From: Chitiniphilus shinanonensis DSM 23277
GTDB taxonomy: Bacteria > Pseudomonadota > Gammaproteobacteria > Burkholderiales > Chitinibacteraceae
DNA: 64,000 nucleotides
NCBI RefSeq assembly: GCF_000374805.1
Contig: NZ_KB895349.1
Location: forward strand, 1 to 64,000
Reading direction: 5' to 3'
In this document: positions 1-64,000 of the stretch, in pieces
Numbering within the stretch: the stretch's first letter is position 1
Layout: each line of letters opens with the position of its first letter
Notes under the pieces: model-generated
Told to the model about the DNA's origin: nothing
Database searches by the model: none
Seen by the model: only the letters and a program-made list of their open reading frames with translations
Program-made: the position numbers and the translations under genes

Positions 1-1167
1 AACGGCAACCGCACCGAAAAGCGCACCGGCAGCGCCGTCACCACCCACACCCACGACCCCAACAGCAACCGCCTGCTCAGCGTGGCCGGCAACCTCAACG
101 GCACCTACAGCTACGACGCCGCCGGCAACGTGGTCAACGCCGGCGCCAACGTCTACAACAACGCCGGGCGCATCCTGCGCAGCAAGAGCGGCGCCGTCTG
201 GTGGGACTACCGCTACAACGCCCTCGGCCAGCGGGTGAAGAAGACCGACAACGCCAGCAACACCACCCTGTTCGTCTACGACGAACAAGGACAACTGCTG
301 GGCGAATACGACGGCACCGGGCAACCCCGGCTGGACACCATCTGGCTGGAGAACATCCCCGTCGCCGTGGTCCAGGCCGCCATCCCCGCGCCCAAGGTGT
401 ACTACGCCTGGGCCGACCACCTGGGCACCCCGCGCCAACTGAGCAATCCGGCCGACAACAAGGTGGTGTGGGAATGGGCGATCGCCGAACCGTTCGGCCA
501 GAGCAGCGCCAACGCCGATCCGGACAACGACGGGCAACAGCTGGTCTACAACCTGCGCTTCCCGGGACAGTACTTCGACGCGGAGACGGGGCGGTACTAC
601 AACTACTTCCGGGACTATGATCCGCGGATCGGGCGGTATATCCAGAGTGATCCGATTGGGCTGGCGGGGGGGATTAATACTTATGGGTATGTTGGGGGGG
701 ATCCAATATCCCTGATTGATCCTGACGGCTTATGCCCTTGCGGAAACCCTGCTGATGTACTAAAAAAAGCCCGTTCAGATCAGCGAGATTGGAGCAAAAG
801 TGCTGATCGAAGTGATGTTAACAGCGGTTTTGGCCCAAATACTAATAAATGCAATCTTTTCGCTGATACCCAATACGAAAGTGCAGGATACAACTTGCCA
901 AATATCGGAGGTGGGCTGCTGTCTCAACTCATTGGAAAGAATCCGCCGGGTGCTGGTGAGCTTTCGAAACCGGACTATTCAGTTCCTGGCTGGCCAACGG
1001 TTTCAGGACCTGCTCAGCCAGGGGATTTGGTTGCATCTGGCGGGCATGTTGGGATTGCAACAAGTGCTACGACTACTATTTCAGCATCTCCCACTGGAGT
1101 GCTAGAAAACGGTTGGGGATTTCGCCCGGGGCAACAGAGCGTGATTAGGAGGTGCTCATGCAAGTAA
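1..1167 (+). CDS. RHS/YD-repeat polymorphic toxin, 3' part, with NlpC/P60-CHAP-like tip
   Basis: The frame is open from the first base, so the 5' end lies outside the window. Codons 1-215 carry YD/RHS repeats and the RHS core signature (YYNYFRDYDPRIGRYIQSDP, then PIGLAGGINTYGY). The core ends at DPDGL (codons 240-244). The remaining 144 residues are the variable tip, with base composition visibly poorer in G+C than the core. The tip has NKCNLFAD (Cys284) and, after PGDLVASGGHVGIA, His349. That Cys/His order is typical of NlpC/P60 and CHAP peptidoglycan amidases and similar to type VI amidase effectors. I infer a peptidoglycan hydrolase toxin delivered to competitors; the delivery system is not in the window. 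The tip's last codons overlap the next gene, its likely immunity gene. Toxin class is inferred from motifs only. Confidence 0.85.
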   Translation, partial: NGNRTEKRTGSAVTTHTHDPNSNRLLSVAGNLNGTYSYDAAGNVVNAGANVYNNAGRILRSKSGAVWWDYRYNALGQRVKKTDNASNTTLFVYDEQGQLLGEYDGTGQPRLDTIWLENIPVAVVQAAIPAPKVYYAWADHLGTPRQLSNPADNKVVWEWAIAEPFGQSSANADPDNDGQQLVYNLRFPGQYFDAETGRYYNYFRDYDPRIGRYIQSDPIGLAGGINTYGYVGGDPISLIDPDGLCPCGNPADVLKKARSDQRDWSKSADRSDVNSGFGPNTNKCNLFADTQYESAGYNLPNIGGGLLSQLIGKNPPGAGELSKPDYSVPGWPTVSGPAQPGDLVASGGHVGIATSATTTISASPTGVLENGWGFRPGQQSVIRRCSCK

Positions 1168-1454
1168 TGCTAAAGCACTGCATTGTCGGAGTTGCGGGCT
1201 TAATCATTCTTGGTGCTGCAGTGTTGGTCACGCACCAATATACCAAAGTGGCGTATCACGCAGTTGGCTTCAATGATGGAATAATTGATTCAAATATGAG
1301 AGTGCTAAATCTTTTTACAGAAGTTTCGGGCTCGATTCCTGTGTGCACAGCTGAGCAACAATATATAGGAAAGGTAATTGTTTCAGTTAAGGCTGAGGCT
1401 ATTTACGCCATCAGCAAAGGATCTAACGTAATTTCGTTGTGCAAAGCACAGTAA
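1158..1454 (+). CDS. Candidate immunity protein for the RHS toxin, membrane-anchored
   Basis: 98 residues, no recognised family. The ATG at 1158 follows AGGAGG (1147-1152) at 5 bp and overlaps the RHS stop codon by 10 bp, so the two are translationally coupled. A GTG at 1152 lies inside the Shine-Dalgarno sequence and is an unlikely start. Residues about 8-25 form one hydrophobic segment, followed by a soluble domain with two cysteines (near VCTAEQQ and the C-terminal SLCKAQ). This fits a protein anchored in the inner membrane and facing the periplasm, where a peptidoglycan amidase would act. Position directly after a polymorphic toxin tip and low GC like that tip are the main evidence for an immunity role; there is no sequence match to a known immunity family. 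Confidence 0.65.
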   Translation: MQVMLKHCIVGVAGLIILGAAVLVTHQYTKVAYHAVGFNDGIIDSNMRVLNLFTEVSGSIPVCTAEQQYIGKVIVSVKAEAIYAISKGSNVISLCKAQ

Positions 1455-1740
1455 GCTGTAATGGTTTGGCGGGGTGGGTGACAATAAACAACGCGCATTG
1501 CACCGCATGCTGATTGTTTGGTTTTGCGTCTCCTGCCGCGCTTTGCTTGTCGGCCAACTCAATGACAGCACACTAAACACGGTGTGCCACCATTGAGCTG
1601 GCTTTGTCTTTCGCGCTGAGTAGTCCCGTTTGGTATTTGGCTTATCCTCGTCCAGCAGCCATTCCACATACGCTTTAGCTATCCCATAAAAATCGCCAGG
1701 CTATTTGCATTGTCCTGCTTGCTCAGTTCAACTGGCCCCC
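1455..1740. other. Low-GC intergenic stretch with a possible gene remnant
   Basis: Past the immunity gene I see no complete gene. On the minus strand one frame is open through about 1690-1383 and reads ...GIAKAYVEWLLDEDKPNTKR... then ...PAQWWHTV before turning into unrelated sequence. It has the look of a degraded coding end rather than random frame, but no start, RBS or family is evident. Such remnants are common behind RHS tips, where displaced tips accumulate. Treated as unannotated. Confidence 0.3.
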
Positions 1741-2772
1741 TCACCCCCAATACCCCACCAACCCCAGCTCCCGCAACGCCGCATCCAGATAGCGCCGGTC
1801 GAACCAGCTTTCGACGTCGATCGGTTTGCGGATCAGCCGGTGTTGCAGGGCCACGGTGGCGGCCTGGCGGGTGCGCTGGGCCAGGCCGGCGTCGAGCAGT
1901 GGCGAGAAGCGGTCGGCGAGGGCGATGCCCTGGTATTCGCGGCGGTAGGTGGCTTCCGGCACGGCGCCGGCGGAGGCCCACAGCTTGAACACTTCGTCGC
2001 GGTGCGCGGGGTCGCTGGACCATTGCGCGGCGCGCAGCAATGCCTTGACCACGCGGGTGGTGGCTTGCGGGTGCTGCCGGGCGAATTTCTGGTTCACCAG
2101 CACGAAGCCCTGGCCGATGGGGCCGGCCTCGGTGCGTGAGCTGTAGACCAGCACGGCGCGTCCGCTATCGCGGAAGTTGACCAGTTCCAGGCTGCCGAAT
2201 ATTGCGTCCACGTCGCCGGACAGCAGCGCCGCCTTGGCGGTGCCGGGCTCCATGTTGATCACGCGCACGTCCTTTTCGCTCAGGCCATGGGCGGCGAACA
2301 GGCGTGCCGCCGCCAGCTGGGTGGCGGTGCCCTTGTGGTAGGCCACCCGCTTGCCGCGCAGGTCGGCGATGCCGCGGATGCCGGCGCCGGGCCGTGCCAC
2401 CACGTAGACGTCGGCGCGCGCGCTGCCGAGGATGGCGCGGGTATCGACGCCCACCGAGCGGCTGACGATGGCGGGCAGGTCGCCCAGGGTGGTGAAGTCG
2501 AGCTGGTTGTTGGACACCGCCTCGTTCACCGCCGGCCCCTGGCCCTTGAAGAAGATCCACTCGATCTTCACGCCGTCTTTGGCGAACTCGTTTTCCAGAT
2601 AACGATGCAGCTGCGCCACCGAGATCCAGCCGGTATTGACGCGCGGCGGCTTGCCGACGCCGGCGCTGGAGATGCCGAAGCGGATCACCTCGGGCAGCTG
2701 CTCGGCGGCGTGCAGGGGCGTGGCCAGGGTGGTCAGCAGCGCCAGCGCGGCGGCGACGATCGATTTGAACAT
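1741..2772 (-). CDS. ABC transporter substrate-binding protein, aliphatic sulfonate (SsuA/NMT1) type
   Basis: 343 residues. A Sec signal peptide ends near TPLHA|AEQ (residue 22). The mature part has the SsuA/NMT1 fold landmarks: IRFGISS at the first strand, QLDFTTLGDLPAIVSRS, GKRVAYHKGTATQLAAA and DVDAIFGSLE. It should deliver sulfonates or related sulfur compounds in the periplasm to an ABC importer. It lies 70 bp downstream of an LLM monooxygenase on the same strand, a pairing typical of organosulfur acquisition. No permease or ATPase gene accompanies it here, so the partner is elsewhere or shared. An AGGACC sequence precedes the ATG. Substrate is inferred from family and neighbour only. 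Confidence 0.85.
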   Translation of the reverse strand: MFKSIVAAALALLTTLATPLHAAEQLPEVIRFGISSAGVGKPPRVNTGWISVAQLHRYLENEFAKDGVKIEWIFFKGQGPAVNEAVSNNQLDFTTLGDLPAIVSRSVGVDTRAILGSARADVYVVARPGAGIRGIADLRGKRVAYHKGTATQLAAARLFAAHGLSEKDVRVINMEPGTAKAALLSGDVDAIFGSLELVNFRDSGRAVLVYSSRTEAGPIGQGFVLVNQKFARQHPQATTRVVKALLRAAQWSSDPAHRDEVFKLWASAGAVPEATYRREYQGIALADRFSPLLDAGLAQRTRQAATVALQHRLIRKPIDVESWFDRRYLDAALRELGLVGYWG

Positions 2773-2842
2773 GGTGGTCCTCGAAGTCCCCGGCGGGGCC
2801 GGGGACGGTTGCTTTCGATGCGTTGGGTTGAGCGGCAGACGC

Positions 2843-4219
2843 TCAGCCCGCCGCCAGTGCCGGCGCCGCCTCGCGCGCGGCGGTGGCCGTTGCGACGAAG
2901 CGGTTGTCCGGCCGCGCCAGGCCCAGGTTGTCGCGCAGGGTGTGGCCTTCGTAGGCGGTGCGGAACAGGCCGCGCCGTTGCAGTTCGGGCACCACCAGCT
3001 CGACGAAATCGTCCAGCCCGCCCGGCAGCCACGGCGGCATCACGTTGAAGCCGTCGGCGGCGCCCTGCTCGAACCACGATTGCAACTGGTCGGCCACCTG
3101 CTCGACGCTGCCGACCACGGTCCAGTGGCCGCGCGCGCCGGCCACCCACAGGTAGAGCTGGCGGATGGTGAAGCCGTGCTGGCGGGCGATGGACAGCATC
3201 AGCGCCTGCCGGCTCTTCATGTTCTCGGTCTCGGGCAGTTCGGGCACCGGGCCGTCCAGGTCGTAGCGCGACAGATCCACGCCGCCGGCCAGGTTGGACA
3301 GCAGCGACAGCCCGACTTCCGGCAGGATCAGCGCCTGGAGTTCCTCGTACTTGCGCTGGGCCTCTTCCTCGGTGCGACCGACCACGGCGAACACGCCGGG
3401 CATGATCAGCAGTTGCTCGGGGCGGCGGCCGTGATGCGCCAGCCGGCCTTTCACGTCGGCGTAGAAGGCGCGCGCTTCCTCCAGCGTCTGCTGCGCGGTG
3501 AAGATCACCTCGGCGGTTTCGGCGGCGAATTCCTTGCCGGTGTCGCTGCTGCCGGCCTGCACGATCACCGGGTGGCCCTGCGGCGGGCGCGGCACGTTGA
3601 GCGGGCCGCGCACCGCGAAGTGCTTGCCGGCGTGGTTCAGCTCGTGGCGCTTGGCCGGCTGGTAGAACTGGCCGCTGGCCTGGTCGCGCACGAAGGCGTC
3701 GTCCTCCCAGCTGTCCCACAGGCCCTTCACCACGTCGACGAATTCGCGGGCGCGGTCGTAGCGGTCGGCGTGCGCCGGATGCTGCGCCAGGCCGAAGTTG
3801 CCCGCGGCGGTGCCCGAGCCGGTGGTGACCACGTTCCAGCCGGCGCGGCCGGCCGACAGGTGATCGAGCGAGGCGAACTTGCGCGCCAGGATGAACGGGT
3901 CCTCGTAGGTGGTGGAAGCGGTGGCGACGAAGCCGATGCGCTCGGTGACCACCGACAGCGCCGAGAACAGCGTCACCGGCTCGAAGCTGCCGCCCCACGC
4001 CTGCTTGCCCTCGGCGGCGGCGGTGGCGCCGTAGCCGGCGGCCAGGCCGTCGGCCAGGAACAGCGTGTCGAACAGGCCGCGCTCGGCGGTCTGCGCCAGC
4101 CGTACGTAGTGGGCCAGGTTGATGGCGCCGTCGGCCTGGGCTTCGGGGTGGCGCCAGGCGGCGACGTGGTGGCCGGCGCCGGGGATAAAGGCGCCGAGGC
4201 GGATCTTGCGTTGGCTCAT
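2843..4219 (-). CDS. LLM-class flavin-dependent monooxygenase (NtaA/SnaA/DszA type)
   Basis: 458 residues from the ATG at 4219, which follows AGGGAGC; the frame stays open further upstream but without a better start. It begins with the family pattern RKIRLGAFIPGAGHH...AAWRHP and contains LAQTAERGLFDTLFLADG, GRAGWNVVTT and HPVIVQAGSSDTGKEFAA, all characteristic of the NtaA/SnaA/DszA branch of luciferase-like monooxygenases. These use FMNH2 from a separate reductase to oxidise sulfur or nitrogen heteroatoms or C-S bonds. With the adjacent sulfonate-type binding protein it probably releases sulfur from an organosulfur compound. The FMN reductase is not in the window. It is divergent from the radical SAM gene across 292 bp that must hold both promoters. 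Confidence 0.88.
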   Translation of the reverse strand: MSQRKIRLGAFIPGAGHHVAAWRHPEAQADGAINLAHYVRLAQTAERGLFDTLFLADGLAAGYGATAAAEGKQAWGGSFEPVTLFSALSVVTERIGFVATASTTYEDPFILARKFASLDHLSAGRAGWNVVTTGSGTAAGNFGLAQHPAHADRYDRAREFVDVVKGLWDSWEDDAFVRDQASGQFYQPAKRHELNHAGKHFAVRGPLNVPRPPQGHPVIVQAGSSDTGKEFAAETAEVIFTAQQTLEEARAFYADVKGRLAHHGRRPEQLLIMPGVFAVVGRTEEEAQRKYEELQALILPEVGLSLLSNLAGGVDLSRYDLDGPVPELPETENMKSRQALMLSIARQHGFTIRQLYLWVAGARGHWTVVGSVEQVADQLQSWFEQGAADGFNVMPPWLPGGLDDFVELVVPELQRRGLFRTAYEGHTLRDNLGLARPDNRFVATATAAREAAPALAAG

Positions 4220-4511
4220 GATGCTCCCTGCTGTTGGAAGGCCCCTGGGATGGGGCGGTGCGCTGATACAGCAAGCGGCATGCCACAGTTGATATCGAAG
4301 TAGAATCAATGGGTTGTGGCGACGCGATGTTGCGATCGCAGCAATGGGCGCCACACGCTGCTGGCGCCGCAGCACGCCGTGCCGCCCGGCAACGCCCGGC
4401 CCGGCGCGTGGCGGGCTCTGGCACAATGGCGCGCCGGTCCGCCCGGTGGTTTTTCCGAATTCTTCTCGCTGCCGGTGCGCGGCCCTCGCCCATCGGCGCC
4501 AAGGTTTTGCC

Positions 4512-6428
4512 ATGTCGATTCCCGCTTCGCTGCGCGTGCTGTCGCTCATCCCGCCGATGACGCAGCTCAACACGCCGTATCCGTCCACCGCCTATCTCAC
4601 CGGCTTCCTGCGCTCGCGCGGCGCGACCGCGGCGCAGGAGGATCTGGCGCTGGCGCTGGTGTTGCGGCTGTTCTCGCCGGCCGGGCTGGATGCGTTGCGC
4701 GAGCGGGTGCAGGGCGTGCCGCCGCGCAAGCGCTCGCCGGCCACCCGGGTGTTCGACGCCGAGTTCGCGCGCTACCGCGCGGTGATCGCGCCGACGCTGG
4801 CCTTCCTGCAAGGCAAGGACGCCACGCTGGGCCACCGCATCGGCAGCCGCGCCTTCCTGCCCGAGGGGCCGCGCTTCGCCTCGCTGGAGGTCTACGTCGA
4901 CCCGGACGACCCGGACGGCGGCGATCCGCTGGCCTGGGCCTTCGGCGCGCTGGGGATGCAGGATCGCGCGCGCCACCTGGCGACGCTGTTCCTCAACGAT
5001 CTGGCCGACGTGGTCCGCGACGTGGTCGATCCGCGCTTCGAGTTCGTGCGCTATGCCGAATCGCTGGCGCAGAGCCAGCCCACCTTCGAGCCGCTGGCGC
5101 AGGCGCTGGCCGCCGCGCCGACGCTGGTGGACGACACGCTGCACGTGCTGACCCAGGAGGCGCTGGCGCGCCACCGCCCCGACGTGGTGCTGCTGTCGGT
5201 GCCGTTCCCCGGCGCGGTGTACGGCGCGTTCCGCATCGCGCAGCGCATCAAGGCGCACGATCCGCGCATCGTCACCGTGCTGGGCGGCGGCTTCGTCAAC
5301 ACCGAGCTGCGCGAGCTGGCCGAGCCGGCGGTGTTCGACTACTTCGACTTCGTCACGCTGGATGCCGGCGAGCGCCCGCTGCTGGCGCTGCTGGAACACG
5401 TGGCCGGCGAGCGGTCGCGCCAGCGGCTGGTGCGTACCTTCGTGCGCGACAACGGCGCGGTGCGCTACGTGAACTTCCCCGAGCCGGACGTGCCGTTCGC
5501 CGAGGTGGGCACGCCCACCTGGGACGGCCTGCCGCTGGATCGCTACCTGTCGCTGCTGGACATGCTCAACCCGATGCATCGGCTGTGGTCGGACGGGCGC
5601 TGGAACAAGCTGACCGTGGCGCACGGCTGCTACTGGAAGAAGTGCAGCTTCTGCGACGTCACCCTGGATTACATCTCGCGCTACGAGACGGCGTCGGCCG
5701 CCGAGCTGGTCGACCGCATCGAGCGCATCGTCGCCGAAACCGGCCAGACCGGCTTCCACTTCGTGGACGAGGCGGCGCCGCCCAAGATGCTGCGCGCGCT
5801 GGCCGAGGAACTGCTGCGTCGCAACGTGACCATCTCGTGGTGGGGCAATGTGCGCTTCGAGAAATCGTTCAGCCGCGAGTTGTGCCAGCTCCTGGCGCAA
5901 AGCGGCTGCATCGCGATCTCCGGCGGGCTGGAGGTGGCGTCCGACCGCCTGCTCAAGCTGATGAAGAAGGGCGTGTCGGTGGAGCAGGTGGCGCGGGTGA
6001 CGCAGGCGTTCACCGAGGCCGGCATCCTGGTGCACGCCTACCTGATGTACGGATTTCCCACCCAGACGGTGCAGGACACGGTGGACGCGCTGGAATACGT
6101 GCGCCAGTTGTTCGAGGCCGGCTGCATCCAGTCCGGCTTCTTCCATCGCTTCGCCTGTACCGTGCATTCGCCGGTGGGCCAGCATCCCGAGGAATACGAC
6201 GTCACCCTGCTGCCGCTGCCGCCGGGCGGCTTCGCCAGGAACGACATCGGCTTCGTCGATGCCACCGGCGTCGATCACGACCAGCTGGGCGCGGCGCTGA
6301 ACAAGGCGCTGTACAACTACATGCACGGCATCGGGCTGGACCAGGACGTGCGTGCCTGGTTCGACACCCGCGTCCCCCGCAGCCGCGTCCCACGGCAGTT
6401 CATCGAACGGGCATTGCTGGGGGAGTAA
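4512..6428 (+). CDS. B12-binding domain radical SAM protein
   Basis: 638 residues. The start at 4512 is preceded by AAGG at 7 bp and gives the family N-terminus (LRVLSLIPPMTQLNTPYPST). Residues about 150-300 form a cobalamin-binding Rossmann-like domain (RPDVVLLSVPFPGAVYGAF, IVTVLGGGFVNTELRE). The radical SAM domain follows with the cluster motif GCYWKKCSFCD, a CX4CX2C spacing seen in this subfamily rather than the usual CX3CX2C. Later landmarks are GFHFVDEAAPP, ISWWGNVRFE, ISGGLEVASDRLLKLMKKG and YLMYGFPTQT. The enzyme should cleave SAM with a 4Fe-4S cluster and probably transfer a methyl group or rearrange a substrate using cobalamin. Its substrate is unknown and no biosynthetic neighbours help. 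It converges on purK. Confidence 0.88.
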   Translation: MSIPASLRVLSLIPPMTQLNTPYPSTAYLTGFLRSRGATAAQEDLALALVLRLFSPAGLDALRERVQGVPPRKRSPATRVFDAEFARYRAVIAPTLAFLQGKDATLGHRIGSRAFLPEGPRFASLEVYVDPDDPDGGDPLAWAFGALGMQDRARHLATLFLNDLADVVRDVVDPRFEFVRYAESLAQSQPTFEPLAQALAAAPTLVDDTLHVLTQEALARHRPDVVLLSVPFPGAVYGAFRIAQRIKAHDPRIVTVLGGGFVNTELRELAEPAVFDYFDFVTLDAGERPLLALLEHVAGERSRQRLVRTFVRDNGAVRYVNFPEPDVPFAEVGTPTWDGLPLDRYLSLLDMLNPMHRLWSDGRWNKLTVAHGCYWKKCSFCDVTLDYISRYETASAAELVDRIERIVAETGQTGFHFVDEAAPPKMLRALAEELLRRNVTISWWGNVRFEKSFSRELCQLLAQSGCIAISGGLEVASDRLLKLMKKGVSVEQVARVTQAFTEAGILVHAYLMYGFPTQTVQDTVDALEYVRQLFEAGCIQSGFFHRFACTVHSPVGQHPEEYDVTLLPLPPGGFARNDIGFVDATGVDHDQLGAALNKALYNYMHGIGLDQDVRAWFDTRVPRSRVPRQFIERALLGE

Positions 6429-6454
6429 GGCTGGTCGGGCGGGGTTGAAACCTG

Positions 6455-6670
6455 AAACCCCACGTCTTGAAACACAGAGGACACGGAGAGCACGAAGGCT
6501 CACAGAGAAAACCAGGAGAGGGGAAGAGCCAGGGAAGGGAAGCATGTTGCATGCACCTTCCGCAGGATGCGGCGCAACAAGTCATGCCGGCTCGCACCGC
6601 TCTTTTTCTCTGGTTTTCTCCGTGGAACTCTGTGTTCTCTGTGTCCTCTGTGTTTCAAGATTTGGGGTTT
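6455..6670. repeat. Type-A intergenic hairpin element, copy 1
   Basis: About 60-bp left and right arms that are imperfect inverted complements: AAACCCCACGTCTTGAAACA on the left returns as TTTCAAGATTTGGGGTTT on the right. Between them lie runs of the CACAGAGGACAC / GTGTCCTCTGTG type and an inner AGAAAACC / GGTTTTCT pair. The centre (about 6520-6605) is unique. It sits between convergent genes, 26 bp past the radical SAM stop and 15 bp past the purK stop. First of eight copies in the window. Confidence 0.9.
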
Positions 6671-6685
6671 AGCAACCCCAATCCC

Positions 6686-7828
6686 TCACCCCAGCGTATC
6701 GCGGATCGCCCGGGCCTGTTCCAGCGCGCTGTCTGCGTCGGCGGCCAGGACGTTGAAGTGGCCCATCTTGCGGCCCTGGCGGGCTTCGGTCTTGCCGTAG
6801 AGGTGCAGCTTGGCGTTGGGCGCGGTGAGCAGGATGTCCCAGTTGGGCTCGGCGCCTTCCTCGCCCCACACGTCGCCCAGCAGGTTCACCATCACCACCG
6901 GGCTGTGCAGGTCGGTGCGACCGGGATAAAGGCCGCACATGGCGCGCACCTGTTGCTCGAACTGGCTGGTCAGGGTGGCGTCCAGCGTGTAATGGCCGCT
7001 GTTGTGCGGGCGCGGCGCCATCTCGTTGATCACCAGCTCGTCGCCTTCCAGCACGAAGAATTCCACCGCCAGCACGCCGATGTAGTTCAGCGCCTCGGCC
7101 AGGCGCATCGCCATGGCGCGGGCGCGTTCGGCGATCTCGGGCTTGACCCGCGCCGGCACGATCGACACGTCGAGGATGCCGTCGGCGTGGTGGTTCTCCG
7201 CCACCGGAAAGCTCACCACCTCGCTGGGCGCGCTGCGGGTGACGATCACCGACACCTCGGTCTCCAGCGGCAGCATCTTTTCCAGCACACAGGGCTGGTG
7301 CTTCAGTTCGGACAGCGCGTAGCGCGCCTCCTCCACCGTCTTCACCCGCACCTGGCCCTTGCCGTCGTAGCCCAGGCGCGCGGTCTTGAGGATGCCGGGC
7401 AGGTAGGGCGACAGGTCGGTATCCAGGTCGCGCGCGGTGCGGATGGCGAGGAACGGCGCGGTGGACAGCCCGGCCTGGCGGATGAAGGTCTTCTCGGCGA
7501 TGCGGTCCTGGGCGATGGCGACGCAATCGCCCGACGGCGACACCGGCACCCCTTCGCCGGCCAGCCAGCGCATCGAGTCGGCGTTGACGTTCTCGAACTC
7601 GGTAGTGACGGCGGCACAGGTGCGGGCCAGCGTGTGCAGCGCGGCCTCGTCGGTATAGGGACGGCACAGGTGCACGTCGGCGAAGGCGGCGGCGGGGGCT
7701 TGCGGGTCCGGGTCGAGCACGGTGACGCGATAGCCCATGGTCTTGGCGGCGGTGGCGAACATGCGCCCCAGCTGGCCGCCACCCAGGATGCCCAGCATGG
7801 CCGGTGGCAGGATCGGCTTCACGGTCAT
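6686..7828 (-). CDS. purK: N5-carboxyaminoimidazole ribonucleotide synthase
   Basis: 380 residues, the usual PurK length. It converts AIR, ATP and bicarbonate to N5-CAIR in purine biosynthesis. An ATP-grasp protein: N-terminal GILGGGQLGRM (residues 13-23), a central TARLGYDGKGQ glycine loop, and the PurK signature NEMAPRPHNSGHYT, with FEQQVRAMCGLP-like sequence after it. The ATG at 7828 follows AAGGA and overlaps the stop of the upstream small membrane protein gene as ATGA, so it is translated by coupling in a purE-orf-purK operon. An in-frame upstream extension exists but carries no better RBS. Confidence 0.97.
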   Translation of the reverse strand: MTVKPILPPAMLGILGGGQLGRMFATAAKTMGYRVTVLDPDPQAPAAAFADVHLCRPYTDEAALHTLARTCAAVTTEFENVNADSMRWLAGEGVPVSPSGDCVAIAQDRIAEKTFIRQAGLSTAPFLAIRTARDLDTDLSPYLPGILKTARLGYDGKGQVRVKTVEEARYALSELKHQPCVLEKMLPLETEVSVIVTRSAPSEVVSFPVAENHHADGILDVSIVPARVKPEIAERARAMAMRLAEALNYIGVLAVEFFVLEGDELVINEMAPRPHNSGHYTLDATLTSQFEQQVRAMCGLYPGRTDLHSPVVMVNLLGDVWGEEGAEPNWDILLTAPNAKLHLYGKTEARQGRKMGHFNVLAADADSALEQARAIRDTLG

Positions 7829-8097
7829 TGTTCCTTGGCGTGTTTCTGTTTCACGTATTGCAGTTGGGCGTAGCCCCACAGGGCCATGCCGTAGACCGTT
7901 CCGGCCACGAAGCCGAACGGCAGGTTGTCGAGGACGGCGAGGAAGTAATCCGGCGCGCGGCCGGTCATCGATTCCACCGCCGAGAACAGCACGGCGAAGC
8001 TGACGCCCCAGACCACGGTGCCGCGCCAGAAGAAGGCGTGACGCCAGCCCTTGGCACGCACGCGCGCCCAGCGCTCGGCGTCGTCCAGCCCGTTCAT
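7825..8097 (-). CDS. Small two-helix inner-membrane protein between purE and purK
   Basis: 90 residues, family not recognised. Two hydrophobic segments are visible: roughly 26-44 ([19 protein letters not shown]) and 56-75 ([20 protein letters not shown]), with a charged N-terminus ([17 protein letters not shown]) and a basic tail (QKHAKEQ), compatible with both ends in the cytoplasm. Its start overlaps the purE stop (ATGA) and its stop overlaps the purK start (ATGA), so its translation is locked to both purine enzymes. No function in purine synthesis is known to me for such a protein; a role in transport or complex placement would be speculation. Confidence 0.75.
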
Positions 8098-8579
8098 ACC
8101 TCGGGCAGCGTCATCGCCAGCACGGTATCTTTCTGGCGCTGGCGGAAGGCGTCCAGCTGCGCGGTCAGCGCGGCGTCGCCGCCGCCCAGCATCGCCACCG
8201 CGAACAGCCCGGCGTTGGCGGCGCCCGCCTCGCCGATGGCGAAGGTGGCGACCGGAATGCCCTTGGGCATCTGCACGATGGACAGCAGCGAATCCTCGCC
8301 GCGCAGGTACTTGGAGGGCACCGGCACGCCCAGCACCGGCACGGTGGTCTTGGCGGCCAGCATGCCCGGCAGGTGGGCCGCGCCGCCAGCGCCGGCGATG
8401 ATGGCCTTCAGGCCGCGCGCCGCCGCCGTCTCGGCGTACTCGAACAGCAGGTCCGGCGTGCGATGTGCCGACACCACCTTGCACTCGAACGCGATGCCGA
8501 ATGCCTTCAGTTGCTCCGCTGCATGGCGCATGACTTCCCAGTCGCTGTTGCTGCCCATGACGACGCCCACTTGCACCAT
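8094..8579 (-). CDS. purE: N5-carboxyaminoimidazole ribonucleotide mutase
   Basis: 161 residues, normal class I PurE size. Converts N5-CAIR to CAIR, the step after PurK. Motifs: GSNSDW near the N-terminus, VVSAHRTP with the catalytic His, and [12 protein letters not shown] followed by PVLGVPVPS. It is the first gene of the coupled purE-orf-purK set. The 300 bp upstream hold its promoter. Confidence 0.98.
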
Positions 8580-8712
8580 GCCGTGACCCTCGAAAAAAAG
8601 GTGTCAATTGTACCCATACGTCGCCGTCGATCGTAAGCACCGCCGACAAGGGGGGGCATTTGCCGAAATTGCGGACAGCGGCGGGCAAGGTGGCTGGCGC
8701 CGCATATAACCA

Positions 8713-8825
8713 TTGACTGATATTTGATCGACGCAGGATGATCGACGCCAGACTGTAAGCAAGCTCTTGCGCGCTTTCATTCATCCTCTGCTCTACGCGC
8801 CGGCCTCGTGGCCGGCGTTTTTTTT
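8713..8825 (+). ncRNA. Candidate small RNA ending in an orphan terminator
   Basis: A strong intrinsic terminator lies at 8798-8825: CGCCGGCC, a TCGT loop, GGCCGGCG, then eight T residues, on the plus strand only. No plus-strand gene precedes it; the nearest genes on both sides run on the minus strand. A TTGACT hexamer at 8713 could be a -35 site, but the -10 region is weak. This suggests a transcript of roughly 80 nt. The short direct repeat GATCGACGC occurs twice near its 5' part. The terminator is certain; the RNA is inferred. Confidence 0.4.
8798..8825 (+). terminator. Rho-independent terminator (orphan, plus strand)
   Basis: Perfect 8-bp GC stem with a 4-base loop followed by TTTTTTTT. 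It cannot serve the minus-strand acetyltransferase, because the T tract is on the wrong side. A separate perfect 9-bp hairpin at about 8844-8865 (GCGGCCGTC/GACGGCCGC) sits just past that gene's stop. Confidence 0.85.
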
Positions 8826-8882
8826 GTCCGCACCCAATGCAAAGCGGCCGTCACGGACGGCCGCTTGCGGCAGCGACGGCGC

Positions 8883-9470
8883 TCAGCGCTTTTCGCGCTC
8901 GGCGTACAGCGTGGCCATGTCGGGCGGATCGAGCTGGCGGACCACCCGGCACGGGTTGCCGGCGGCCAGCACGCAGCTCGGCACGTCGCGGGTGACGATA
9001 CTGCCGGCGCCGATCACGCTGTGGTCGCCGATGGTGACCCCGGCGCAGATGATGACGCCCGCGCCGATCCACACGTTCTGGCCGATGGTGATCGGCGCGG
9101 CCTGGAAGGCGCAGCGCTGGCGCGCCATCGGATCCACCGGGTGGGTCACCGTCAGCACCTGCACCCCGGGGGCGATCAGCGTGTAGTCGCCGATGGTGAT
9201 CGGCGCGCCGCCGTCGAGCGCCGAGCCGGAGTTGATGAACACCTTCCTGCCCAGGCGGATATTGCTGCCCCGGCCGATATACAGCGGCGCGGCGGCGTTG
9301 GTGCCCTCGCCGCATTCGGCCACCAGCTGCGGCAGCATGGCGTGGCGTTCCTCCCAGCTCATGGACGGATCGTTGTAGCGCAGCAGCATCGCGCGTTCGT
9401 GCTCGTAGCGTTCGCGGGCTTCGGGGTCGAAGATTTCGTCGAAGCCGTAGGTGACCAGGTTTTCGCGCAT
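8883..9470 (-). CDS. Sugar/maltose O-acetyltransferase, left-handed beta-helix family
   Basis: 195 residues, close to Maa/LacA/NodL length. The N-terminal cap reads AMLLRYNDPSMSWEERH and the C-terminal half is built of hexapeptide repeats (ITIGDYTLIAPGVQVL, ITIGQNVWIGAGVIICAGVT, GDHSVIGAGSIVTRDVPS), ending in the LacA-type AAGNPCRVVRQL. The active-site His is in VLTVTHPVDP. It transfers acetyl from acetyl-CoA to a hydroxyl of a sugar, in the cytoplasm; the exact acceptor cannot be told. Single gene; CGGAG precedes the ATG. Confidence 0.9.
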   Translation of the reverse strand: MRENLVTYGFDEIFDPEARERYEHERAMLLRYNDPSMSWEERHAMLPQLVAECGEGTNAAAPLYIGRGSNIRLGRKVFINSGSALDGGAPITIGDYTLIAPGVQVLTVTHPVDPMARQRCAFQAAPITIGQNVWIGAGVIICAGVTIGDHSVIGAGSIVTRDVPSCVLAAGNPCRVVRQLDPPDMATLYAEREKR

Positions 9471-9577
9471 TGCGCGGCTCCGTAAGTAATCGATGGAACA
9501 AGCTTAGCGCCGCCGTTGCCGTCCCCGGCAGTCCGTCCGCTCACAGCGACAATTCGGGCAATGTCTGCCGGCGATCG

Positions 9578-10735
9578 TCAGCCTGGTTGCGGCAATTTGT
9601 CCAGCGCGGCGCGCATTCGCGTCAGCGCTGCGGCCAGCGTGGCGCTGGGGCAGCCGAAGTTCAGCCGCACGAAGCCTGGCGCGCCGAAATCCGCCCCGTC
9701 GGACAAACCGACCCCCGCCGCCTCGAAGAACGCCTGCGGGTGTTCCAGCCCGGCGCCCCGACAGTCGATCCACGCCAGGTAGGTGGCCTGCGCCGGTAGC
9801 ACCCGCACGCCGGCCACGCCGTCCAGCGCGGCGACGATGGCGTCGCGGTTGGCGCGCAGCACCTCCAGCAGTTCGGCGCGCCACGCGGCGCCCTGGCCAT
9901 AGGCCGCGGCGGTGGCGGTCAGCCCCAGCAGGTTGGGATGCGGCACGATGCCGCGCATGGCGCGCTGGAAGGCGTGGCGCAGGCCGGCGTCGGGCACCAC
10001 GGCGAAGGCGCAGCCCAGGCCGGCGACGTTGTAGGTCTTGGATGCCGCCATCAGCGTGATGCTGCGTTGCGCGGCATCGGGCGACAGCATGGCGAACGGC
10101 AGGTGGCGCGCGCCGGGCTCCAGCAGCAGGTCGCAGTGGATTTCGTCGCTGACCACCACCAGGTCGCGCCGCCGCGCGATGTCGGCGATGGCCTCCAGCT
10201 CGGCGCGATCCCACGCGCGGCCCACCGGGTTGTGCGGATGGCACAGCAACAGCACCCGCGCGCCGGCGGCGGCCGCGTCCAGCGCCGGCAGATCCCAGCG
10301 CCACGGCAGCGCGTCGTCGGGCTCCAGCAGCGGCACCTTGAGCAGCGTGCGTTCGGAATACTGCGGCGCCGACATGAACGGCGGATAGACCGGCGTGGCG
10401 GTCAGCACCGCGTCGCCCGGCTGGCCGACCGCGCGGCAGGCGACGTTCAGCCCGGTGACCAGCCCCGGCAGCGGCACCAGCCATTCCGGCGCGATCTGCC
10501 AGCCGTAGTCGCGCCGCGCCGCGCCCAGCACCGCGCCCACCATCTCGCGCGTCGGCTCGCTGTAGCCGAAGCTGCCGCTCGCCACCCGCGCCGCCAGCGC
10601 CGCCGTCACTTCGGGCGGACTGGCGAAATCCATGTCCGCCACCCACATCGCCAGCACGTCGCGCCCGGCGTAGCGGTTCCACTTGATGTTGTCGGCCACC
10701 TCGCGCGAGGCGGAACGGGTGAAATCGTAGGGCAT
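9578..10735 (-). CDS. PatB/MalY-type PLP-dependent C-S beta-lyase
   Basis: 385 residues, fold-type I aminotransferase family. The opening FTRSASREVADNIKWNRYAG followed by DVLAMWVADMDFASPPEV is the PatB/MalY signature. PLP contacts: CHPHNPVGRAW, VVSDEIHCDLL, and the Schiff-base lysine in MAASKTYNVAGL. It most likely cleaves cystathionine or cysteine conjugates to thiol, pyruvate and ammonia; a housekeeping aminotransferase role is the alternative. It lies next to a cystine-type ABC transporter, which supports sulfur amino acid metabolism, though 320 bp separate them. CGGAG precedes the ATG. Confidence 0.88.
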   Translation of the reverse strand: MPYDFTRSASREVADNIKWNRYAGRDVLAMWVADMDFASPPEVTAALAARVASGSFGYSEPTREMVGAVLGAARRDYGWQIAPEWLVPLPGLVTGLNVACRAVGQPGDAVLTATPVYPPFMSAPQYSERTLLKVPLLEPDDALPWRWDLPALDAAAAGARVLLLCHPHNPVGRAWDRAELEAIADIARRRDLVVVSDEIHCDLLLEPGARHLPFAMLSPDAAQRSITLMAASKTYNVAGLGCAFAVVPDAGLRHAFQRAMRGIVPHPNLLGLTATAAAYGQGAAWRAELLEVLRANRDAIVAALDGVAGVRVLPAQATYLAWIDCRGAGLEHPQAFFEAAGVGLSDGADFGAPGFVRLNFGCPSATLAAALTRMRAALDKLPQPG

Positions 10736-11057
10736 CGGTTGCTCCGGAAAATCGTCAAACTACGCCGCGCCCACCGATGGCGCGCGCGGAATCAATCAAG
10801 CTGTGCAAGGGACGCGCCGCTGCCGGCATGGCCACTCTTTGGTCGCCCCGATGCAGACCAGCCCCAAGTACCCCACTGTCTCAACCCACCTCAATCGCAC
10901 CACGAACGAGCGTAGCGAGGCTCCCTCGCGGCGGCGAGGGCGGGGGGAGTGGATTCAAGAAGGAAGCCGATGCTGCACGCATACCAGTTGAGTTTCGCAC
11001 CCGGCTTCGCCGGGGGCTTGCTGCACCTGAGGTCATCCAGTGTGGTTGACCTGCACA
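10736..11057. other. Intergenic region with repeat debris
   Basis: No gene is supported. It contains a GAACGAGCGTAGCGAGGCTC stretch, a purine-rich GGGCGGGGGGAGTGGATTC segment resembling part of the large inverted-repeat element at 20 kb, and a CCGGCTTCGCCGGG tetraloop hairpin at about 11001. The promoter of the PatB-type gene must lie at its left end. Confidence 0.4.
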
Positions 11058-11714
11058 TCATCGGCGCCACTCAAGGCGCGCCTCGACCTGGCGCTGCACC
11101 CACTCGAACGCCGCGCTCATCGCCCAGTACAGCGCGGCGGCGGCCAGGTACAGCGGCAACGGCTGGAAGGTCTGCGCGATCACTTCCTTGGTGGCCAGCA
11201 TCAGCTCGGTGACGGTGATCACCGACACCAGCGACGTATCCTTGATCAGGCTGATCAGGCTGTTGGACAGGCTGGGCACCGCCAGCCGCAGCGCCTGCGG
11301 CGCCACCACGTGGCGCATGGTCTGCCACCAGGTCAGCCCCAGCGAATACCCGGCGTGCCACTGGTCCCGGCTCACCCCGGCGATGGCGCCGCGCATCGAT
11401 TCGGACAGGTACGCCGCCACGTTCAGCGTCAGCGCCAGCACCCCGGCGGTGGCCGGCGAGAATTCGATGCCCACGCTGGGCAGGCCGTAGTAGATGACGA
11501 AGATCTGCACCAGCAGCGGCGTGCCGCGCATCGCGCTGACGTAGAACGTCGCCACCTGCGCCAGCACCGGCACTTGCGCCACGCGCAGCAGCGCCACCAC
11601 GAAGCCCAGCGCCAGCCCCAGCACCATCGCGGCCAGCGCGAACGCCAGCGTGTAGCCCGCGCCCTTCAGCAGGAAGGGCCAGGCAAGGTGAAACAGATCG
11701 ATCCAGGTCTGCAT
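11058..11714 (-). CDS. Polar amino acid (cystine-type) ABC transporter permease
   Basis: 218 residues with about five membrane helices, the size of TcyL/YecS-type permeases. Landmarks: SAMRGTPLLVQIFVIYYGLP near residue 60, the EAA-loop region WHAGYSLGLTWWQTMRHVVA, and SLISLIKDTSLVSVITVTEL. It forms the membrane channel for the amino acid delivered by the binding protein encoded just upstream. An intrinsic terminator and a type-A hairpin separate the two genes, probably lowering permease output relative to the binding protein. The cognate ATPase gene is not found downstream. Confidence 0.9.
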   Translation of the reverse strand: MQTWIDLFHLAWPFLLKGAGYTLAFALAAMVLGLALGFVVALLRVAQVPVLAQVATFYVSAMRGTPLLVQIFVIYYGLPSVGIEFSPATAGVLALTLNVAAYLSESMRGAIAGVSRDQWHAGYSLGLTWWQTMRHVVAPQALRLAVPSLSNSLISLIKDTSLVSVITVTELMLATKEVIAQTFQPLPLYLAAAALYWAMSAAFEWVQRQVEARLEWRR

Positions 11715-11731
11715 GGCGGGTTCCGACGAAA

Positions 11732-11764
11732 CAAGAAAACCCCCAGGGACGGATGCCCTGGGGG
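11732..11764 (-). terminator. Terminator/attenuator between binding protein and permease genes
   Basis: On the minus strand a perfect 9-bp stem CCCCCAGGG / CCCTGGGGG is followed by TTTTCTTGTTT. It lies upstream of the permease start, within the transcript that begins at the binding protein. Partial read-through would give an excess of periplasmic binding protein, a common arrangement in ABC importers. Confidence 0.75.
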
Positions 11765-11811
11765 CCGGTTTGAAGCATACGGCGAATCAGGCGTGCTTGC
11801 GCGCGGGGTTT

Positions 11812-11942
11812 TGAACCCTACACCTTGAACCACAGAGGACAGTGAGAGCAGGGAGTTACACGGAGGAAACCTTCAGGGTCTGGTTTTCTCCGTGACCCCT
11901 CTGTGTCCTCACTGTCCTCTGTGGTTCAAGATTCAGGGTTCA
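11812..11942. repeat. Type-A intergenic hairpin element, copy 2
   Basis: Compact copy with almost no centre: TGAACCCTACACCTTGAACC on the left pairs with GGTTCAAGATTCAGGGTTCA on the right, the inner arms carry CACAGAGGACAGTGAGA and its complement, and the AAACC/GGTTT pair nearly meets. It starts 21 bp past the stop of the binding-protein gene. Confidence 0.9.
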
Positions 11943-11962
11943 GCGCTGCCCGCCAACACCAA

Positions 11963-12742
11963 TCACCGAGCGGCCGGGGCCTTCGACACGTCGGTGCCGA
12001 ACCACTTCAGCGACAGCTTCCTGAAGCTGCCGTCGGCGATCAGCGCCTTCAGCGCCTGATCGATGGCGGCCTTGAACTTGGGGTTGCCCTTGGCGAACGG
12101 AATCGCCGAGGTCACCACCTCGCCCACCGGCGCGCCGGCCTTCACCGGCAGCTTCGATTCCTTGATGGCGAACGGGATCATCAGGCTGTCGTTGAGCGCC
12201 GCGTCCAGCCGGCCCTGCGCCAGATCCTGTAAGTACTCCGGCGCGCCGGGGTAGGTCTTGACGTCGATGCCCGGCACCGACTTGGCGAACTCGGCGTAGT
12301 TGGTGCCCAGCCCCAGGCCCAGCTTTTTGCCCTTCAGATCGTCCAGCGACTTGAACACCCGCTTCTCGTCGCGACGCACGATCAACTGCGCGCTGGAATA
12401 GGTATACGGAATCGAGAAATCGAACACCTCGCGGCGCTTGGCGCTGTCGCCCACCTGGTTGATCACCACGTCGAACTTGCCGGCCTGCAGGCCCGCCAGC
12501 AGCCCGCTCCACTCGCCGGTGGTGAACTGCGCCTTCACCCCCAGCTTCTGCGCCAGCGCGCGGGCCAGCTCCACCTCGAAGCCGGTCAACTGGCCCTGTT
12601 TGTCCTTGAAGTTGAACGGCGGATAGGTGCCCTCCAGCGCCACATTCAACGCACCGCGCGCTTTCACGGTGTCCAGCAGATCGGCGGCCAGCGCCTGGGT
12701 GCCCAGCGCGATCAGCGCCAGCGCGGCAAGCAGTCGTTTCAT
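11963..12742 (-). CDS. Cystine/polar amino acid ABC transporter substrate-binding protein
   Basis: 259 residues. The signal peptide MKRLLAALALIALGTQALA is followed by ADLL. Family 3 binding protein features: GTYPPFNFKDKQGQLTGFEV, FDVVINQVGDSAKRRE, FDFSIPYTYSSAQLIV, GLGLGTNYAEF and DAALNDSLM. The closest functional types are FliY/TcyA (cystine) and related polar amino acid carriers. It is the first gene of an operon with the permease downstream. The start at 12742 follows GAGG; the longer upstream frame runs through a repeat element and is not coding. Confidence 0.9.
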   Translation of the reverse strand: MKRLLAALALIALGTQALAADLLDTVKARGALNVALEGTYPPFNFKDKQGQLTGFEVELARALAQKLGVKAQFTTGEWSGLLAGLQAGKFDVVINQVGDSAKRREVFDFSIPYTYSSAQLIVRRDEKRVFKSLDDLKGKKLGLGLGTNYAEFAKSVPGIDVKTYPGAPEYLQDLAQGRLDAALNDSLMIPFAIKESKLPVKAGAPVGEVVTSAIPFAKGNPKFKAAIDQALKALIADGSFRKLSLKWFGTDVSKAPAAR

Positions 12743-12834
12743 GCTAATAACCTCACGTTTTGAATGGTAAAGTTTTAATAACCAACAGAGCCTAACAAAA
12801 GTGGATCGGTGCGAAAAGTTCGGGTTTGCACGGA
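12743..12834 (-). promoter_or_regulatory. AT-rich promoter region of the cystine-type operon
   Basis: A markedly AT-rich stretch (GTTATTAAAACTTTACCATT on the minus strand) lies directly before the binding-protein start in otherwise GC-rich DNA. Exact -35 and -10 hexamers are not clear. Confidence 0.4.
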
Positions 12835-12978
12835 TGAACCCTAAACCTTGAACCACAGAGGACAGTGAGAACACGGAGATACACAGAGGACCCCAAAGCG
12901 TTTTGGGTGTTTCGGGTACGGTTTTCTCAGTGACCCCTCTGTGTTCTCCGTGTTCTCTGTGGTTCAAGATTTGGGGTC
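12835..12978. repeat. Type-A intergenic hairpin element, copy 3
   Basis: Left arm AACCCTAAACCTTGAACCAC, right arm GTGGTTCAAGATTTGGGGT, with long CACAGAGGACAGTGAGAACA-type inner arms. The centre holds a small hairpin CCCCAAAGCGTTTTGGG, also present in copy 4. It starts 24 bp past the EamA gene stop and lies upstream of the cystine operon promoter. Confidence 0.9.
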
Positions 12979-13001
12979 TGGCCAAGGTTTGAGGGATGCC
13001 C

Positions 13002-13898
13002 TCACCGCCGCTTCCCCACGATCCACACCCCGCCGATCACCACCGCCGCGCCCAGCCACTGGATCGGGCCGAGGTGTTCGTCCAGCACGCCCAGGCTCAG
13101 CACGATGGTCAGCACGGGGCCCAGGCTGCCGATGATGGCGGCGCGGCTGCTGCCGATGCGGCCGATGGCGCCGGCCAGCGCATAGATCGGCAGCACGGTG
13201 GCGACGATGGCGATGGCCAGCGCGTAGGCCAGCACCGGCCACGGCTGGAGCAGGTCGGCCAGCGGGCGGGTGGCGGCGAAGTGCGTGCCCATCGCCAGCG
13301 CGGATACTGTCAGCGCCAGCTCGGTGAAGCGCATCGCCCCCACCCGGGCGATCACCGCCGGGCTCCAGGTCAGGTATAGCGCGTAGGACAGCGTGGACAG
13401 GAATACCAGCACCACGCCGCTCCATTGCGCGCGGGCGTTGGCCAGGTCGGGCACCAGTACCAGGATCATCCCGGCATAGGTCAGCGCCAGCGCGCCGACC
13501 ACGCGCGCGGTGAGGCGCTGCTTGAGCAGCCACGCCGACAGCAGCACGGTGAAGGTGGGATAGAGCATCAGGATCAGCCGTTCCAGGCTGGCGCTGACCG
13601 TCACCAGCCCCAGGAAGTCGAGCAGGCTGGACAGGTAGTAGCCCAGCAGCCCCAGCAGCAACAGCCACCAGCGGTCGCGCCACGCCAGCGGCGACGCGGG
13701 GCTGCGGCGCCACAACCGCACCAGCAGCAGGAACGGCAACGCCAGCAGCAGCCGCAGCGTCAGCAGCGTGATCGCGTCCACGTGGAAGCGATAGGCCAGC
13801 TTGACGAAGATCGCCTTGGAGGCGAAGCCGACGGCGGCGAACACGGCGAGCGCGACGCCCATGCGGAAGGCGGAGGCTGGAGCGGTCGAATCGGGCAT
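13002..13898 (-). CDS. EamA/DMT-family membrane exporter
   Basis: 298 residues with ten hydrophobic segments in two EamA repeats of about 140 residues. Landmarks: FAAVGFASKAIFVKLAY in helix 1, SASLERLILMLYPTFTVLLS closing the first repeat, and GSLGPVLTIVLSLGVLDEHL with PIQWLGAAVVIGGVWIV at the end. DMT exporters expel metabolites such as amino acids; the substrate is not predictable. The ATG at 13898 follows AGGA. A short reading frame and a possible stem lie in its leader, see the separate entry. Confidence 0.9.
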   Translation of the reverse strand: MPDSTAPASAFRMGVALAVFAAVGFASKAIFVKLAYRFHVDAITLLTLRLLLALPFLLLVRLWRRSPASPLAWRDRWWLLLLGLLGYYLSSLLDFLGLVTVSASLERLILMLYPTFTVLLSAWLLKQRLTARVVGALALTYAGMILVLVPDLANARAQWSGVVLVFLSTLSYALYLTWSPAVIARVGAMRFTELALTVSALAMGTHFAATRPLADLLQPWPVLAYALAIAIVATVLPIYALAGAIGRIGSSRAAIIGSLGPVLTIVLSLGVLDEHLGPIQWLGAAVVIGGVWIVGKRR

Positions 13899-13985
13899 GG
13901 CGGTTCCTGTATTGGGCGAACCGCGATGGAGCAGAAGGCACACACCGCGGTCGGGATTTCCACGGTGGCGACGAGAACGGACGCG

Positions 13986-14051
13986 CTACCGCGGCGGGCG
14001 GATCAGCCAGCCGGCGGTTTTCGGGGTGATATGGATATTGCGGCGCGTCAT
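13986..14051 (-). CDS. Possible 21-residue leader peptide upstream of the EamA exporter
   Basis: ATG at 14051 to TAG at 13986 encodes MTRRNIHITPKTAGWLIRPP plus a final R. It ends about 90 bp before the exporter start. No clear Shine-Dalgarno sequence precedes it; a TTGACC hexamer about 30 bp upstream could place the transcription start close to the ATG. The space to the exporter contains ACCGCG...CGCGGT, able to pair around the exporter's leader. A basic, proline-ending short peptide before a transporter gene is reminiscent of translational attenuation leaders, but this is weakly supported. Confidence 0.3.
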   Translation of the reverse strand: MTRRNIHITPKTAGWLIRPPR

Positions 14052-14264
14052 GGTTGCAAGCTAGCAGCGCTGGGAAGATAGGGTCAAGTTACGTGATGTT
14101 CAGATAACTTGGGGCAAATCACTGCGCCGATTACGAGCAGCTGTTAAATAAAATGTTTTTTCCAGAAATTTGATAGCAAACAATGAGTAATTTATGGGGT
14201 GTCCGGGATAGTGTTTCGGAGATCGCAATGGGACTTGCTGATCGAATATATGAGGGAGTATGTG
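14052..14264. promoter_or_regulatory. Divergent promoter region, EamA exporter / lipoprotein
   Basis: AT-rich DNA (for example TTAAATAAAATGTTTTTTCC near 14147) separates divergent genes and must hold both promoters. No convincing operator was identified. Confidence 0.4.
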
Positions 14265-15251
14265 ATGTCGAAATACGGTACGCGCCAGGGAGTGATCTAT
14301 TGTGCAATCGCTGTGCTGGCGGGGGCATTGGCGGCTTGCGGCGGAAGTGGCGACGCCACGGTACCTCCGGTTCCATCGGAACCATCGCCTCCGCCAAAAA
14401 TTCCCGAAACCTACGGCCAGTGCCTGGAGCAACTGGCCAGTCTGCCTGCCGGTGTTGCGAGTGCGCCGGTATCGGTGACGGCCAGTGAGCCGATTGCCGT
14501 GGCGGATGTTCACGTGAACGAATGGACCGGCTTCGAGCCAAGCAGCGGTAACTGGAATGGTGCGCGCTATTTGAATAGTCGCGAATACGAGTTCCCACCG
14601 CGTACCACGAGTTGGGTCAATGAATCTGGAGAGACCACCGTTGCTCAGCAGGTCATGGCGGAGACACGTCACACTGGCTTGGTTTTTTACGAAAATGCGC
14701 AGTCGCGAGAGACGGTTTTCGCGTCTCAGCCGGGCTATCCATACAATGCGCCGCCGCTGCTTAAAACCACATTCTATGGGGCGGATGGGCGCTATCTGGG
14801 GCGCAATGGGACCTTCAACGGCATCGAATCGCGGGAACTTAGCACTGCCGAGAAAGCCTTGCTGGCCAAGGGTGAAACGATGGCGCTGCCTTCCTATGGC
14901 GTTTGGGAGATCGTATCTGGGGGCGCGCCAACTAGATTCGGGATGTACGAGATCAGCTATCGCTACGATGGCTTGGAGGCGGTTCAAACGGGGCTGATGG
15001 GGGAGGTTCATGCATGCAAGCTCGTCAATGAACGGCGTTTTCATGCCGTGCTGCCAGATGGCTACGTCATCAAGGATTTCACACGGGAACTCATCACGAC
15101 CTGGTCCGTGCCCCGGGTGGGGGTGATTTATCGCGAGGAAGGGGAATGGGGCTCCAATGATTTCGATCGTCACACGGTAGTCAAGGTCGACTTGGCCTGG
15201 CGCGTGGTGAATGGGGTGAAATACACGATGCCCCGTACTAATCCAGATTGA
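14265..15251 (+). CDS. Secreted lipoprotein of unknown function
   Basis: 328 residues. The ATG at 14265 follows GAGGGAG at 6 bp. The N-terminus SKYGTRQGVIYCAIAVLAGA followed by LAACGGSG is a lipoprotein signal with lipobox LAAC; Gly-Gly-Ser after the Cys suggests outer-membrane sorting. A proline-rich linker (PPVPSEPSPPPKIPE) precedes a globular domain with no family I recognise. Internal marks include Thr/Ser/Tyr-rich stretches, GLVFYENAQSRETVFAS and YEISYRYDGLEAVQ. Its G+C is lower than that of its neighbours, hinting at recent acquisition. It ends at a strong shared terminator. Confidence 0.75.
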   Translation: MSKYGTRQGVIYCAIAVLAGALAACGGSGDATVPPVPSEPSPPPKIPETYGQCLEQLASLPAGVASAPVSVTASEPIAVADVHVNEWTGFEPSSGNWNGARYLNSREYEFPPRTTSWVNESGETTVAQQVMAETRHTGLVFYENAQSRETVFASQPGYPYNAPPLLKTTFYGADGRYLGRNGTFNGIESRELSTAEKALLAKGETMALPSYGVWEIVSGGAPTRFGMYEISYRYDGLEAVQTGLMGEVHACKLVNERRFHAVLPDGYVIKDFTRELITTWSVPRVGVIYREEGEWGSNDFDRHTVVKVDLAWRVVNGVKYTMPRTNPD

Positions 15252-15269
15252 TCCGAGCCCGCTCGCCCC

Positions 15270-15306
15270 AAGAAAAAGCCCACCGTCGCCGGTGGGCTTT
15301 TTCTTG
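15270..15306. terminator. Bidirectional rho-independent terminator
   Basis: AGAAAAAGCCCACCG, a TCGC loop, then CGGTGGGCTTTTTCTT. The A and T tracts flank the stem symmetrically, so it serves both the lipoprotein gene (plus) and the convergent 5'-nucleotidase gene (minus). Confidence 0.95.
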
Positions 15307-15317
15307 GCTGATGAAAG

Positions 15318-17192
15318 TCATGGCTGGCGAGGTTCTTCCGGCGAAGGTTGCAGATCGACGAACCTCCGCGTGCTGAATCCGTCCTCGTCCGGCGGGGTCA
15401 GCCGTGGCGGGGTGCCGGGCTGGTCGGCCAGGTAACGCAGGAACGCTTCGGCGTAGTCCAGCCCCAGGTCGAGTCGCCGCTCGCCGCGGATCGTCGCCAG
15501 GGTGGCGTAGCGGTCGCCGCCGTCGGCCAGGAAGTCGGAGACGATCAGCCGGTACTGCGTGGCCGGCTCCAGCGGCTGCCATTGGCCGTCGCGCGCGATC
15601 TCCAGCTGCGAGAAGCGTTGGCCGCGCGGCTGGTTCGGATCGACGTGCCAGCGCAGCCCGGCGGCGTAGGGATAGCCGCCGCTGCTGCGCTGCGCCGGAT
15701 CGACGATGGGGTCGAGCGCGTCCTCCAGCGCCGCCTGCAATTCGTCGCCGCGCAGGGTCAGCCGCACCAGCGTGTTCCTGAACGGCAACAGCGCATACAC
15801 GTCGCGCACCCGCACCTCGCCTTGCGGCAGGTCCACCCGCACCCCGCCGCCGTTGACCAGCGCCACGTCCGCGCCGCCAAAGCGCCGCCCCTGTTGCAGG
15901 AACGCTTCGGCCACGCGCTGCTGCACGTCGCCGCCGTGGGCGATCACCCGTGGCTGGCGGTCGCAGGCGTCGCCCAGCGTGGAGCGCGACGGATCGAGGC
16001 GCCGGCCGGGTACGCGGCGCAGACACAAATTCCGGGTCGCCAGCGCGACCACCTGGTCGCCGAAGTGCAGCCGCGCGGCGCGGTACGGCGCCAGCACTGC
16101 TTCGGCCCGCGCGTCGGGGGCGATCACCCGCAGCGCGTCGCTGGCGGCCAGGTCGGCCAGCATGGCGGCGCGGTCGGCGTCGCCCACCGGCTTGCCATCG
16201 CGGCGCAGGTCGTCGCCCAGCAGCAGCCACGGCTGGCCGCCGCAGTGCAGTACATCGCCCGCGGCGTCGAAATCGACCGTCAGTTCGCCGACCATGTAGG
16301 CGTACTGCCACGCCTGGACCACGCAGACGCGCCTGCCGCGCGCGTCGCTGACTTCGGTCGGGTAGGGGCCGTCCGGCGTCAGGCCGTAGTCTGCCAGCGT
16401 GGCGGGGCCGAGCAGGGTGTGCGAATCGCCGCCGACGATCACGTCCACGCCGTTCAGGCGGCCGGCCAGCGCCTGTTCGCGTTGGTAGCCCAGGTGGCTG
16501 AGCAGCACGATCCTGTCCACCCCCTGCGCGCGCAGCCGGTCGATCTGCGCCTGGGCGCTGGCGGCCTCGTCGGCGAAGGTGGTGCCCGGATCGGGGCGCG
16601 AGGCGTATTGGGTCTTGGCGGCCACGGTCAGGCCGATCACGCCGATGCGCCGGCCCCCGCGCGTCAGCACCACCGCCGGCCGCACCGCGCCGGGCGCGAC
16701 GGCCGGGTTCAGTGGCGAGGCGGGGCCGAAGCGCGCGTTGGCGCTGAGCACCGGGGTATGGCACGGGCCTTCGCCCAGGGCATCGAGGAAGCGCTTCAGG
16801 CCGCCATCGCCGTGGTCGAACTCGTGGTTGCCCAGCGTCATCGCGTCGAAGCACACCGTGTTCATCAGCGCGGCGTCGGCGCGGCCATCGTTCAGGTTGA
16901 AGTAGAGATCGCCGGTGAGCGCGTCGCCGGCGTGCAGTGCCAGCACGTTCGGCTCGGCGGCGCGGATCGCGGCGATGGCGGCGGCGGCGCGGGCAAATCC
17001 GCCGTGGCTGAGCGTCACCGGCCGCCGCACGCCGTCGGCGCCGCGCAGCGGCAGCGTGACGGGCTCCGGGTCGAGGTGGGAATGCACGTCGTTCAGGTGC
17101 GCGATGGTCAGCCGGTACGGTGCCGGCTGCGGCGTGGCGCAGCCGGCGAGCAGCGACAGCAGGGCCAGCAGGCAGGTCCGGCGAAGGATCAT
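15318..17192 (-). CDS. UshA-type 5'-nucleotidase/metallophosphatase lipoprotein
   Basis: 624 residues. The start at 17192 gives a lipoprotein signal (MILRRTCLLALLSLLAGCAT, lipobox LAGC), so the enzyme is probably anchored in the cell envelope. The N-terminal metallophosphoesterase domain has the metal ligands in HLNDVHSHLDP, LHAGDALTGDL, LGNHEFDHG, LLSHLGY and GGDSHT. The C-terminal 5'-nucleotidase domain has NGGGVRVDLPQGEVRV and DVYALLPFRNTLV. It should hydrolyse nucleotides, possibly also UDP-sugars, in the periplasm to salvage phosphate and nucleosides. GGAG precedes the chosen start. A single gene, convergent with the lipoprotein. Confidence 0.93.
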   Translation of the reverse strand: MILRRTCLLALLSLLAGCATPQPAPYRLTIAHLNDVHSHLDPEPVTLPLRGADGVRRPVTLSHGGFARAAAAIAAIRAAEPNVLALHAGDALTGDLYFNLNDGRADAALMNTVCFDAMTLGNHEFDHGDGGLKRFLDALGEGPCHTPVLSANARFGPASPLNPAVAPGAVRPAVVLTRGGRRIGVIGLTVAAKTQYASRPDPGTTFADEAASAQAQIDRLRAQGVDRIVLLSHLGYQREQALAGRLNGVDVIVGGDSHTLLGPATLADYGLTPDGPYPTEVSDARGRRVCVVQAWQYAYMVGELTVDFDAAGDVLHCGGQPWLLLGDDLRRDGKPVGDADRAAMLADLAASDALRVIAPDARAEAVLAPYRAARLHFGDQVVALATRNLCLRRVPGRRLDPSRSTLGDACDRQPRVIAHGGDVQQRVAEAFLQQGRRFGGADVALVNGGGVRVDLPQGEVRVRDVYALLPFRNTLVRLTLRGDELQAALEDALDPIVDPAQRSSGGYPYAAGLRWHVDPNQPRGQRFSQLEIARDGQWQPLEPATQYRLIVSDFLADGGDRYATLATIRGERRLDLGLDYAEAFLRYLADQPGTPPRLTPPDEDGFSTRRFVDLQPSPEEPRQP

Positions 17193-17347
17193 GACGGGGG
17201 CTCCGGCGAGTGGGGCGGTCAGCATCGGCGCCGCCGGTGACGCCGCGATGACGCGGTGTATCGGCGGCGGCGCAGGGAAGCTGTAACTAGGTCGAAGCGT
17301 AGCCGCCTTGCCACAATGCGCCATCGTCATTGCGCAGGGCTGCCCCG

Positions 17348-18517
17348 ATGCGTCTGCTCCAGGATTTCTCGCTGTCGGCCGTGGTGGCCGGTTTCGTCAC
17401 CGTGCTGGTCGGCTTCACCAGTTCGGCGGTGATCGTGTTCCAGGCGGCGCAGGCGCTGGGGGCCACGCCGGCCCAGATCGCCTCGTGGATGTGGGCGCTG
17501 GGGCTGGCGATGGGCGTCACCTGCATCGGGCTGTCGCTGCGCTACCGGGTGCCGGTGGTGACGGCGTGGTCCACCCCGGGCGCGGCCATGCTGGTGACCA
17601 GCGTGGCGGGGGTGACCATGCCCGAGGCCATCGGCGCCTTCATCCTGTGCGGGCTGCTGATCGTGCTGGCCGGCGCCAGCGGCTGGTTCGAGCGCGCGAT
17701 GGCGCGCATCCCGGTGGCGATCGCCTCGGCGATGCTGGCCGGCGTGCTGTTGCGTTTCGGCATGGCGGCCTTCGTCAGCCTGGGCACCCAGCTGGCGCTG
17801 GTCGGCGCCATGCTCGCCACCTACCTGCTGCTGCGCCGGCTGTGGCCGCGCTACGCCATCGTGGCGGTGCTGCTGGTCGGCGTGGCGGTGGCGGCGATAC
17901 AGGGCCAGTTGCACCTGGGCGGCGTGCGCTGGCAGCTGGCCGCGCCCGTGTTCACCCTGCCGGCGCTGTCATGGCAGGCGGTGCTGAGCGTGGCCTTGCC
18001 GTTGTTCCTGGTGACCATGGCATCGCAGAACGTGCCGGGCGTGGCGGTGCTGAAGGCGTCGGGCTATCACCCGCCGATCTCGCCCATCATCGCCACCACC
18101 GGCGTGGTGGCCACGCTGCTGGCGCCGTTCGGCGCCTTCGCGCTCAACCTGGCCGCCATCACCGCGGCGATCTGCATGGGGCCGGAGGCGCACGAGGACC
18201 CGGCCAAGCGCTACACCGCCGCCATCGCCGCCGGGGTGTTCTACCTGATCGTCGGCCTGTTCGGCGTCACCGTCGCCGCGCTGTTCGCCGCATTCCCCAA
18301 GGAACTGGTGCTGGCGCTGGCCGGGCTGGCGCTGATCAACACCATCGGCAACGGCTTGGCCGCCGCGGTGAGGGACGAAGCGCAGCGCGAACCGGCGCTG
18401 ATCACCTTCCTGGTCACCGCCTCGGGCGTGACGCTGTTCGGCATCGGTTCGGCGTTCTGGGGACTGGTGGCGGGCGCACTGGCGTTCGCGGTGCTGGGGT
18501 GGCGGCGGGGGAAGTAG
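17348..18517 (+). CDS. benE: Benzoate/proton symporter family protein
   Basis: 389 residues, about 12 hydrophobic helices, matching BenE length. Landmarks: SAVVAGFVTVLVGFTSSAVI at the N-terminus, VVTAWSTPGAAML, MASQNVPGVAVLKASGY and GPEAHEDPAKRYTAA, all typical of BenE/YdcO. The family takes up benzoate or related aromatics with protons, though YdcO-type members have no proven substrate and no aromatic degradation genes are nearby. The ATG at 17348 gives the usual short N-terminus before helix 1. Divergent from the 5'-nucleotidase gene. Confidence 0.92.
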   Translation: MRLLQDFSLSAVVAGFVTVLVGFTSSAVIVFQAAQALGATPAQIASWMWALGLAMGVTCIGLSLRYRVPVVTAWSTPGAAMLVTSVAGVTMPEAIGAFILCGLLIVLAGASGWFERAMARIPVAIASAMLAGVLLRFGMAAFVSLGTQLALVGAMLATYLLLRRLWPRYAIVAVLLVGVAVAAIQGQLHLGGVRWQLAAPVFTLPALSWQAVLSVALPLFLVTMASQNVPGVAVLKASGYHPPISPIIATTGVVATLLAPFGAFALNLAAITAAICMGPEAHEDPAKRYTAAIAAGVFYLIVGLFGVTVAALFAAFPKELVLALAGLALINTIGNGLAAAVRDEAQREPALITFLVTASGVTLFGIGSAFWGLVAGALAFAVLGWRRGK

Positions 18518-18533
18518 TCCTCAACCTGGAGGT

Positions 18534-18677
18534 AACCCCAAATCTTGAACCACAGAGGACAGTGAGAACACGGAGTTGCACAGAGAACCCCAAAGAGAGT
18601 TGGGTGTTCGAGGGTACGGTTTTCTCAGTGACCCCTCTGTGTTCTCCGTGTCCTCTGTGGTTCAAGATTTGGGGTTT
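18534..18677. repeat. Type-A intergenic hairpin element, copy 4
   Basis: Left arm AACCCCAAATCTTGAACCAC and right arm GTGGTTCAAGATTTGGGGTT are perfect complements over about 20 bp. Inner arms match copy 3, with CCCCAAAGAGAGTTGGG in the centre. It begins 17 bp past the benE stop, and its right end contains the stop codon and last four codons of the convergent helicase gene. Confidence 0.92.
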
Positions 18678-19909
18678 CCCCCCGCCGCCGCAGCAGCCTC
18701 CCGCAGTTTGTCCTTCTTGCTCTTGCGCCGGCCCTTGATGCCGCCGGGGCCGGGGGTGGTGGGGGTGGTTTCCTTGGGTTCGAAGCCGGCGACGATCTCG
18801 CGCGGGACGCGCCGGCCCTGGCGCTTTTCGATCAGTTGCCAGTGCGCCTCGTGGCCGGGGGCGACGAAGCTGACCGCCACGCCGTGTTCGCCGGCGCGGC
18901 CGGTGCGGCCGATGCGGTGCACATAGTCGGCGGTCGAGCGCGGCAGGTCGTAGTTGACCACGGCGGGCAGTTGCGCGATGTCGATGCCGCGCGCCGCCAC
19001 GTCGGTGCAGATCACCACCGGCAGCCGTCCGGCCTTGAAGTCGGACAGCACCTGGATGCGCCGCCCCTGGCCAAGATCGCCATGGAACGCCGCCGCCGCG
19101 ATACCGGCCTGCGCCAGCTTGGCCGCCAGGTGCTCGGTGGTGTGCTGGGTGGCGACGAACACCAGCGCCTGCGCCCAGCCTGTTTCGCGCAGCAGGTGCA
19201 CCAGCAGCGCCGCGCGGCGCGCGGTATCGACGGCGATGGCGCGTTGCTCGATCGCCGCCAGGTCCTGGGGGGCGTCGTCCGGCGCGACGCGGCAGGGGTC
19301 GCGCAGCTGGCTGGCGGCCAGCGTGTCCACCTGGGTGGGCAGGGTGGCCGAGCACAGCAGCGTCTGCCGCGTGGCCGGCAGTTGCGCCAGGATGTCCGCC
19401 AGTTCGTCGGCGAAGCCCAGGTCCAGCAGGCGGTCCGCTTCGTCCAGCACCACGGTCGCCACGTCGTCGGCGCGCAGGGCGTTGCGGTCGAGCAGGTCCA
19501 GCAGCCGTCCCGGCGTGGCGACGACGATATCGGCGCCGCCGCGCAACGCCATCATCTGCGGATTGATCGAGACCCCGCCGTATACCGTCATGATCTTGAG
19601 CGGCCGTGGCAGCTGCGCCGCCAGCGCCGTCAGCGTGGCGCCGATCTGCATCGCCAGTTCGCGCGTCGGCGCCAGCACCAGCCCACGCCACCGCCGCGGC
19701 CCATCGCCCCGCGCGTCGTGCACCCGTTGCAGCAGCGGCAACCCGAACGCCGCCGTCTTGCCCGACCCGGTACGCGCCTGGAGCAGCACGTCGCGCCCTT
19801 GCAGGACGGCGGGAATCGCCGCCGCCTGGATCGGGGTGGGGGTGTGGAATTGTTGTTGCTGCGCGGCGCGGGCGAGTGCGGGGATCAGGCCGAGGGCGGT
19901 GAAGGGCAT
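18662..19909 (-). CDS. rhlE: DEAD-box ATP-dependent RNA helicase, RhlE type
   Basis: 415 residues. The order of helicase motifs is complete: Q motif (TPIQAAAIPAVL), motif I ARTGSGKT, PTRELA, II DEAD (VVLDEADRLLDLGF), III SAT, RGID region TDVAARGIDIAQLP, and VI HRIGRTGRAG. RhlE-type helicases act in ribosome assembly and RNA turnover. The C-terminal tail is short and basic (GGIKGRRKSKKDKLREAAA). The last residues NPKS and the stop codon are encoded by the inverted type-A repeat that borders the gene, so the original C-terminus may have been replaced. It begins with MPFTALGLIPALARA. Confidence 0.92.
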   Translation of the reverse strand: MPFTALGLIPALARAAQQQQFHTPTPIQAAAIPAVLQGRDVLLQARTGSGKTAAFGLPLLQRVHDARGDGPRRWRGLVLAPTRELAMQIGATLTALAAQLPRPLKIMTVYGGVSINPQMMALRGGADIVVATPGRLLDLLDRNALRADDVATVVLDEADRLLDLGFADELADILAQLPATRQTLLCSATLPTQVDTLAASQLRDPCRVAPDDAPQDLAAIEQRAIAVDTARRAALLVHLLRETGWAQALVFVATQHTTEHLAAKLAQAGIAAAAFHGDLGQGRRIQVLSDFKAGRLPVVICTDVAARGIDIAQLPAVVNYDLPRSTADYVHRIGRTGRAGEHGVAVSFVAPGHEAHWQLIEKRQGRRVPREIVAGFEPKETTPTTPGPGGIKGRRKSKKDKLREAAAAAGGNPKS

Positions 19910-19965
19910 AGGAGGGAAGGTTATGTGGCGCGGGGGCGTCAGTTTACCCCTGTGGGTTGGGGACT

Positions 19966-20616
19966 GTTTTGAGGTTGCAACTTCAACTTCAACGACCTTA
20001 ACCGCCTAGCGCCTGCGGCGCGGTTGCTTGATGCCCTTCGCGACCGGGCGGGCCGGTTCATTTCTTTTGCTTCTCCAAAAGAAACGAACCAAAGAAAAGG
20101 AGCCCCGCGTTTGCGCCCCTCCGGGGTACCCTGCGTCGGTCGTGAGCCTAAGGTCTCGCTCCCTCCTCGGCGCCACGTAACGGGAGGAACCCCCGTTGGG
20201 TGCGACGGGAAGCGGGAAAAAAACAAACGCGGGCTTGTACTTTTGGGTCGGCAAAAGGCGCGCGTGCGTCTGCTGGCCGTCGCACACGTCACCCCTTCCC
20301 TTCAAGGGGAGGGGCTGGGGGAGTGGATGGTCTGCCCGGGGCCCCTCAGCAGCGCCGAGTAGAGGACAAGCGGGGCGGGGTTTCGGCGAGGACTGTCTGA
20401 GGGCGCGCAGCGACCGAGTTTCGCAGCCGCCGACCCGATTGTCCGGCGCGAGGGAACCCCGAAGGGGCGCGTATGCGGGGCGGCCTTTTCTTTGGTTCGT
20501 TTCTTTTGGCCGTGCAAAAGAAATGAACCGGCCCGCCCGGCCGTTGAGGGCGTCAAGCCATCCGCGCCGCAGGCGCTAGCAGGGGTTCAAAGCAGTTGCA
20601 GTTGCAACCACAACCA
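19966..20616. repeat. Large non-coding inverted-repeat element with nested hairpins
   Basis: Arms of about 125 bp at 20006-20130 and 20452-20580 are inverted copies of each other, both beginning CTAGCGCCTGCGGCGCGG when read inward. The similarity extends outward through GGTTGCAACTTCAACTT-like flanks. Each arm also folds on itself: GGTTCATTTCTTTTG...CAAAAGAAACGAACC at 20055-20090 and its counterpart at 20494-20529. The 320-bp centre shows no credible gene; open frames there are short, basic and without RBS. It lies between the helicase start and the alkB end. Confidence 0.88.
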
Positions 20617-20621
20617 CCCCC

Positions 20622-21275
20622 CTAATTCACCTGCCGAAAAGTCAGATTAACCCGACACTCCCCCAACAACGGATGCACCCCCGCCTTCACCGGCAACACC
20701 CCGTGATACCGCATCCGCGCCGGGCCGCCCCATACCACCACGTCGCCGTGCGCCAGCGGAATGCGCCGCGTGGGATCGGTGCGCTGGTCGCCGCCGAACA
20801 GGAACACCGCCGGCAGGCCCAGCGACACCGAGACGATGGGTTGGCCGAGCTGGTGCTCGTTGCGATCCTGATGCAGCGTCAGCCGCGCGCCGGGCTGGTA
20901 GCGGTTGATCAGGCACGCCTGCGGGTCGAAGTCGGGGAATCCGGCGCGGCGGGCGGCGTCGAGGGCCAGGGCCAGCCACGGCGCGGGGATCGCCGGCCAG
21001 GGCCGGCCGCTGTCGGGGTCGATGCCGCTGTAGCGGTAGCCGCGCGCGTCGCTTACCCAGCCCAGGCGGCCGCAATTGCTCATCGCCACCGACATGCGGT
21101 GGCCGCCCGGGGTGACCAGGTGGCGGAACGGCGCCCGCGCGATCAGCGGCGCCAACGCGGCCAGGATCGCTTCCTGGTCGGTCAGCGCCAGCCCGCGCAG
21201 CACCACCGCGCCGGGGGCCAGCGGCTCCTGCCAGTGCGGTTGCTCGTCGGGGTGGTCGAACAGGTCGAGGTTCAT
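20622..21275 (-). CDS. alkB: DNA oxidative demethylase AlkB
   Basis: 217 residues, essentially the length of E. coli AlkB. Removes 1-methyladenine and 3-methylcytosine lesions from DNA/RNA using Fe(II), 2-oxoglutarate and O2. The iron ligands are H135 and D137 (LTLHQDRNE) and H191 (MRYHGVLPV). The 2-oxoglutarate-binding arginines are R208 and R214 (CRVNLTFRQ). The nucleotide-recognition parts MSNCGRLGW and YSGIDPDSGRPWP are present. Its start overlaps the preceding 2OG oxygenase stop as ATGA, so both are translated as a unit. Confidence 0.96.
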   Translation of the reverse strand: MNLDLFDHPDEQPHWQEPLAPGAVVLRGLALTDQEAILAALAPLIARAPFRHLVTPGGHRMSVAMSNCGRLGWVSDARGYRYSGIDPDSGRPWPAIPAPWLALALDAARRAGFPDFDPQACLINRYQPGARLTLHQDRNEHQLGQPIVSVSLGLPAVFLFGGDQRTDPTRRIPLAHGDVVVWGGPARMRYHGVLPVKAGVHPLLGECRVNLTFRQVN

Positions 21276-21985
21276 GAGGCGTCGTGGAAGATCAATCCGA
21301 GAGTATGGCGCCGGCCGCATCGCACTTCGCTCACACCGTGGCGCAAGGTGGCGCGGTGGATGCCGCGGCCGCCCTGTGCCGGGCGGTGATGCACCGCGAA
21401 GATCACCGCGTCGCCCTGGCGCAGCTGCACCACGGCGGCGCGCGACTGGCGGCGCGGGCGCTGCTCGGTCAGGACGAACTCGCCGCCGTCGAAGTCGGCG
21501 CCGGGCCGGCTGAGCAGGATCGCCACCTGCAACGGAAAGACGTGCTCGCCGTACAGATCCTGATGCAGGCAGTTGTAGTCGCCCTCGCCATATTGCAACA
21601 GCAGCGGGGTGGGGCGGCGCTGGCCCGCCGCGTGGCAGCGCGCCAGCCAGTCGGCCAGCGCGGCCGGGTAGCGCAACGGTAGTCCGAGGGCCGCGTGCCA
21701 GCGGTTGGCGATGACGGACAGTGGCGGATAGAAGGCGTCGCGCAGCGTGGCGACCGGCTCGGGCAGCGGATAGGCGAAGTACTGGTATTCGCCTTGGCCG
21801 AAGCCGTGGCGCGCCATGTCGATGCGGCTGCGGAACAGCGTCGTGTGCGGGTAGAGCGCGGCCAGCGCGGCGCAGGTGTCGGGGTCGAGCAGTGCTTGGA
21901 CGAGCGCGTGGCCGCGTTCGGTCAGTTGCTGTTCCAGGCATGGCCAGTCGAGCGCGCCGATGCGGGCGGACAGGTCGGTGGGCAT
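21272..21985 (-). CDS. 2-oxoglutarate/Fe(II) oxygenase of the prolyl-4-hydroxylase-like group
   Basis: 237 residues. A double-stranded beta-helix oxygenase: HxD iron ligands in YNCLHQDLYGE, then PLQVAILLSRPGADFDGGEF, the distal His in GIHRATLRHGVSEV and a 2OG-binding Arg near CGRRHTLGLIFHD. N-terminal helices resemble the group often annotated as 2OG-Fe(II) oxygenases beside alkB. It is translationally coupled to alkB and divergent from an alkylpurine glycosylase gene, so a role in alkylation or nucleic-acid damage repair is a reasonable inference; the substrate is unknown. The start at 21985 (MPTDLSARIG) is preferred over a longer open frame. Confidence 0.85.
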   Translation of the reverse strand: MPTDLSARIGALDWPCLEQQLTERGHALVQALLDPDTCAALAALYPHTTLFRSRIDMARHGFGQGEYQYFAYPLPEPVATLRDAFYPPLSVIANRWHAALGLPLRYPAALADWLARCHAAGQRRPTPLLLQYGEGDYNCLHQDLYGEHVFPLQVAILLSRPGADFDGGEFVLTEQRPRRQSRAAVVQLRQGDAVIFAVHHRPAQGGRGIHRATLRHGVSEVRCGRRHTLGLIFHDAS

Positions 21986-22126
21986 GGGGGCTCCGCCGGG
22001 TGGTAAACCGTCACGGTACGCCGGCGCCGATGCGGACGCACTCCGGCGCTTGCGCCGACGGCAAGCGGCGGAGCGACGGCGCGGCGGTTTGCTGTTTGAA
22101 TGGCGTTTTCCCCTTACCGTGCCGCC

Positions 22127-22744
22127 ATGACCGACGCCTACCTTGCCGCTTGCAGTCACCTCGCCGCGCTCGACGCCGACTGGGCCGCACTGCTGGCGCG
22201 GGTCGGGCCGTGCGGCCACCAGCCCAAGCCGGCGCGCGAACCCTACGAGGCGCTGGTGCGGGCGGTGGCCTACCAGCAACTGCATGCCCGCGCCGGCGAT
22301 GCCATCCTGGCGCGACTGGCGGCGCTGACGCCGCACGCGCCGTTCCCGATGCCGGCAGACCTGCTGGCCTTGTCCGACGAGGCGCTGCGCGGTTGTGGTT
22401 TTTCCGCGCGCAAGGCCGCTACGCTGCGCGCCATCGCCGCCGGCACGCTCGACGGCACGGTGCCCGACCGCGCCACCGCCGGGACGCTGGACGACGCGGC
22501 GCTGGTGGCGCGCCTGACCGCATTGCCCGGTATCGGCCGCTGGACGGTGGAGATGCTGCTGATCTACACGCTGGCGCGGCTGGACGTGCTGCCGGCCGAC
22601 GACTACGGCGTGCGCGAAGGCTACCGGCGGTTGAAGGGGTTGGCGGCGGCGCCCGGCCCGGCGACGCTGCGCGCGCTGGCGCAGCCGTGGGCGCCGTACC
22701 GCACGGTGGCGGCGTGGTATCTGTGGCGGGTGCCGCGGGATTGA
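22127..22744 (+). CDS. DNA-3-methyladenine glycosylase II (AlkA-like, short form)
   Basis: 205 residues. A helix-hairpin-helix glycosylase: LVRAVAYQQLHARAGDAILA (the Q-Q-H motif of AlkA/MAG), FSARKAATLRAIA, the HhH LPGIGRWTVEMLLIYTLAR, and the catalytic aspartate in PADDYGVREGYRRL. It lacks the N-terminal TBP-like domain of E. coli AlkA (282 residues) and resembles the compact MAG-type enzymes. It excises alkylated purines, starting base excision repair. Divergent from the 2OG oxygenase/alkB pair across about 140 bp, forming an alkylation-repair locus without a visible ada gene. Confidence 0.92.
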   Translation: MTDAYLAACSHLAALDADWAALLARVGPCGHQPKPAREPYEALVRAVAYQQLHARAGDAILARLAALTPHAPFPMPADLLALSDEALRGCGFSARKAATLRAIAAGTLDGTVPDRATAGTLDDAALVARLTALPGIGRWTVEMLLIYTLARLDVLPADDYGVREGYRRLKGLAAAPGPATLRALAQPWAPYRTVAAWYLWRVPRD

Positions 22745-22753
22745 GCGCGGCGC

Positions 22754-23107
22754 TCAGTCCGGCAGGTCGGACCAGGGTGGCAGGTGCAGCCGCCACGCCT
22801 GGTAACCGTAGAACACGGCCATCCCCACGCCGAACAGCAGGCCGGTCAGGACGGCGGTGAACACGGCCAGCCGCGGCGACATCGATTGCGGCCCCCAGAT
22901 CACCAGCCACATGGTGCCGCCCCAGACGGTGCCGAACCAGACGGCGTGATAGATCACGTTGCCGGGCCAGGAGCGGAAGTGCGGCGGGCGCAGCGGCACG
23001 CCCATCCGCCATGCCACCCGGCACAGCCAGGGCGCGCGCGAACTTTCTGGGATACCGGCCGCCGTGAGCAGCGCCTGGGCGCGCGCCAGCCTGGTCTGGA
23101 ACGACAT
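22754..23107 (-). CDS. Small membrane protein, DUF6404-like
   Basis: 117 residues. A cytoplasmic N-terminal helix (RLARAQALLTAAGIPESSRA) is followed by PWLCRVAWRMGVPLRPPHF, then two hydrophobic segments (NVIYHAVWFGTVWGGTMWLV and AVFTAVLTGLLFGVGMAVFY). The PLRPPHF turn before two membrane helices resembles DUF6404, a family of unknown function. GGAGG precedes the ATG at 23107. It converges on the glycosylase gene with 9 bp between stops. Same strand as nudC, 92 bp downstream of it. Confidence 0.75.
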   Translation of the reverse strand: MSFQTRLARAQALLTAAGIPESSRAPWLCRVAWRMGVPLRPPHFRSWPGNVIYHAVWFGTVWGGTMWLVIWGPQSMSPRLAVFTAVLTGLLFGVGMAVFYGYQAWRLHLPPWSDLPD

Positions 23108-23199
23108 GGAAACCTCCGCACGGTCGAGCGAGCAGTGTAGGAGGCGATCCACCCCGCTGCGCCCGTCCTTTGTGACGGCCCGCTGGCCGGCCGGAGCGC

Positions 23200-23994
23200 T
23201 CAGCGCGCCAGGGCGGCGCGGATCAGGCGGTAGGCGATGCTGCCGGGGCTGGGCAGATCGGGCAGGCGCTCGGGGGTGAACCAGCCGGCGTCCTCGATCT
23301 CGCCGGCCTCGGGCACGATGTCGCCGGAGACGTAGTCGGCCTCGAACGCCAGCATCAGCGAGTGCGGAAAGGCCCAGCTCTGGCTGCCGAACCAGCGCAG
23401 GTTGGCGATGCGCACGCCCACTTCCTCCAGCGTTTCGCGGTGGGCGCAGGCTTCCAGGCTTTCGCCCGGCTCGACGAAGCCCGCCAGCGCGCTGTAGACG
23501 CCGGGGCGGAAGTGCGGCGAGCGCGCCAGCAGCAGCTCGCGCCCGCGCCGCACCAGCACCATCATCGCCGGCGAGACGCGCGGCCACACCTGGTGGCCGC
23601 AGGCGTCGCAGCGGCGGCTGGCCTCGTCGTCCAGCGCGCGGGTGGCGTGGCCGCACACGCCGCAGAAGGCATGGGTGCGATGGAAGGTGAGCAACTGGCT
23701 GGCGCGCCCCGCCATCAGCCACGCGGCCTCGTCCAGCCGGCCGTAGCTGCCGCGCAGGCCGTGCGCGGCCACGCCGGCCGGCAGGGCGTCCAGCGCGCGC
23801 CAGCCGGCGGCCTGGATCGGCCGGCCGTGGTCGTCGCCGATGTGCAGCAGCAGTTCCGGCGCCGGCAGCCGCGCCAGCGCGGCGGGGCGGTCGTCCTCCA
23901 GCAACAGGGTGTCGCCGACGAAGCTCAGCGTCAGCGCGTCGGGCAGCGGTCGGGACAGCAGGTGGTAGTGCGGCTGGAACGATTCGGGAAGCAT
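23200..23994 (-). CDS. nudC: NAD(+)/NADH diphosphatase (RNA deNADding enzyme)
   Basis: 264 residues, near the 257 of E. coli NudC. The zinc ribbon uses CGVCG and CDACG, the Nudix box is GFVEPGESLEACAHRETLEEVGV-like (residues about 165-187), and the NudC-specific downstream motif is present as SQSWAFPHS, against SQPWPFPxS in most members (two substitutions). It hydrolyses NADH and removes NAD caps from RNA 5' ends. An ATG 9 bp upstream is an alternative start. Confidence 0.93.
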   Translation of the reverse strand: MLPESFQPHYHLLSRPLPDALTLSFVGDTLLLEDDRPAALARLPAPELLLHIGDDHGRPIQAAGWRALDALPAGVAAHGLRGSYGRLDEAAWLMAGRASQLLTFHRTHAFCGVCGHATRALDDEASRRCDACGHQVWPRVSPAMMVLVRRGRELLLARSPHFRPGVYSALAGFVEPGESLEACAHRETLEEVGVRIANLRWFGSQSWAFPHSLMLAFEADYVSGDIVPEAGEIEDAGWFTPERLPDLPSPGSIAYRLIRAALAR

Positions 23995-24610
23995 GGGGCG
24001 GCGGATGGGCGGGACGGTGTCCGATGGTGCCGCAGCGGCACGGCGGGCCGCAAGCGCGGCCGATGGTTGCGGCGATGCCGGACCGATGCCGGACCGCGCC
24101 TTCGCGCATGGCCGCGGGCGACGCTGGCGTGAGCGGCCGCGCCGGGCGATCCATCGCACCGCGCGTACGTCGACGGGCGCTGGCGCATCCATCCGTCGGC
24201 GTGGCGCGACGCCGACCAGTGGCGGCGGACAGGGCGGTTGGTTTCCTTGTGGCTTTCTGGGCTCATCAGCCAACGCGGCCCGGCTTGCGCCGCGTGGCGC
24301 GACACGGCGTCTCGCCGTGTCATCGGCCCGGTTGGCGGCGGATTGCACGCATCGACTTCCTACACGGCAATGACAATAACATCATTCTCTAATGACGACG
24401 TTCATCAGCTTTCAGTAGGTATCTGAAATTTAAAGGCTGCGCCCGCGTGGGCATGACATAGCGTGGATCGGTCATGCGCATGGCATGAAGCAGCGCGCTA
24501 CGACCTTCCACGGCGAGCGTCGCCTCGGCGCGCCGCCGCCGCGCCCGAAGGCCGCTCGCCCGCGATATCCGACTCCCGGGGCCATGGCCCCGCATGCAAG
24601 GAGCAACAAC
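23995..24610. other. Intergenic region, 616 bp, no supported gene
   Basis: The left two thirds are GC-rich and open in several frames but without RBS or recognisable protein. A perfect GACACGGCG/CGCCGTGTC hairpin lies at about 24301-24321. From 24360 to 24445 the DNA turns AT-rich (AATGACAATAACATCATTCT, then TCTGAAATTTAAAGG), the likely promoter of the next gene. Confidence 0.4.
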
Positions 24611-26356
24611 ATGGGCAAGTTCACTGTTCTGGAGGCGGGCCTGACCCGCTTCGACCTGGACAAGGTCATCGCGCTCGGCCGGCCCTGTCGGCCGCGCATC
24701 CTCGTCGTCACCGAGCCGAGCCTCAACTACCGCCCCAATTCCGACTTCGGGCTGTGGCGCTTCCTGCACGGCCTGACGGTGGCCGCCGGCGTGACCAACA
24801 AGCCGGTGCTGACGCTGGCCTACCGCGGCTCGCACAGCCCCGCCAGCATCGCCATCGAGGACGACAGCTACACCATCGCCAACAACTTCAACTTCGCCAC
24901 CGCCAGCCCGGCGGTCACCGTGGCCAACTACGACCAGATCTGGCTGTTCGGCATCGCCGACGGCCCGGCGCTGCCGGACAACCAGGTGCAGGTGATCGCC
25001 AACTTCATGAACGCCGGCGGCGGCGTGTTCGCCACCGGCGACCATGCCACGCTGGGCAACGGCCTGTGCGGCGACCTGCCGCGCATCCGCCGCATGCGCG
25101 AATGGAGCGCCATCCCGATGGGCATCGAGGACGACGTGGACACCGCGGTGCAGCGCATCGACACCGTGGTCAATCCCGGCGCGGGCGGGGTCTACGAGTT
25201 CGACGACCAGTCGGACAACATCCCCCAGCGCATCTATCCCAACTACAAGGTCACGCCCAGCGGCAGCCTGTGGAAGGCGGAGATCCATCCCCTGCTGCGC
25301 CTGCCGGGCGGCACCCTGGTGCGTACCGAGGGCACGGGCGTGGATGCCCTGTTCGCCAACGACATGGACGTGCTGCCCGACCACCCGCACGAAAGCATCT
25401 GCCGTGTGCCCAGCGCATCGCAGCTGGACGACACGTACACCCGCACCAATCCCGACTTCGCCGAATTCCAGCCGTCGGCGGCCACGCCGTCCACGCGGCA
25501 GAACGCCGAGATCGTGGCCTACGCGGTCTCGGGCGGGCGGGCGATCTACCGCGTCGGCTACTGGAAGCCGCCGGTACGACCGCGCATGTTCGGCGTGATC
25601 AGCGCCTACGACGGCCGGCTGGCCCAGCCCTACGCCGGCCAGACCCAGCGTCCGGGCCGCATCGTCTGCGACTCCACCTGGCACCACTACGTCAACACCA
25701 ACCTGGACGCCACCGGCACCAGCCGCACCGGCCTGGGCGTGTGGTCCGGCGGCACCCCGGGCAGCGGCACCTTCACCCCGTCGGCCGACCTGGAGAAGAT
25801 CTACGGCTACTACCGCAACATCGCCGCGTGGCTGCAACCGGCCAACCGCGTGTGGTGCCGCCTGCTGTGGGATCTGGTGGCGGTGCGCTTCAACGCCAAG
25901 CTGATCGAGGAACTGCTGGAAGTCGACCGCCTGCGCAACTGGCGCGACCTGGTCGGCCTGGGCCGCGAGGCGGCGCAACTGATCGGCAAGGAACGCGGCC
26001 CCGGCTTCGCCGAGGCACTGATCGACGACGTGCTGTCGCTGGACGAACAGAGCGGCGGCCTGGCCGACGCCCTGCGCGCCGACCTGCTGGGCGACACCGA
26101 TCTGGATACGCTGTCGCTGCGCCACGGCGTGCTCGGCGCGTTGCTGGCGCACTTGGCGCAGGAGCTGCCGCCGCATGACGACGCCGCGGCGTTCAAGGCG
26201 CTGTCGCGCGGGGTGGACAAATTGGTCAAGCCGCTGGCCGCCGTCGCCCAGAGCGCGCTGCAACAGGGCCTGGACGACCAGGCCAGGCGCACCGAACGCA
26301 CCCTGGCCGTACTCAAACGCCGCGCCCCGCCGGTCAAGACGCGTGGCAAGGAGTAG
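24611..26356 (+). CDS. Orphan protein with possible class I glutamine-amidotransferase-like N-terminal fold
   Basis: 581 residues, family not recognised. The ATG at 24611 follows AAGGAG at 7-8 bp; a longer frame upstream is GC-rich and basic and unlikely to be translated. Residues 28-140 alternate strand and helix: RILVVTEPSLNY, PVLTLAYRGS, YDQIWLFGIADG, then VIANFMNAGGGVFATGDHAT. This resembles ThuA/GATase1-like folds, where a sheet-edge loop carries a G-x-F-x-G-D-H motif. The middle is rich in Pro, Thr and Asp. The last 150 residues are helical and charged (WRDLVGLGREAAQLIGKERG, FKALSRGVDKLVKPLAAVAQ). No signal peptide. It stands alone with its own AT-rich promoter and a hairpin after the stop, so it is probably real. 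Confidence 0.7.
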   Translation: MGKFTVLEAGLTRFDLDKVIALGRPCRPRILVVTEPSLNYRPNSDFGLWRFLHGLTVAAGVTNKPVLTLAYRGSHSPASIAIEDDSYTIANNFNFATASPAVTVANYDQIWLFGIADGPALPDNQVQVIANFMNAGGGVFATGDHATLGNGLCGDLPRIRRMREWSAIPMGIEDDVDTAVQRIDTVVNPGAGGVYEFDDQSDNIPQRIYPNYKVTPSGSLWKAEIHPLLRLPGGTLVRTEGTGVDALFANDMDVLPDHPHESICRVPSASQLDDTYTRTNPDFAEFQPSAATPSTRQNAEIVAYAVSGGRAIYRVGYWKPPVRPRMFGVISAYDGRLAQPYAGQTQRPGRIVCDSTWHHYVNTNLDATGTSRTGLGVWSGGTPGSGTFTPSADLEKIYGYYRNIAAWLQPANRVWCRLLWDLVAVRFNAKLIEELLEVDRLRNWRDLVGLGREAAQLIGKERGPGFAEALIDDVLSLDEQSGGLADALRADLLGDTDLDTLSLRHGVLGALLAHLAQELPPHDDAAAFKALSRGVDKLVKPLAAVAQSALQQGLDDQARRTERTLAVLKRRAPPVKTRGKE

Positions 26357-26374
26357 GGGCGCGAAGCGCCCCTG
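26356..26374 (+). terminator. Hairpin after the orphan gene
   Basis: AGGGGCGCGAAGCGCCCCT immediately past the stop, a perfect 8-bp stem with a GAA loop but no T tract. It leads straight into the type-B repeat. Confidence 0.5.
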
Positions 26375-26492
26375 GGAAGGGGGAAGAGGGAAGGGGGAAG
26401 GGTAAAAGCAACTGCAACGGCCACAACCACGGCCGGCGATGTGGGTGTTGCCTTTGAAGTTACCCTTCCCTCTTCCCCCTTCTCCCTTCCCA
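26373..26492. repeat. Type-B homopurine/homopyrimidine hairpin element, copy 1
   Basis: Left arm of about 30 purines (GGGAAGGGGGAAGAGGGAAG and more) is followed by GGTAA and a 55-bp centre, then a matching pyrimidine arm (TTACCCTTCCCTCTTCCCCC and more). The arms are near-perfect inverted complements. The centre contains CAACTGCAAC and CCACAACCACGG, similar to the flanks of the large element at 20 kb. It separates convergent stop codons. A second hairpin, GGTTTTGAAG/CTTCAAAACC, follows at 26493-26518 and overlaps the stop of the TauE gene. Confidence 0.88.
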
Positions 26493-26509
26493 GGTTTTGA
26501 AGCCCCGCT

Positions 26510-27268
26510 TCAAAACCAGGCCTTGGCGAACAGCGACAGCCCGGTGGCGATGGTGACCGCCTCGAAGGCGCGCTTGATGGTGTGGTTGCCGCGCGCCAGG
26601 CCCCAGTGGGCGCCGAGGTAGCCGCCGAGCACGGAAGCGGCCAGCAGCACCGGCACCCAGGGCCAGTGGATGCCGGCCTGCATCGCCAGCGCGATGGCGC
26701 CGGCGCCGTTCCAGAACAGCCCCACCAGCACCAGGGTGTAGGCGACCGCCTGCTTGTAGTCCATGCCGAACCAGCCGATCAGCCATAGCGTGACGAACAG
26801 GCCGGTGCCGGAGGTGAGCGAGCCGTTCAGTATGCCGATGCCGAACAGCACCGCGCCGCCCAGCCAGAGCTGCCAGCCGTGGCGGTGGCGCGGCGCGGCA
26901 TGCTGACCGTGCGCGGGCGACAGCAGCGAATGCACGCCCAGGCCGGTGGTCAGTACCGCCAGCGCCAGCAGTGCCGCGTGCTCCGGCACCGCCAGGATCA
27001 GTTGCGCGCCCAGCCACACCCCCGGCAGGCCGAACGCCAGCACCACCAGCGAGAAGCGCCAGTCCAGCGTGCGGGCGCGCAGATGCTTCATCGTCGCGCC
27101 CACGCCCAGCGCCACCGACGCCAGCTTGTGCGTCGCCAACGCCACAGGAAACGCCAGCCCGAGAAACAGCAGGATCGGCAACTGCAACAACCCCGCGCCC
27201 CCGCCGGCCAGCGACGACAGCGTGTTGGCGATCAGCGAAACGACGAACAGCAGGATCAGGTCGGGCAT
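26510..27268 (-). CDS. TauE/SafE-family sulfite/organosulfonate exporter
   Basis: 252 residues with 7-8 hydrophobic helices. TauE family marks: [20 protein letters not shown] at the N-terminus, [20 protein letters not shown], and the repeat half [20 protein letters not shown]. The family moves sulfite, sulfoacetate or related anions outward; DUF81-type members remain uncharacterised. No Shine-Dalgarno sequence precedes the ATG; the upstream DNA is a half copy of the type-B repeat. It ends within a hairpin. Confidence 0.88.
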
Positions 27269-27270
27269 TG

Positions 27271-27305
27271 AAGGCGGAGAAGGGGGAAGAGGAAGGGCGA
27301 AGGGT
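27271..27305. repeat. Type-B repeat, half copy
   Basis: GGAGAAGGGGGAAGAGGAAG followed by GGCGAAGGGTAGC matches one arm of the type-B element without an opposing arm. It lies between the TauE start and a type-A copy. Confidence 0.6.
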
Positions 27306-27310
27306 AGCAA

Positions 27311-27514
27311 AAACCCCAAATCTTGAACCACAGAGAGCACAGAGAACACAGAGTTTCACAGAGAAAACCCAAGGCAAAGAGAGAACCCCGATCGGCCTGA
27401 CTGCCGCAGTCCATGCGGCGCGCGCTCTTCCTTCGGTTTCTCGCCTCTCTCTTCTTGGTTTTCTCTGTGAAACTCTGTGTTCTCCGTGTCCTCTGTGTTT
27501 CAAGATTTGGGGTT
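27311..27514. repeat. Type-A intergenic hairpin element, copy 5
   Basis: Left arm AAACCCCAAATCTTGAACCA, right arm TTTCAAGATTTGGGGTTCAG, inner arms with CACAGAGAACACAGAGTTTC. A 90-bp unique centre, as in copy 1. It starts 24 bp past the stop of the ABC exporter gene. Confidence 0.9.
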
Positions 27515-27537
27515 CAGGTTTTTTCCCTTCCCGAATT

Positions 27538-29298
27538 TCACCCCACCTCGCCGGTCTGCAAGCGCCACAAGCCGGCGTAGGCGCCGCCGTGGGCCAGCAG
27601 TTGGTCGTGGGTGCCGCTTTCCACCACCTGGCCGTGTTCCAGCACGTGGATGGCGTCGGCGTGGCGCACGGTGGAGAGCCGGTGCGCGATCACCAGCGTG
27701 GTGCGGCCTTGCGCCACCCGCGCCAGCGAACGCTGGATGGCGGCTTCGGTTTCGTTGTCCACGGCGCTGGTGGCTTCGTCCAGGATCAGGATCGGCGGGT
27801 CCTTGAGGATGGCGCGCGCCAGGGCGATGCGCTGGCGCTGACCGCCGGACAGTTTCTGCCCGCGCTCGCCCACCGGGGTGGCGTAGCCGCGCGGCAGGGC
27901 GGCGATGAAGTCGTGCGCTTCGGCCGCGCGCGCGGCGGCTTCGATCTGCGCCGGGGTGGCGTGCGGCATGCCGTAGGCGATGTTCTCGGCCACGCTGCCG
28001 TCGGTGAGGAACGGCTCCTGCGGCACGTAGCCGATGGCGCGGCGCAGGTCCTGCAAGTCCAGCCCGCCGATGTCGCGACCGTCGATCTCCACCCGGCCGG
28101 CGCCGGGTACGTAGAAGCGCAGCAGCAGCTTGATCAGCGTGCTCTTGCCCGAGCCGGTGCTGCCGACGAAGCCGATGGTGCGTCCGGCCGGCAGCGTCAG
28201 GTCGATGGCGGACAGCGTCGGCCGCTGGCCGTCGTAGCTGAAATCCACGTTGCGGAACACCACCTCGCCGGCCACCGCGTCGCGCGCCAGCGCCGCGCCG
28301 GCGTAGGGGATGCCGATGGGGGTCTGGATCAGGTTCAGCACCCGCTCGATCGACGCCATCGAGCGCTGGTACAGGTCGGCGATCTCGGCCAGCCCGGTGA
28401 ACGGCCAGAGCAGGCGCTGGGTGAGGTAGACCAGCACGCTGTAGCTGCCGACGGCGATCTCGCCGTGCAGCGCCATCCAGCCGCCGTACACCAGCGTCAC
28501 CACGAAGCCGGCCAGGATCGCCATGCGGATTACCGGGGTGATGGCGCTGGACAGCCGGATCGCCGCGGCGTTGGTGCGCACGTACTCGGTGCTGGCGGCG
28601 GCGACGTGGGCCGCTTCGAAATCCTCGGCGGCGTAGCTCTTGATGGTGGCGATGCCGTACAGGTTGTTGTTGAGCCGGCCATTGATGCGCCCGGCCGCCT
28701 CGCGAACCTCGGCATAGCGCGGCGCCAGCCGCCGCTGGAACCAGAAGGTGCCCCACAGGATCAGCGGCACCGGCAGCAGCGAGATCAGCGCCAGCTTGGG
28801 CGCCAGCGCGAAGAACACCGCCGCGATCAGCAGCGACGACATCACGATCTGGATGATGGCGTTGGCGCCGGTGTTGAGAAAGCGCTCCATCTGGTTGATG
28901 TCGTCGTTCATCACCGACAGCAGATTGCCGCTGGAGCGGTTCTCGAACCACGACAGCTCCAGCCGCTGCACGTGCGCATACGCCTCCAGCCGCAGCCGGT
29001 GTTGCAGGTTCTGCGCCAGATCGCGCCACGCCACCGAGTACAGGTACTGGAACAGCGATTCGCCGGCCCAGATCAGCACCGTCAGCACCCCCAGCCACGC
29101 CAGTTGCGACGACACCTCCACCACGCCCAGCCGGGCGAGGAAGGAATCCTGGCGGCTGACCACCACGTCCACCGCCACCCCGATCAGCACTTCGGGCAGC
29201 ACGTCGAACAGCTTGTTCAGCGACGAATACAGCGTGGCCAGCCATGCATCGCGGCGGTAGGTGCGGGCGTGATCGAACAGCTTCTTCAACGGGTGCAT
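27538..29298 (-). CDS. MsbA-like ABC exporter (fused permease-ATPase)
   Basis: 586 residues, the standard half-transporter length. An N-terminal six-helix exporter domain with [20 protein letters not shown] and [20 protein letters not shown] (coupling helix 1 region). The ATPase domain follows: Walker [11 protein letters not shown]-loop YVPQEPFL, signature [14 protein letters not shown], Walker [13 protein letters not shown], and H-loop VIAHRLST. It works as a homodimer exporting lipids or hydrophobic drugs across the inner membrane. GGAAG precedes the ATG at 29298. No dedicated partner genes are nearby. Confidence 0.93.
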
Positions 29299-29597
29299 AC
29301 GGAAACTTCCAGAAATCCATGACGTTGGAATGAATACGAGCCAACCCATCCAATGTGAAAAATGGATGGCCCATCTTGCCGCGACGCCCATGGTCGCGGC
29401 GCCGAGCCGCAATTTTGCTCGAACTGCCGGGTGGCCCGCCGCCGATGGCGGCAACCCGGCCGGGTAATTTTGCGGATTTGCGGGTTAAGTGAGAACTCCC
29501 GGATATAGCCTCTTTGCAGCTATCGGGGTGATTCCTCTCGGTGATATGAGGGGCGTCGAAAACGAGAAAAACTCAGTTTGGGGCAGGAGAGTTCGTT

Positions 29598-29972
29598 ATG
29601 GATATCCAACGCATGATCGATCTGCACATGAAATGGAAGGCGCGCTTCGAAACCGCGCTGGCGCAACACATCTGGCTGGACGCGGGCGCCATCGCCGTCG
29701 AGAAGGGCTGCCGTCTGAACAATTGGCTGCACAGCGAAGGCCGCGCCCGCTATGGCTACAGCGACGCCTGGAAGGAGTGCGTTCGCGCGCACTCGCAGTT
29801 CCATCGCCAGGCCGCCTACGCGGTACAGCAGATCAACAATGGCAGCGCCTCGGCCGAGGACATCCTCGGCACCGCGTCGCCCTACGAACGCGCGTCGCAG
29901 GAACTGGAGCGCACCCTGGTCCGGCTGCGCCAGAGCGGGCGGCACGACCAGCACGGCGGCATGGCGGCCTGA
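29598..29972 (+). CDS. Stand-alone CZB (chemoreceptor zinc-binding) domain protein 1
   Basis: 124 residues and nothing but a CZB four-helix domain with a short tail. The 3His/1Cys zinc site is complete: H10 (DLHMKWK), C38 (KGCRLNNWL), H65 and H69 (HSQFH). In chemoreceptors and diguanylate cyclases such as DgcZ, CZB domains sense zinc or hypochlorous acid through the Zn-bound Cys. Here the domain is free, without receptor, GGDEF or membrane part. AGGAGA precedes the ATG. Its TGA stop is also the left target-site copy of the adjacent MITE. Two paralogs follow within 3 kb. The usual C-terminal LGxW is LNNW here, making it the most divergent of the three. Confidence 0.9.
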   Translation: MDIQRMIDLHMKWKARFETALAQHIWLDAGAIAVEKGCRLNNWLHSEGRARYGYSDAWKECVRAHSQFHRQAAYAVQQINNGSASAEDILGTASPYERASQELERTLVRLRQSGRHDQHGGMAA

Positions 29973-30144
29973 GAGCCTGTTCGAGATCGTTTCGCGGCAG
30001 CGCCGGGCCCTTCGGGTGCGGGGCATTGCCGGCGCGCTGCCGCGTTGCACGCCGCGCACGGTATGCATACCGCCGCGCGTTCTGCGCCTTGCCGCGCACC
30101 GGCACTGCCCCGGACGCCGTCGCGAAAAGATTTTCAACAGGCTC
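29973..30144. mobile_element. MITE-like element 1
   Basis: 172 bp. Terminal inverted repeats of about 30 bp begin GAGCCTGTT and continue through ATC and TTTCGCG (left) versus ATCTTTTCGCGAC (right, reversed), with a few mismatches. It is flanked by a 3-bp direct repeat TGA (29970-29972 and 30145-30147). The interior is GC-rich and palindromic around CGGTATGCATACCG, without coding capacity. TIR length, TNA-type target duplication and size suggest a remnant mobilised by an IS5-group transposase, though no such gene is in the window. It landed exactly on the stop codon of the CZB gene, restoring it through the duplication. Confidence 0.8.
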
Positions 30145-30300
30145 TGAGCGGCCCGCAACGACCGATGGGCACCCCACCCGCCAGGAAAGTAGCGGCGGGG
30201 TGAAAACCGGAATCTATCGATAAACCTGGATGGTCCAGGCGCGGGGACGATTGTCCGTCCCCGCAGCCGGGCTGTCCCGTCAGCAGTTGGAGTGAACACC

Positions 30301-30654
30301 ATGGATCTGAACGTTGCCCTCAAGGCCCACGGCGAGTGGCGCCTCAAGTTCAGGATCGCCATCGGCAAACAGCAACACCTGGATGCCCGGCATATCGCCG
30401 CCGACGACTGCTGCCCGCTGGGGCAATGGCTGCACGGCGAGGCGCGCAAGCATTTCTCCGACCTGCCCGCCTATACCGAATGCCTGCGCCAGCACGCGCT
30501 GTTCCATCGCGAGGCGGCCAAGGTGGCCAATTCCATCAACGCCAAGCGCTACCGCGAGGCCGAAGTGATGCTGCTGCCCGGCTCGGCCTACGCCCAGCAC
30601 TCCACGGCCTTCGGCGTGGCGGTGATCCGCCTGCGCAGCCAGTTGTACAGCTGA
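30301..30654 (+). CDS. Stand-alone CZB domain protein 2
   Basis: 117 residues. Zinc site at the same positions as paralog 1: H10 (KAHGEWRLKF), C38 (ADDCCPLGQWL), H65 and H69 (RQHALFH). The canonical LGxW motif follows the Cys, and an extra Cys37 sits beside the ligand. The C-terminal helix (LLPGSAYAQHSTAFGVAVIR) closely matches paralog 3. The ATG at 30301 is preferred over the GTG at 30292, which abuts the GGAG. It probably folds as a four-helix bundle dimer in the cytoplasm; no output domain is present. Shares its converging end with the outer-membrane protein gene. Confidence 0.92.
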   Translation: MDLNVALKAHGEWRLKFRIAIGKQQHLDARHIAADDCCPLGQWLHGEARKHFSDLPAYTECLRQHALFHREAAKVANSINAKRYREAEVMLLPGSAYAQHSTAFGVAVIRLRSQLYS

Positions 30655-30681
30655 CGCGCGGGCGTGCCCGTTGCCGGGGCC

Positions 30682-31788
30682 TCAATGCCAGGCGCTGCCG
30701 ACCTGGAAGTAGAACGCGTTGTCGTCCTGGCTGCGGGCCACGTCGATGCCCACCGCCAACCCCAGCTTGCGGGCGATCAGGTAGCGGAAACCCACGCCAG
30801 CGCCCCAGGCGTCGTCGGCGTCGGAGAAATCCTGCCAATGGCCCCAGGCGCGCCCCACGCCGCCGAACGCCAGCACCGACCAGCGCGGCACGAAGGTCCA
30901 GCGCAGCTCCATTTCGCCGGTCAGCGTGTACTGGTCCTGGTAGCGCCCCTTGGGCAGTCCGCGCAGCGAGACGAAGGGCTGGGCGTAGAACGGCACGTCG
31001 CCATCGGTGGCGCGGCCGTCGATGCGCAGGCCCAGGTTCCAGGTCTTGTCCAGCGGCAGCCAGGTGAAGGCGCGCAATTCGTAGGTGTCGAAATCGCGCG
31101 AGCTGCCCAGCCAGTCGCGCGCGGCCTGCGCCTCGATCTCCATGTAACTGCCGCGGGTGGGGTAGAACATGTTGTCGCGGCTGTCGTAGTCGATCACCAG
31201 CCCGGCCTTGCCCACCGCCAGATCGCGGCTGATGTTGCCCAGCTCGTTGGCGATGGCGCCGGTGAAGCGGGTGTCGAGGTCGAAGTAGGTATAGCGCGGC
31301 CCGACGAACCAGCGGCTGTCGCCCAGCTTGACCAGCAGTTGCTGCACCAGCCCCCAGCCGTCCAGCTCGTAGGCGCGCGGCTGGTCGGAGACGCCGTAGT
31401 AGTTGGTGTTGAGGTTGATCTTGCCCAGCCCGCCCAGGTAGCGGTAGCGGTCGCCGCCCCAGGTGCGGAAGTGGAACAGCCCGGCGCCCCAGGTGCCGTT
31501 CTCGGTGGCCATGCCGCCGACGCCGGTGATGTTGGGCGGCTGCATGATGCCGGTTTCCTTGGCGTGGGCATTGGCCTCGGCCATCGATTCGGAGAAGAAC
31601 AGCAGCATGGCGCCGCCGCCGTAGCCCACCGCCGGCTCGGTGATGAGGATAGGCACCGGCAGGAAGCCCTTGCGTTCGAGCAGGTAGTCGCTGGCGTCGA
31701 AGGCGCCGTCCTGCGGATCGCGGAAGCCCTCGGCGTGGGCAAGGCCGGCGAGCAGGCTGCACAGCAGGGCAAGGACGGCACGACGCAT
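30682..31788 (-). CDS. BamA/TamA-family outer-membrane beta-barrel protein
   Basis: 368 residues. Signal peptide MRRAVLALLCSLLAGLAHA, then a glycine- and aromatic-rich barrel of the bacterial surface antigen (Omp85 C-terminal) type: GYGGGAMLLFFSESMAEANA, DYDSRDNMFYPTRGSYMEIE, QPFVSLRGLPKGRYQDQYTL (the VRGF-like loop 6 motif is VSLRGLPKGRY) and WGAGVGFRYLIARKLGLAVG. It ends FYFQVGSAWH, with an unusual His at the very end. No POTRA domains precede the barrel, so it is not a full BamA. Located between CZB genes but on the opposite strand; a functional link is not shown. Confidence 0.88.
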   Translation of the reverse strand: MRRAVLALLCSLLAGLAHAEGFRDPQDGAFDASDYLLERKGFLPVPILITEPAVGYGGGAMLLFFSESMAEANAHAKETGIMQPPNITGVGGMATENGTWGAGLFHFRTWGGDRYRYLGGLGKINLNTNYYGVSDQPRAYELDGWGLVQQLLVKLGDSRWFVGPRYTYFDLDTRFTGAIANELGNISRDLAVGKAGLVIDYDSRDNMFYPTRGSYMEIEAQAARDWLGSSRDFDTYELRAFTWLPLDKTWNLGLRIDGRATDGDVPFYAQPFVSLRGLPKGRYQDQYTLTGEMELRWTFVPRWSVLAFGGVGRAWGHWQDFSDADDAWGAGVGFRYLIARKLGLAVGIDVARSQDDNAFYFQVGSAWH

Positions 31789-32004
31789 CGGGAGGGTCTC
31801 GGAGGATGGTGCTCCAGTATGGCCGCCCGGTGCGGGACCGCCAGGGCGATCGATTCGCCCTCGTGCCGGGATGTCGCGCCGCCTGGCGGCTCGCCATCGT
31901 CATCATTGACCTGATGCAACGGGCCGGGCGGGCTTTGCGCGCATGCTGGCCCATTGACGAAATGGCGAAGCCGCGTCCAGGCGCGGCGGCCCGAGGAGAC
32001 TGCG

Positions 32005-32358
32005 ATGGATTTCGATCACGCGATCATGGCGCACGCCGAATGGCGTCTCAAATTCACCCTGGCCATCGGCCGGCAGGAAACGATCGATGTGGCCCACGTG
32101 GATGCGGACGACTGCTGCGCGCTGGGCACCTGGCTGAAGGGCGACGCCCGCCAGTTGTTCGGCAAGCTGCCGGCCTGGCGCGATTGCCAGGCGCTGCACG
32201 AGCGTTTCCACCACGAAGCTGCCAAGGTGGCGACCGCCATCAACGGTGGCCATTACCACGAGGCGGAAAAGATGCTGCTGCCCGGCTCCAGCTACTGCCA
32301 GGCGTCGAGCGAGCTGACCGGAGCGCTGAACCAGTTGCGCGAGCAGGCGGCGCTGTAG
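32005..32358 (+). CDS. Stand-alone CZB domain protein 3
   Basis: 117 residues from the ATG at 32005 (GAGGAG at 6 bp). Zinc site in the same register as the paralogs: H10 (MAHAEWRLKF), C38 (ADDCCALGTWL), H65 and H69 (ALHERFH). About half of its residues match paralog 2 by eye, including the C-terminal EKMLLPGSSY segment, so the two arose by duplication. Nothing but the CZB domain is encoded. Two type-A hairpins follow its stop. Confidence 0.92.
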   Translation: MDFDHAIMAHAEWRLKFTLAIGRQETIDVAHVDADDCCALGTWLKGDARQLFGKLPAWRDCQALHERFHHEAAKVATAINGGHYHEAEKMLLPGSSYCQASSELTGALNQLREQAAL

Positions 32359-32376
32359 GTTTGGCTGGGCGCTGAA

Positions 32377-32797
32377 GGGCGCTGAAAACTGAAACCTGTA
32401 GACACAGAGCGCGGGGAGTACACAGAGCACACAGAGAAAACCAAACCGGAAATTCTGTTTTCCCAGGTTTCCTGATTTGGGGTTTCTCCGTGCTCTCTGT
32501 GTGCTCCCCGTTCTCTGTGTTCCCAGATTTGAATTTGCCTTTCCGGCCTACCCCGCCAGCTTGGCCGCGGCGTCGCGCAGGGCGGTGAAAGGCGCTAAAA
32601 ACCTGTAGACACAGAGGGCGGGGAGCACACAGAGCACACAGAGAAAACCAAACCGGAAATTCTGTTTTCCCAGGTTTCCTGATTTGGGGTTTCTCCGTGT
32701 TCTCTGTGTGCTCCCCGTTCTCTGTGTTCCCAGATTTGAATTTGCCTTTCCGGTCTTTCCAACCTACCCAGCCAGCTTGGCCGCCGCGTCGCGCAGG
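32377..32797. repeat. Tandem duplication of 207-216 bp carrying two type-A hairpins and a gene end
   Basis: Two units, about 32377-32586 and 32586-32797. Each contains GTAGACACAGAG, GGGGAG, an AGAAAACCAAACCGGAAATT centre, the returning arm, and then a copy of the last 35-40 bp of the lipoamide dehydrogenase gene (CAGCTTGGCCG, GCGTCGCGCAGGGCGGTG). Only the right-hand unit is joined to the real gene; the left carries a detached copy of its 3' end at about 32549-32590. The few differences between units, including one 9-bp indel, suggest a recent event. Confidence 0.92.
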
Positions 32798-34152
32798 GCG
32801 GTGCGCAGGCCCTCTTCGATCACCGGGTGGTAGAACGGCATGTCCAGCATCTGGGCAATGGTCAGGTCCATCTGTCGTGCCCACGCCAGGGTGTGGGCGA
32901 TGTGCTCGGCGCGCGGGCCGATCCATTCGGCGCCGAGGAAGCGGCCGGTGCCGCGCTCGGCGTACACGTGCATCAAGCCCTTGTTCTTCAGCATCACCCG
33001 GGAACGGCCCTGGTTCTCGAAGCTGACCTCGCCGATCACCGCGTCGGCCGGCAGGTCGGCGAAGCGGGTGCCCACGGTGGCGATCTGCGGATCGCTGAAC
33101 ACCACGCCGAGGGTGGCGCGGCGCAGGCCGGCGCTCACCTCGGGATAGCTGGAGGCGTTGGCGCCGGCGGTCTTGCCCTCGTCGGCGGCCTCGTGCAGCA
33201 GCGGCAGGATGTTGTTGGCGTCGCCGGCAATGAACACCGGCGAGGCGCCGCATTGCAGCGTGGCCGGGTCGAACAGCGGTACGCCGCGCGCGTCCAGTTC
33301 CAGGCCGGTGTTCTCCAGCCCCAGGTTGGCCACGTTGGGTCGGCGGCCGGTGGCGGCCAGCACGTAGTCGAAGCGCTCGGTGACGATTTCGCCGTCGAGG
33401 CGGGCGTAGCGGATCACCACTTCGTCGCCGTCGCGCTGCATGTCCTCCACCCTGGCATCCGGGTCGAGGTAGAACTGTTCCTGGAACGCGGCGGTGGCGT
33501 AGTCGCGGATGGCCGGGTCGGACAACGGCCCGACGCCGCCGCCCACGCCGAACACGCGCACGATCACCCCCAGGCGGGACAGCGCCTGGCCCAGTTCCAG
33601 GCCGATCACGCCGGGGCCGAACACCGCCACGCGGCGCGGCAATGCGTCCCACGAGAACACGTCGTCGTTGACCACCAGCCGGTCGCCCAGCGCGCGGAAC
33701 GGCGGCGGCACCGCCGGGCTGGAGCCGGTGGCGATCACCACGCGCCCGGCGCGCAGCTGGAGGTCGTCGCCGACCTGGAGCGTGGTGTTGTCGACAAAAC
33801 GGGCGTAGCCGCGCAGGCGGTCTTCGGCCGGGATGCCGTCCACCGATTCCAGCACGAAGCCGACGAAGCGGTCGCGCTCGCGGCGTACCCGTTCCATCAC
33901 CGCGCGGCCGTCGATCACGATCTCGCCGTCCACCCGCACGCCGAACGGCGCGGTGTGGCGCAGTTCGTGCGCGGCTTCGGCGGCGGCGATCAGCAGCTTG
34001 GACGGCATGCAGCCGACGCGGGCGCAGGTGGTGCCGTAGGGGCCGCCCTCGATGATCACGGTGCGCTTGCCGGCGGCGCGCGCGGCACGGTAGGCGGCCA
34101 GGCCGGCGGTTCCGGCGCCGATTACGGCGACATCGACATTCATCTGTTTCAT
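32764..34152 (-). CDS. Dihydrolipoyl dehydrogenase-type flavoprotein disulfide reductase
   Basis: 462 residues from the ATG at 34152 (AAGGAG at 7 bp). FAD site [17 protein letters not shown], redox disulfide in [15 protein letters not shown] (both Cys present, but Ala-Arg-Val replaces the usual Leu-Asn-xx), NAD site [20 protein letters not shown], second FAD site VFIAGDANN, and a His-Glu pair near the C-terminus ([10 protein letters not shown]) where most have HPTxxE. It resembles the stand-alone lipoamide dehydrogenases found outside the 2-oxoacid dehydrogenase operons, so its partner could be another disulfide. Its 3' end has been tandemly duplicated together with a hairpin. Confidence 0.88.
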
Positions 34153-34442
34153 GGCGGGCTCCTTGTTCTGCGATGGATTGGCTTTCGCCGGCAATACGGG
34201 GGCGCAACCGGCGCACCGGGGGCGTCTCGCGGGAAACGCGCCGGGTGTGGCGGCTGGGTATCGGTCCGGGTGGGAATCGGGCCACTTGCCGGCCGGCCTG
34301 GGGTCAGGCCGGCCGGACGTGGCTGCTTGCTGAGGCTTCGCGTCGTCAACGCGGGGTCACGGCCTTTTCGTGGCGGCGTCCGGCGTGGTGTTCCGGGCGC
34401 TGCGGGCCGTGGGGCGGGGCGTCAGGCGACGCCCCCGGGGCA

Positions 34443-35174
34443 TTACGCGGCCAGGTAGGCGGCCAGATCGTCGGAGCCACCGATCAATTGGCCGTTGATG
34501 AACACCTGCGGGGCGGTCATCTTGCCGGACACGGCGCCCAGCACCTTGCCGCGGGTCTTGTGTTCCAGCGGCACGTCGATGAAGTCGAAGCCCTTGCTGG
34601 TCAGCAGTTCCTTGGCCTTGGCGCAGAACGGGCAACCTTCCTTGGAGAACACCACCACCTGGTCCGGCTTCTTGGCGTTGGGCGCCACGTAGGCCAGCAT
34701 GGTGTCGGCGTCGGACACTTCGAACGGATCGCCTTCCTTTTCCGGCTCGATGAACATCTTGTCGACCACGCCGTTCTTCACCAGCATGGCGTAGCGCCAG
34801 CTGCGCTTGCCGAAGCCCAGGTCGGCCTTGTCGACCAGCATGCCCATGCCTTCGGTGAATTCGCCGTTGCCGTCGGGGATCATCACGATGTTCTGCGATT
34901 CCTGATCCTTGGCCCATTCGTTCATCACGAAGGTGTCGTTCACCGACACACACAGGATGGCGTCGACGCCGTTCTGCTTGAACACCGGCGCCAGCTCGTT
35001 GTAGCGCGGCAGGTGGGTCGAGGAGCAGGTGGGGGTGAAGGCGCCCGGCAGGGAGAACACCACGACGGTCTTGCCGTTGAACAGCTCGTCGGTGGTGACG
35101 TTCTTCCAGTCGTTGTTTTCGCGGACACGGAAAGTCACGTTGGGAACGCGTTGGCCTTCGTGGTTCTTCAGCAT
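34443..35174 (-). CDS. Peroxiredoxin-glutaredoxin fusion (hybrid Prx5)
   Basis: 243 residues. Residues 1-165 are a Prx5-type peroxiredoxin with peroxidatic Cys50 in [14 protein letters not shown]; residues about 175-243 are a glutaredoxin with the active site CPFC ([11 protein letters not shown]) and the glutathione-binding [14 protein letters not shown]. The fusion lets glutathione reduce the peroxidase directly, detoxifying H2O2 and organic peroxides in the cytoplasm. Such hybrids are known from Haemophilus, Neisseria, Chromatium and relatives. ATG 35174 follows AAGGAG; a TTG at 35180 is too close to it. No oxyR gene is adjacent. Confidence 0.95.
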
Positions 35175-35706
35175 GGTCAATCTCCTTGATGGGGGGCGGG
35201 TGTGCTGCGTTGCAGCGATGGAACGCAGTATCCCGACCGGGCCTTCATTGGTCTAATTGATTGTTTCAAGATTTTTGTTTGCAAAAAACTATCGACGGGC
35301 ATCGATGCGGTGGCGCACCATGGCGAAATCCCCGCCAAGCCAGCAGTGGCGCGGTTTGCACGCCCATCAATGCCGGGGGCGCGCGGCTAGCCACCACCCT
35401 AGGCCCGCCACAAACACCCCAAAGTGTGAACTTTGCAGCTGCCGGGGGCGGGCGCCATGCCGTGTTCGACGCCCGACGCGTTGCGTTGCAGCACCGCGCG
35501 GTATCGTCATGCGCGGGTGGAATGCTTGCGCGTGCCGACGAACGCCGTCCGGCGGATACCCCGCCAGGCCGCATCCCGCCGGCCTTCGCGGCCCATGCGT
35601 TGCCTTGCCGCATTCGAATCGCATAACGGGAACATACGAAGTTATTTGTTTGTGTCATGACGCGCTGCTTAGCCTTGCGAAACCTTGACGAAGCAGTGGA
35701 GACAAC
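35175..35706. other. Divergent intergenic region of 532 bp
   Basis: The left part (35245-35300) is strikingly AT-rich (TTTCAAGATTTTTGTTTGCA) and should hold the peroxiredoxin promoter. The middle 300 bp are GC-rich with no supported gene. Near 35620-35660 an AT-rich stretch with ATAAC...GTTAT precedes the rightward gene by 50 bp. I found no convincing OxyR site. Confidence 0.4.
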
Positions 35707-37065
35707 ATGACACAGAGCTTTTTCTCTTCCGGTATCGCGACGGCTTCCCGCTGGCGGAAGCCGGCCATCGCGCTGGCGCTGGGGGGCGCGCTGCTGGGCG
35801 GCGCCCGGGCCGAGCCGGTGCTGGCCACCGCGGATCAGCAGGCGCTGGATGCCAAGACCATCAGCATCGACCAGCGTAACGCCTTCCTGCTGCTGCGCGG
35901 CCAGGCCAGCCTGGCGTACGTGACCGCCTACGGTCTGGCGCTGACGCCGGAAGCATCGTCGCGGCTGGGCAACGCGCTGGACGAACTGGAGGTCAGCGCG
36001 ATCCAGAAGGCGGTGAACAACGATCCGCAATACCCGAAGGTGTACTGGCTGAACGCGCCGCCGCGCGAGTGGTTCGGGCTGAAGGTGGAGGGCGGGCGCT
36101 ACTCGTTCGACAACCCGGACAACATCTACCGCACCATCCCCATCGATGGCGGCTCCAGCTATGTGATCCAGGGCCGGCGCTTCGGCGCGGGGCCGACCGA
36201 TGTCACCTTCTCGCTGATCAAGAACCCCAATTCGCAGCAGACCATCGCGCTGCTCACCGGCGACCAGCTGGTGGTGAACCCGGACGGCAGCTACACCGTC
36301 ACCATCGACAACCAGCCGGCCAATGGCCGCGTCAACCATATCCAGTCCACCGGCGAAGCGGTGCAGCTATTCGTGCGCAACAACCTGGGCGACTGGAGCA
36401 CCGAGACGCCGGATGCGCTGAGCGTCACCCGCCTGGGCACGCCCACGCGCGGCCCCAGGAGCGACGCCGACATCGTGGCCGACACCCGCACCAATCTATC
36501 CGAAGCGGCGCTGTACTACGGCGTGGGCACGCTGGGCGTGAAGACCTACATCAATCCGCTCAACACGCTGGCGCAGCCGTCGTCGTCGGACACGCTGGGC
36601 ACGCTGGTCACCCAGGCCAGCTCGTTCGGGCACTTCCGGCTGGCCGACGACGAGGCGCTGATCGCCACCGTCAACACCGGCGGCGCCAAGTACTTCGTGT
36701 TCCCGGTGACCGATCCGTGGAGCGTGACGGTGGACCCGATCCGCCACCAGAGCAGCCTGAACAACAAACAGGCGGTGCCGAACGCCGACGGCAGCTACAC
36801 CTTCGTGCTGTCGGTGGCCGACCCCGGCGTCGCCAACTGGATCGACCCGGTGGGCCTGCACGAGGGCACCATCATGGCGCGCTGGCAGAACCTGCCGGCC
36901 ACCACGCCGGCCAGCGGCGGCCCGGCCATCGCCACCCGCGTGGTCAAGCTGCGCGACCTGGCGGCCTACCTGCCGCCGGGCACGCAATACGTGACCGCCG
37001 CGCAGCGCGCGCAGCAGCTCCAGGCACGCGCCGCCGGCTATGCGCGGCGCCTGGCGACCCAGTAA
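35707..37065 (+). CDS. Secreted DUF1214-like protein of unknown function
   Basis: 452 residues. Arg-rich N-terminus followed by AIALALGGALLGGARA, a Sec signal peptide cleaved before EPVLA. The body has marks shared with DUF1214-type proteins: YWLNAPPREWFGLKV, DNPDNIYRTIPIDGGSSYVI, VVNPDGSYTVTID, AVQLFVRNNLGDW, and near the C-terminus GVANWIDPVGLHEGTIMARW. Such proteins are beta-rich and exported or envelope-located, with no proven activity. TGGAG precedes the ATG. A strong terminator follows. Single-gene transcript. Confidence 0.8.
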   Translation: MTQSFFSSGIATASRWRKPAIALALGGALLGGARAEPVLATADQQALDAKTISIDQRNAFLLLRGQASLAYVTAYGLALTPEASSRLGNALDELEVSAIQKAVNNDPQYPKVYWLNAPPREWFGLKVEGGRYSFDNPDNIYRTIPIDGGSSYVIQGRRFGAGPTDVTFSLIKNPNSQQTIALLTGDQLVVNPDGSYTVTIDNQPANGRVNHIQSTGEAVQLFVRNNLGDWSTETPDALSVTRLGTPTRGPRSDADIVADTRTNLSEAALYYGVGTLGVKTYINPLNTLAQPSSSDTLGTLVTQASSFGHFRLADDEALIATVNTGGAKYFVFPVTDPWSVTVDPIRHQSSLNNKQAVPNADGSYTFVLSVADPGVANWIDPVGLHEGTIMARWQNLPATTPASGGPAIATRVVKLRDLAAYLPPGTQYVTAAQRAQQLQARAAGYARRLATQ

Positions 37066-37113
37066 GGGCGGCTGACCGGTTCTTCTGCCTACGTGGTGCT
37101 TGCCGAATGAAGA

Positions 37114-37138
37114 AGGGCGTCATTGGACGCCCTTTTTC
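37114..37138 (+). terminator. Rho-independent terminator of the DUF1214-like gene
   Basis: AAGGGCGTC, ATTG loop, GACGCCCTT followed by TTTC. Perfect 9-bp stem, 48 bp past the stop and immediately before the convergent PP-loop ATPase gene end. Confidence 0.9.
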
Positions 37139-37149
37139 ATCGACCGCGC

Positions 37150-37806
37150 TCAGGCTGGCGCCAGCGGCAGGAACCAGTAGTCGCCGTGGCATTGCGGCCG
37201 GCCCTGCCGTACCGCCAGCGGCCGGGCGAAGGCGGGCGTGTCGAGCACGGCGGTGTGGTACTCGCCGTTTTCGCCGCAGGCATCGACCCCGGCGGCTTCC
37301 AGCGCGTCCAGCGTCGCGGCGTCGAGCACGCGGCCGAGAAAATCCGGCCCCAGTTGCGCATTGCACGACACGATCACCGCGCGGAGGCCGCTGGCGATCA
37401 TCTCCTCGACCAGCGCGCGGCGCGGGTGCTGCCACAGCGGCAGCAGCGCGCTCAGCCCGGTGCGCTGGCACACCTGTTCCTCCCAATCGCGATGCGCCTG
37501 CAGATCGATGTCGCCGAACACCGCCGCCCGCGCGCCGTAGTGGTCGCGCGCCTCGCCCAGCCGGGCGACGAACTCGGCTTCGTAGCCCTGCCAGCTGGCG
37601 CGGCCGGTGAGCAGCGGCAGCCCGAGCGCATCGGCCTGGGCGCGCAGCAGCGCCGGCGGCAGGCCATGCGAGCGCGAGCGCTCGCCCGTCTCGTCGAGCA
37701 TGTTGAGCAGCGCCACCGGGCGGTGGCCGGCGGCCAGCGCGGCGTGCAAGGCATGGCAACTATCCTTGCCGCCGCTCCAGGAACAGAGAAAGGGCAGGGC
37801 GGTCAT
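37150..37806 (-). CDS. Dph6-related PP-loop ATP pyrophosphatase
   Basis: 218 residues. PP-loop SWSGGKDSCHALHAA at the N-terminus, NMLDETGERSRSHGLP, FGDIDLQAHRDWEE and the family motif GENGEYHTAVL. Eukaryotic Dph6 amidates diphthine; bacteria lack diphthamide, so bacterial members act on another, unknown substrate by ATP-dependent adenylation. The start at 37806 (MTALPFLCSW) is chosen because it leaves the PP-loop in its normal position. Monocistronic. Confidence 0.85.
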   Translation of the reverse strand: MTALPFLCSWSGGKDSCHALHAALAAGHRPVALLNMLDETGERSRSHGLPPALLRAQADALGLPLLTGRASWQGYEAEFVARLGEARDHYGARAAVFGDIDLQAHRDWEEQVCQRTGLSALLPLWQHPRRALVEEMIASGLRAVIVSCNAQLGPDFLGRVLDAATLDALEAAGVDACGENGEYHTAVLDTPAFARPLAVRQGRPQCHGDYWFLPLAPA

Positions 37807-37955
37807 GGGGGCGGATGATCGCACGCCGCGGCGGAGCGCGCGGTAGTTTGCACGTCCGGGGCGCGGCAACCACATGCGATGGTGCGGCGAGGCGCGCGCA
37901 CGGCCGCGTTCGACCGCCGCGCCGTCGGCATCGCGGGGCGCGCGTCCGGCCGGAC

Positions 37956-37985
37956 CGCTGCCGCGAAAAGATCGTGATCAGGCTC
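37956..37985. mobile_element. Solo terminal inverted repeat of the MITE-1 family
   Basis: CGCTGCCGCGAAAAGATCGT followed by GATCAGGCTC matches, in the same orientation, the right end of the MITE at 29973-30144. No left end is visible upstream. MITE-2 lies immediately to the right, its TA target duplicate forming the joint. Confidence 0.6.
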
Positions 37986-37987
37986 TA

Positions 37988-38253
37988 GGGCGTGTCATCA
38001 AATGTTTCGCGGCAGCGCTGGGCCGAAAAAGCGCCAGCCACAAGGCGCGCGACGCGGCCAATAACCGGTTATTGGCAAGGAGTGCAACGCAGTGGATGGT
38101 GCTTTTTCGGCCCAGCCCTCCGGGTTCGGCGCATTTCGGGCGCCACGCGGTGTCGCTGGTCGCTTACGGTATTTATACCGTGGCGCGACCAGCTCCTGGC
38201 GCGGCATCCCGAACTGCATCGAACGCTGTCGCGACACAATTGATGACACGCCC
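37988..38253. mobile_element. MITE-like element 2
   Basis: 266 bp with terminal inverted repeats of about 29 bp starting GGGCGTGTCATCAA (left) and the complement at the right end (TTGATGACACGCCC), flanked by TA on both sides (37986-37987 and 38254-38255). Inside are further palindromes: CCAATAACCGGTTATTGG (perfect, near 38060), GGGCCGAAAAAGC...GCTTTTTCGGCCC, and GCTGGTCGC...GCGACCAGC around CGGTATTTATACCG. Similar peptides can be read on both strands because of this symmetry, but nothing is coding. Probably a non-autonomous transposon cutting at TA. Confidence 0.82.
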
Positions 38254-38285
38254 TATGCTGATGCATCGTCCCCTGGAGGTCAGCC

Positions 38286-39323
38286 ATGTTCCGTCCCATC
38301 GTCCTGCCATTGCTGGGATTGGCGCTTACCGCAGCCGTGGCGGCCGCCCCGGCCAGCGCCGCTTCGACGGCATCCCCCTGGTGCCAATCCGGCAAGCCGG
38401 TCAAGGTGGCCGGGCTGAACTGGGAAAGCGGCGAGCTGCTGACCGAGCTGCTGAAAACCGTGCTGGAGCAGGGATACGGCTGCCGGGTGGAGCTGGTGCC
38501 CAGCACCACCATCACCATCGAGCACGCGCTGGCGCAGAACGATATCCAGGTGGTGGCCGAGGAGTGGGTGGGCCGCAGCGAGATCTGGAACAAGGCGGCG
38601 GCCGCCGGCAAGGTGAAGGGCGTGGGGCGGGTGATCGTCGGCGCGTCCGAGGGGTGGTACGTGCCGGAATACGTGGTCAAGGGCGACGCGGCGCGCAAGA
38701 TCCGGCCGGTGGCGCCACAGCTGGCGTCGGTGCGCGACCTGCCGAGCTACAAGCAGCTGTTCCGCGACAGCGAGGAGCCGGCCAAGGGGCGCTTTCTCAA
38801 CTGCCCCAGCGGCTGGAGTTGCGAGGGCGTCAACAGCCAGAAGCTGAAGGCGTACGGGCTGACCGACAGTTACGTCAACTTCCGTACCGGCAGCGGCGCG
38901 GCGCTGGATGCCGCCATCGCCTCGGCCTACCAGCGCGGTCAGCCGGTGCTGTTCTACTACTGGGCGCCGACCGCGCTGATGGGCAAGTACCGCTTCGTGC
39001 GACTGGCCGAGCCCGCCTACAACGAGGCGTGCTTCGCCACGCTGACCGACCGCAATCATCCCAAGCCCTGCGGGTCTGCCGCGCCGGAGGCGCTGATCCA
39101 GACCGGCGTATCGCGCGCCTTCCACGACGCCGACCCGGTGCTGATGGGCTTCCTGACCCGCTTCAACGTGCCGCTGCCGTTGCTCAACGCCGCCCTGGCC
39201 GAGATGGTCGAGCGCAAGGACACCCCGGCCGAACAGGCGCGGCGCTTCATGACGGCGCATCCCGAGGTGTGGCGCGACTGGGTGCCGCAAGACGTGGCCG
39301 AGCGCCTGGGTGCCAGGCGCTAG
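38286..39323 (+). CDS. Glycine betaine/choline-type ABC substrate-binding protein (OpuAC family)
   Basis: 345 residues. A signal peptide ends near AAPASA|ASTASP. OpuAC-domain features: PVKVAGLNWESGELLTELLK, LEQGYGCRVELVPSTTITIE, VVAEEWVGRSEIWNKA, and an aromatic-rich pocket (YYWAPTALMGKY). It captures a quaternary ammonium compound in the periplasm for osmoprotection or as nutrient. First gene of a three-gene operon; the permease GTG overlaps its stop by one base. MITE-2 ends 32 bp upstream, so that insertion sits in or near the promoter. Confidence 0.9.
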   Translation: MFRPIVLPLLGLALTAAVAAAPASAASTASPWCQSGKPVKVAGLNWESGELLTELLKTVLEQGYGCRVELVPSTTITIEHALAQNDIQVVAEEWVGRSEIWNKAAAAGKVKGVGRVIVGASEGWYVPEYVVKGDAARKIRPVAPQLASVRDLPSYKQLFRDSEEPAKGRFLNCPSGWSCEGVNSQKLKAYGLTDSYVNFRTGSGAALDAAIASAYQRGQPVLFYYWAPTALMGKYRFVRLAEPAYNEACFATLTDRNHPKPCGSAAPEALIQTGVSRAFHDADPVLMGFLTRFNVPLPLLNAALAEMVERKDTPAEQARRFMTAHPEVWRDWVPQDVAERLGARR

Positions 39324-40189
39324 TGGCGTTCTTCGCCACCTTCGACCTGCGCGAGCCGATCAACCGGGCGGTGGAGACGCTGGTCGAGCGCCATGGCGAC
39401 CGCCTGCACGCACTGAACGACCTGCTGCTCCAGGGGCTGTTGCTGCCGCTGGAGCGCGTACTGCGCCAGGCGCCGCCGTGGTTGGTGCTGCTGGCGGTGC
39501 TGCTGCTGGCGTGGCGCGCCACCGGGCGCTGGCGGGTGGCGGCGACGCTGACGGTGGCGTGCTACCTGATCGGTTGCTTCGGCCTGTGGGACGCGCTGAT
39601 GCAGACGCTGGCGCTGGTCCTGGTCGCCACCGCGCTGGCCGTGCTCCTCGGCCTGCCGCTGGGCATCGCCATCGCGCATTCGCGCCGTCTGCGCGCGGTG
39701 GTGCTGCCGGTGCTGGACGTGATGCAGACGCTGCCCACCTTCGTCTACCTGATCCCGGCGGTGATGCTGTTCGGCCTGGGCAAGGTGCCGGCCATCCTCG
39801 CCACCGTGGTCTACGCCATCTGCCCGCTGGTGCGGCTGACCGACCTCGGCCTGCGCCAGGTGGACCCCGAGGTACAGGAGGCCGCGCGCTCGTTCGGCAC
39901 CACGCGCTGGCAACTGTTGCTGGGCGTGCAGTTGCCGCTGGCGTGGCCCAGCATCCTGGCCGGGGTGAACCAGACGGTGATGATGGCGCTGGCGATGGTG
40001 GTGGTCGCCTCGATGATCGGCGCGCGCGGTCTGGGCGAGGAGGTGCTGGCCGGCATCCAGACGCTGGACGTGGGGCGCGGTTTGCAGGCGGGGCTGGCCA
40101 TCGTGCTGCTGGCGGTGGTGATCGACCGGGTGACGCAGGGCTTCGGCCGCGGCCGCCGCCCCGACGGCGAGCCGGGAGCGCGGCCGTGA
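39323..40189 (+). CDS. Glycine betaine/choline-type ABC permease (ProW-like)
   Basis: 288 residues from a GTG that overlaps the previous stop codon (TAGTG). Six or seven helices, with the BPD transport domain from residue about 90: PVLDVMQTLPTFVYLIPAVM, LGKVPAILATVVYAICPLVR, EVQEAARSFGTTRWQLLLGV (EAA loop) and VASMIGARGLGEEVLAGIQT, closely following ProW/OpuAB. Overlaps the ATPase start by GTGA. Confidence 0.93.
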   Translation: MAFFATFDLREPINRAVETLVERHGDRLHALNDLLLQGLLLPLERVLRQAPPWLVLLAVLLLAWRATGRWRVAATLTVACYLIGCFGLWDALMQTLALVLVATALAVLLGLPLGIAIAHSRRLRAVVLPVLDVMQTLPTFVYLIPAVMLFGLGKVPAILATVVYAICPLVRLTDLGLRQVDPEVQEAARSFGTTRWQLLLGVQLPLAWPSILAGVNQTVMMALAMVVVASMIGARGLGEEVLAGIQTLDVGRGLQAGLAIVLLAVVIDRVTQGFGRGRRPDGEPGARP

Positions 40190-41034
40190 ACGGGCGCATC
40201 GCGCTGCGCCACGTCAGCAAGGTCTACGGCGCCGATCCGCGCACGGCGCTGTTGCTGTTGGCCCAGGGCGCGGACAAGCAGCGGGTGCAGGCCGAGACCG
40301 GCCAGCATGTCGGGCTGTACGACGTGTCGCTGTCGATTCCGGCCGGCGGCATCTACGCCATCATGGGCCTGTCGGGCTCGGGCAAATCCACCCTGGTGCG
40401 ACATATCAACCGGCTGGTCGAACCCAGCGCCGGCCAGGTGCTGATCGACGGCGAGGACGTGCTGGGCTTCGGCGCCGCCCGCCTGCGCGAACTGCGGCGG
40501 CGTCGCATCAGCATGGTGTTCCAGCATTTCGGGTTGCTGCCGCACCGCAGCGTGCTGGACAACGTGGCGTTCGGCCGGCGGGTGCGCGGCGAATCGCGGC
40601 GCCAGGCGCAGGAGGCCGCGCGCGGCTGGCTGGCGCGGGTGGGGCTGTCCGGCCACGAGCACGATTATCCCGACCAGCTTTCCGGCGGCATGCGCCAGCG
40701 CGTCGGCCTGGCGCGGGCGCTGGCCAGCGACACCGACATCCTGCTGATGGACGAGCCGTTCAGCGCGCTGGACCCGCTGCTGCGCGACGACCTGCAAACG
40801 CAGTTGCTGGCGTTGCAGGCCGAGCTGGGCAAGACCATCGTCTTCATCACCCACGACGTGGAGGAGGCGTTCCGCCTGGGCCAGCGCATCGCGCTGCTGC
40901 GCGACGGCCGGCTGGTACAGGAAGGCGAGCCCGAGGCGGTGCGGCAGGCGCCGGTGGACGACTACGTGGCCCGCTTCCTGGCGCGGGTCAATGGTGGCAG
41001 CGTTCCGAGATCAACTGGATCAGCTCGCGGTTGA
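40186..41034 (+). CDS. Glycine betaine/choline-type ABC ATPase (ProV-like, no CBS domains)
   Basis: 282 residues from GTG 40186. The ProV-type extended N-terminus (ALLLLAQGADKQRVQAETGQ) precedes Walker A GLSGSGKST; then Q-loop MVFQHFGLLPHRSVLDNVAF, signature LSGGMRQRVGLARALA, Walker B DILLMDEPFSALD and switch His FITHDVEEAFRLG. It ends without the two CBS domains that sense ionic strength in OpuA/ProV, so transport may not be directly osmo-gated. Its last 47 bp overlap the 3' end of the convergent DJ-1/PfpI gene. Confidence 0.93.
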   Translation: MNGRIALRHVSKVYGADPRTALLLLAQGADKQRVQAETGQHVGLYDVSLSIPAGGIYAIMGLSGSGKSTLVRHINRLVEPSAGQVLIDGEDVLGFGAARLRELRRRRISMVFQHFGLLPHRSVLDNVAFGRRVRGESRRQAQEAARGWLARVGLSGHEHDYPDQLSGGMRQRVGLARALASDTDILLMDEPFSALDPLLRDDLQTQLLALQAELGKTIVFITHDVEEAFRLGQRIALLRDGRLVQEGEPEAVRQAPVDDYVARFLARVNGGSVPRSTGSARG

Positions 41035-41536
41035 AGGCCGGCAGGTCGTCGGGCTTGCGGCTGCTGACCCAGTTGCCGTCGCGCAGCACTTCCTTGTCCA
41101 GCCAGTGACCGCCCGCGTTCAGCACGTCGTCCTTCAGCGACGGCCAGCTGGTCAGGGTGCGGCCGGCGACCAGGCCGGCCGAGATCAGCAGCCACGGCCC
41201 GTGGCAGATCACCCCGATCGGTTTTTCGTCCGCCTGGAAGGCGCGCACCAGTTGCTGCGCCTGCGGGTCGACGCGTAGCGCGTCGGCGTTGAAGGTGCCG
41301 CCGGGCAGCACCAGCGCGTCGTAGTCGGCCGCGTCGGCATCGTGCAGCGCCTGCTCCACCACGAAGGCGTCGCCCGGTTCGGCGTGATGCATGCCGTGCA
41401 CTGGCCCCCGACGCGGCGACACCAGCGTGACCGTCGCCCCGGCCGCCTCCAGCGCCGCGCGCGGCCCGGTCAGTTCCACCTGCTCGAACAGGTCGTCGAC
41501 CAGGATCGCCACCTTGATTCCTGCCAAATGCGTCAT
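40988..41536 (-). CDS. DJ-1/PfpI-family class I glutamine-amidotransferase-like protein
   Basis: 182 residues. KVAILVDDLFEQVELTGPRA at the N-terminus (with the conserved Glu), YDALVLPGGTFNADAL, the nucleophile elbow GVICHGPWLLISAG with Cys and His, and LKDDVLNAGGHWLDKEVLRD. The YhbO/PfpI branch is linked to deglycation of methylglyoxal adducts or to chaperone activity in stress. GGAGG precedes the ATG at 41536. It shares 47 bp with the end of the betaine transporter ATPase gene on the other strand. Confidence 0.9.
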   Translation of the reverse strand: MTHLAGIKVAILVDDLFEQVELTGPRAALEAAGATVTLVSPRRGPVHGMHHAEPGDAFVVEQALHDADAADYDALVLPGGTFNADALRVDPQAQQLVRAFQADEKPIGVICHGPWLLISAGLVAGRTLTSWPSLKDDVLNAGGHWLDKEVLRDGNWVSSRKPDDLPAFNRELIQLISERCHH

Positions 41537-41729
41537 GGAAACCTCCATCGGTGCGCCCGGCGGAATACCGGGCATCGCGCAAAGGTGGAGCAGGGATCGT
41601 GCCGGGGAAGTGGCGCCGGAGCGGCAGCGGCGAGGCGCTCGCATGCGTCGGGCGGCAGGTAGGTTTTACATGGCGGGTGTAGAAGCAGGCCGGGTGTTGG
41701 CGCAATAGGCCGAAGGCGGCGATCGCCGT

Positions 41730-42056
41730 TCAGCCCGCCGCTTTGTCCAGCCGCTTGAGGAACACCTTCATCTCGCGCGCGGTCTGCACGTCGCCGCGGG
41801 CCTCGGCGACGTCGATGCCTTGCTGGAAGGTCCGGCGCGCGGCGTCGCGCTCGCCCTGCTCGGCCAGCGCTTTGCCCAACAGCTTGTAGGCAGCGGAATA
41901 GCGCGGGTCGTGGACGATGGCGGCGCGCAGGTGTTCGACGGCGGCCGCGCCCTGGCCGTCGGCCAGCAGTGCCTGGCCCAGGCCGAAGCGCAGCAGGGCG
42001 TTGTCGCGGCCTTGTTCCAGCAGGCGGGTCAGCGCGGCGATCTGGGTGGTGTGCAT
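41730..42056 (-). CDS. Small tetratricopeptide-repeat protein
   Basis: 108 residues, about two and a half TPR units: NALLRFGLGQALLADGQGAA, SAAYKLLGKALAEQGERDAA and an ending helix TAREMKVFLKRLD. No signal peptide, so a cytoplasmic protein-interaction module. Bacterial relatives are often annotated as TPR-containing hypothetical proteins. It lies downstream of fpr with a type-A hairpin between them, so read-through from fpr is possible. Confidence 0.85.
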   Translation of the reverse strand: MHTTQIAALTRLLEQGRDNALLRFGLGQALLADGQGAAAVEHLRAAIVHDPRYSAAYKLLGKALAEQGERDAARRTFQQGIDVAEARGDVQTAREMKVFLKRLDKAAG

Positions 42057-42078
42057 GGCGGGTTTTGGGGGGGGAAGT

Positions 42079-42243
42079 TGAAACCCCACGTCCTGAACCA
42101 CAGAGAACACGAAGAGCACGGAGATACACAGAGAAAGCCGGAACGAGCGGGCAATCTGGCAGTGCGCCCAATCGATCTTGTCTTTCTCCGTGACCCCTCC
42201 GTGTTCTCAGTGTTCTCTGTGGTTCAAGACGTGGGGTTTCAGT
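42079..42243. repeat. Type-A intergenic hairpin element, copy 8
   Basis: Left arm GAAACCCCACGTCCTGAACC, right arm GGTTCAAGACGTGGGGTTTC, inner arms CACAGAGAACACGAAGAGCA and complement. The CACGTCCTGA/AAGACGTGG variation is compensated on both arms, as in a maintained stem. It starts 43 bp past the fpr stop. Confidence 0.9.
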
Positions 42244-42285
42244 GTCGATTCCAGCTTCGGTTTCGATAAACCGCCGCCAGCGGCG

Positions 42286-43062
42286 TCACTTCTCGACGAA
42301 GGCGCGTTCGATCACGTAGTCGCCCGGCATGCCGATGCGCTTGGAGACCTGGAAGCCGCGCGCGTCGAGCAGCTTGCAGGTGTCTTCCAGCATGGCGGGG
42401 CTGCCGCACAGCATGGCGCGGTCGGTTTCGGGGTTCAGCGGCGGCAGGCCGATGTCCTCGAACAGCTTGCCCGACTCGATCAGGTCGGTCAGGCGGCCCT
42501 GGTTGCGGAAATCCTCGCGGGTGACGGTCGGGTAGTAGATCAGCTTCTCGCGCACCGCGTCGCCGAAGTATTCGTTCTTGGGCAGCTGGTCCTCGATGAA
42601 CTGGGCGTAGGCCAGTTCGCTCACCGTGCGCACGCCGTGGATCAGGATGATCTTCTCGAAGCGCTCGTAGGCGTCCGGGTCCTGGATCAGGCTCATGAAC
42701 GGCGCCAGGCCGGTGCCGGTGGAAAGGTAGTACAGGTTCTTGCCCGGCTTGAGGTCGGACAGCACCAGGGTGCCGGTGGGCTTGCGGCTGACCAGCAGTT
42801 CGTCGCCGACCTGGATCGTCTGCAGGCGCGAGGTCAGGGGGCCGTCGGGCACCTTGATGCTGAAGAATTCCAGGTATTCCTCGTAGTTCGGGCTGGCGAT
42901 CGAGTAGGCGCGCATCAGCGGCTTGCCGTTCACCATCAGACCGATCATCACGAACTGGCCGTTTTCGAAGCGCAGGCCGGGGTCGCGCGTGGTCTTGAAG
43001 CTGAACAGCGTGTCGTTCCAGTGGTGAACCGAGAGAACGCGCTCGGAGGCGAAGGCACTCAT
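42286..43062 (-). CDS. fpr: Ferredoxin/flavodoxin-NADP(+) reductase
   Basis: 258 residues, identical to the usual length of subclass I bacterial Fpr. FAD-binding MRAYSIASPNYEEYLEFF, VSRKPTGTLVLSDL, the NADP-binding YLSTGTGLAPFMSL, HGVRTVSELAYA, CGSPAMLEDT, and the characteristic C-terminal AFVEK. It exchanges electrons between NADPH and ferredoxin or flavodoxin, for example under oxidative stress or for Fe-S assembly. AGGA precedes the ATG. Located 80 bp downstream of etfA on the same strand. Confidence 0.96.
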   Translation of the reverse strand: MSAFASERVLSVHHWNDTLFSFKTTRDPGLRFENGQFVMIGLMVNGKPLMRAYSIASPNYEEYLEFFSIKVPDGPLTSRLQTIQVGDELLVSRKPTGTLVLSDLKPGKNLYYLSTGTGLAPFMSLIQDPDAYERFEKIILIHGVRTVSELAYAQFIEDQLPKNEYFGDAVREKLIYYPTVTREDFRNQGRLTDLIESGKLFEDIGLPPLNPETDRAMLCGSPAMLEDTCKLLDARGFQVSKRIGMPGDYVIERAFVEK

Positions 43063-43142
43063 TGCGAAATCCTGAATGAACCCGGCGGGGCCGGGACGAT
43101 GGCATCGATGGAAAAGGCGGCGCGTCCGGGCGCCGCCCGGTA

Positions 43143-44075
43143 TCAGTTCTTCAAAGCGGCGGTCAGTTGCGGCACCGCTTCGAACAGGTCGGCGACCAGG
43201 CCGTAGTCGGCCACCTGGAAGATGGCGGCGTCGGGGTCGTGGTTGATCGCCACGATCACCTTGCTGTCCTTCATCCCGGCCAGATGCTGCGCCGCGCCGG
43301 ACACGCCGGCCGCGATGTACAGCTCGGGCGCGACCACGGTGCCGGTCTGGCCGATCTGGATGTCGTTGGGGGCGAAGCCGGCATCGACGGCGGCGCGGGT
43401 GGCGCCCAGCGCGCCGTTCAGCAGTTGCGCCAGCGGGCCGAGCACTTCCTCGAACCGCTCGCCCAGGCTGCGCCCGCCGGAGATCACCACGCGGGCGGTG
43501 GCCAGCTCGGGGCGGTCGGACACATTGCGGGTCTCGCCCACCCAGCGCGACAGGCCGCTGGCGGCCGGGGCGGCCAGCGTCACCACTTCGGCGGCACCGC
43601 CCGTTTCGGCGGCGGCAAAGGCGGTGGTGCGCACGGTCAGCACCTGGATCGGATCGCTGCTTTCCACCGTGGCCAGCACGTTGCCGGCGTAGACCGGACG
43701 CACGTAGGTGGCGGGGGCGGTGATGGCGATCACGTCGGCCAGCATTGCCACGTCCAGCAGCGCGGCGGCGCGCGGCAGGGCGTTCTTGGCGAAGGCGGTA
43801 TGGCCGGCCAGCACCACCTTGTAGTCGCGCGCCAGATTGACGATGGCGGCGGCCACGTCCTCGGCGAGCGGATGTTCGAATTGCGGCGCGTCCACGCGCA
43901 GCACGCGCGCCACGCCGGCGACCTGGGCCGCGTGGCCGGCCACGGCGGCGGTGTCGGCGCCCAGCAGCAGCAGATGCACCGGCAGGCCCCAGGCCTGGGC
44001 GGCGGTCACGGCCTGGCGGGTGGCCTGCTTCAGGTGCTGGCCGTCGTGTTCGGCAAGGATCAGGACGCTCATCAC
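43143..44075 (-). CDS. etfA: Electron transfer flavoprotein alpha subunit
   Basis: 310 residues. The C-terminal FAD-binding domain is clear: [60 protein letters not shown] and [20 protein letters not shown], then [12 protein letters not shown]. With EtfB it accepts electrons from acyl-CoA and other flavin dehydrogenases and passes them to ETF-QO, encoded 2 kb away. Starts within the etfB stop (ATGA overlap), so the subunits are made in equal amounts. Confidence 0.97.
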
Positions 44076-44818
44076 ACCACCTTCGCTTCACGCAGTTTCT
44101 GGGCCAGTTCGGCCACGCTGTTCACCTTCACGCCGGGTGCGCGGTGCGGCGGCGTCGCCACCTTCAGGCGCTTCAGGCGCGGCGCGGCATCCACGCCCAG
44201 GCCGTCGGCGGTCAGCTGCTCGATCGGCTTCTTCTTGGCCATCATCAGGTTGGGCAGCTTGACGAAGCGCGGCTCGTTCAGCCGCAGGTCGGCGGTCAGC
44301 ACCGCCGGCAGCTTCAGCGCCACGGTCTCGGTGCCGCCATCCACTTCGCGCACCACTTCCACTTCGTCGCCCTGCACGGTGACGGCGGAGGCGAAGGTGC
44401 CCTGCGCGGCGCCGAGCAGCGCGGCCAGCATCTGGCCGGCCTGGCCGGCGTCGTCGTCGATGGCCTGCTTGCCCAGCAGGATCAGGCCGGGCTGTTCGCG
44501 CTCGACCACGGCCTTCAGCAGCTTGGCCACGCCCAGCGGTTGCAGCTCGCCGTGGGCCTCGACCAGCACGGCGCGGTCGGCGCCCATCGCCAGCGCGTGG
44601 CGCAGCACGTCCTGTGCCACGGCCTCGCCCAGGGTGACGGCGACGATCTCGGTGACCACGCCGCGTTCCTTCAGGCGCAGTGCTTCTTCCACCGCGATCT
44701 CGTCGAAGGGGTTGATGCTCATCTTCACACCCGCGGTCTCCACGCCGGAGCCATCGGGCTTGATGTGGACCTGCACGTTGTGATCGACAACGCGCTTTAC
44801 GGCCACCAGTGCTTTCAT
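44072..44818 (-). CDS. etfB: Electron transfer flavoprotein beta subunit
   Basis: 248 residues. [20 protein letters not shown] at the start, [20 protein letters not shown], then the AMP-binding and signature region [20 protein letters not shown], and [20 protein letters not shown] with MAKKKPIE near the end, all diagnostic for EtfB. First gene of the etfBA(-fpr) operon; AAGGAGG precedes the ATG. Confidence 0.97.
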
Positions 44819-45059
44819 GGGTGAAACCTCCTTGGATTCGCGTCCCGCCCGCCGGCCCGCTGGGGCACGGCGATCGCGCGGGCCGCGACACTGTTCGATA
44901 CGAAGCTGCTGCGCGTTTCCCTCTCTCTGGCCGGCCGCGGTGAAAACCCGGGGCGGGCGGGGAAAACTGTTCGTGGTCTCCGATTTGCCGTGAATTATAT
45001 GGGCCGTTAGAATATCTGTGAAGTGGATTTATTAGATCGTTTCCATCTGAGTAAATGAT
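44819..45059. promoter_or_regulatory. Divergent promoter region etfB / lysR
   Basis: 241 bp between divergent genes. The right half is AT-rich (GTGAATTATATGGGCCGTTA, then GTGGATTTATTAGATCG) in contrast to surrounding DNA. The LysR-type protein would be expected to bind here, but a clear T-N11-A palindrome was not resolved. Confidence 0.45.
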
Positions 45060-45986
45060 ATGAGATATACCTTGCGACAGCTCGAGATCTTTGTCGCGGT
45101 CGGGCGGCTGGAGAACGTCTCCAATGCCGCGCGCGAACTGAATCTGTCGCAATCGGCCACCAGCACCGCCCTGGGCGAGTTCGAGCGGCAGTTCGGCTGT
45201 CAGATGTTCGACCGGGTGGGCAAGACCTTGCAGCTCAACACGCTGGGCCGGCGGCTGCTGCCGCGCGCCGCCGCGCTGATCGACCAGGCCGCCGAGATCG
45301 AGGCTCTGCTGGAAGGCCGCGAGGGTTTCGGCGCCCTGCACATCGGCGCCACGCTGACCATCGGCAACTACCTGGCCACCATCCTGATCTCGCAGTTCAT
45401 GCAGCAGCACCCGGAAAGCCGGGTGAAGCTGGACGTGCACAACACCGCCACCGTGGTGCAGCAGGTGGCCGACTACGCGCTCGACCTGGGGCTGATCGAG
45501 GGCGAGAGTCACCATCCCGAGCTGGAGGTGGAAAGCTGGGTGGCCGACGAGCTGGTGGTGTTCGCCGGCCCCGACCATCCGCTGGCGAAGCGGGGCTCGG
45601 CCAGCGTCGAGGAACTGCTGGCCGAGCCGTGGATCCTGCGCGAGCACGGCTCGGGCACGCGCGAGACCTTCGACCACGCTTTTCGCCCGCACCGCCCGCG
45701 GCTGAACATCCGCCTTGAGCTGGAACATACCGAGGCGATCAAGCGTGCGGTGGAATCCGGACTGGGCATCGGCTGCATTTCGCGGCTGGCGTTGCGCGAG
45801 GCATTCCGCCGCGGCAGCCTGGCGCCGATCGAGGTACCGGCGCTGGACCTGCGCCGCCAATTCCACTTCGTCTGGCACAAACAGAAGTACCAGACCCCCG
45901 GCATGCGCGAATTCCTGGCACTGTGCCGCGGCATGACCGCCAACGTGCAGCGCAGCGACGAGATCGAACTGCCCTATATTCCTTGA
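45060..45986 (+). CDS. LysR-family transcriptional regulator
   Basis: 308 residues. N-terminal winged HTH (LRQLEIFVAVGRLENVSNAA, LSQSATSTALGEFERQFGCQ) and a C-terminal type 2 periplasmic-binding-like effector domain (LHIGATLTIGNYLATILISQ, LGLIEGESHHPEL, ILREHGSGTRETFDHAF). The effector domain resembles the CysB/YeiE-like branch more than catabolic BenM types. It is divergent from etfB and followed by the ETF-QO gene, so regulation of the electron-transfer-flavoprotein genes is a plausible but unproven guess. A type-B hairpin starts 2 bp past its stop. Confidence 0.9.
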   Translation: MRYTLRQLEIFVAVGRLENVSNAARELNLSQSATSTALGEFERQFGCQMFDRVGKTLQLNTLGRRLLPRAAALIDQAAEIEALLEGREGFGALHIGATLTIGNYLATILISQFMQQHPESRVKLDVHNTATVVQQVADYALDLGLIEGESHHPELEVESWVADELVVFAGPDHPLAKRGSASVEELLAEPWILREHGSGTRETFDHAFRPHRPRLNIRLELEHTEAIKRAVESGLGIGCISRLALREAFRRGSLAPIEVPALDLRRQFHFVWHKQKYQTPGMREFLALCRGMTANVQRSDEIELPYIP

Positions 45987-45987
45987 T

Positions 45988-46097
45988 ACTTGGGAAGGGG
46001 GAAGAGGGAAGGGAGAAGGGTAAGATCCGCAGCACCAGCGGGAGCGGCTGTTGGTGTTGACGTTACCCTTCCCCCTTCTCCCTTCCCTCTTCCCATC
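45988..46097. repeat. Type-B homopurine/homopyrimidine hairpin element, copy 2
   Basis: Purine arm GGGAAGGGGGAAGAGGGAAG continuing GGAGAAGGGTAA, a 40-bp centre, and pyrimidine arm TTACCCTTCCCCCTTCTCCC continuing TTCCCTCTTCCC. It fills the gap between lysR and the ETF-QO gene and ends about 10 bp before the latter's Shine-Dalgarno sequence, so it lies in the 5' leader if the two are co-transcribed. Confidence 0.9.
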
Positions 46098-46117
46098 CCT
46101 CTTCCCCTGGAGCAACC

Positions 46118-47767
46118 ATGCAACGTGACGTGATGAACTACGACCTGCTGATCGTCGGCGCCGGCCCGGCCGGGCTGGCGGCGGCGATCCGCGCCAAGCA
46201 GCAGGCCGCCGCCGCCGGGCGCGAGGTGGGCGTCTGCGTGCTGGAGAAAGGCGCCGAGGTGGGCGCGCAGATATTGTCCGGCGCGGTGATCGACCCGCGC
46301 GCGCTGGACGAACTGATTCCCGACTGGCGCGAACAGGGCGCGCCGATGACCACGGCGGTGACGCAGGACGAATTCCTGGTGCTGGACGAGGATCGCGGCT
46401 ACACCCTGCCGGGCTGGGGCCTGCCGCCGATGCTGCGCAACCACGGCACCTACATCGCCAGCCTGGGCGAGGTCTGCCAGTGGCTGGCGCAGCAGGCCGA
46501 GGCGCTGGGCGTCGAGATCTACGCCGGCTTCTCCGCCGCCGAGGTGCTGTACGACGAACAGGGCCGCGTGGCCGGCGTGATCACCGGCGACATGGGACGC
46601 GACGCCCACGGCAAGGAGACCGCGCAGTTCGCCGCCGGCATGGAGATCCGCGCCCCGTACACCCTGTTCGCCGAGGGCGCGCGCGGCTCGCTGACGCGCC
46701 AGCTGGAAGAGACGCTGCAACTGCGCGCCGACAGCGGCCCGCAGAAGTTCGGCATCGGCATCAAGGAAATCTGGCGCGTGCCGGCCGAGCGCCACGTGCC
46801 CGGCATGGTGCGCCACACCCTGGGCTGGCCGCTGGACAACCGCACCGGTGGCGGCTCGTTCATCTATCACTACGGCGAGCAACTGGTGGCCATCGGCTTC
46901 GTGGTGCACCTGGACTACGCCAACCCGCACCTGTCGCCGTTCGACGAATTCCAGCGCTTCAAGACCCACCCGGCGATCCGGCCGTTGCTGGAAGGCGCCG
47001 AGCGCCTGAGCTACGGCGCGCGCGCCATCAGCGAAGGCGGCATCCAGGCGTGGCCGAAGCTGGTGTTCCCCGGCGGCGCGCTGATCGGCTGCGGCGCCGG
47101 CATGATCAACCTGCCGCGCATCAAGGGCACGCACAACGCGATGAAGTCCGGCATGCTCGCCGCCGAGGCTGCCGTGGCCGCCATCGTCGCCGGCCGCGCC
47201 CAGGACGAACTGACCGACTACCCGACCGCGCTCACCGCGTCGTGGGCCGGCCAGGAGCTGGATTCGGTGCGCAACATCAAGCCGATGTTGTCGCGCTTCG
47301 GCACCGTCGGCGGCATGATGGCCGCCGGTGTGGAGATGTGGCTGAGCGCGTTCGGCGTGCGCCTGCCGTGGACGCTGCGTCACCGCAAGCCCGACCACGC
47401 CTGTCTGCGGCCGGCCGACGAGATGCCGAGGATCGCCTATCCCAAGCCCGACCACGTGGTCACCTTCGACCGCATGAGCTCGGTGGCGCTGTCCAACCTG
47501 GCGCACGACGCCAACCAGCCCTGTCACCTGACGCTGAAAGACCCCGCCGTGCCGGTGGCCGTCAATCTGCCGCGCTGGGATGCGCCGGAGCAGCGCTACT
47601 GCCCGGCCGGCGTCTATGAAATCGTGCGCGATGCGACAGGCGCGCGTTTGCAGATCAATGCGCAGAACTGCGTGCACTGCAAGACCTGCGACATCAAGGA
47701 CCCCACGCAGAACATCGTCTGGGTGACGCCCGAGGGCGGCAGCGGCCCGGTCTACAGCGCCATGTGA
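46118..47767 (+). CDS. Electron transfer flavoprotein-ubiquinone oxidoreductase
   Basis: 549 residues, normal for ETF-QO. FAD site YDLLIVGAGPAGLAAAIRAK, VLEKGAEVGAQILSGAVIDP, ARGSLTRQLEETLQL, FKTHPAIRPLLEGAERLSYG and INLPRIKGTHNAMKSGMLAA. The 4Fe-4S cluster ligands are in NCVHCKTCDIKDPTQNIVWV near the C-terminus, with a further Cys upstream at YCPAGVYEI. Membrane-associated; it passes electrons from reduced EtfAB to ubiquinone. TGGAG precedes the ATG. Confidence 0.97.
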   Translation: MQRDVMNYDLLIVGAGPAGLAAAIRAKQQAAAAGREVGVCVLEKGAEVGAQILSGAVIDPRALDELIPDWREQGAPMTTAVTQDEFLVLDEDRGYTLPGWGLPPMLRNHGTYIASLGEVCQWLAQQAEALGVEIYAGFSAAEVLYDEQGRVAGVITGDMGRDAHGKETAQFAAGMEIRAPYTLFAEGARGSLTRQLEETLQLRADSGPQKFGIGIKEIWRVPAERHVPGMVRHTLGWPLDNRTGGGSFIYHYGEQLVAIGFVVHLDYANPHLSPFDEFQRFKTHPAIRPLLEGAERLSYGARAISEGGIQAWPKLVFPGGALIGCGAGMINLPRIKGTHNAMKSGMLAAEAAVAAIVAGRAQDELTDYPTALTASWAGQELDSVRNIKPMLSRFGTVGGMMAAGVEMWLSAFGVRLPWTLRHRKPDHACLRPADEMPRIAYPKPDHVVTFDRMSSVALSNLAHDANQPCHLTLKDPAVPVAVNLPRWDAPEQRYCPAGVYEIVRDATGARLQINAQNCVHCKTCDIKDPTQNIVWVTPEGGSGPVYSAM

Positions 47768-47945
47768 CGGTGGCCGCCCCGGTTGCGACCGGGGCGGGCC
47801 ACTGCCGGACATTGCGGCGGTGTCCGGCGCCCCGTGGCCCGGACGCCGGTTCGCCCCGATGGCCCGCGCGGCGGTGCCGGCTTGCAAAGCGCTGTCGCGA
47901 GGGGCAACATCCGACGCAAATCCAAGTGAAGTCGTGCCGGAACAG

Positions 47946-49562
47946 ATGGCGACCCCCGCCGCAGCACCACCCCCTTCCTCGCTCCCCATCGAAATCGATG
48001 CCCTGCTGGGCGAAGCCGCCGCCGCCGAGGCGGCCGGCGACCCGCTCCGCGCCGCGGCGCTCGCCGGCCGCGCGCTGGCGTCGACCCGCCGCGTCGCCGG
48101 CGCCGAGACCCTGTACGCCCGCGCCGTGCTGTGCCGGGCGAGCGCCCAGCTGGCGCTGGGCCAGGCCGACGCCGCGCTGGCCGGACTGCAACGGCTGTCG
48201 ACCACCCGCCATCCCCCCGAGTTGTCGGTGCCGCTGCACCTGGCGCTGGGCCGTGCGCACGCGGCGGGCGGCGACGCCGGTTCCGCGATGGCGCTGTGGT
48301 CGCGCGGCCTGGAGCTGGCGCTGGACGCCGGCCGGTTCGACCCGTGCGCCGAAGCCTGCATCGAGATCGGTGCGCTCTACCTGGCCCACGGCAACCAGGA
48401 CTACGCCTTCCGCTACCACGACCTGGCGGCGCAGCTGGCCGAGGACGACACCCTGTACGTGCGCGCCCACGTCGGGCTGGCCGCCGCGCTGATCGCACTG
48501 GCCCAGCCGCAGATGGCGCACGCCGCGCTGGACGTGGCGCAACGGCGGCTGGTGCTGCCGCGGCACCGGCCGTGGCAGGCGCAGATCCAGTTCCACCTGG
48601 GCACGCTGGCCGATGGCGACACGGTGCGCGCCGAGGCGCATTTCCAGTCGGCGCTGGCGCTGTACCGCGACAGCGGCAACACCGCCGGCCAGGCGGCCGC
48701 GTTGCTGGCGCTGGGCCGGCTGGCGCAGGCCGACGGTGCGCACGACAGGGCCGAGCACCATCTGCTGCGCGCGGCGGCGCTGGCCGACGACCAACGCGCG
48801 GTGTCGCTGGCGGTCGAGGTGCAACTGGCGCTGTCGCAGCACTACGAAGCGCGCGGCGACGACGCCCGCGCCACCCGGCATTACCTCGAATTCCATGCGT
48901 TGTACGAGCGGCTGCACCAGGGCGACCGCCGCAGCGGCGTCATTTCCGGGCGACGGCTGGCGGCGACCGAGATGCGGCTGCGGTTGCTGACGTCCGAGAT
49001 CGAACTGTCGCAACTGCGCGAGGAGAGCGACGCCGGGCGCGAGCGCATGCAGCAGCTGGAACAGGCGGTGTACCGCGACGGCCTGACCGGCGCGCTCAAC
49101 CGCCGCGCGCTGGCGGAACAACTGCCGCAGCTGCTGGACGAGGCCGAGGCGCGCCAGCTGCCATTGTCGGTGCTGCTGATCGATTTCGACCGCTTCAAGC
49201 AGGTCAACGACCAGCATTCGCACGCCACCGGCGACGCCGTGCTGCGCGAGGCGGCGCGGTTGTTCGGCCTGGGCCGTGCCGATGGCGACCTGCTGCTGCG
49301 CTACGGCGGCGAGGAATTCTGCCTGGTGCTGCCCGGCGCCGACCAGGCGGCGGCGGTGGCGCAGGCCGACCAGTTGCGCGCCCGCATCGCCGACCACGAT
49401 TGGGAACAGTTGTCGCCGGCGCTGATGGTCACCCTCAGCATCGGCGTGGCGCAGGCCCAGCCCGGCGACAACGCGGAGATCCTGTTGTCGCGCGCCGACC
49501 TGGCGCTGTACCTCGCCAAGCGCAGCGGTCGCGACCGCGTTGCCGTGGAGCCCGCGCAATGA
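47946..49562 (+). CDS. TPR-repeat diguanylate cyclase (GGDEF)
   Basis: 538 residues if started at 47946; the Shine-Dalgarno is weak and an earlier in-frame start at 47820 is possible. Residues 10-350 are TPR-like helical repeats (LHLALGRAHAAGGDAGSAMA, CIEIGALYLAHGNQDYAFRY, AAALLALGRLAQADGAHDRA). A coiled linker (EIELSQLREESDAGRERMQQ) leads to a GGDEF domain with DGLTGALNRRALAEQ, DFDRFKQVNDQHSHATGD and the active site YGGEEF. The inhibitory RxxD site is not conserved (ADGD before LLLRYGGEEF). It is soluble, with no membrane segment, and should make c-di-GMP in response to a protein bound by the TPRs. Its stop overlaps the next gene. Confidence 0.9.
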   Translation: MATPAAAPPPSSLPIEIDALLGEAAAAEAAGDPLRAAALAGRALASTRRVAGAETLYARAVLCRASAQLALGQADAALAGLQRLSTTRHPPELSVPLHLALGRAHAAGGDAGSAMALWSRGLELALDAGRFDPCAEACIEIGALYLAHGNQDYAFRYHDLAAQLAEDDTLYVRAHVGLAAALIALAQPQMAHAALDVAQRRLVLPRHRPWQAQIQFHLGTLADGDTVRAEAHFQSALALYRDSGNTAGQAAALLALGRLAQADGAHDRAEHHLLRAAALADDQRAVSLAVEVQLALSQHYEARGDDARATRHYLEFHALYERLHQGDRRSGVISGRRLAATEMRLRLLTSEIELSQLREESDAGRERMQQLEQAVYRDGLTGALNRRALAEQLPQLLDEAEARQLPLSVLLIDFDRFKQVNDQHSHATGDAVLREAARLFGLGRADGDLLLRYGGEEFCLVLPGADQAAAVAQADQLRARIADHDWEQLSPALMVTLSIGVAQAQPGDNAEILLSRADLALYLAKRSGRDRVAVEPAQ

Positions 49563-50644
49563 CCCCGCTGGACGCATTCCGCGACGAGCTGCGGCCGCTG
49601 GCCGTCGCCGCCGCCAACGGTTCGCCCGAACCGCCCGCGGTGGCGGCCGACCTGGTGGCGCGGGCGCGCCGCTTCGGTGATCCGGCCACGCTCGCCTGCG
49701 CCCTGGTCACGCTGGGGCACGCCCACCAGCACGTCGGCGCGCTGGCCGACGCCCAGGCCGCGTTCCGCGCCGCCGTGCCGTTGTACGCCCAGGCCGGCGA
49801 CGAGCACGCCAGCGTCGAGGCGCAGGTGGAGCTGGGCTACTCGCACTACGCCGCCGGCGAATATCCGCGCGCGCTCGCCACCTGGCTCGACAGCCTGGAA
49901 CAGGTGCGCGAGCGGCGCGACCTGCACCACGGCACCCGCGTCTACCTGGGCGTGGGCAAGGTGTACTACGCGCTGGAGGACTTCGGCAGCGCGCTGCGTT
50001 ACCACGAACTGGCGCTGCAACTGGTGCGCGGCCTGGATTCGCCCAAGCTGTGCTGCGAGGTGCTGATCAACATCGCCGGCGACGCCTATCGCCAGCAGCA
50101 CTTCGACCGCGCCCAGCGCGCGCTGGCCGAGGCCGCCGAGCTGCTGGCCGGGCCGGTGTCCAACCATGTGTGGGAGGCCGAGGTCGAGTCCTACCTGGGG
50201 TTGATCCACTTCGCGCGCGGCGAATACCCGGCGGCGCGCGAAAAGCTGGACCACGCCTTCGCCATCCACCAGGAAAACCAGAACCTGTGGGGCAAGAGCC
50301 ACGTGCTGCTGGCGCTGGGCCGCACCCACGCGCGGCTGGGCGAGCTGGAGCGCGCCGAAGCGTGCCTGACCAGCGCCGACGAACTGGCTGGCCAGGCGCG
50401 ACTGGACAACGTGTCGCGCCAGGCCGCCGAGCTGCTGGCCGATCTGGCGCAGCGCCGTGGCGATTTCGCCGCCGCCCTGCGCTATTGCAAGCGGGTGCAC
50501 GCGCTGGTGGCCGGCGAACACGCGGCGCCGCCGGCGCTGCACCTCGGCCGCCAGGTGACCGAGCGCCTGCGCCGCGGCGTGCTGCGCCTGCGCATGGAGC
50601 ACGCACGGCGGCGGCTGCAATCCACCTCTGGCGCCAAAGGCTGA
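49559..50644 (+). CDS. TPR-repeat protein coupled to the diguanylate cyclase
   Basis: 361 residues, entirely TPR-like repeats (ACALVTLGHAHQHVGALADA, AQVELGYSHYAAGEYPRALA, RVYLGVGKVYYALEDFGSAL, NIAGDAYRQQHFDRAQRALA, LLALGRTHARLGELERAEAC). It matches the architecture of the sensor half of the preceding TPR-GGDEF protein but ends in a basic helix (LRMEHARRRLQSTS) where the cyclase would begin. Its ATG overlaps the cyclase stop as ATGA, so the two are made together and may associate. Probably a regulatory subunit or a paralog that lost the GGDEF domain. Confidence 0.85.
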   Translation: MTPLDAFRDELRPLAVAAANGSPEPPAVAADLVARARRFGDPATLACALVTLGHAHQHVGALADAQAAFRAAVPLYAQAGDEHASVEAQVELGYSHYAAGEYPRALATWLDSLEQVRERRDLHHGTRVYLGVGKVYYALEDFGSALRYHELALQLVRGLDSPKLCCEVLINIAGDAYRQQHFDRAQRALAEAAELLAGPVSNHVWEAEVESYLGLIHFARGEYPAAREKLDHAFAIHQENQNLWGKSHVLLALGRTHARLGELERAEACLTSADELAGQARLDNVSRQAAELLADLAQRRGDFAAALRYCKRVHALVAGEHAAPPALHLGRQVTERLRRGVLRLRMEHARRRLQSTSGAKG

Positions 50645-50645
50645 C

Positions 50646-51023
50646 ATGACCACGTTCCACGCCACCATCCCGTTGCTGCGCATCTTCGACATCGCCAAGG
50701 CGCGCGCCTTCTACCTCGATTACCTGGGTTTCCGGGTGGATTGGGAACACCGCTTCGCGCCGGACCTGCCGCTGTACATGCAGGTAACGCGCGGCGCGCT
50801 GACGCTGCACCTGACCGAGCACCACGGCGATTGCTGCCCTGGCGCGGCGGTGTTCATCCGGACCGATGGCGTCGACGCGCTGCACGCCGAGCTGGCCACG
50901 CGCGACTACCCCTGGCTGCGGCCGTCGGTGGAAGTGGCGCCCTGGGGCGACCGTCTGCTCAAGCTGACCGATCCGTTCGGCAACCGGCTGCTGTTCAACG
51001 AGCCGGAGCCGGCCACGCCTTAA
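50646..51023 (+). CDS. VOC-superfamily (bleomycin-resistance-like) protein
   Basis: 125 residues, two beta-alpha-beta-beta-beta modules: TIPLLRIFDIAKARAFYLDY with LGFRVDWEH, and later LATRDYPWLRPSVEVAPWGD with KLTDPFGNRLLFNEP. This is the layout of BLMA-type binding proteins and small glyoxalase-fold proteins. Whether it binds an antibiotic or a metabolite cannot be told. It begins one base after the TPR gene's stop and so belongs to the same transcript. Confidence 0.85.
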   Translation: MTTFHATIPLLRIFDIAKARAFYLDYLGFRVDWEHRFAPDLPLYMQVTRGALTLHLTEHHGDCCPGAAVFIRTDGVDALHAELATRDYPWLRPSVEVAPWGDRLLKLTDPFGNRLLFNEPEPATP

Positions 51024-51115
51024 GGCCGCCAACAAAGCCCTCCTGGCGGCGTGGCACGTACTGTCTGCGTTTCGCGCTTCTCACCGGGACCGCTTCCTGG
51101 GCTTTTTCGTGGTGC

Positions 51116-52549
51116 TTAGCCGGCCCGCCGCACCACCTCCGCCAGCCGGCGCAGCGCCTGATCCAGCGCGCGGGTGTAGGGGAAGCCGCAACTCAGGCGG
51201 ATGAAGCCGTCGAAACGATTGGAGTTCGAGAACATCAGCCCCGGCGCGATGCGGATGCCTTCGCCGAGTGCGGTGTCGAACACCCGCGCCGACGAGCAGC
51301 CCTGCGGCATCTCCACCCACAGCCCGAACCCGCCCTGCGGCACGCTGAGCCGGGTGCCGGCCGGGAAGTAGCTGGCGATGGCCTCGGCCAGTTGCTCGCG
51401 CTGGTCGCGCAAGGTGGCGCGCAGCCGTCGCAGGTGCCGGTCGTAGGCGCCGGACGCCATGAAGTCGGTCACCGTCAGCTGCGGCAGCGCCTCGTTGGGG
51501 CGGGTCTGGGTGAACTTGAGCATCTCCACCCGATCCTGCCAGCGCCCGGCGCTGATCCAGCCCAGCCGCATCCCCGGTGTCAGCGATTTGTGCAGCGATG
51601 CACAGTGGATCACCCCGCCGTCGCGGTCCCACGCCTTGAGCGCCGACAACGGCGCGTCGTGATCGCTGGTGGCCGAATAGGTGTCGTCCTCGATCAGCGC
51701 GATGCCCTGCTCGGCGCACCAGCGCACCAGCCGTTCCTTGTGCGGGTCCGGCATCACCGCGCCCAGCGGGTTCTGCAGATTGGGCACCACCACCACCCCG
51801 GCGATGCGCTCGTAGGTCTGCGCCGCCAGCTCCAGCGCCTCCAGCGAGATGCCGGTCTGCGGGCTGGTGGGGATCTCCAGCGCGCGCATGCCCAGGCTTT
51901 CCAGTACCTGCAACAGCCCGTAGAAACCGGGCGACTCCACCGCGATCACGTCGCCGGGCTGCGCCACCGCGCGCAGCGCCAGGTTCAGCGCCTCGATACA
52001 GCCCTGGGTGATCAGCACTTCGTCGGCGGTCAGGTTCATCCGCGCCGCCAGCGCGCGCTTGGCCAGCACCGCGCGGAACTCGGGCACGCCCAGCGTCGGC
52101 ACGCTCTGGCCGAACAGTTCGGGGTGATGGCGCAGCGCGCGGATCGCGGCGTTTTTGAGCGGCTCGGTGGGATAAAGGCCCGGCGCGCCGGAGGCGCCGG
52201 CCAGGTTGGTATGCACCGCCGCCGCCTGGCCGCGCGCCACGATGTCGGACACCCGTTGGTGGATGCCGACGTAACGCGCCGGGTCGGGCAGGGTGGCGCT
52301 CGGTTCGCTGGCCGGCGCCAGCGCGGCGCGCGCCGGCGGGCGCACGAAGTAGCCGGAGCGTGGCCGCGCCTCCAGCACGCCGCGGCTTTCCAGGTGGCGG
52401 CACGCCTGGAGCGCGGTGGACAGGCTGACATCGTGGCGCTGCATCAGCACCCGCACGCTCGGCATGCGTTCGCCCGGCCGCAGCGTGCCGGACTGGATCG
52501 CGTGCAGATAGTGGCTGGCGAGCTGGCGGTAGAGCGGTTCGGTATCCAT
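51116..52549 (-). CDS. MocR/PdxR-type regulator (GntR HTH fused to aminotransferase domain)
   Basis: 477 residues. Residues 1-75 are a GntR wHTH (YRQLASHYLHAIQSGTLRPG, SLSTALQACRHLESRGVLEA). Residues 100-477 form a fold-type I aminotransferase domain with QGCIEALNLALRAVAQPGDV, VVPNLQNPLGAVMP, LIEDDTYSATSD and the PLP lysine in ASLHKSLTPGMRLGW. MocR proteins sense PLP or amino-donor levels and regulate a nearby, often divergent gene. Here the divergent neighbour is the small DUF2917-like gene, 177 bp away. Confidence 0.92.
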   Translation of the reverse strand: MDTEPLYRQLASHYLHAIQSGTLRPGERMPSVRVLMQRHDVSLSTALQACRHLESRGVLEARPRSGYFVRPPARAALAPASEPSATLPDPARYVGIHQRVSDIVARGQAAAVHTNLAGASGAPGLYPTEPLKNAAIRALRHHPELFGQSVPTLGVPEFRAVLAKRALAARMNLTADEVLITQGCIEALNLALRAVAQPGDVIAVESPGFYGLLQVLESLGMRALEIPTSPQTGISLEALELAAQTYERIAGVVVVPNLQNPLGAVMPDPHKERLVRWCAEQGIALIEDDTYSATSDHDAPLSALKAWDRDGGVIHCASLHKSLTPGMRLGWISAGRWQDRVEMLKFTQTRPNEALPQLTVTDFMASGAYDRHLRRLRATLRDQREQLAEAIASYFPAGTRLSVPQGGFGLWVEMPQGCSSARVFDTALGEGIRIAPGLMFSNSNRFDGFIRLSCGFPYTRALDQALRRLAEVVRRAG

Positions 52550-52726
52550 CGCCCGATTGTGCGCCCGGCCGGTGGACCGCAACACATACAGATGCATGGG
52601 CGGTGTATCGCAACAGGACGGCGTGGCGGCGTCTGTTGCGGGTCGGGCCGGCGCGGCGTGTGCCTGGGCGCGGCGGGGGTGGCTGCGCAGAATGGATCGG
52701 GTCCAGAACCGCTCCAGGAGCCCAGC

Positions 52727-53080
52727 ATGCGCCAGCCCATCGACCTCTTTCTCGCCGCCGGCCAGAGCGCCCGCTGCTATGTCGAACGCGACGCGGTGTG
52801 CCACGTGGTCAGCGGCGTGCTGCGCTGGACCGCCGGGCCGCGCTGGCTGGGCGAACTGCCGTTCGACGACCCCTGCCTGCTGCAAGCCGGCATGGTGCGG
52901 CGACAGGCCGACGCCGGCTGGGTGACGTTGTACGCCGAAACCCCCGTGCGGCTGCGTTGCCACGGCCTGAGCCCGGTGCCTGCGCGCGGCCGGCTGCGGA
53001 TCGGCTGGCGCGCGCGCCTGGCCGGCGGCTGGCAGGGGCTGGCCGCCAGCCTGCTCTGGCGCCGCGCGCGGCCGGAGTAG
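52727..53080 (+). CDS. DUF2917-like small protein
   Basis: 117 residues. CCAGGAG precedes the ATG at 52727 by 6 bp. The pattern LFLAAGQSARCYVERDAVCH followed by a W-R strand and DDPCLLQAGMV resembles DUF2917 proteins, which look like small cupin-like beta domains. It has an Arg-rich C-terminal tail (LASLLWRRARPE). Divergent from the MocR regulator, which makes it the expected target of that regulator. No enzymatic motif seen. Confidence 0.65.
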   Translation: MRQPIDLFLAAGQSARCYVERDAVCHVVSGVLRWTAGPRWLGELPFDDPCLLQAGMVRRQADAGWVTLYAETPVRLRCHGLSPVPARGRLRIGWRARLAGGWQGLAASLLWRRARPE

Positions 53081-53115
53081 GGCGCGGCGGGCGTCCTGTC
53101 CGACCGTGATCCGGT

Positions 53116-54660
53116 TTATTCGCCCGCGTTGCCCTGGGCCACCGCCGGCTGCGGCATCGCCAGCGCTTGCGGCGCATGGGCGCGGCGCAGCGTCAGGTAG
53201 GCGACCGCCCCGAACAGCGCGGTCATTGCGGCCAGCGCCAGCGTCATCACCTGGAACGCCTGGCCGTAGATCGCCAGCCATTGCGCGTGCGCCACGCCTG
53301 GCCACAGCGCCTGCGCCTGCGGCAGGTCGGCGGCGGCCAGGGCGTTGGCCAGCGGCACCAGCGGCGGCTGGCCGTGCAGTTGCGTCGCCAGCCCGGCCTG
53401 CAACGCGCCCACCAGCACCGCGCCGACGATGGCCAGCGACAGCGATTCGCCCGCCACCCGCACCGTGGCGAAGAAGCCGGTGGCCATGCCGGCGCGCTCG
53501 CGCGGCACCACGCTGATCGCCAGGTCGTCCATCAGGCCCCACGGCAGGCCCGCGCCGATGCCGGTCAGCAGCAGTGGCCAGATGAAGTCGCCGGTGGGCG
53601 CGCCCGGCGGCACCAGCGCCAGCCACAGCAGCGCCAGCGCCGAGATGGCGAAGCCGGTCAGGCACAGCGCCGCGGCGCTCACCCAGCGGGTGAGCAGTGC
53701 GCCGAGGAACGGCACCACCAGCATCGGCGCCGACAGCGGAATCATCATCGTGCCGGCGCGCACCGGGTCGTAGCCTTCGATACCGATAAAGCGGATCGGC
53801 AGGATGATCAGCGGCACCACGAAGCTGAACGCGGTGCCGAACGGCAGCGCCTGCGCGCCCAGGAAGCGGCGGTTGCGGAACAGCGACAGATCCAGCATCG
53901 AGCGCGGATGGGTGCGTTCCACCTGGATGAAGGCGGCCAGCAACGCCAGCGCACCCAGCAGCAGGCCGATCACCAGCGGGCTGGTCCAGCCGATCTGCGG
54001 GCCTTCCATGATGCCCAGCGTCAGCAGCAGCAACATGCCGGTGAAGGTGACGGTGCCCCACACATCGACGCCCTTGGCGCCCGGATCGCGCGATTCGTGC
54101 ATGCGCGGCACGCCGACCGCCAGCACCACCACGCTTATCAGCACGCTGGTGGCGAAGATCGCGCGCCAGCCGAACTGCTCGATCAGGAAGCCGGCCCACA
54201 CCGGGCCGAACGCCAGGCCGACGCCGAAACTGGTGCCGAGCAGGCTGTACGCCTGGGTGCGCGCCTTGCCGTCGAACGCGTGCGCCAGCGATGCCGATCC
54301 GCCCGCCATCGCGGTGGCGGCGGCCACGCCCTGCAAGGCGCGCAGCGCGATCAGCGACGGCAGGTCCGGCGCGAACACCTGCGCCAGCGACAACAGCCCG
54401 AACGCGGCGATGCCGTTGCGGAACATGCGCTTGCGGCCGAAGCGGTCGGCCAGCGCGCCGGCCGCCATCACTGCGCTGCCGAACGCCAGGATGAAGCCGT
54501 TGACCACCCAGGTCAGCGCCAGCGCGCTGCCGCCCAGGTCGCGGCTGATGGCCGGGATGGCAATGCCCGGCGCGGTGAAGCTCAGCGGCATCATGATGCC
54601 GGCCAGGCACACCGCGGCCAGCACCAGCCACTTGCCCGAATGGGGTTCCGTCTGTGTCAT
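53116..54660 (-). CDS. MFS multidrug efflux protein, 14-helix DHA2 type
   Basis: 514 residues with about 14 hydrophobic helices. Family marks: LALTWVVNGFILAFGSAVMA, the motif-A loop GALADRFGRKRMF, ALRALQGVAAATAMAGGSAS, and LGTSFGVGLAFGPVWAGFLI (the antiporter motif C region). It exports drugs or toxic cations by proton antiport at the inner membrane. GGAG precedes the ATG at 54660. It is divergent from a TetR-family gene across about 215 bp that contain two palindromes, so it is very probably repressed by that protein. Confidence 0.92.
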   Translation of the reverse strand: MTQTEPHSGKWLVLAAVCLAGIMMPLSFTAPGIAIPAISRDLGGSALALTWVVNGFILAFGSAVMAAGALADRFGRKRMFRNGIAAFGLLSLAQVFAPDLPSLIALRALQGVAAATAMAGGSASLAHAFDGKARTQAYSLLGTSFGVGLAFGPVWAGFLIEQFGWRAIFATSVLISVVVLAVGVPRMHESRDPGAKGVDVWGTVTFTGMLLLLTLGIMEGPQIGWTSPLVIGLLLGALALLAAFIQVERTHPRSMLDLSLFRNRRFLGAQALPFGTAFSFVVPLIILPIRFIGIEGYDPVRAGTMMIPLSAPMLVVPFLGALLTRWVSAAALCLTGFAISALALLWLALVPPGAPTGDFIWPLLLTGIGAGLPWGLMDDLAISVVPRERAGMATGFFATVRVAGESLSLAIVGAVLVGALQAGLATQLHGQPPLVPLANALAAADLPQAQALWPGVAHAQWLAIYGQAFQVMTLALAAMTALFGAVAYLTLRRAHAPQALAMPQPAVAQGNAGE

Positions 54661-54706
54661 GTGTGTCTCCGTGGTAAGGGTTCCGGCCGCTTCGTCGGTG
54701 GCCTGT

Positions 54707-54749
54707 AAATTTGTAGTGATCGACACAAATATGATTGGGGCAGCCCAAT
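54707..54749. promoter_or_regulatory. Candidate TetR operators between the MFS gene and its regulator
   Basis: ATTTGT, ten bases, ACAAAT at 54709-54730 is a perfect 6-bp-arm palindrome. ATTGGG, GCAG, CCCAAT at 54734-54749 is a second one. Both lie between divergent starts, in an AT-rich promoter-like stretch. A TATGAT hexamer at about 54771 could be the -10 of the regulator gene. Confidence 0.55.
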
Positions 54750-54875
54750 CGGCCTGTCAAACTGTTTCTGTTATGATCGTTACAGAATTAAGTCCGACGA
54801 GCCGCGACCCGCTGATTTGGCTGGGGAAAACGCTTGTCGGGCGACACATGGAAACCGGGAAGACCGGAGGTGGAT

Positions 54876-55481
54876 ATGGCCGAACGAGGCCGCCCGCGCT
54901 GCTTCGACCGTGCCGAAGCGCTGCGCCGGGCGATGGAAGTGTTCTGGAAGCACGGCTACGAAGGCAGTTCGCTGGCCAGCCTGACCGAGGCCATGCAGAT
55001 CAACTCGCCCAGCCTGTACGCGACCTTCGGCTCCAAGGAGGCGCTGTTCAAGGAGGCGCTGGACCAATACGACCGCGAGGAAGGCGGCGGCGTGGCCAGT
55101 ATCCTGGCCGGACACCGCGATACCCGGGCGGCGTTCGCGGCGATGCTCGAATCCAGCGCGCAGTGCTTCACCACGCCCGGCCGCCCGGCCGGCTGCATGT
55201 CGCTGTCGGCGCTGAACTGTACGCCCAGCAATGCCGGCATCTGGGAGCACCTGCACCAGCGGCGCGCGCGCGGGCAGGCGGAACTGCGCGAGCGGCTGGC
55301 GCGCGGCGTCGCCGAGGGCGACCTGCCGCCCGGCGCCGATCTCGACGCGATGGCGACGTTCTACGCCGCGGTGCGCCAGGGCATGTCGGTGCAGGCGCTG
55401 GACGGCGCCAGCCGCGACACGCTCCAGAGCATGGCGCGCGCGGCGATGCTGGCGTGGGATGGGCTGGCGGGCGCCGGCTGA
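54876..55481 (+). CDS. TetR-family transcriptional repressor
   Basis: 201 residues from ATG 54876 (GGAGG at 5 bp). Opens with AERGRPRCFDRAEALRRAME, then FWKHGYEGSSLASLTEAMQI and NSPSLYATFGSKEALFKEAL, the classic TetR HTH (residues 10-55). The C-terminal ligand domain resembles the TetR_C group with CMSLSALNCTPSNAG. Divergent from the MFS exporter, whose expression it should control. It is likely released by the exported compound. Confidence 0.92.
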   Translation: MAERGRPRCFDRAEALRRAMEVFWKHGYEGSSLASLTEAMQINSPSLYATFGSKEALFKEALDQYDREEGGGVASILAGHRDTRAAFAAMLESSAQCFTTPGRPAGCMSLSALNCTPSNAGIWEHLHQRRARGQAELRERLARGVAEGDLPPGADLDAMATFYAAVRQGMSVQALDGASRDTLQSMARAAMLAWDGLAGAG

Positions 55482-55538
55482 GCGGCCTTCAAATTCGGGA
55501 AACGTTGTCGAGCCGTCCTGGCATGCAGGACCGGCGCC

Positions 55539-57563
55539 TCAGCCGCGTCGTGGCCCGCCCCGCCCCTGACGCGGTGGCGCGCCACGCCGCGCCGGCTGTC
55601 CCGGCCGCTTGCCGCGGGCGCGCTGGGTGTTCTGCGCCTGCAACAGCGCGTCGATCTTTTCCGAGGTCGATTGCATCAGCACCTGCGCCAGTTCCTCGTG
55701 CGGGAAGGTGTCCGGCATGCGGTAGCCCAGCCACGCGTAGGCCGAGTACAGCTTGCAGGTGTCCTCCAGGAATTGCAGTTCGTTGCGGCCGAAAGTGCCT
55801 TCCATGCGCAGCAGCGGCGCCTGCTTTTTCGAGGCGCGCGCGGCGGCCCAATCCTGTAGGGCGCGTTCCAGCATCGGGATCTTGGTCGACACCGGGCACA
55901 GGCTGAGGGTGAAGCGGTCGGCCAGCGACAGGTTCAGCTGGTCGAGCCAGCGCGCCTTGTCGATCTGCTCGGACAGGTTGGCCGGCAGGAAGAATTCGTC
56001 GTGCACGTTGATGTGCTTGGCGAACAGCTCCAGCAGCGGTTGCAGCCGTGTTTCGCCGGTGGCGGCGGAAATCTGCGTCAGGTAGTCCAGGTTGGGCGCG
56101 ACGAAGAAGCCGGCGCCGGGCAGCGGCTCGGGCTGCTGCCGCAACAGCGCGGCGATGGTCTTGTGGGTGGTGGCGTCCAGCCCGGCGACGTGCCCGGCCT
56201 CGTGCACGCCGTAGCGGCCGGCGCGGCCGGCGATCTGTTTGGCCAGCGCGGCGGAGATGGTGCCCTCGGCGTAGCCGTCCCATTTGCTGGCGGTGGTGAA
56301 GATCACCCGCCGCGCCGGGGTGTTCAGGCCCATGCCGATGGCGTCGGTGGCGACCACGATCTGCGTCTCGCCGTCGATGAAGCGCTCAGCCTGCGCCTGC
56401 CGCACTTCCGGCGACAGGTTGCCGTAGATGGCCGAGACGCGGAAGCCCTGCTCGATGGCCTGGTCGCGCCAGTTGAGCACCTCGCGGCGCGAGAACGCGA
56501 TCAGCACGTCGCCCGCCTGCAGGTTGCGCAGCGAGCCGAGCGGCTGGCGTTCCATCTCCAGCGGCGACTTGCGTTGCAGTTCGCGCACTTCCAGCGTACC
56601 GCCCACGCGCTTCACCAGCGCCTCGACCGCCTCGCGCGCCTCCAGCGCGCCCAGCAGGTAGACGGTGGCCGCCGGCACGCCGCACACCGCCGCCGTCCAC
56701 GCCGCGCCGCGATCCGGGTCGTCCAGCAGCTGGATCTCGTCGATCACCGCCACTTCCACCGGGCGGTTGGGGTTGAGCATCTCCACCGTGCTGGCGACGT
56801 GGGTGGCGTCGGGGTGCAGCTTGCGCTGCTCGCCGGTGATCAGGCTGACCGCCACGCCGGCCTCGCGCAGTCGGGTGTAGTTCTCCAGCGCCAGGAGCCG
56901 CAACGGCGCCAGGTAGACGCCGCTGGCGGCCTGCGACAGGTGCTCCATCGCGGCGTGGGTCTTGCCCGAGTTGGTCGGGCCGAGGATGGCGATGAAGTGG
57001 CGCTGCATCGCCTGCGCGGTGGTGAACGATTCGGGGTACAGCGACAGGTCGACCGCGTCGCGGGTCTTTTCCGCCTGCCGCGTGGCGGCGTTGCGGCCGT
57101 CGGCGGCGGCGATGCGGTCCAGCGCCAGCGTGCAGCGGGTCTGTGCGCGCTCGTACTTGGCCTGGAACGCATGCAGCGCGCTGGCCGGGTCCAGGTCGCC
57201 GCTGCGGGCGATGTCCAGTACCCGCAGCGCGCAGGCGCGCAGTTGCGTCTCCAGCTTGTCGCGCGCCGCCGGGTTCCAGCGCGCCTGCAACAGCGCCAGC
57301 CGTTCGTTGTCCGGCAGCCGCCGCCATTTGTTGGTCTTGCCGAGGAAGCCTTCGTCCGGCACCAGGTGGTACGGCACCCGCAACCCGTCCACCTCGATCT
57401 CGCCCGCCACCGAGACAGCGTAGCTGTTGTCGGTGGTGACCAGGGTGGCGTGGTGCGCGGCCAGATAGTCGGCCAGCGCGGCCTGGGCGGTGTCGGCGGT
57501 GTCGGCGGTGTCGGCGAGTTCGGTCGGAAGGTCTGTCGGAAGATCGGTGGGGGAGGCGGTCAT
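55539..57563 (-). CDS. SUV3-like DExH RNA helicase
   Basis: 674 residues from ATG 57563. The N-terminal 150 residues include a low-complexity TDLPTDLPTELADTADTADT stretch encoded by a 9-bp tandem repeat. The helicase core follows: motif I AILGPTNSGKTHAAM, Ia LAPLRLLALE, II VIDEIQLLDD, III region YLLGALEA, IV VLIAFSRREVL, V VATDAIGMGLN and VI QIAGRAGRYG. This is the SUV3 arrangement, used for RNA degradation in mitochondria; bacterial members of unknown role occur in several proteobacteria. The C-terminus is Arg/Gly-rich (GKRPGQPARRGAPPRQGRGG), probably RNA-binding. Single gene. Confidence 0.92.
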   Translation of the reverse strand: MTASPTDLPTDLPTELADTADTADTAQAALADYLAAHHATLVTTDNSYAVSVAGEIEVDGLRVPYHLVPDEGFLGKTNKWRRLPDNERLALLQARWNPAARDKLETQLRACALRVLDIARSGDLDPASALHAFQAKYERAQTRCTLALDRIAAADGRNAATRQAEKTRDAVDLSLYPESFTTAQAMQRHFIAILGPTNSGKTHAAMEHLSQAASGVYLAPLRLLALENYTRLREAGVAVSLITGEQRKLHPDATHVASTVEMLNPNRPVEVAVIDEIQLLDDPDRGAAWTAAVCGVPAATVYLLGALEAREAVEALVKRVGGTLEVRELQRKSPLEMERQPLGSLRNLQAGDVLIAFSRREVLNWRDQAIEQGFRVSAIYGNLSPEVRQAQAERFIDGETQIVVATDAIGMGLNTPARRVIFTTASKWDGYAEGTISAALAKQIAGRAGRYGVHEAGHVAGLDATTHKTIAALLRQQPEPLPGAGFFVAPNLDYLTQISAATGETRLQPLLELFAKHINVHDEFFLPANLSEQIDKARWLDQLNLSLADRFTLSLCPVSTKIPMLERALQDWAAARASKKQAPLLRMEGTFGRNELQFLEDTCKLYSAYAWLGYRMPDTFPHEELAQVLMQSTSEKIDALLQAQNTQRARGKRPGQPARRGAPPRQGRGGPRRG

Positions 57564-57616
57564 GGGGCGGTTTCGATGCGGGATGGCGCGCAGTGTACCG
57601 GCAGCGCGCGCCGGCA

Positions 57617-58468
57617 TCATCGCGCGGCGACGGTCGCCTGGCGCAGACGGCGGAATTGCGCCGGCGTCATGCCCTTCTGCGCGCGGAACTGGCGGTGGAA
57701 ATTGCCGGGGCTGGCGAAGCCGCTGGCCTGCGCCACGTGTTCCACCGGCAGCCGGCTGCTCCAGAGCAGGTGGCAGGCGCGGCCGATGCGCAGCCGTTGC
57801 AGATAGCGGCCGAACGGCTCGCCCAGGCCGGCGTCGAACCGTCGCCGCAGGCTGGCCACCGACAGGCCGCAGTGCGCGGCCACCGTTTCCTGGGTCAGCG
57901 CCTCGGTGTAGTGCGCGTGCATGTATTCCAGCATCTGCCTGAGCTGGGCATCCAGCGGCTGCGGTGGGCCGCCGCTCAGCCCGAGCGGCGTAGCCCGGTC
58001 GTCGGCCGCCAGCTCGGCGACGATGGCGAACAGCAGGCCCAGCCGCGCCAGCGCGCCGGCGTCGCGCAGGGCGCGGCACAGCGGCAGGCACGCCAGGGCG
58101 GTGGCGGGCGAGAACTGCAGACCGCCGGCGGCGCGGCCCAGCAGCGCCACCAGTGCCAGGCTTTCGAGCACGCCCGCTTCGACCAGCCGCTGCGCCCAGC
58201 CGGCCGGCAGCAGCAGCACGTGCACTTCGTGCGCGTCGCCGCGCGACGATTGCCAGGTGTGGGGAACGCCGGGCGGAATCAGTACCAGGTCGGGCGAGGT
58301 GTAGTCGTCGATGCGGTCGCCGAGATAGCGCTGGCCGCCCTGGTCGAGCGTCAGCGTCAGCTCGAAGTCGCCGTGGTAGTGCCAGTCGAATTCCAGGGCC
58401 GGCAGGTCGAAATGCGCGTCGTACCAGGAATGTCCTGGCGCGCGTGGCGGATTTTGCTGGCGCAGCAT
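57617..58468 (-). CDS. AraC-family regulator with cupin sensing domain
   Basis: 283 residues. N-terminal cupin: FDLPALEFDWHYHGDFELTL, VLIPPGVPHTWQS (sugar-binding His-type pattern). The C-terminal double HTH covers residues about 185-280: LTQETVAAHCGLSVASLRRR and VEHVAQASGFASPGNFHRQF with GMTPAQFRR. Typical of regulators of sugar or amino-sugar catabolism. Divergent from the SIS-domain gene, 123 bp apart, its likely target. It lies 53 bp upstream of the SUV3-like helicase. Confidence 0.92.
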   Translation of the reverse strand: MLRQQNPPRAPGHSWYDAHFDLPALEFDWHYHGDFELTLTLDQGGQRYLGDRIDDYTSPDLVLIPPGVPHTWQSSRGDAHEVHVLLLPAGWAQRLVEAGVLESLALVALLGRAAGGLQFSPATALACLPLCRALRDAGALARLGLLFAIVAELAADDRATPLGLSGGPPQPLDAQLRQMLEYMHAHYTEALTQETVAAHCGLSVASLRRRFDAGLGEPFGRYLQRLRIGRACHLLWSSRLPVEHVAQASGFASPGNFHRQFRAQKGMTPAQFRRLRQATVAAR

Positions 58469-58591
58469 GACTTCTCCGGATGGATGACGCGGCCGGGGCC
58501 GTACCGATTGTGCACAAAAGGGGATCGATCGGCGAGTTCGCGGCGGCGAGGTGGTTTAACAATGAAGGCACCAACCAACCGGGAGCTTTCC

Positions 58592-59311
58592 ATGTATGCA
58601 TTCATCGAACAGGCGGTGCCGCGGCTGCAGGCCGTGCTGGAATTGCAGCGCGCCGCCATCGACCAGGCGGTGGAGAAGATCGTCGAGGCGGTGGCCGCCG
58701 ACCGCCTGCTCTACGCCTTCGGCACCGGGCACTCGCACATGATCCCGATGGAGCTGTTCGGCCGCGCCGGCGGGCTGGCCAATGTGTGCGCCATGCTCGA
58801 CGAAAGCATCCTCAACGGCGCCGGCGCCACCCGCAGCAGCCGCATGGAGCGCCTGAGCGGGCTGGCCGACATCCTGTGGGACGAGTACGGCGTGGCGAGC
58901 GGCGACGTGCTGCTGCTGGTGTCCAACTCCGGCTTGAACGCGTCGGTGGTGGAGATGGCGCAGCGGGCGCGCGCCGAGGGGGTGTTCTGCATCGCGCTGA
59001 CCTCACTGACGCAATCGCGCGCCAACACCTCGCGCCATCCCAGCGGCGCCAAGCTGTACCAGCTGGCCGACGTGGTGATCGACAACGGCGCGCCCGACGG
59101 CGACGCGCTGCTGCACTACGGCGGGCTGGGCACCGGCGCGTTTTCCAGCTTCGTCGGCATCGCGGTGGCCGAGGTGCTGGTGGCCGAGACGGTGCGACGC
59201 TGCGTCGAGCGCGGCATCGCGGTGCCGCTGTTCCAAAGCCAGAACACCGACCGCGTCACCGACAACGACGCGCTGTTCCGCCGCTACAAGCCGCGCATCC
59301 GCCACCTGTGA
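58592..59311 (+). CDS. SIS-domain sugar isomerase-like protein (UPF0309 type)
   Basis: 239 residues from ATG 58592 (GGGAG at 6 bp); an in-frame ATG at 58562 has no RBS. The N-terminal helices lead to a SIS domain: LLYAFGTGHSHMIPMELFGR, LLVSNSGLNASVVEMAQRAR and FCIALTSLTQSRANTSRHPS. The S-N-S-G and T-S-L motifs bind phosphosugars. Related UPF0309 proteins are thought to handle phosphosugars, but no reaction is proven. Divergent from an AraC regulator, which probably controls it; its stop is one base from the end of the convergent MFS gene. Confidence 0.9.
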   Translation: MYAFIEQAVPRLQAVLELQRAAIDQAVEKIVEAVAADRLLYAFGTGHSHMIPMELFGRAGGLANVCAMLDESILNGAGATRSSRMERLSGLADILWDEYGVASGDVLLLVSNSGLNASVVEMAQRARAEGVFCIALTSLTQSRANTSRHPSGAKLYQLADVVIDNGAPDGDALLHYGGLGTGAFSSFVGIAVAEVLVAETVRRCVERGIAVPLFQSQNTDRVTDNDALFRRYKPRIRHL

Positions 59312-59312
59312 T

Positions 59313-60590
59313 TCAGGCGGCCGCCAGCGCGGGCGCCGGGCGGCGATGCACGCGCAATGCCACCAGCGCCGCCACCACGCACAGGCCGCCCGAGATCCAG
59401 GTCGCCACCGTGTACGACCCCAGGCTGCCGCGCAGCAGGCCCGCGCCCAGCGCGGCGAAGGCGGCGCCCAGCTGGTGGCCGGCGACGATCCAGCCGAAGA
59501 TCACCGGCGCATCGCGGCTGCCGAAGCGGTCGGTGGTCAGGCGCACCGTCGGCGGTACGGTGGCGATCCAGTCCAGGCCGTAGAACATGGTGAACAACGG
59601 CAGGCCGAACACGCCCAGACCGAACGCGGTCGGCAGGTACAGCAGCGCCAGCCCGCGCAGGCCGTAGTACCAGAACAGCAGCACCCGCGGGTTGTAGCGG
59701 TCGGACAGCCAGCCCGACAGCGTGGTGCCGGCCAGGTCGAACAGGCCCATCACCGCCAGGATGCCGGCGCCCTTCACCGGCGTCAGGCCGAAGTCGCCGC
59801 ACATGGCGATGAAGTGGGTGCCGATATAGCCGTTGGTGCTGGCGCCGCAGACGAAGAAGGTGAAGAACAGCAGCCAGAAATCGCGGGTGACCGCCGCGCG
59901 ACGCAGCGCGTCGAAGGCGATGACGATCGGGTTGCGCGCCAGCGGCGCGGCGTCGGAGGCGTCGGCGGCGGCGCCGTAGGACGCGAGCCCGACGCTGGAC
60001 GGGCGCTCCGGCAGCAGCCACGCCACCAGCGGCACGATCAGCGCCGCCGCGCCGGCCACCACCAGCACCACCGGCCGCCAGCCGTGGCGTTCGGTCAGCG
60101 CCGCCAGCAGCGGCAGGAACACCAGCTGGCCGGTGGCGGAGCTGGCGGTGAGCAGGCCCATCGCCAAGCCGCGTCGCTGGGCGAACCAGCGGTTCACCAC
60201 GGTGGCGCCCAGCGTCATCGCGGTGGCGCCGGTGGCGCAGCCGACCACCACGCCCCAGATCAACTGCAACTGCCAGCTGGCCTGCATCAGGCTGGACAAC
60301 GCTACCGCGCCGGCCAGGATGGTCAGCGCCACCAGCACGGTGCGGCGCAGGCCGAAGCGCAGCATCGCCGCCGCGGCGAACGGCCCCATCAGGCCGAACA
60401 GCGCCAGGTTGATCGACAGCGCCAGCGAGATGGTGGCGCGGCTCCAGCCGAAGTCGTGCTCCAGCGGCACCATCATCACGCTGGGCGAGGCCCGGGTGCC
60501 GGCGGTGACCAGCATGATCAGGAAAGTGATCGCGACGACGATCCAGGCGTAGTGCATCCGTCCCGCCAGACGCTGGGCAAGAGCCTGCAT
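59313..60590 (-). CDS. MFS transporter, 12-helix type
   Basis: 425 residues with 12 hydrophobic helices: WIVVAITFLIMLVTAGTRAS, FGWSRATISLALSINLALFG, LGATVVNRWFAQRRGLAMGL, FFTFFVCGASTNGYIGTHFI and TTLSGWLSDRYNPRVLLFWY. This is the pattern of oxalate/formate-antiporter-like or monocarboxylate MFS proteins. The substrate is unknown. GGAG precedes the ATG. Divergent from a TetR-type gene with two matching palindromic operators; it converges with the SIS gene with only one base between stops. Confidence 0.9.
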   Translation of the reverse strand: MQALAQRLAGRMHYAWIVVAITFLIMLVTAGTRASPSVMMVPLEHDFGWSRATISLALSINLALFGLMGPFAAAAMLRFGLRRTVLVALTILAGAVALSSLMQASWQLQLIWGVVVGCATGATAMTLGATVVNRWFAQRRGLAMGLLTASSATGQLVFLPLLAALTERHGWRPVVLVVAGAAALIVPLVAWLLPERPSSVGLASYGAAADASDAAPLARNPIVIAFDALRRAAVTRDFWLLFFTFFVCGASTNGYIGTHFIAMCGDFGLTPVKGAGILAVMGLFDLAGTTLSGWLSDRYNPRVLLFWYYGLRGLALLYLPTAFGLGVFGLPLFTMFYGLDWIATVPPTVRLTTDRFGSRDAPVIFGWIVAGHQLGAAFAALGAGLLRGSLGSYTVATWISGGLCVVAALVALRVHRRPAPALAAA

Positions 60591-60620
60591 GGGGGTATCT
60601 CCAGGGATATTCTTGTTGGT

Positions 60621-60671
60621 GTTACCGATCGGTAACATCGGCTTGATGATGCTATGTACCGAGCGGTAACA
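60621..60671. promoter_or_regulatory. Paired TetR operators
   Basis: GTTACCGATCGGTAAC (60621-60636) is a perfect 16-bp palindrome. TGTACCGAGCGGTAACA (60655-60671) repeats it with a one-base defect. Both match TGTTACCGATCGGTAACA and lie between the divergent MFS and TetR genes, 34 bp centre to centre, about three helical turns, so two repressor dimers could bind on the same face. Confidence 0.85.
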
Positions 60672-60698
60672 TGTCAAGCGTCATTCAGGAGCCGCAGC

Positions 60699-61313
60699 AT
60701 GAGCGAATCTGGCAAGCCCGCCCGCACCGTGGTGGACGCCGCGTCGGCGTCCGCGCGCATCCTCGACGCCGCCGAGAGCCTGTTCTACCGCGAGGGCACG
60801 CGCGCCGTCGGGGTGGACGCGGTGGTCAAGCAGGCTGGCGTCAACAAGATGAGCCTGTATCGCCAGTTCAGCTCCAAGGACGAACTGCTGCGGCAATACC
60901 TGAAGCGGCGCGAAGCCATGTTCTGGGGCTACTTCGACGGCAGCGTGGGCCAGCACCCCGACGACGCGGCCGCCGCGCTGCGGCAGTACTTCAGCGACGT
61001 CACCGCCCGCGCCACGCGCGACGGTTATCGGGGCTGCCCCTTCGTCAACGTCGCCGCCGAATACCCCGAGCCGGATCACTTCGCGCGGCGCTTCGTCGCC
61101 GAGCACAAGCGGCAGCTGCTGGCCCGGCTGACCGCCCTCGCCGCCGCCGCCGGCGCGCGCGATCCGGCCGCGCTGGCCCGGGCGCTGGCGTTGTTGATCG
61201 AGGGCCTTTACACCGCCAGCCAGACCTACGGCACCGATTCCCCGGTGATGGCCGCCGTGCCGCAGGTGGCCGACCTCCTCATCGCCCAGGCGCTCGGCCG
61301 CGATCCCGCGTGA
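60699..61313 (+). CDS. TetR-family transcriptional repressor
   Basis: 204 residues from ATG 60699 (AGGAG at 7 bp). TetR HTH at residues 15-60: SARILDAAESLFYREGTRAV, VDAVVKQAGVNKMSLYRQFS and SKDELLRQYL. The C-terminal part has YRGCPFVNVAAEYPEPDHFA, a feature of the AcrR-like group that often controls a divergent transporter. Two palindromes in its own promoter region suggest autoregulation and control of the MFS gene. Confidence 0.92.
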   Translation: MSESGKPARTVVDAASASARILDAAESLFYREGTRAVGVDAVVKQAGVNKMSLYRQFSSKDELLRQYLKRREAMFWGYFDGSVGQHPDDAAAALRQYFSDVTARATRDGYRGCPFVNVAAEYPEPDHFARRFVAEHKRQLLARLTALAAAAGARDPAALARALALLIEGLYTASQTYGTDSPVMAAVPQVADLLIAQALGRDPA

Positions 61314-61676
61314 GTTGGAGCGCAGTGGGGGTGTCCGGCTTTCGTCATTCGCCTCCAGGTGCGCATGCCGGGAAAGCCTGACCGGCCCCTTCACGCCCCA
61401 ATCGTCAACTTGAGCAAAATCCGTCTTTTCCCCACCTGGAAGGCCATATCATCGCAACGCGTCTTGGCCCGTTCTCGGGGCCACGCGCTCGGGTCAACGA
61501 CCATCCTGGTGGCTGCCTGGAAAGCATCTTCGGTGCCTCTTCCCTGACGCTGCTTCAGGCCGTTACCCGACGGTGTAAGGACAGGTGGACGGCTCCATGC
61601 GGCAACCGGAACGCACGCGCTGAGACGGAGGTTTTCCTTCCGTCGTATTTCGGCGCGGAGAAGACCCCGGCTCTGC
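61314..61676. other. Intergenic region, 363 bp, no supported gene
   Basis: Composition is lower in G+C than neighbouring genes. An open minus-strand frame (ending ...MAFQVGKRRILLKLTIGA at 61391) has no RBS and no recognisable family. It separates the TetR transcript from the GTPase module and should contain the module's promoter; no clear hexamers seen. Confidence 0.35.
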
Positions 61677-63041
61677 ATGTCGGTCGGGAACGCGTGGGCG
61701 GGGGGAAAGACGGTGAAGCAGGAGAGTGGTGCTCGTTGTTTCTCGTTGTTTGCGGTCGGGTTTTCCGAGCGCACGCAGAGCATGCTGAAGACGGTGCTCG
61801 ATCGCCATCAGGCGCCGCCTCACAAGTTTGTGTTTGCTCCGGCGGCCGATGCCGAGATCCTCATCGTCAATGGCGATTTTCCGCACGCTTCAGGCGTGGT
61901 TCACCGGATTCGCAACGAGCGCGCCTGCTCGGTCGTCGTATTCGGCAGGCTCTGGCGCAGCGATATTCCCGACGCGGAGTACCTGGCCAATCCCCTTTCA
62001 CCTGGTGCTTTTCTCGAAACACTGCGTCGCATCGCCGATCGCATCCATCAGCCGGCCATGGTCAAGGACGAGGAGAAAGTCCAGGTGGCGAGGACCTTGC
62101 CGGCATCCCCGCCGCGCGCCGGATGCTTCCCTCTCCGAGTACGTGGGACGCCAGCTGAAACGAACGGAATGGGCGGCTCCGCCGCATCCATGCCGCACCC
62201 GCGGTTCAACCTGGGGCGGGCGGCGGCTCACATGGAGCACGACCTGGGAAGGCTCGATTTTCGCGGTTTCCTGCGAGATGCCGATTTCTCGGACGCTGAA
62301 CAGGTGTCGTCGCTGTATCTGAACCTGGATGGTTATCTCGTACACCACATCAAGCAGGCGTTGGCCGCCAGGATTGATGAACCTGCAATCGTCGAATTGC
62401 TGATCAATGGTCAGTCCCTCGTGCTCGACCTCGAGCAGAACCGCTGGGGGGGCGAGTTCAACATGCAAGCGCTGCACAGGCTATGCCTTGCGCCGCTTTA
62501 TACCCGGCCCCGGGTGCGGCGGCTCGCCGCATTCCCCAGCGGCACGCGCGTTCAGGGGCGTGCCGAGCAGGTTCAGGGCCAGATCGACTTTTCGGAAGGG
62601 ACGCAGGTCATCGACAGCTATCGCACATATCGTGCGGAGTTCATCGTCGCGCAGATCGGCTTGTGGTGCGCTCGCGGCCATCTACCGGGCGGTACCCGGC
62701 TTCATGTGCCGGTACGTCTGCGGCACTGGCCGAACCTGCCCAACCTGCCTCGATCGCTGGGCGCGATGCAGATCGCGGCACTGTGGATGCAGTCCCGGTG
62801 TTCGCTGCTCCAGACCGTCGAGCGCACCGCGCTTCCACAGCGGCATGTCTTTGCCTTCTACGTGATCTGCGACAGCCTGGGCTTGCTCGAACACGCTCCC
62901 GGGGATTGCGCCGATGCGGGGATCGCGCGCCCGGCGGCGCCCGCGATCGGCAACGATGCCGCCGATTTCGACAGGGCGGCCCAACGTGGTTTCTTGCAGC
63001 GGTTGCTCGAGAAGGTGTGGCCTGTTGGTCAGGCAGAGTAG
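61677..63041 (+). CDS. Pseudo-receiver domain protein upstream of a small GTPase
   Basis: 454 residues from ATG 61677; a GTG at 61713, preceded by GGGGGGAAAG, is an equally possible start. Residues 22-125 look like a response-regulator receiver: CFSLFAVGFSERTQSMLKTV, AEILIVNGDFP at strand 3, SVVVFGRL, and YLANPLSPGAFLETLRRIAD at the end. The position of the phospho-acceptor Asp holds Asn65, so it is not expected to be phosphorylated. The remaining 290 residues (RAAAHMEHDLGRLDFRGFLR, VELLINGQSLVLDLEQNRWG, FAFYVICDSLGLLEH) form no domain I recognise. It is followed within 50 bp by an MglA-like GTPase gene, suggesting a shared polarity or motility-type signalling role. Confidence 0.75.
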   Translation: MSVGNAWAGGKTVKQESGARCFSLFAVGFSERTQSMLKTVLDRHQAPPHKFVFAPAADAEILIVNGDFPHASGVVHRIRNERACSVVVFGRLWRSDIPDAEYLANPLSPGAFLETLRRIADRIHQPAMVKDEEKVQVARTLPASPPRAGCFPLRVRGTPAETNGMGGSAASMPHPRFNLGRAAAHMEHDLGRLDFRGFLRDADFSDAEQVSSLYLNLDGYLVHHIKQALAARIDEPAIVELLINGQSLVLDLEQNRWGGEFNMQALHRLCLAPLYTRPRVRRLAAFPSGTRVQGRAEQVQGQIDFSEGTQVIDSYRTYRAEFIVAQIGLWCARGHLPGGTRLHVPVRLRHWPNLPNLPRSLGAMQIAALWMQSRCSLLQTVERTALPQRHVFAFYVICDSLGLLEHAPGDCADAGIARPAAPAIGNDAADFDRAAQRGFLQRLLEKVWPVGQAE

Positions 63042-63087
63042 GCGTCCTGCGGTGGCCGGGGCGGGCGGAGAGGACAGGTAAAAGCCA

Positions 63088-63627
63088 ATGGACCAATGCA
63101 AGCTCATATTCGCGGGCCCCGTCGGGGTGGGCAAGACGACTGCGGTGGCAGCGCTTTGCCATGGGCGGTTGCTCACGACGGAAGAAGATGCTTCCGATGT
63201 GACCAGGCTTCATAAGGACACCACCACGGTCGCCTTTGACTATGGCGTGATCGACCTCGATGGCGGTGATCGCCTGCACGTGTATGGCTTGCCGGGCCAG
63301 AAGCGATTCGACTTCATGTGGGAGATCCTGGCCAAGGACAGCCTCGGGCTCATCCTGCTGCTCGACAACAGCCGTTCCTCGCCATGCGCCGATCTCAAGT
63401 TCTATGTCGATGCGTTCCGTGGATTCATCGAACAGACCGGCCTCGTCGTCGGCGTCACCCGGACCGATAGCCATCCGTTGCCGGTGCTCGATACCTATCG
63501 CGCATCGCTGGCGGCACTCGGCTTCAAATCCTGTCCGGTCTTCGAAGTCGACCCGCGCATGCGGGAGAACGTCGTGATGATGGTGCAGGCGCTGCTCTAC
63601 CAGTTGGCCCCCGAACTGGCCGGCTGA
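63088..63627 (+). CDS. MglA-like small GTPase
   Basis: 179 residues. P-loop AGPVGVGKTTAV (G10 to T17) with KLIF before it, a switch I Thr region RLHKDTTTVAFDYG, DLDGGDRLHVYGLPGQKRFD for G3 (the DxxGQ equivalent, Gln present), and GVTRTDSH in place of the NKxD guanine-binding motif. These are traits of the bacterial Ras-like family that includes MglA and the ATP/GTP-binding proteins paired with roadblock proteins. Such GTPases are activated and switched off by roadblock (MglB-like) dimers, and a roadblock gene follows. Effector and process are unknown here; the atypical G4 motif leaves nucleotide specificity open. Confidence 0.88.
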   Translation: MDQCKLIFAGPVGVGKTTAVAALCHGRLLTTEEDASDVTRLHKDTTTVAFDYGVIDLDGGDRLHVYGLPGQKRFDFMWEILAKDSLGLILLLDNSRSSPCADLKFYVDAFRGFIEQTGLVVGVTRTDSHPLPVLDTYRASLAALGFKSCPVFEVDPRMRENVVMMVQALLYQLAPELAG

Positions 63628-63892
63628 AGCTTTCCAATCTGGCTGCATTGCCTGAGGGCGGGCGCGCCGTGTTTTTCCGGCAACGCGAGGGGGGATCTCC
63701 CATCGAGCGACCGATACGGTGGAAATGAAGCTGCTCAAGCCTGCGTCTGCATGCGGCATGAGTTTGGAATTACCGCTTCCGCAGGGGGGCGGTGCATGGG
63801 GCGCGGCGACGCGCGCCTCTCAACCGAAGGGCTTGCTGCCGCGCAGGGTGCCGGTTGCTTCCCTCAACCATGTAGCGATAAGGAGTTGATTC

Positions 63893-64000
63893 ATGCGTCA
63901 AGAAGCCTTTACTTCCGTCCTCGACGAACTCAACGGCAGCTCTGCGGATATCGAAGCCTCGGCGGTCATTTCCACGGATGGCCTGATGATGGCTTCGCTG
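63893..64000 (+). CDS. Roadblock/LC7 domain protein, 5' part
   Basis: 36 codons before the window ends. AAGGAG precedes the ATG. MRQEAFTSVLDELNGSSADI then EASAVISTDGLMMASL is the start of a roadblock/LC7 domain (helix 1, then the IEASAVISTDG strand pair). Roadblock proteins act as GAPs or scaffolds for Ras-like GTPases such as the one encoded 265 bp upstream. The end of the gene and any further module members lie outside the window. Confidence 0.85.
   Translation, partial: MRQEAFTSVLDELNGSSADIEASAVISTDGLMMASL

Follow-up and report, generated by a model that had tools for sequence, protein, structure and literature searches.

Three genes that encode stand-alone CZB zinc-domain proteins, CZB1, CZB2 and CZB3, lie side by side in a 64,000-nucleotide stretch of DNA from Chitiniphilus shinanonensis DSM 23277 (the window). 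The three genes retain conserved zinc ligands, are under purifying selection, belong to a mostly stand-alone lineage, carry a signature second cysteine (C61), and are the genome's sole CZB matches. We propose, tentatively and with somewhat less than even confidence, that the trio are zinc/oxidant sensors that act in trans, most likely on chemoreceptors (that is, on a chemoreceptor/CheA complex).

Table 1. Features of the CZB locus and a candidate receptor (window positions, except for the entry prefixed C1)
Feature	Position	Strand	Description
CZB1	29598..29972	+	124 aa, stand-alone CZB protein; H10, C38, C61, H65, H69; Asn41
CZB1 C61 codon	29778..29780	+	subclade signature
CZB2	30301..30654	+	117 aa, stand-alone CZB protein; H10, C37, C38, C61, H65, H69
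CZB2 C61 codon	30481..30483	+	subclade signature
Omp85-type outer-membrane protein gene	30682..31788	-	PF01103; between CZB2 and CZB3
CZB3	32005..32358	+	117 aa, stand-alone CZB protein; H10, C37, C38, C61, H65, H69
CZB3 C61 codon	32185..32187	+	subclade signature
Soluble TlpD-like receptor	C1:115255-116421		CZB-like tail with none of the four zinc ligands

The preliminary description of this locus held that three genes encode proteins of 117-124 residues that consist only of a CZB domain, each with a H10-C38-H65-H69 zinc site in identical register. Profile searches and alignment bear out both points. PF13682 matches CZB1, CZB2 and CZB3 at 37.7, 34.9 and 35.2 bits, above the Pfam cut-off of 29.4 bits, with no match to the MCP signalling domain (PF00015), no match to GGDEF (PF00990) and no further Pfam family at E<=0.01; the four ligands align in the same register in all three proteins, and likewise in the C. 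eburneus orthologues. The glycine at position 4 of the CxLGxW motif (Gly41), which is near-invariant across CZBs, is present in CZB2 and CZB3; CZB1 is an exception, with Asn41, and its C. eburneus orthologue has Ser. The residue directly after the zinc Cys is Arg in CZB1, Pro in CZB2 and Ala in CZB3. The best solved relative by sequence is the CZB domain of DgcZ (E 0.00028), and the closest NCBIfam model is also DgcZ (25-31 bits, far under its cut-off of 256). In the predicted structures of CZB1 and CZB3 (pLDDT 92.0 and 95.8), the proteins begin at the first CZB helix. Foldseek with a trio model ranks the DgcZ structure 3t9o first (probability 1.00, TM 0.75, E 0.021, 18% identity); VIA-align gives a Z of 11.9, versus 11.2 for a chemoreceptor ligand-binding domain, in a range (below ~13) that is not decisive for helical bundles. 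The match of a predicted model does not by itself decide the CZB fold.

The CZB2 and CZB3 frames have alternative starts in the open-reading-frame list (GTG at 30292 and TTG at 31954, respectively); the ATG starts at 30301 and 32005 are preferred because the C. eburneus orthologues favour them. A purine-rich, ribosome-binding-like stretch lies 5' of all three starts, and promoter and terminator scans gave no signal clearly above chance. C. eburneus has the same three genes, syntenic and in the same order, with all zinc ligands kept; identities and dN/dS ratios between orthologues are 69% and 0.25 for CZB1, 64% and 0.32 for CZB2, and 86% and 0.18 for CZB3. These ratios indicate that CZB1-3 are under purifying selection.

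A phylogeny, as called for in the preliminary description, was built from 115 distinct CZB hits, which gave 109 tree rows (six short or truncated rows were left out beforehand), many of them collected for their resemblance to stand-alone CZBs. The trio falls within a 65-row clade of mostly stand-alone CZBs, with 60 rows labelled stand-alone, 5 MCP-fused and none labelled GGDEF, where the stand-alone label rests on our own MCP profile and GGDEF/EAL motifs; Pfam spot checks identified one row so labelled, L144 (in L171), as a pentapeptide-repeat fusion and confirmed L099 and L100 as MCP-CZB proteins. Seven DGC-fused CZBs group apart from the trio. A local triplication is not shown by the tree: in the best tree the six Chitiniphilus rows group together, though with a support of 75/13.

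The syntenic orthologues, the dN/dS values of 0.18-0.32 and the position among mostly stand-alone CZBs indicate that CZB1-3 are genuine genes, and we reject chance open reading frames and receptor debris. The preliminary description had raised the possibility that the genes are decaying fragments of former receptor genes, and, when examined, this proved extremely improbable. The loss of Gly41 in CZB1 would fit decay, as would the dN of 0.24-0.28 for CZB1 and CZB2, which is faster than the 0.02-0.10 in the eight neighbours compared; however, gene order and every ligand are retained in C. eburneus, the ribosome-binding-like sites and confident models speak against decay, and the lineage itself is mostly stand-alone.

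A second cysteine, C61, is common to all three proteins and sits one helical turn ahead of H65; like Asn41 of CZB1, it is not mentioned in the preliminary description. C61, H65 and H69 are predicted to share one helix. C61 occurs in 16 of the 109 tree rows, comprising 16 of the 18 rows of one subclade and 0 of the 91 rows elsewhere. A tree in which the C61 rows form a clade by themselves is rejected (p-AU 0.0099), because two rows without C61 nest among them. At least three changes on the tree are required; one gain and two losses would fit this history, without proving it. The additional Cys37 that the preliminary description assigned to paralogs 2 and 3 is present in both proteins here, but it is not conserved, the CZB2 orthologue of C. 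eburneus having Arg37, and Cys37 was dropped as a shared feature.

The genome (4.15 Mb) contains CZB1-3 as its sole CZB matches, together with 35 MCP and 34 GGDEF matches by Pfam; Pfam counts are lower bounds, because Pfam missed C. eburneus CZB1 in one search and other searches recovered it. The host bacterium is kin to chitin degraders. Free-standing CZBs had been presented as a departure from the norm, which did not hold up: CZB-only proteins make up 27.1% of 10,140 CZB sequences (mBio 2021; PMC8262984), that is, about a quarter, and, across 100 related genomes, 25 of 94 CZB matches lie in open frames shorter than 200 aa. A separate match search is used for its tally alone, 142 of 399 genomes. 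The accessible portions of the mBio article give no function for CZB-only proteins, and a literature search short of full texts found no functional study of one. What is unusual is the occurrence of three free CZBs side by side together with no fused CZB. The trio look like members of a known but functionally unstudied protein class, and the genome offers a clean setting for asking what free CZBs do, because it has no fused CZB receptor to mask the outcome.

According to the reading we favour, CZB1-3 would be diffusible, cytosolic, single-domain zinc sensors, each holding one Zn2+ through H10, C38, H65 and H69. Loss of zinc, triggered by lower labile zinc or by oxidation of the zinc thiolate, would alter shape or dimer state; since the proteins have no output domain, their effect would be exerted in trans through a partner, for which a chemoreceptor/CheA complex is the most likely candidate and a diguanylate cyclase a less likely one. 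Oxidation of C38 would yield a C38-C61 disulfide instead of a bare sulfenate, making a reversible two-cysteine zinc switch; C61 provides a testable chemical prediction. We infer that the proteins bind zinc and switch with redox state, and likewise infer their partner and output; this is supported by known chemistry of CZB domains and by the precedent of a PAS protein acting in trans, as described in the accessible portions of PMC8262984, PMC12871147, PMC13370339 and PMC9665402. Action in trans is plausible, with indirect support from MCP fusions in close relatives and from one CZB gene that shares 4 bases with an overlapping MCP gene (L114, on a Planctomycetota contig); at a further locus (L054), an MCP gene adjoins the CZB gene. 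Counting against a chemoreceptor partner is L171, where a CZB gene lies 17 bases 3' of a CDF zinc transporter gene on the same strand; counting against the two-cysteine switch is L102, a member of the C61 subclade that keeps the zinc ligands but not C61.

No signalling partner gene lies beside the trio. The Omp85-type gene occupies the same place in C. eburneus; it also occurs in six other examined genomes of the family without CZB genes or the trio's neighbours, save one weak ABC match, and is probably a neighbour rather than a functional part. A dihydrolipoyl-dehydrogenase-like neighbour is not RclA (105.8 bits versus a cut-off of 740). Among 90 of 180 neighbours of stand-alone CZBs, mostly the nearest on each side, no recurring partner was found (Pfam: MCP 2, GGDEF 3, EAL 2, cation efflux 2, one of the last two placed, at L171); this is a weak negative, because one gene (L043/L103) entered the count two times, the Chitiniphilus locus was not among the sites, and chosen frames may be wrong in GC-rich DNA.

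The absence of an output domain and of a recurrent partner gene would also fit zinc buffers or donors that hold and release cytosolic Zn2+, possibly under redox control and without a signalling partner of their own. The transporter pairing at L171 and the multiple copies would suit such a role, as would the zinc affinity of DgcZ, described as subfemtomolar (PMC8262984, in part); however, binding that tight would arguably fit a sensor better, the same clade includes CZBs fused to an MCP and one whose gene overlaps that of an MCP, and divergence of CZB1 at Gly41 suggests differing tasks. We consider buffering rather unlikely. Clearly unlikely is that the trio regulate c-di-GMP enzymes, and not chemoreceptors, in trans: the GGDEF matches in the genome, the proximity to DgcZ by both NCBIfam model and solved structure, and GGDEF in 3 of 90 neighbours point this way, but the DGC-fused CZBs lie away from the trio, and all five fused members of its 65-row clade are MCPs.

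A more specific proposal names a partner, the soluble TlpD-like receptor of the same genome, on whose ligand-less tail the trio would dock. The receptor aligns to TlpD-like MCP-CZB proteins (best E 1.3e-36), and in such receptors all four ligand columns are changed in 5/5 and the Trp is retained in 5/5; ligand retention in the 28 comparison TlpD-like receptors, which were collected with the CZB profile, is partly by construction. Receptor and trio both occur in two Chitiniphilus species, and neither was found in a third. Against pairing, the kinship of the tail to CZB alone is weak (12.4 bits), free CZBs occur in 2/5 receptor-bearing species, both of one genus, with three other receptor-bearing species lacking them, and in four genomes of the family free CZBs occur where this receptor is absent at E<=1e-36. 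The co-occurrence is too thin as proof of pairing, and we regard such a split receptor as highly unlikely. Equally so is its fuller form, a split zinc/redox chemoreceptor in which three exchangeable C38/C61 CZB sensors of differing sensitivity dock in trans; if true, one receptor would read several zinc or oxidant thresholds. The ligand-less receptor serves as a named candidate partner.

The trio can be compared with four known systems. In the CZB-only subgroup, as far as the accessible portions of PMC8262984 describe it, a residue other than Arg follows the zinc Cys, as in CZB2 and CZB3 (2/3 of the trio), whereas CZB1 has Arg at motif position 2; the trio further differs in comprising three adjacent copies that are the sole CZBs of their genome, in C61, and in the missing motif Gly of CZB1. 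E. coli DgcZ, the best solved relative, carries an N-terminal CZB (PDB 3t9o and 4h54); in contrast, the trio lacks the GGDEF domain and reaches only 18% identity in the structural comparison. TlpD-type soluble chemoreceptors have the same domain, C-terminally, and the same ligands, whereas the trio lacks the MCP domain and lies elsewhere in the tree. In Campylobacter, a stand-alone sensor domain acts on a receptor in trans, with PAS-only Aer1/Aer2 acting on Tlp9 (CetA), according to the portions of PMC9665402 available. The trio would resemble this arrangement, with CZB in place of PAS and with no kinship claimed; an interaction is reported for the Campylobacter proteins.

Each of the trio proteins CZB1, CZB2, and CZB3 matches PF13682, the Pfam CZB family, above cut-off, a second Pfam family is found in none of them at E<=0.01, and H10, C38, H65, and H69 stand in identical register in all three. 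The results bear out the preliminary description, which had claimed three CZB-only genes with the full zinc site. CZB1 and CZB2 are separated by 328 bases, CZB2 and CZB3 are separated by an Omp85-type gene on the opposite strand, and each gene has a ribosome-binding-like stretch at its start; the three are likely separate transcription units. A promoter scan at the locus was uninformative. Between CZB1 and CZB2 lies the element with inverted ends, a dispersed repeat that has 65 matches in the genome, many of them incomplete or on the two strands of a single site. Beside the CACAGAG-rich palindromic repeat copies, which are 97% identical, lies a duplicated 3' end of a dihydrolipoyl-dehydrogenase-like gene.

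Coordinates of the trio, of other features of the window, and of compared loci
Feature	Position	Strand	Length or distribution
CZB1	29598-29972	+	124 aa
CZB2	30301-30654	+	117 aa
CZB3	32005-32358	+	117 aa
Element with inverted ends	29969-30148		180 bases
CACAGAG-rich repeat, two copies	32392-32803		158 bases each
Open reading frame	24485-26356		623 aa
C. eburneus CZB3 match	NZ_SUMF01000013.1, 82080-82430
Own-genome soluble MCP	C1:115255-116421 (= L184:1756-2922)		389 aa
Ligand-less TlpD-like receptors	L184, L192-L195		two Chitiniphilus species, three species of another genus
CZB gene, Planctomycetota contig	L114:118-480
MCP gene, same contig	L114:477-1952
CDF zinc-transporter gene, then CZB gene	L171:2973-4312
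CZB-pentapeptide-repeat fusion	L171:5884-6738
Single-CZB and tandem-CZB genes, Methylococcales contig	L101:2762-3286 and 3379-4230

A Pfam search of the whole assembly (4.15 Mb, 42 contigs) yields three CZB matches, all of them the trio, together with 35 MCP and 34 GGDEF matches, and the three alone are again returned when the query is the CZB3 protein or a 15-row profile; Pfam missed one CZB1 orthologue elsewhere, and a very divergent further CZB in the genome is therefore possible. The trio is present in unchanged gene order in C. eburneus, with shared neighbours extending from TauE and an ABC exporter to a peroxiredoxin-glutaredoxin gene. Identity to the C. eburneus orthologues is 69% for CZB1, 64% for CZB2, and 86% for CZB3, and dN/dS, calculated with our own script, is 0.25, 0.32, and 0.18, respectively, vs. 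0.09-0.25 for eight neighbour genes. CZB1 and CZB2 evolve faster than the neighbours compared, with ratios that are rough because dS is ~0.9. The 623-aa open reading frame, which has no Pfam match at E<=0.01, is also kept in C. eburneus (86% identity; dN/dS 0.17). In a third Chitiniphilus species, searches found neither a CZB nor a counterpart of this Omp85 gene (threshold E<=1e-20) or of the ABC exporter (E<=1e-150).

CZB matches occur in 42 of 100 genomes (the window's own plus relatives), 94 in total, of which 25 lie in open frames of <200 aa, two of these near contig ends. This share agrees with that in the available part of PMC8262984, where CZB-only proteins make up 27.1% of 10,140 CZB sequences and the authors state that some of them may be incomplete. 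In a tree of 109 CZB domains (117 columns), which has many unresolved forks, a weak branch (78/84) sets 34 MCP rows, seven DGC rows, and one stand-alone row apart from the rest, which include a 65-row clade (99/90) of 60 rows labelled stand-alone and five MCP-fused rows. The trio falls in an 18-row subclade (95/91) comprising 17 rows labelled stand-alone and one MCP tail (L099). By this placement, the trio is part of an old, mostly stand-alone lineage. Adjoining CZBs occur in two other members of the subclade's neighbourhood: two adjacent genes (L135/L164), and a single-CZB gene with a gene carrying two tandem CZB domains (L101).

A second cysteine, C61, is present in all six Chitiniphilus CZBs, in the pattern C61-x3-H65-x3-H69. 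Sixteen of the 109 tree rows have C61: 16/18 in the trio's subclade and 0/91 elsewhere, where residue 61 is Leu, Val, Ile, Met, or, rarely, Ala. Of the two exceptions, L102 keeps its ligands and L112 also lacks C38 and H65. In the predicted model of CZB3 (pLDDT 95.8), residues 56-80 form a single helix, so residues 61, 65, and 69 should share one face. In known CZBs, according to the available text of PMC8262984, the oxidised zinc cysteine becomes sulfenic acid; a second thiol near it would permit a disulfide. No mention of a C61-type variant was found in the accessible CZB literature, as far as searched. CZB1 is further distinguished by residue 41, which is Asn (Ser in its C. eburneus orthologue); Gly occupies this column in 55/56 other stand-alone rows, 40/40 MCP rows, and 7/7 DGC rows, and is described in the sections available of PMC8262984 (2021) as almost universal, for steric reasons. 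CZB1 still has its zinc ligands and C61, and its predicted model is confident (pLDDT 92.0) except for the last ~10 residues; an altered response would therefore be likelier than loss.

Among 90 neighbour proteins of stand-alone CZBs, which include two MCP, three GGDEF, two EAL, and two cation-efflux matches by Pfam, no recurrent neighbour was found. Two gene pairs are informative. The Planctomycetota stand-alone CZB gene and MCP gene overlap by 4 bases and are a natural two-gene sensor-receptor module; at another locus (L171), a CDF zinc-transporter gene is followed, 17 bases on, by a stand-alone CZB gene in the same orientation. L171 also has a separate CZB domain fused to a pentapeptide-repeat protein. 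The trio's clade contains MCP fusions (L099 and L100, checked with Pfam), and a chemoreceptor would accordingly be the likeliest partner of the trio.

A candidate partner is the soluble MCP of the same genome, which aligns with the family's TlpD-like MCP-CZB receptors over most of its length (best E 1.3e-36) and has none of the four zinc ligands in the C-terminal aligned columns. Its C. eburneus orthologue (54% identical) likewise lacks all four, as do the receptors of three species from a different genus in the family. All five retain the motif Trp, and their tails have 0-3 His and 0-2 Cys at other positions. Among 28 TlpD-like receptors, which were selected by their match to CZB, the Cys and the two His that follow it are invariant (28/28), and the first His column is conserved in 24/28. 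Two Chitiniphilus species have both the receptor and the trio; in the third, searches at the chosen thresholds detected neither. Two observations speak against a simple pairing: no free CZB was found in the three receptor-bearing species outside Chitiniphilus, and free CZBs occur in four family genomes (G008, G028, G034, and G038) that lack a match to this receptor at E<=1e-36. We consider it most likely that the free CZBs report Zn2+ loss in trans: the zinc-loaded proteins would signal loss caused by depletion or oxidation. The main rival is that they buffer zinc.

Chitiniphilus is known from soil and water isolates that degrade chitin, and general redox or zinc status would therefore be a likelier cue for the trio than neutrophil bleach. 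The CZB-only class is already known; new, as far as searched, are a CZB repertoire of three stand-alone paralogues only, the C61 subclade, a CZB1 without the Gly, and, within the trio's own genome, a TlpD-like receptor lacking the zinc ligands. A 2026 preprint (PMC13370339) argues, in its available portion, that for a CZB receptor the redox message consists in the availability of zinc itself, and TlpD structures, in the accessible text of another preprint (PMC12871147), link zinc-site distortion to the receptor's kinase end. In Campylobacter, as described in the available part of PMC9665402, Aer1 and Aer2 work with the receptor Tlp9, a precedent for a split sensor, although the sensors there are PAS-only.
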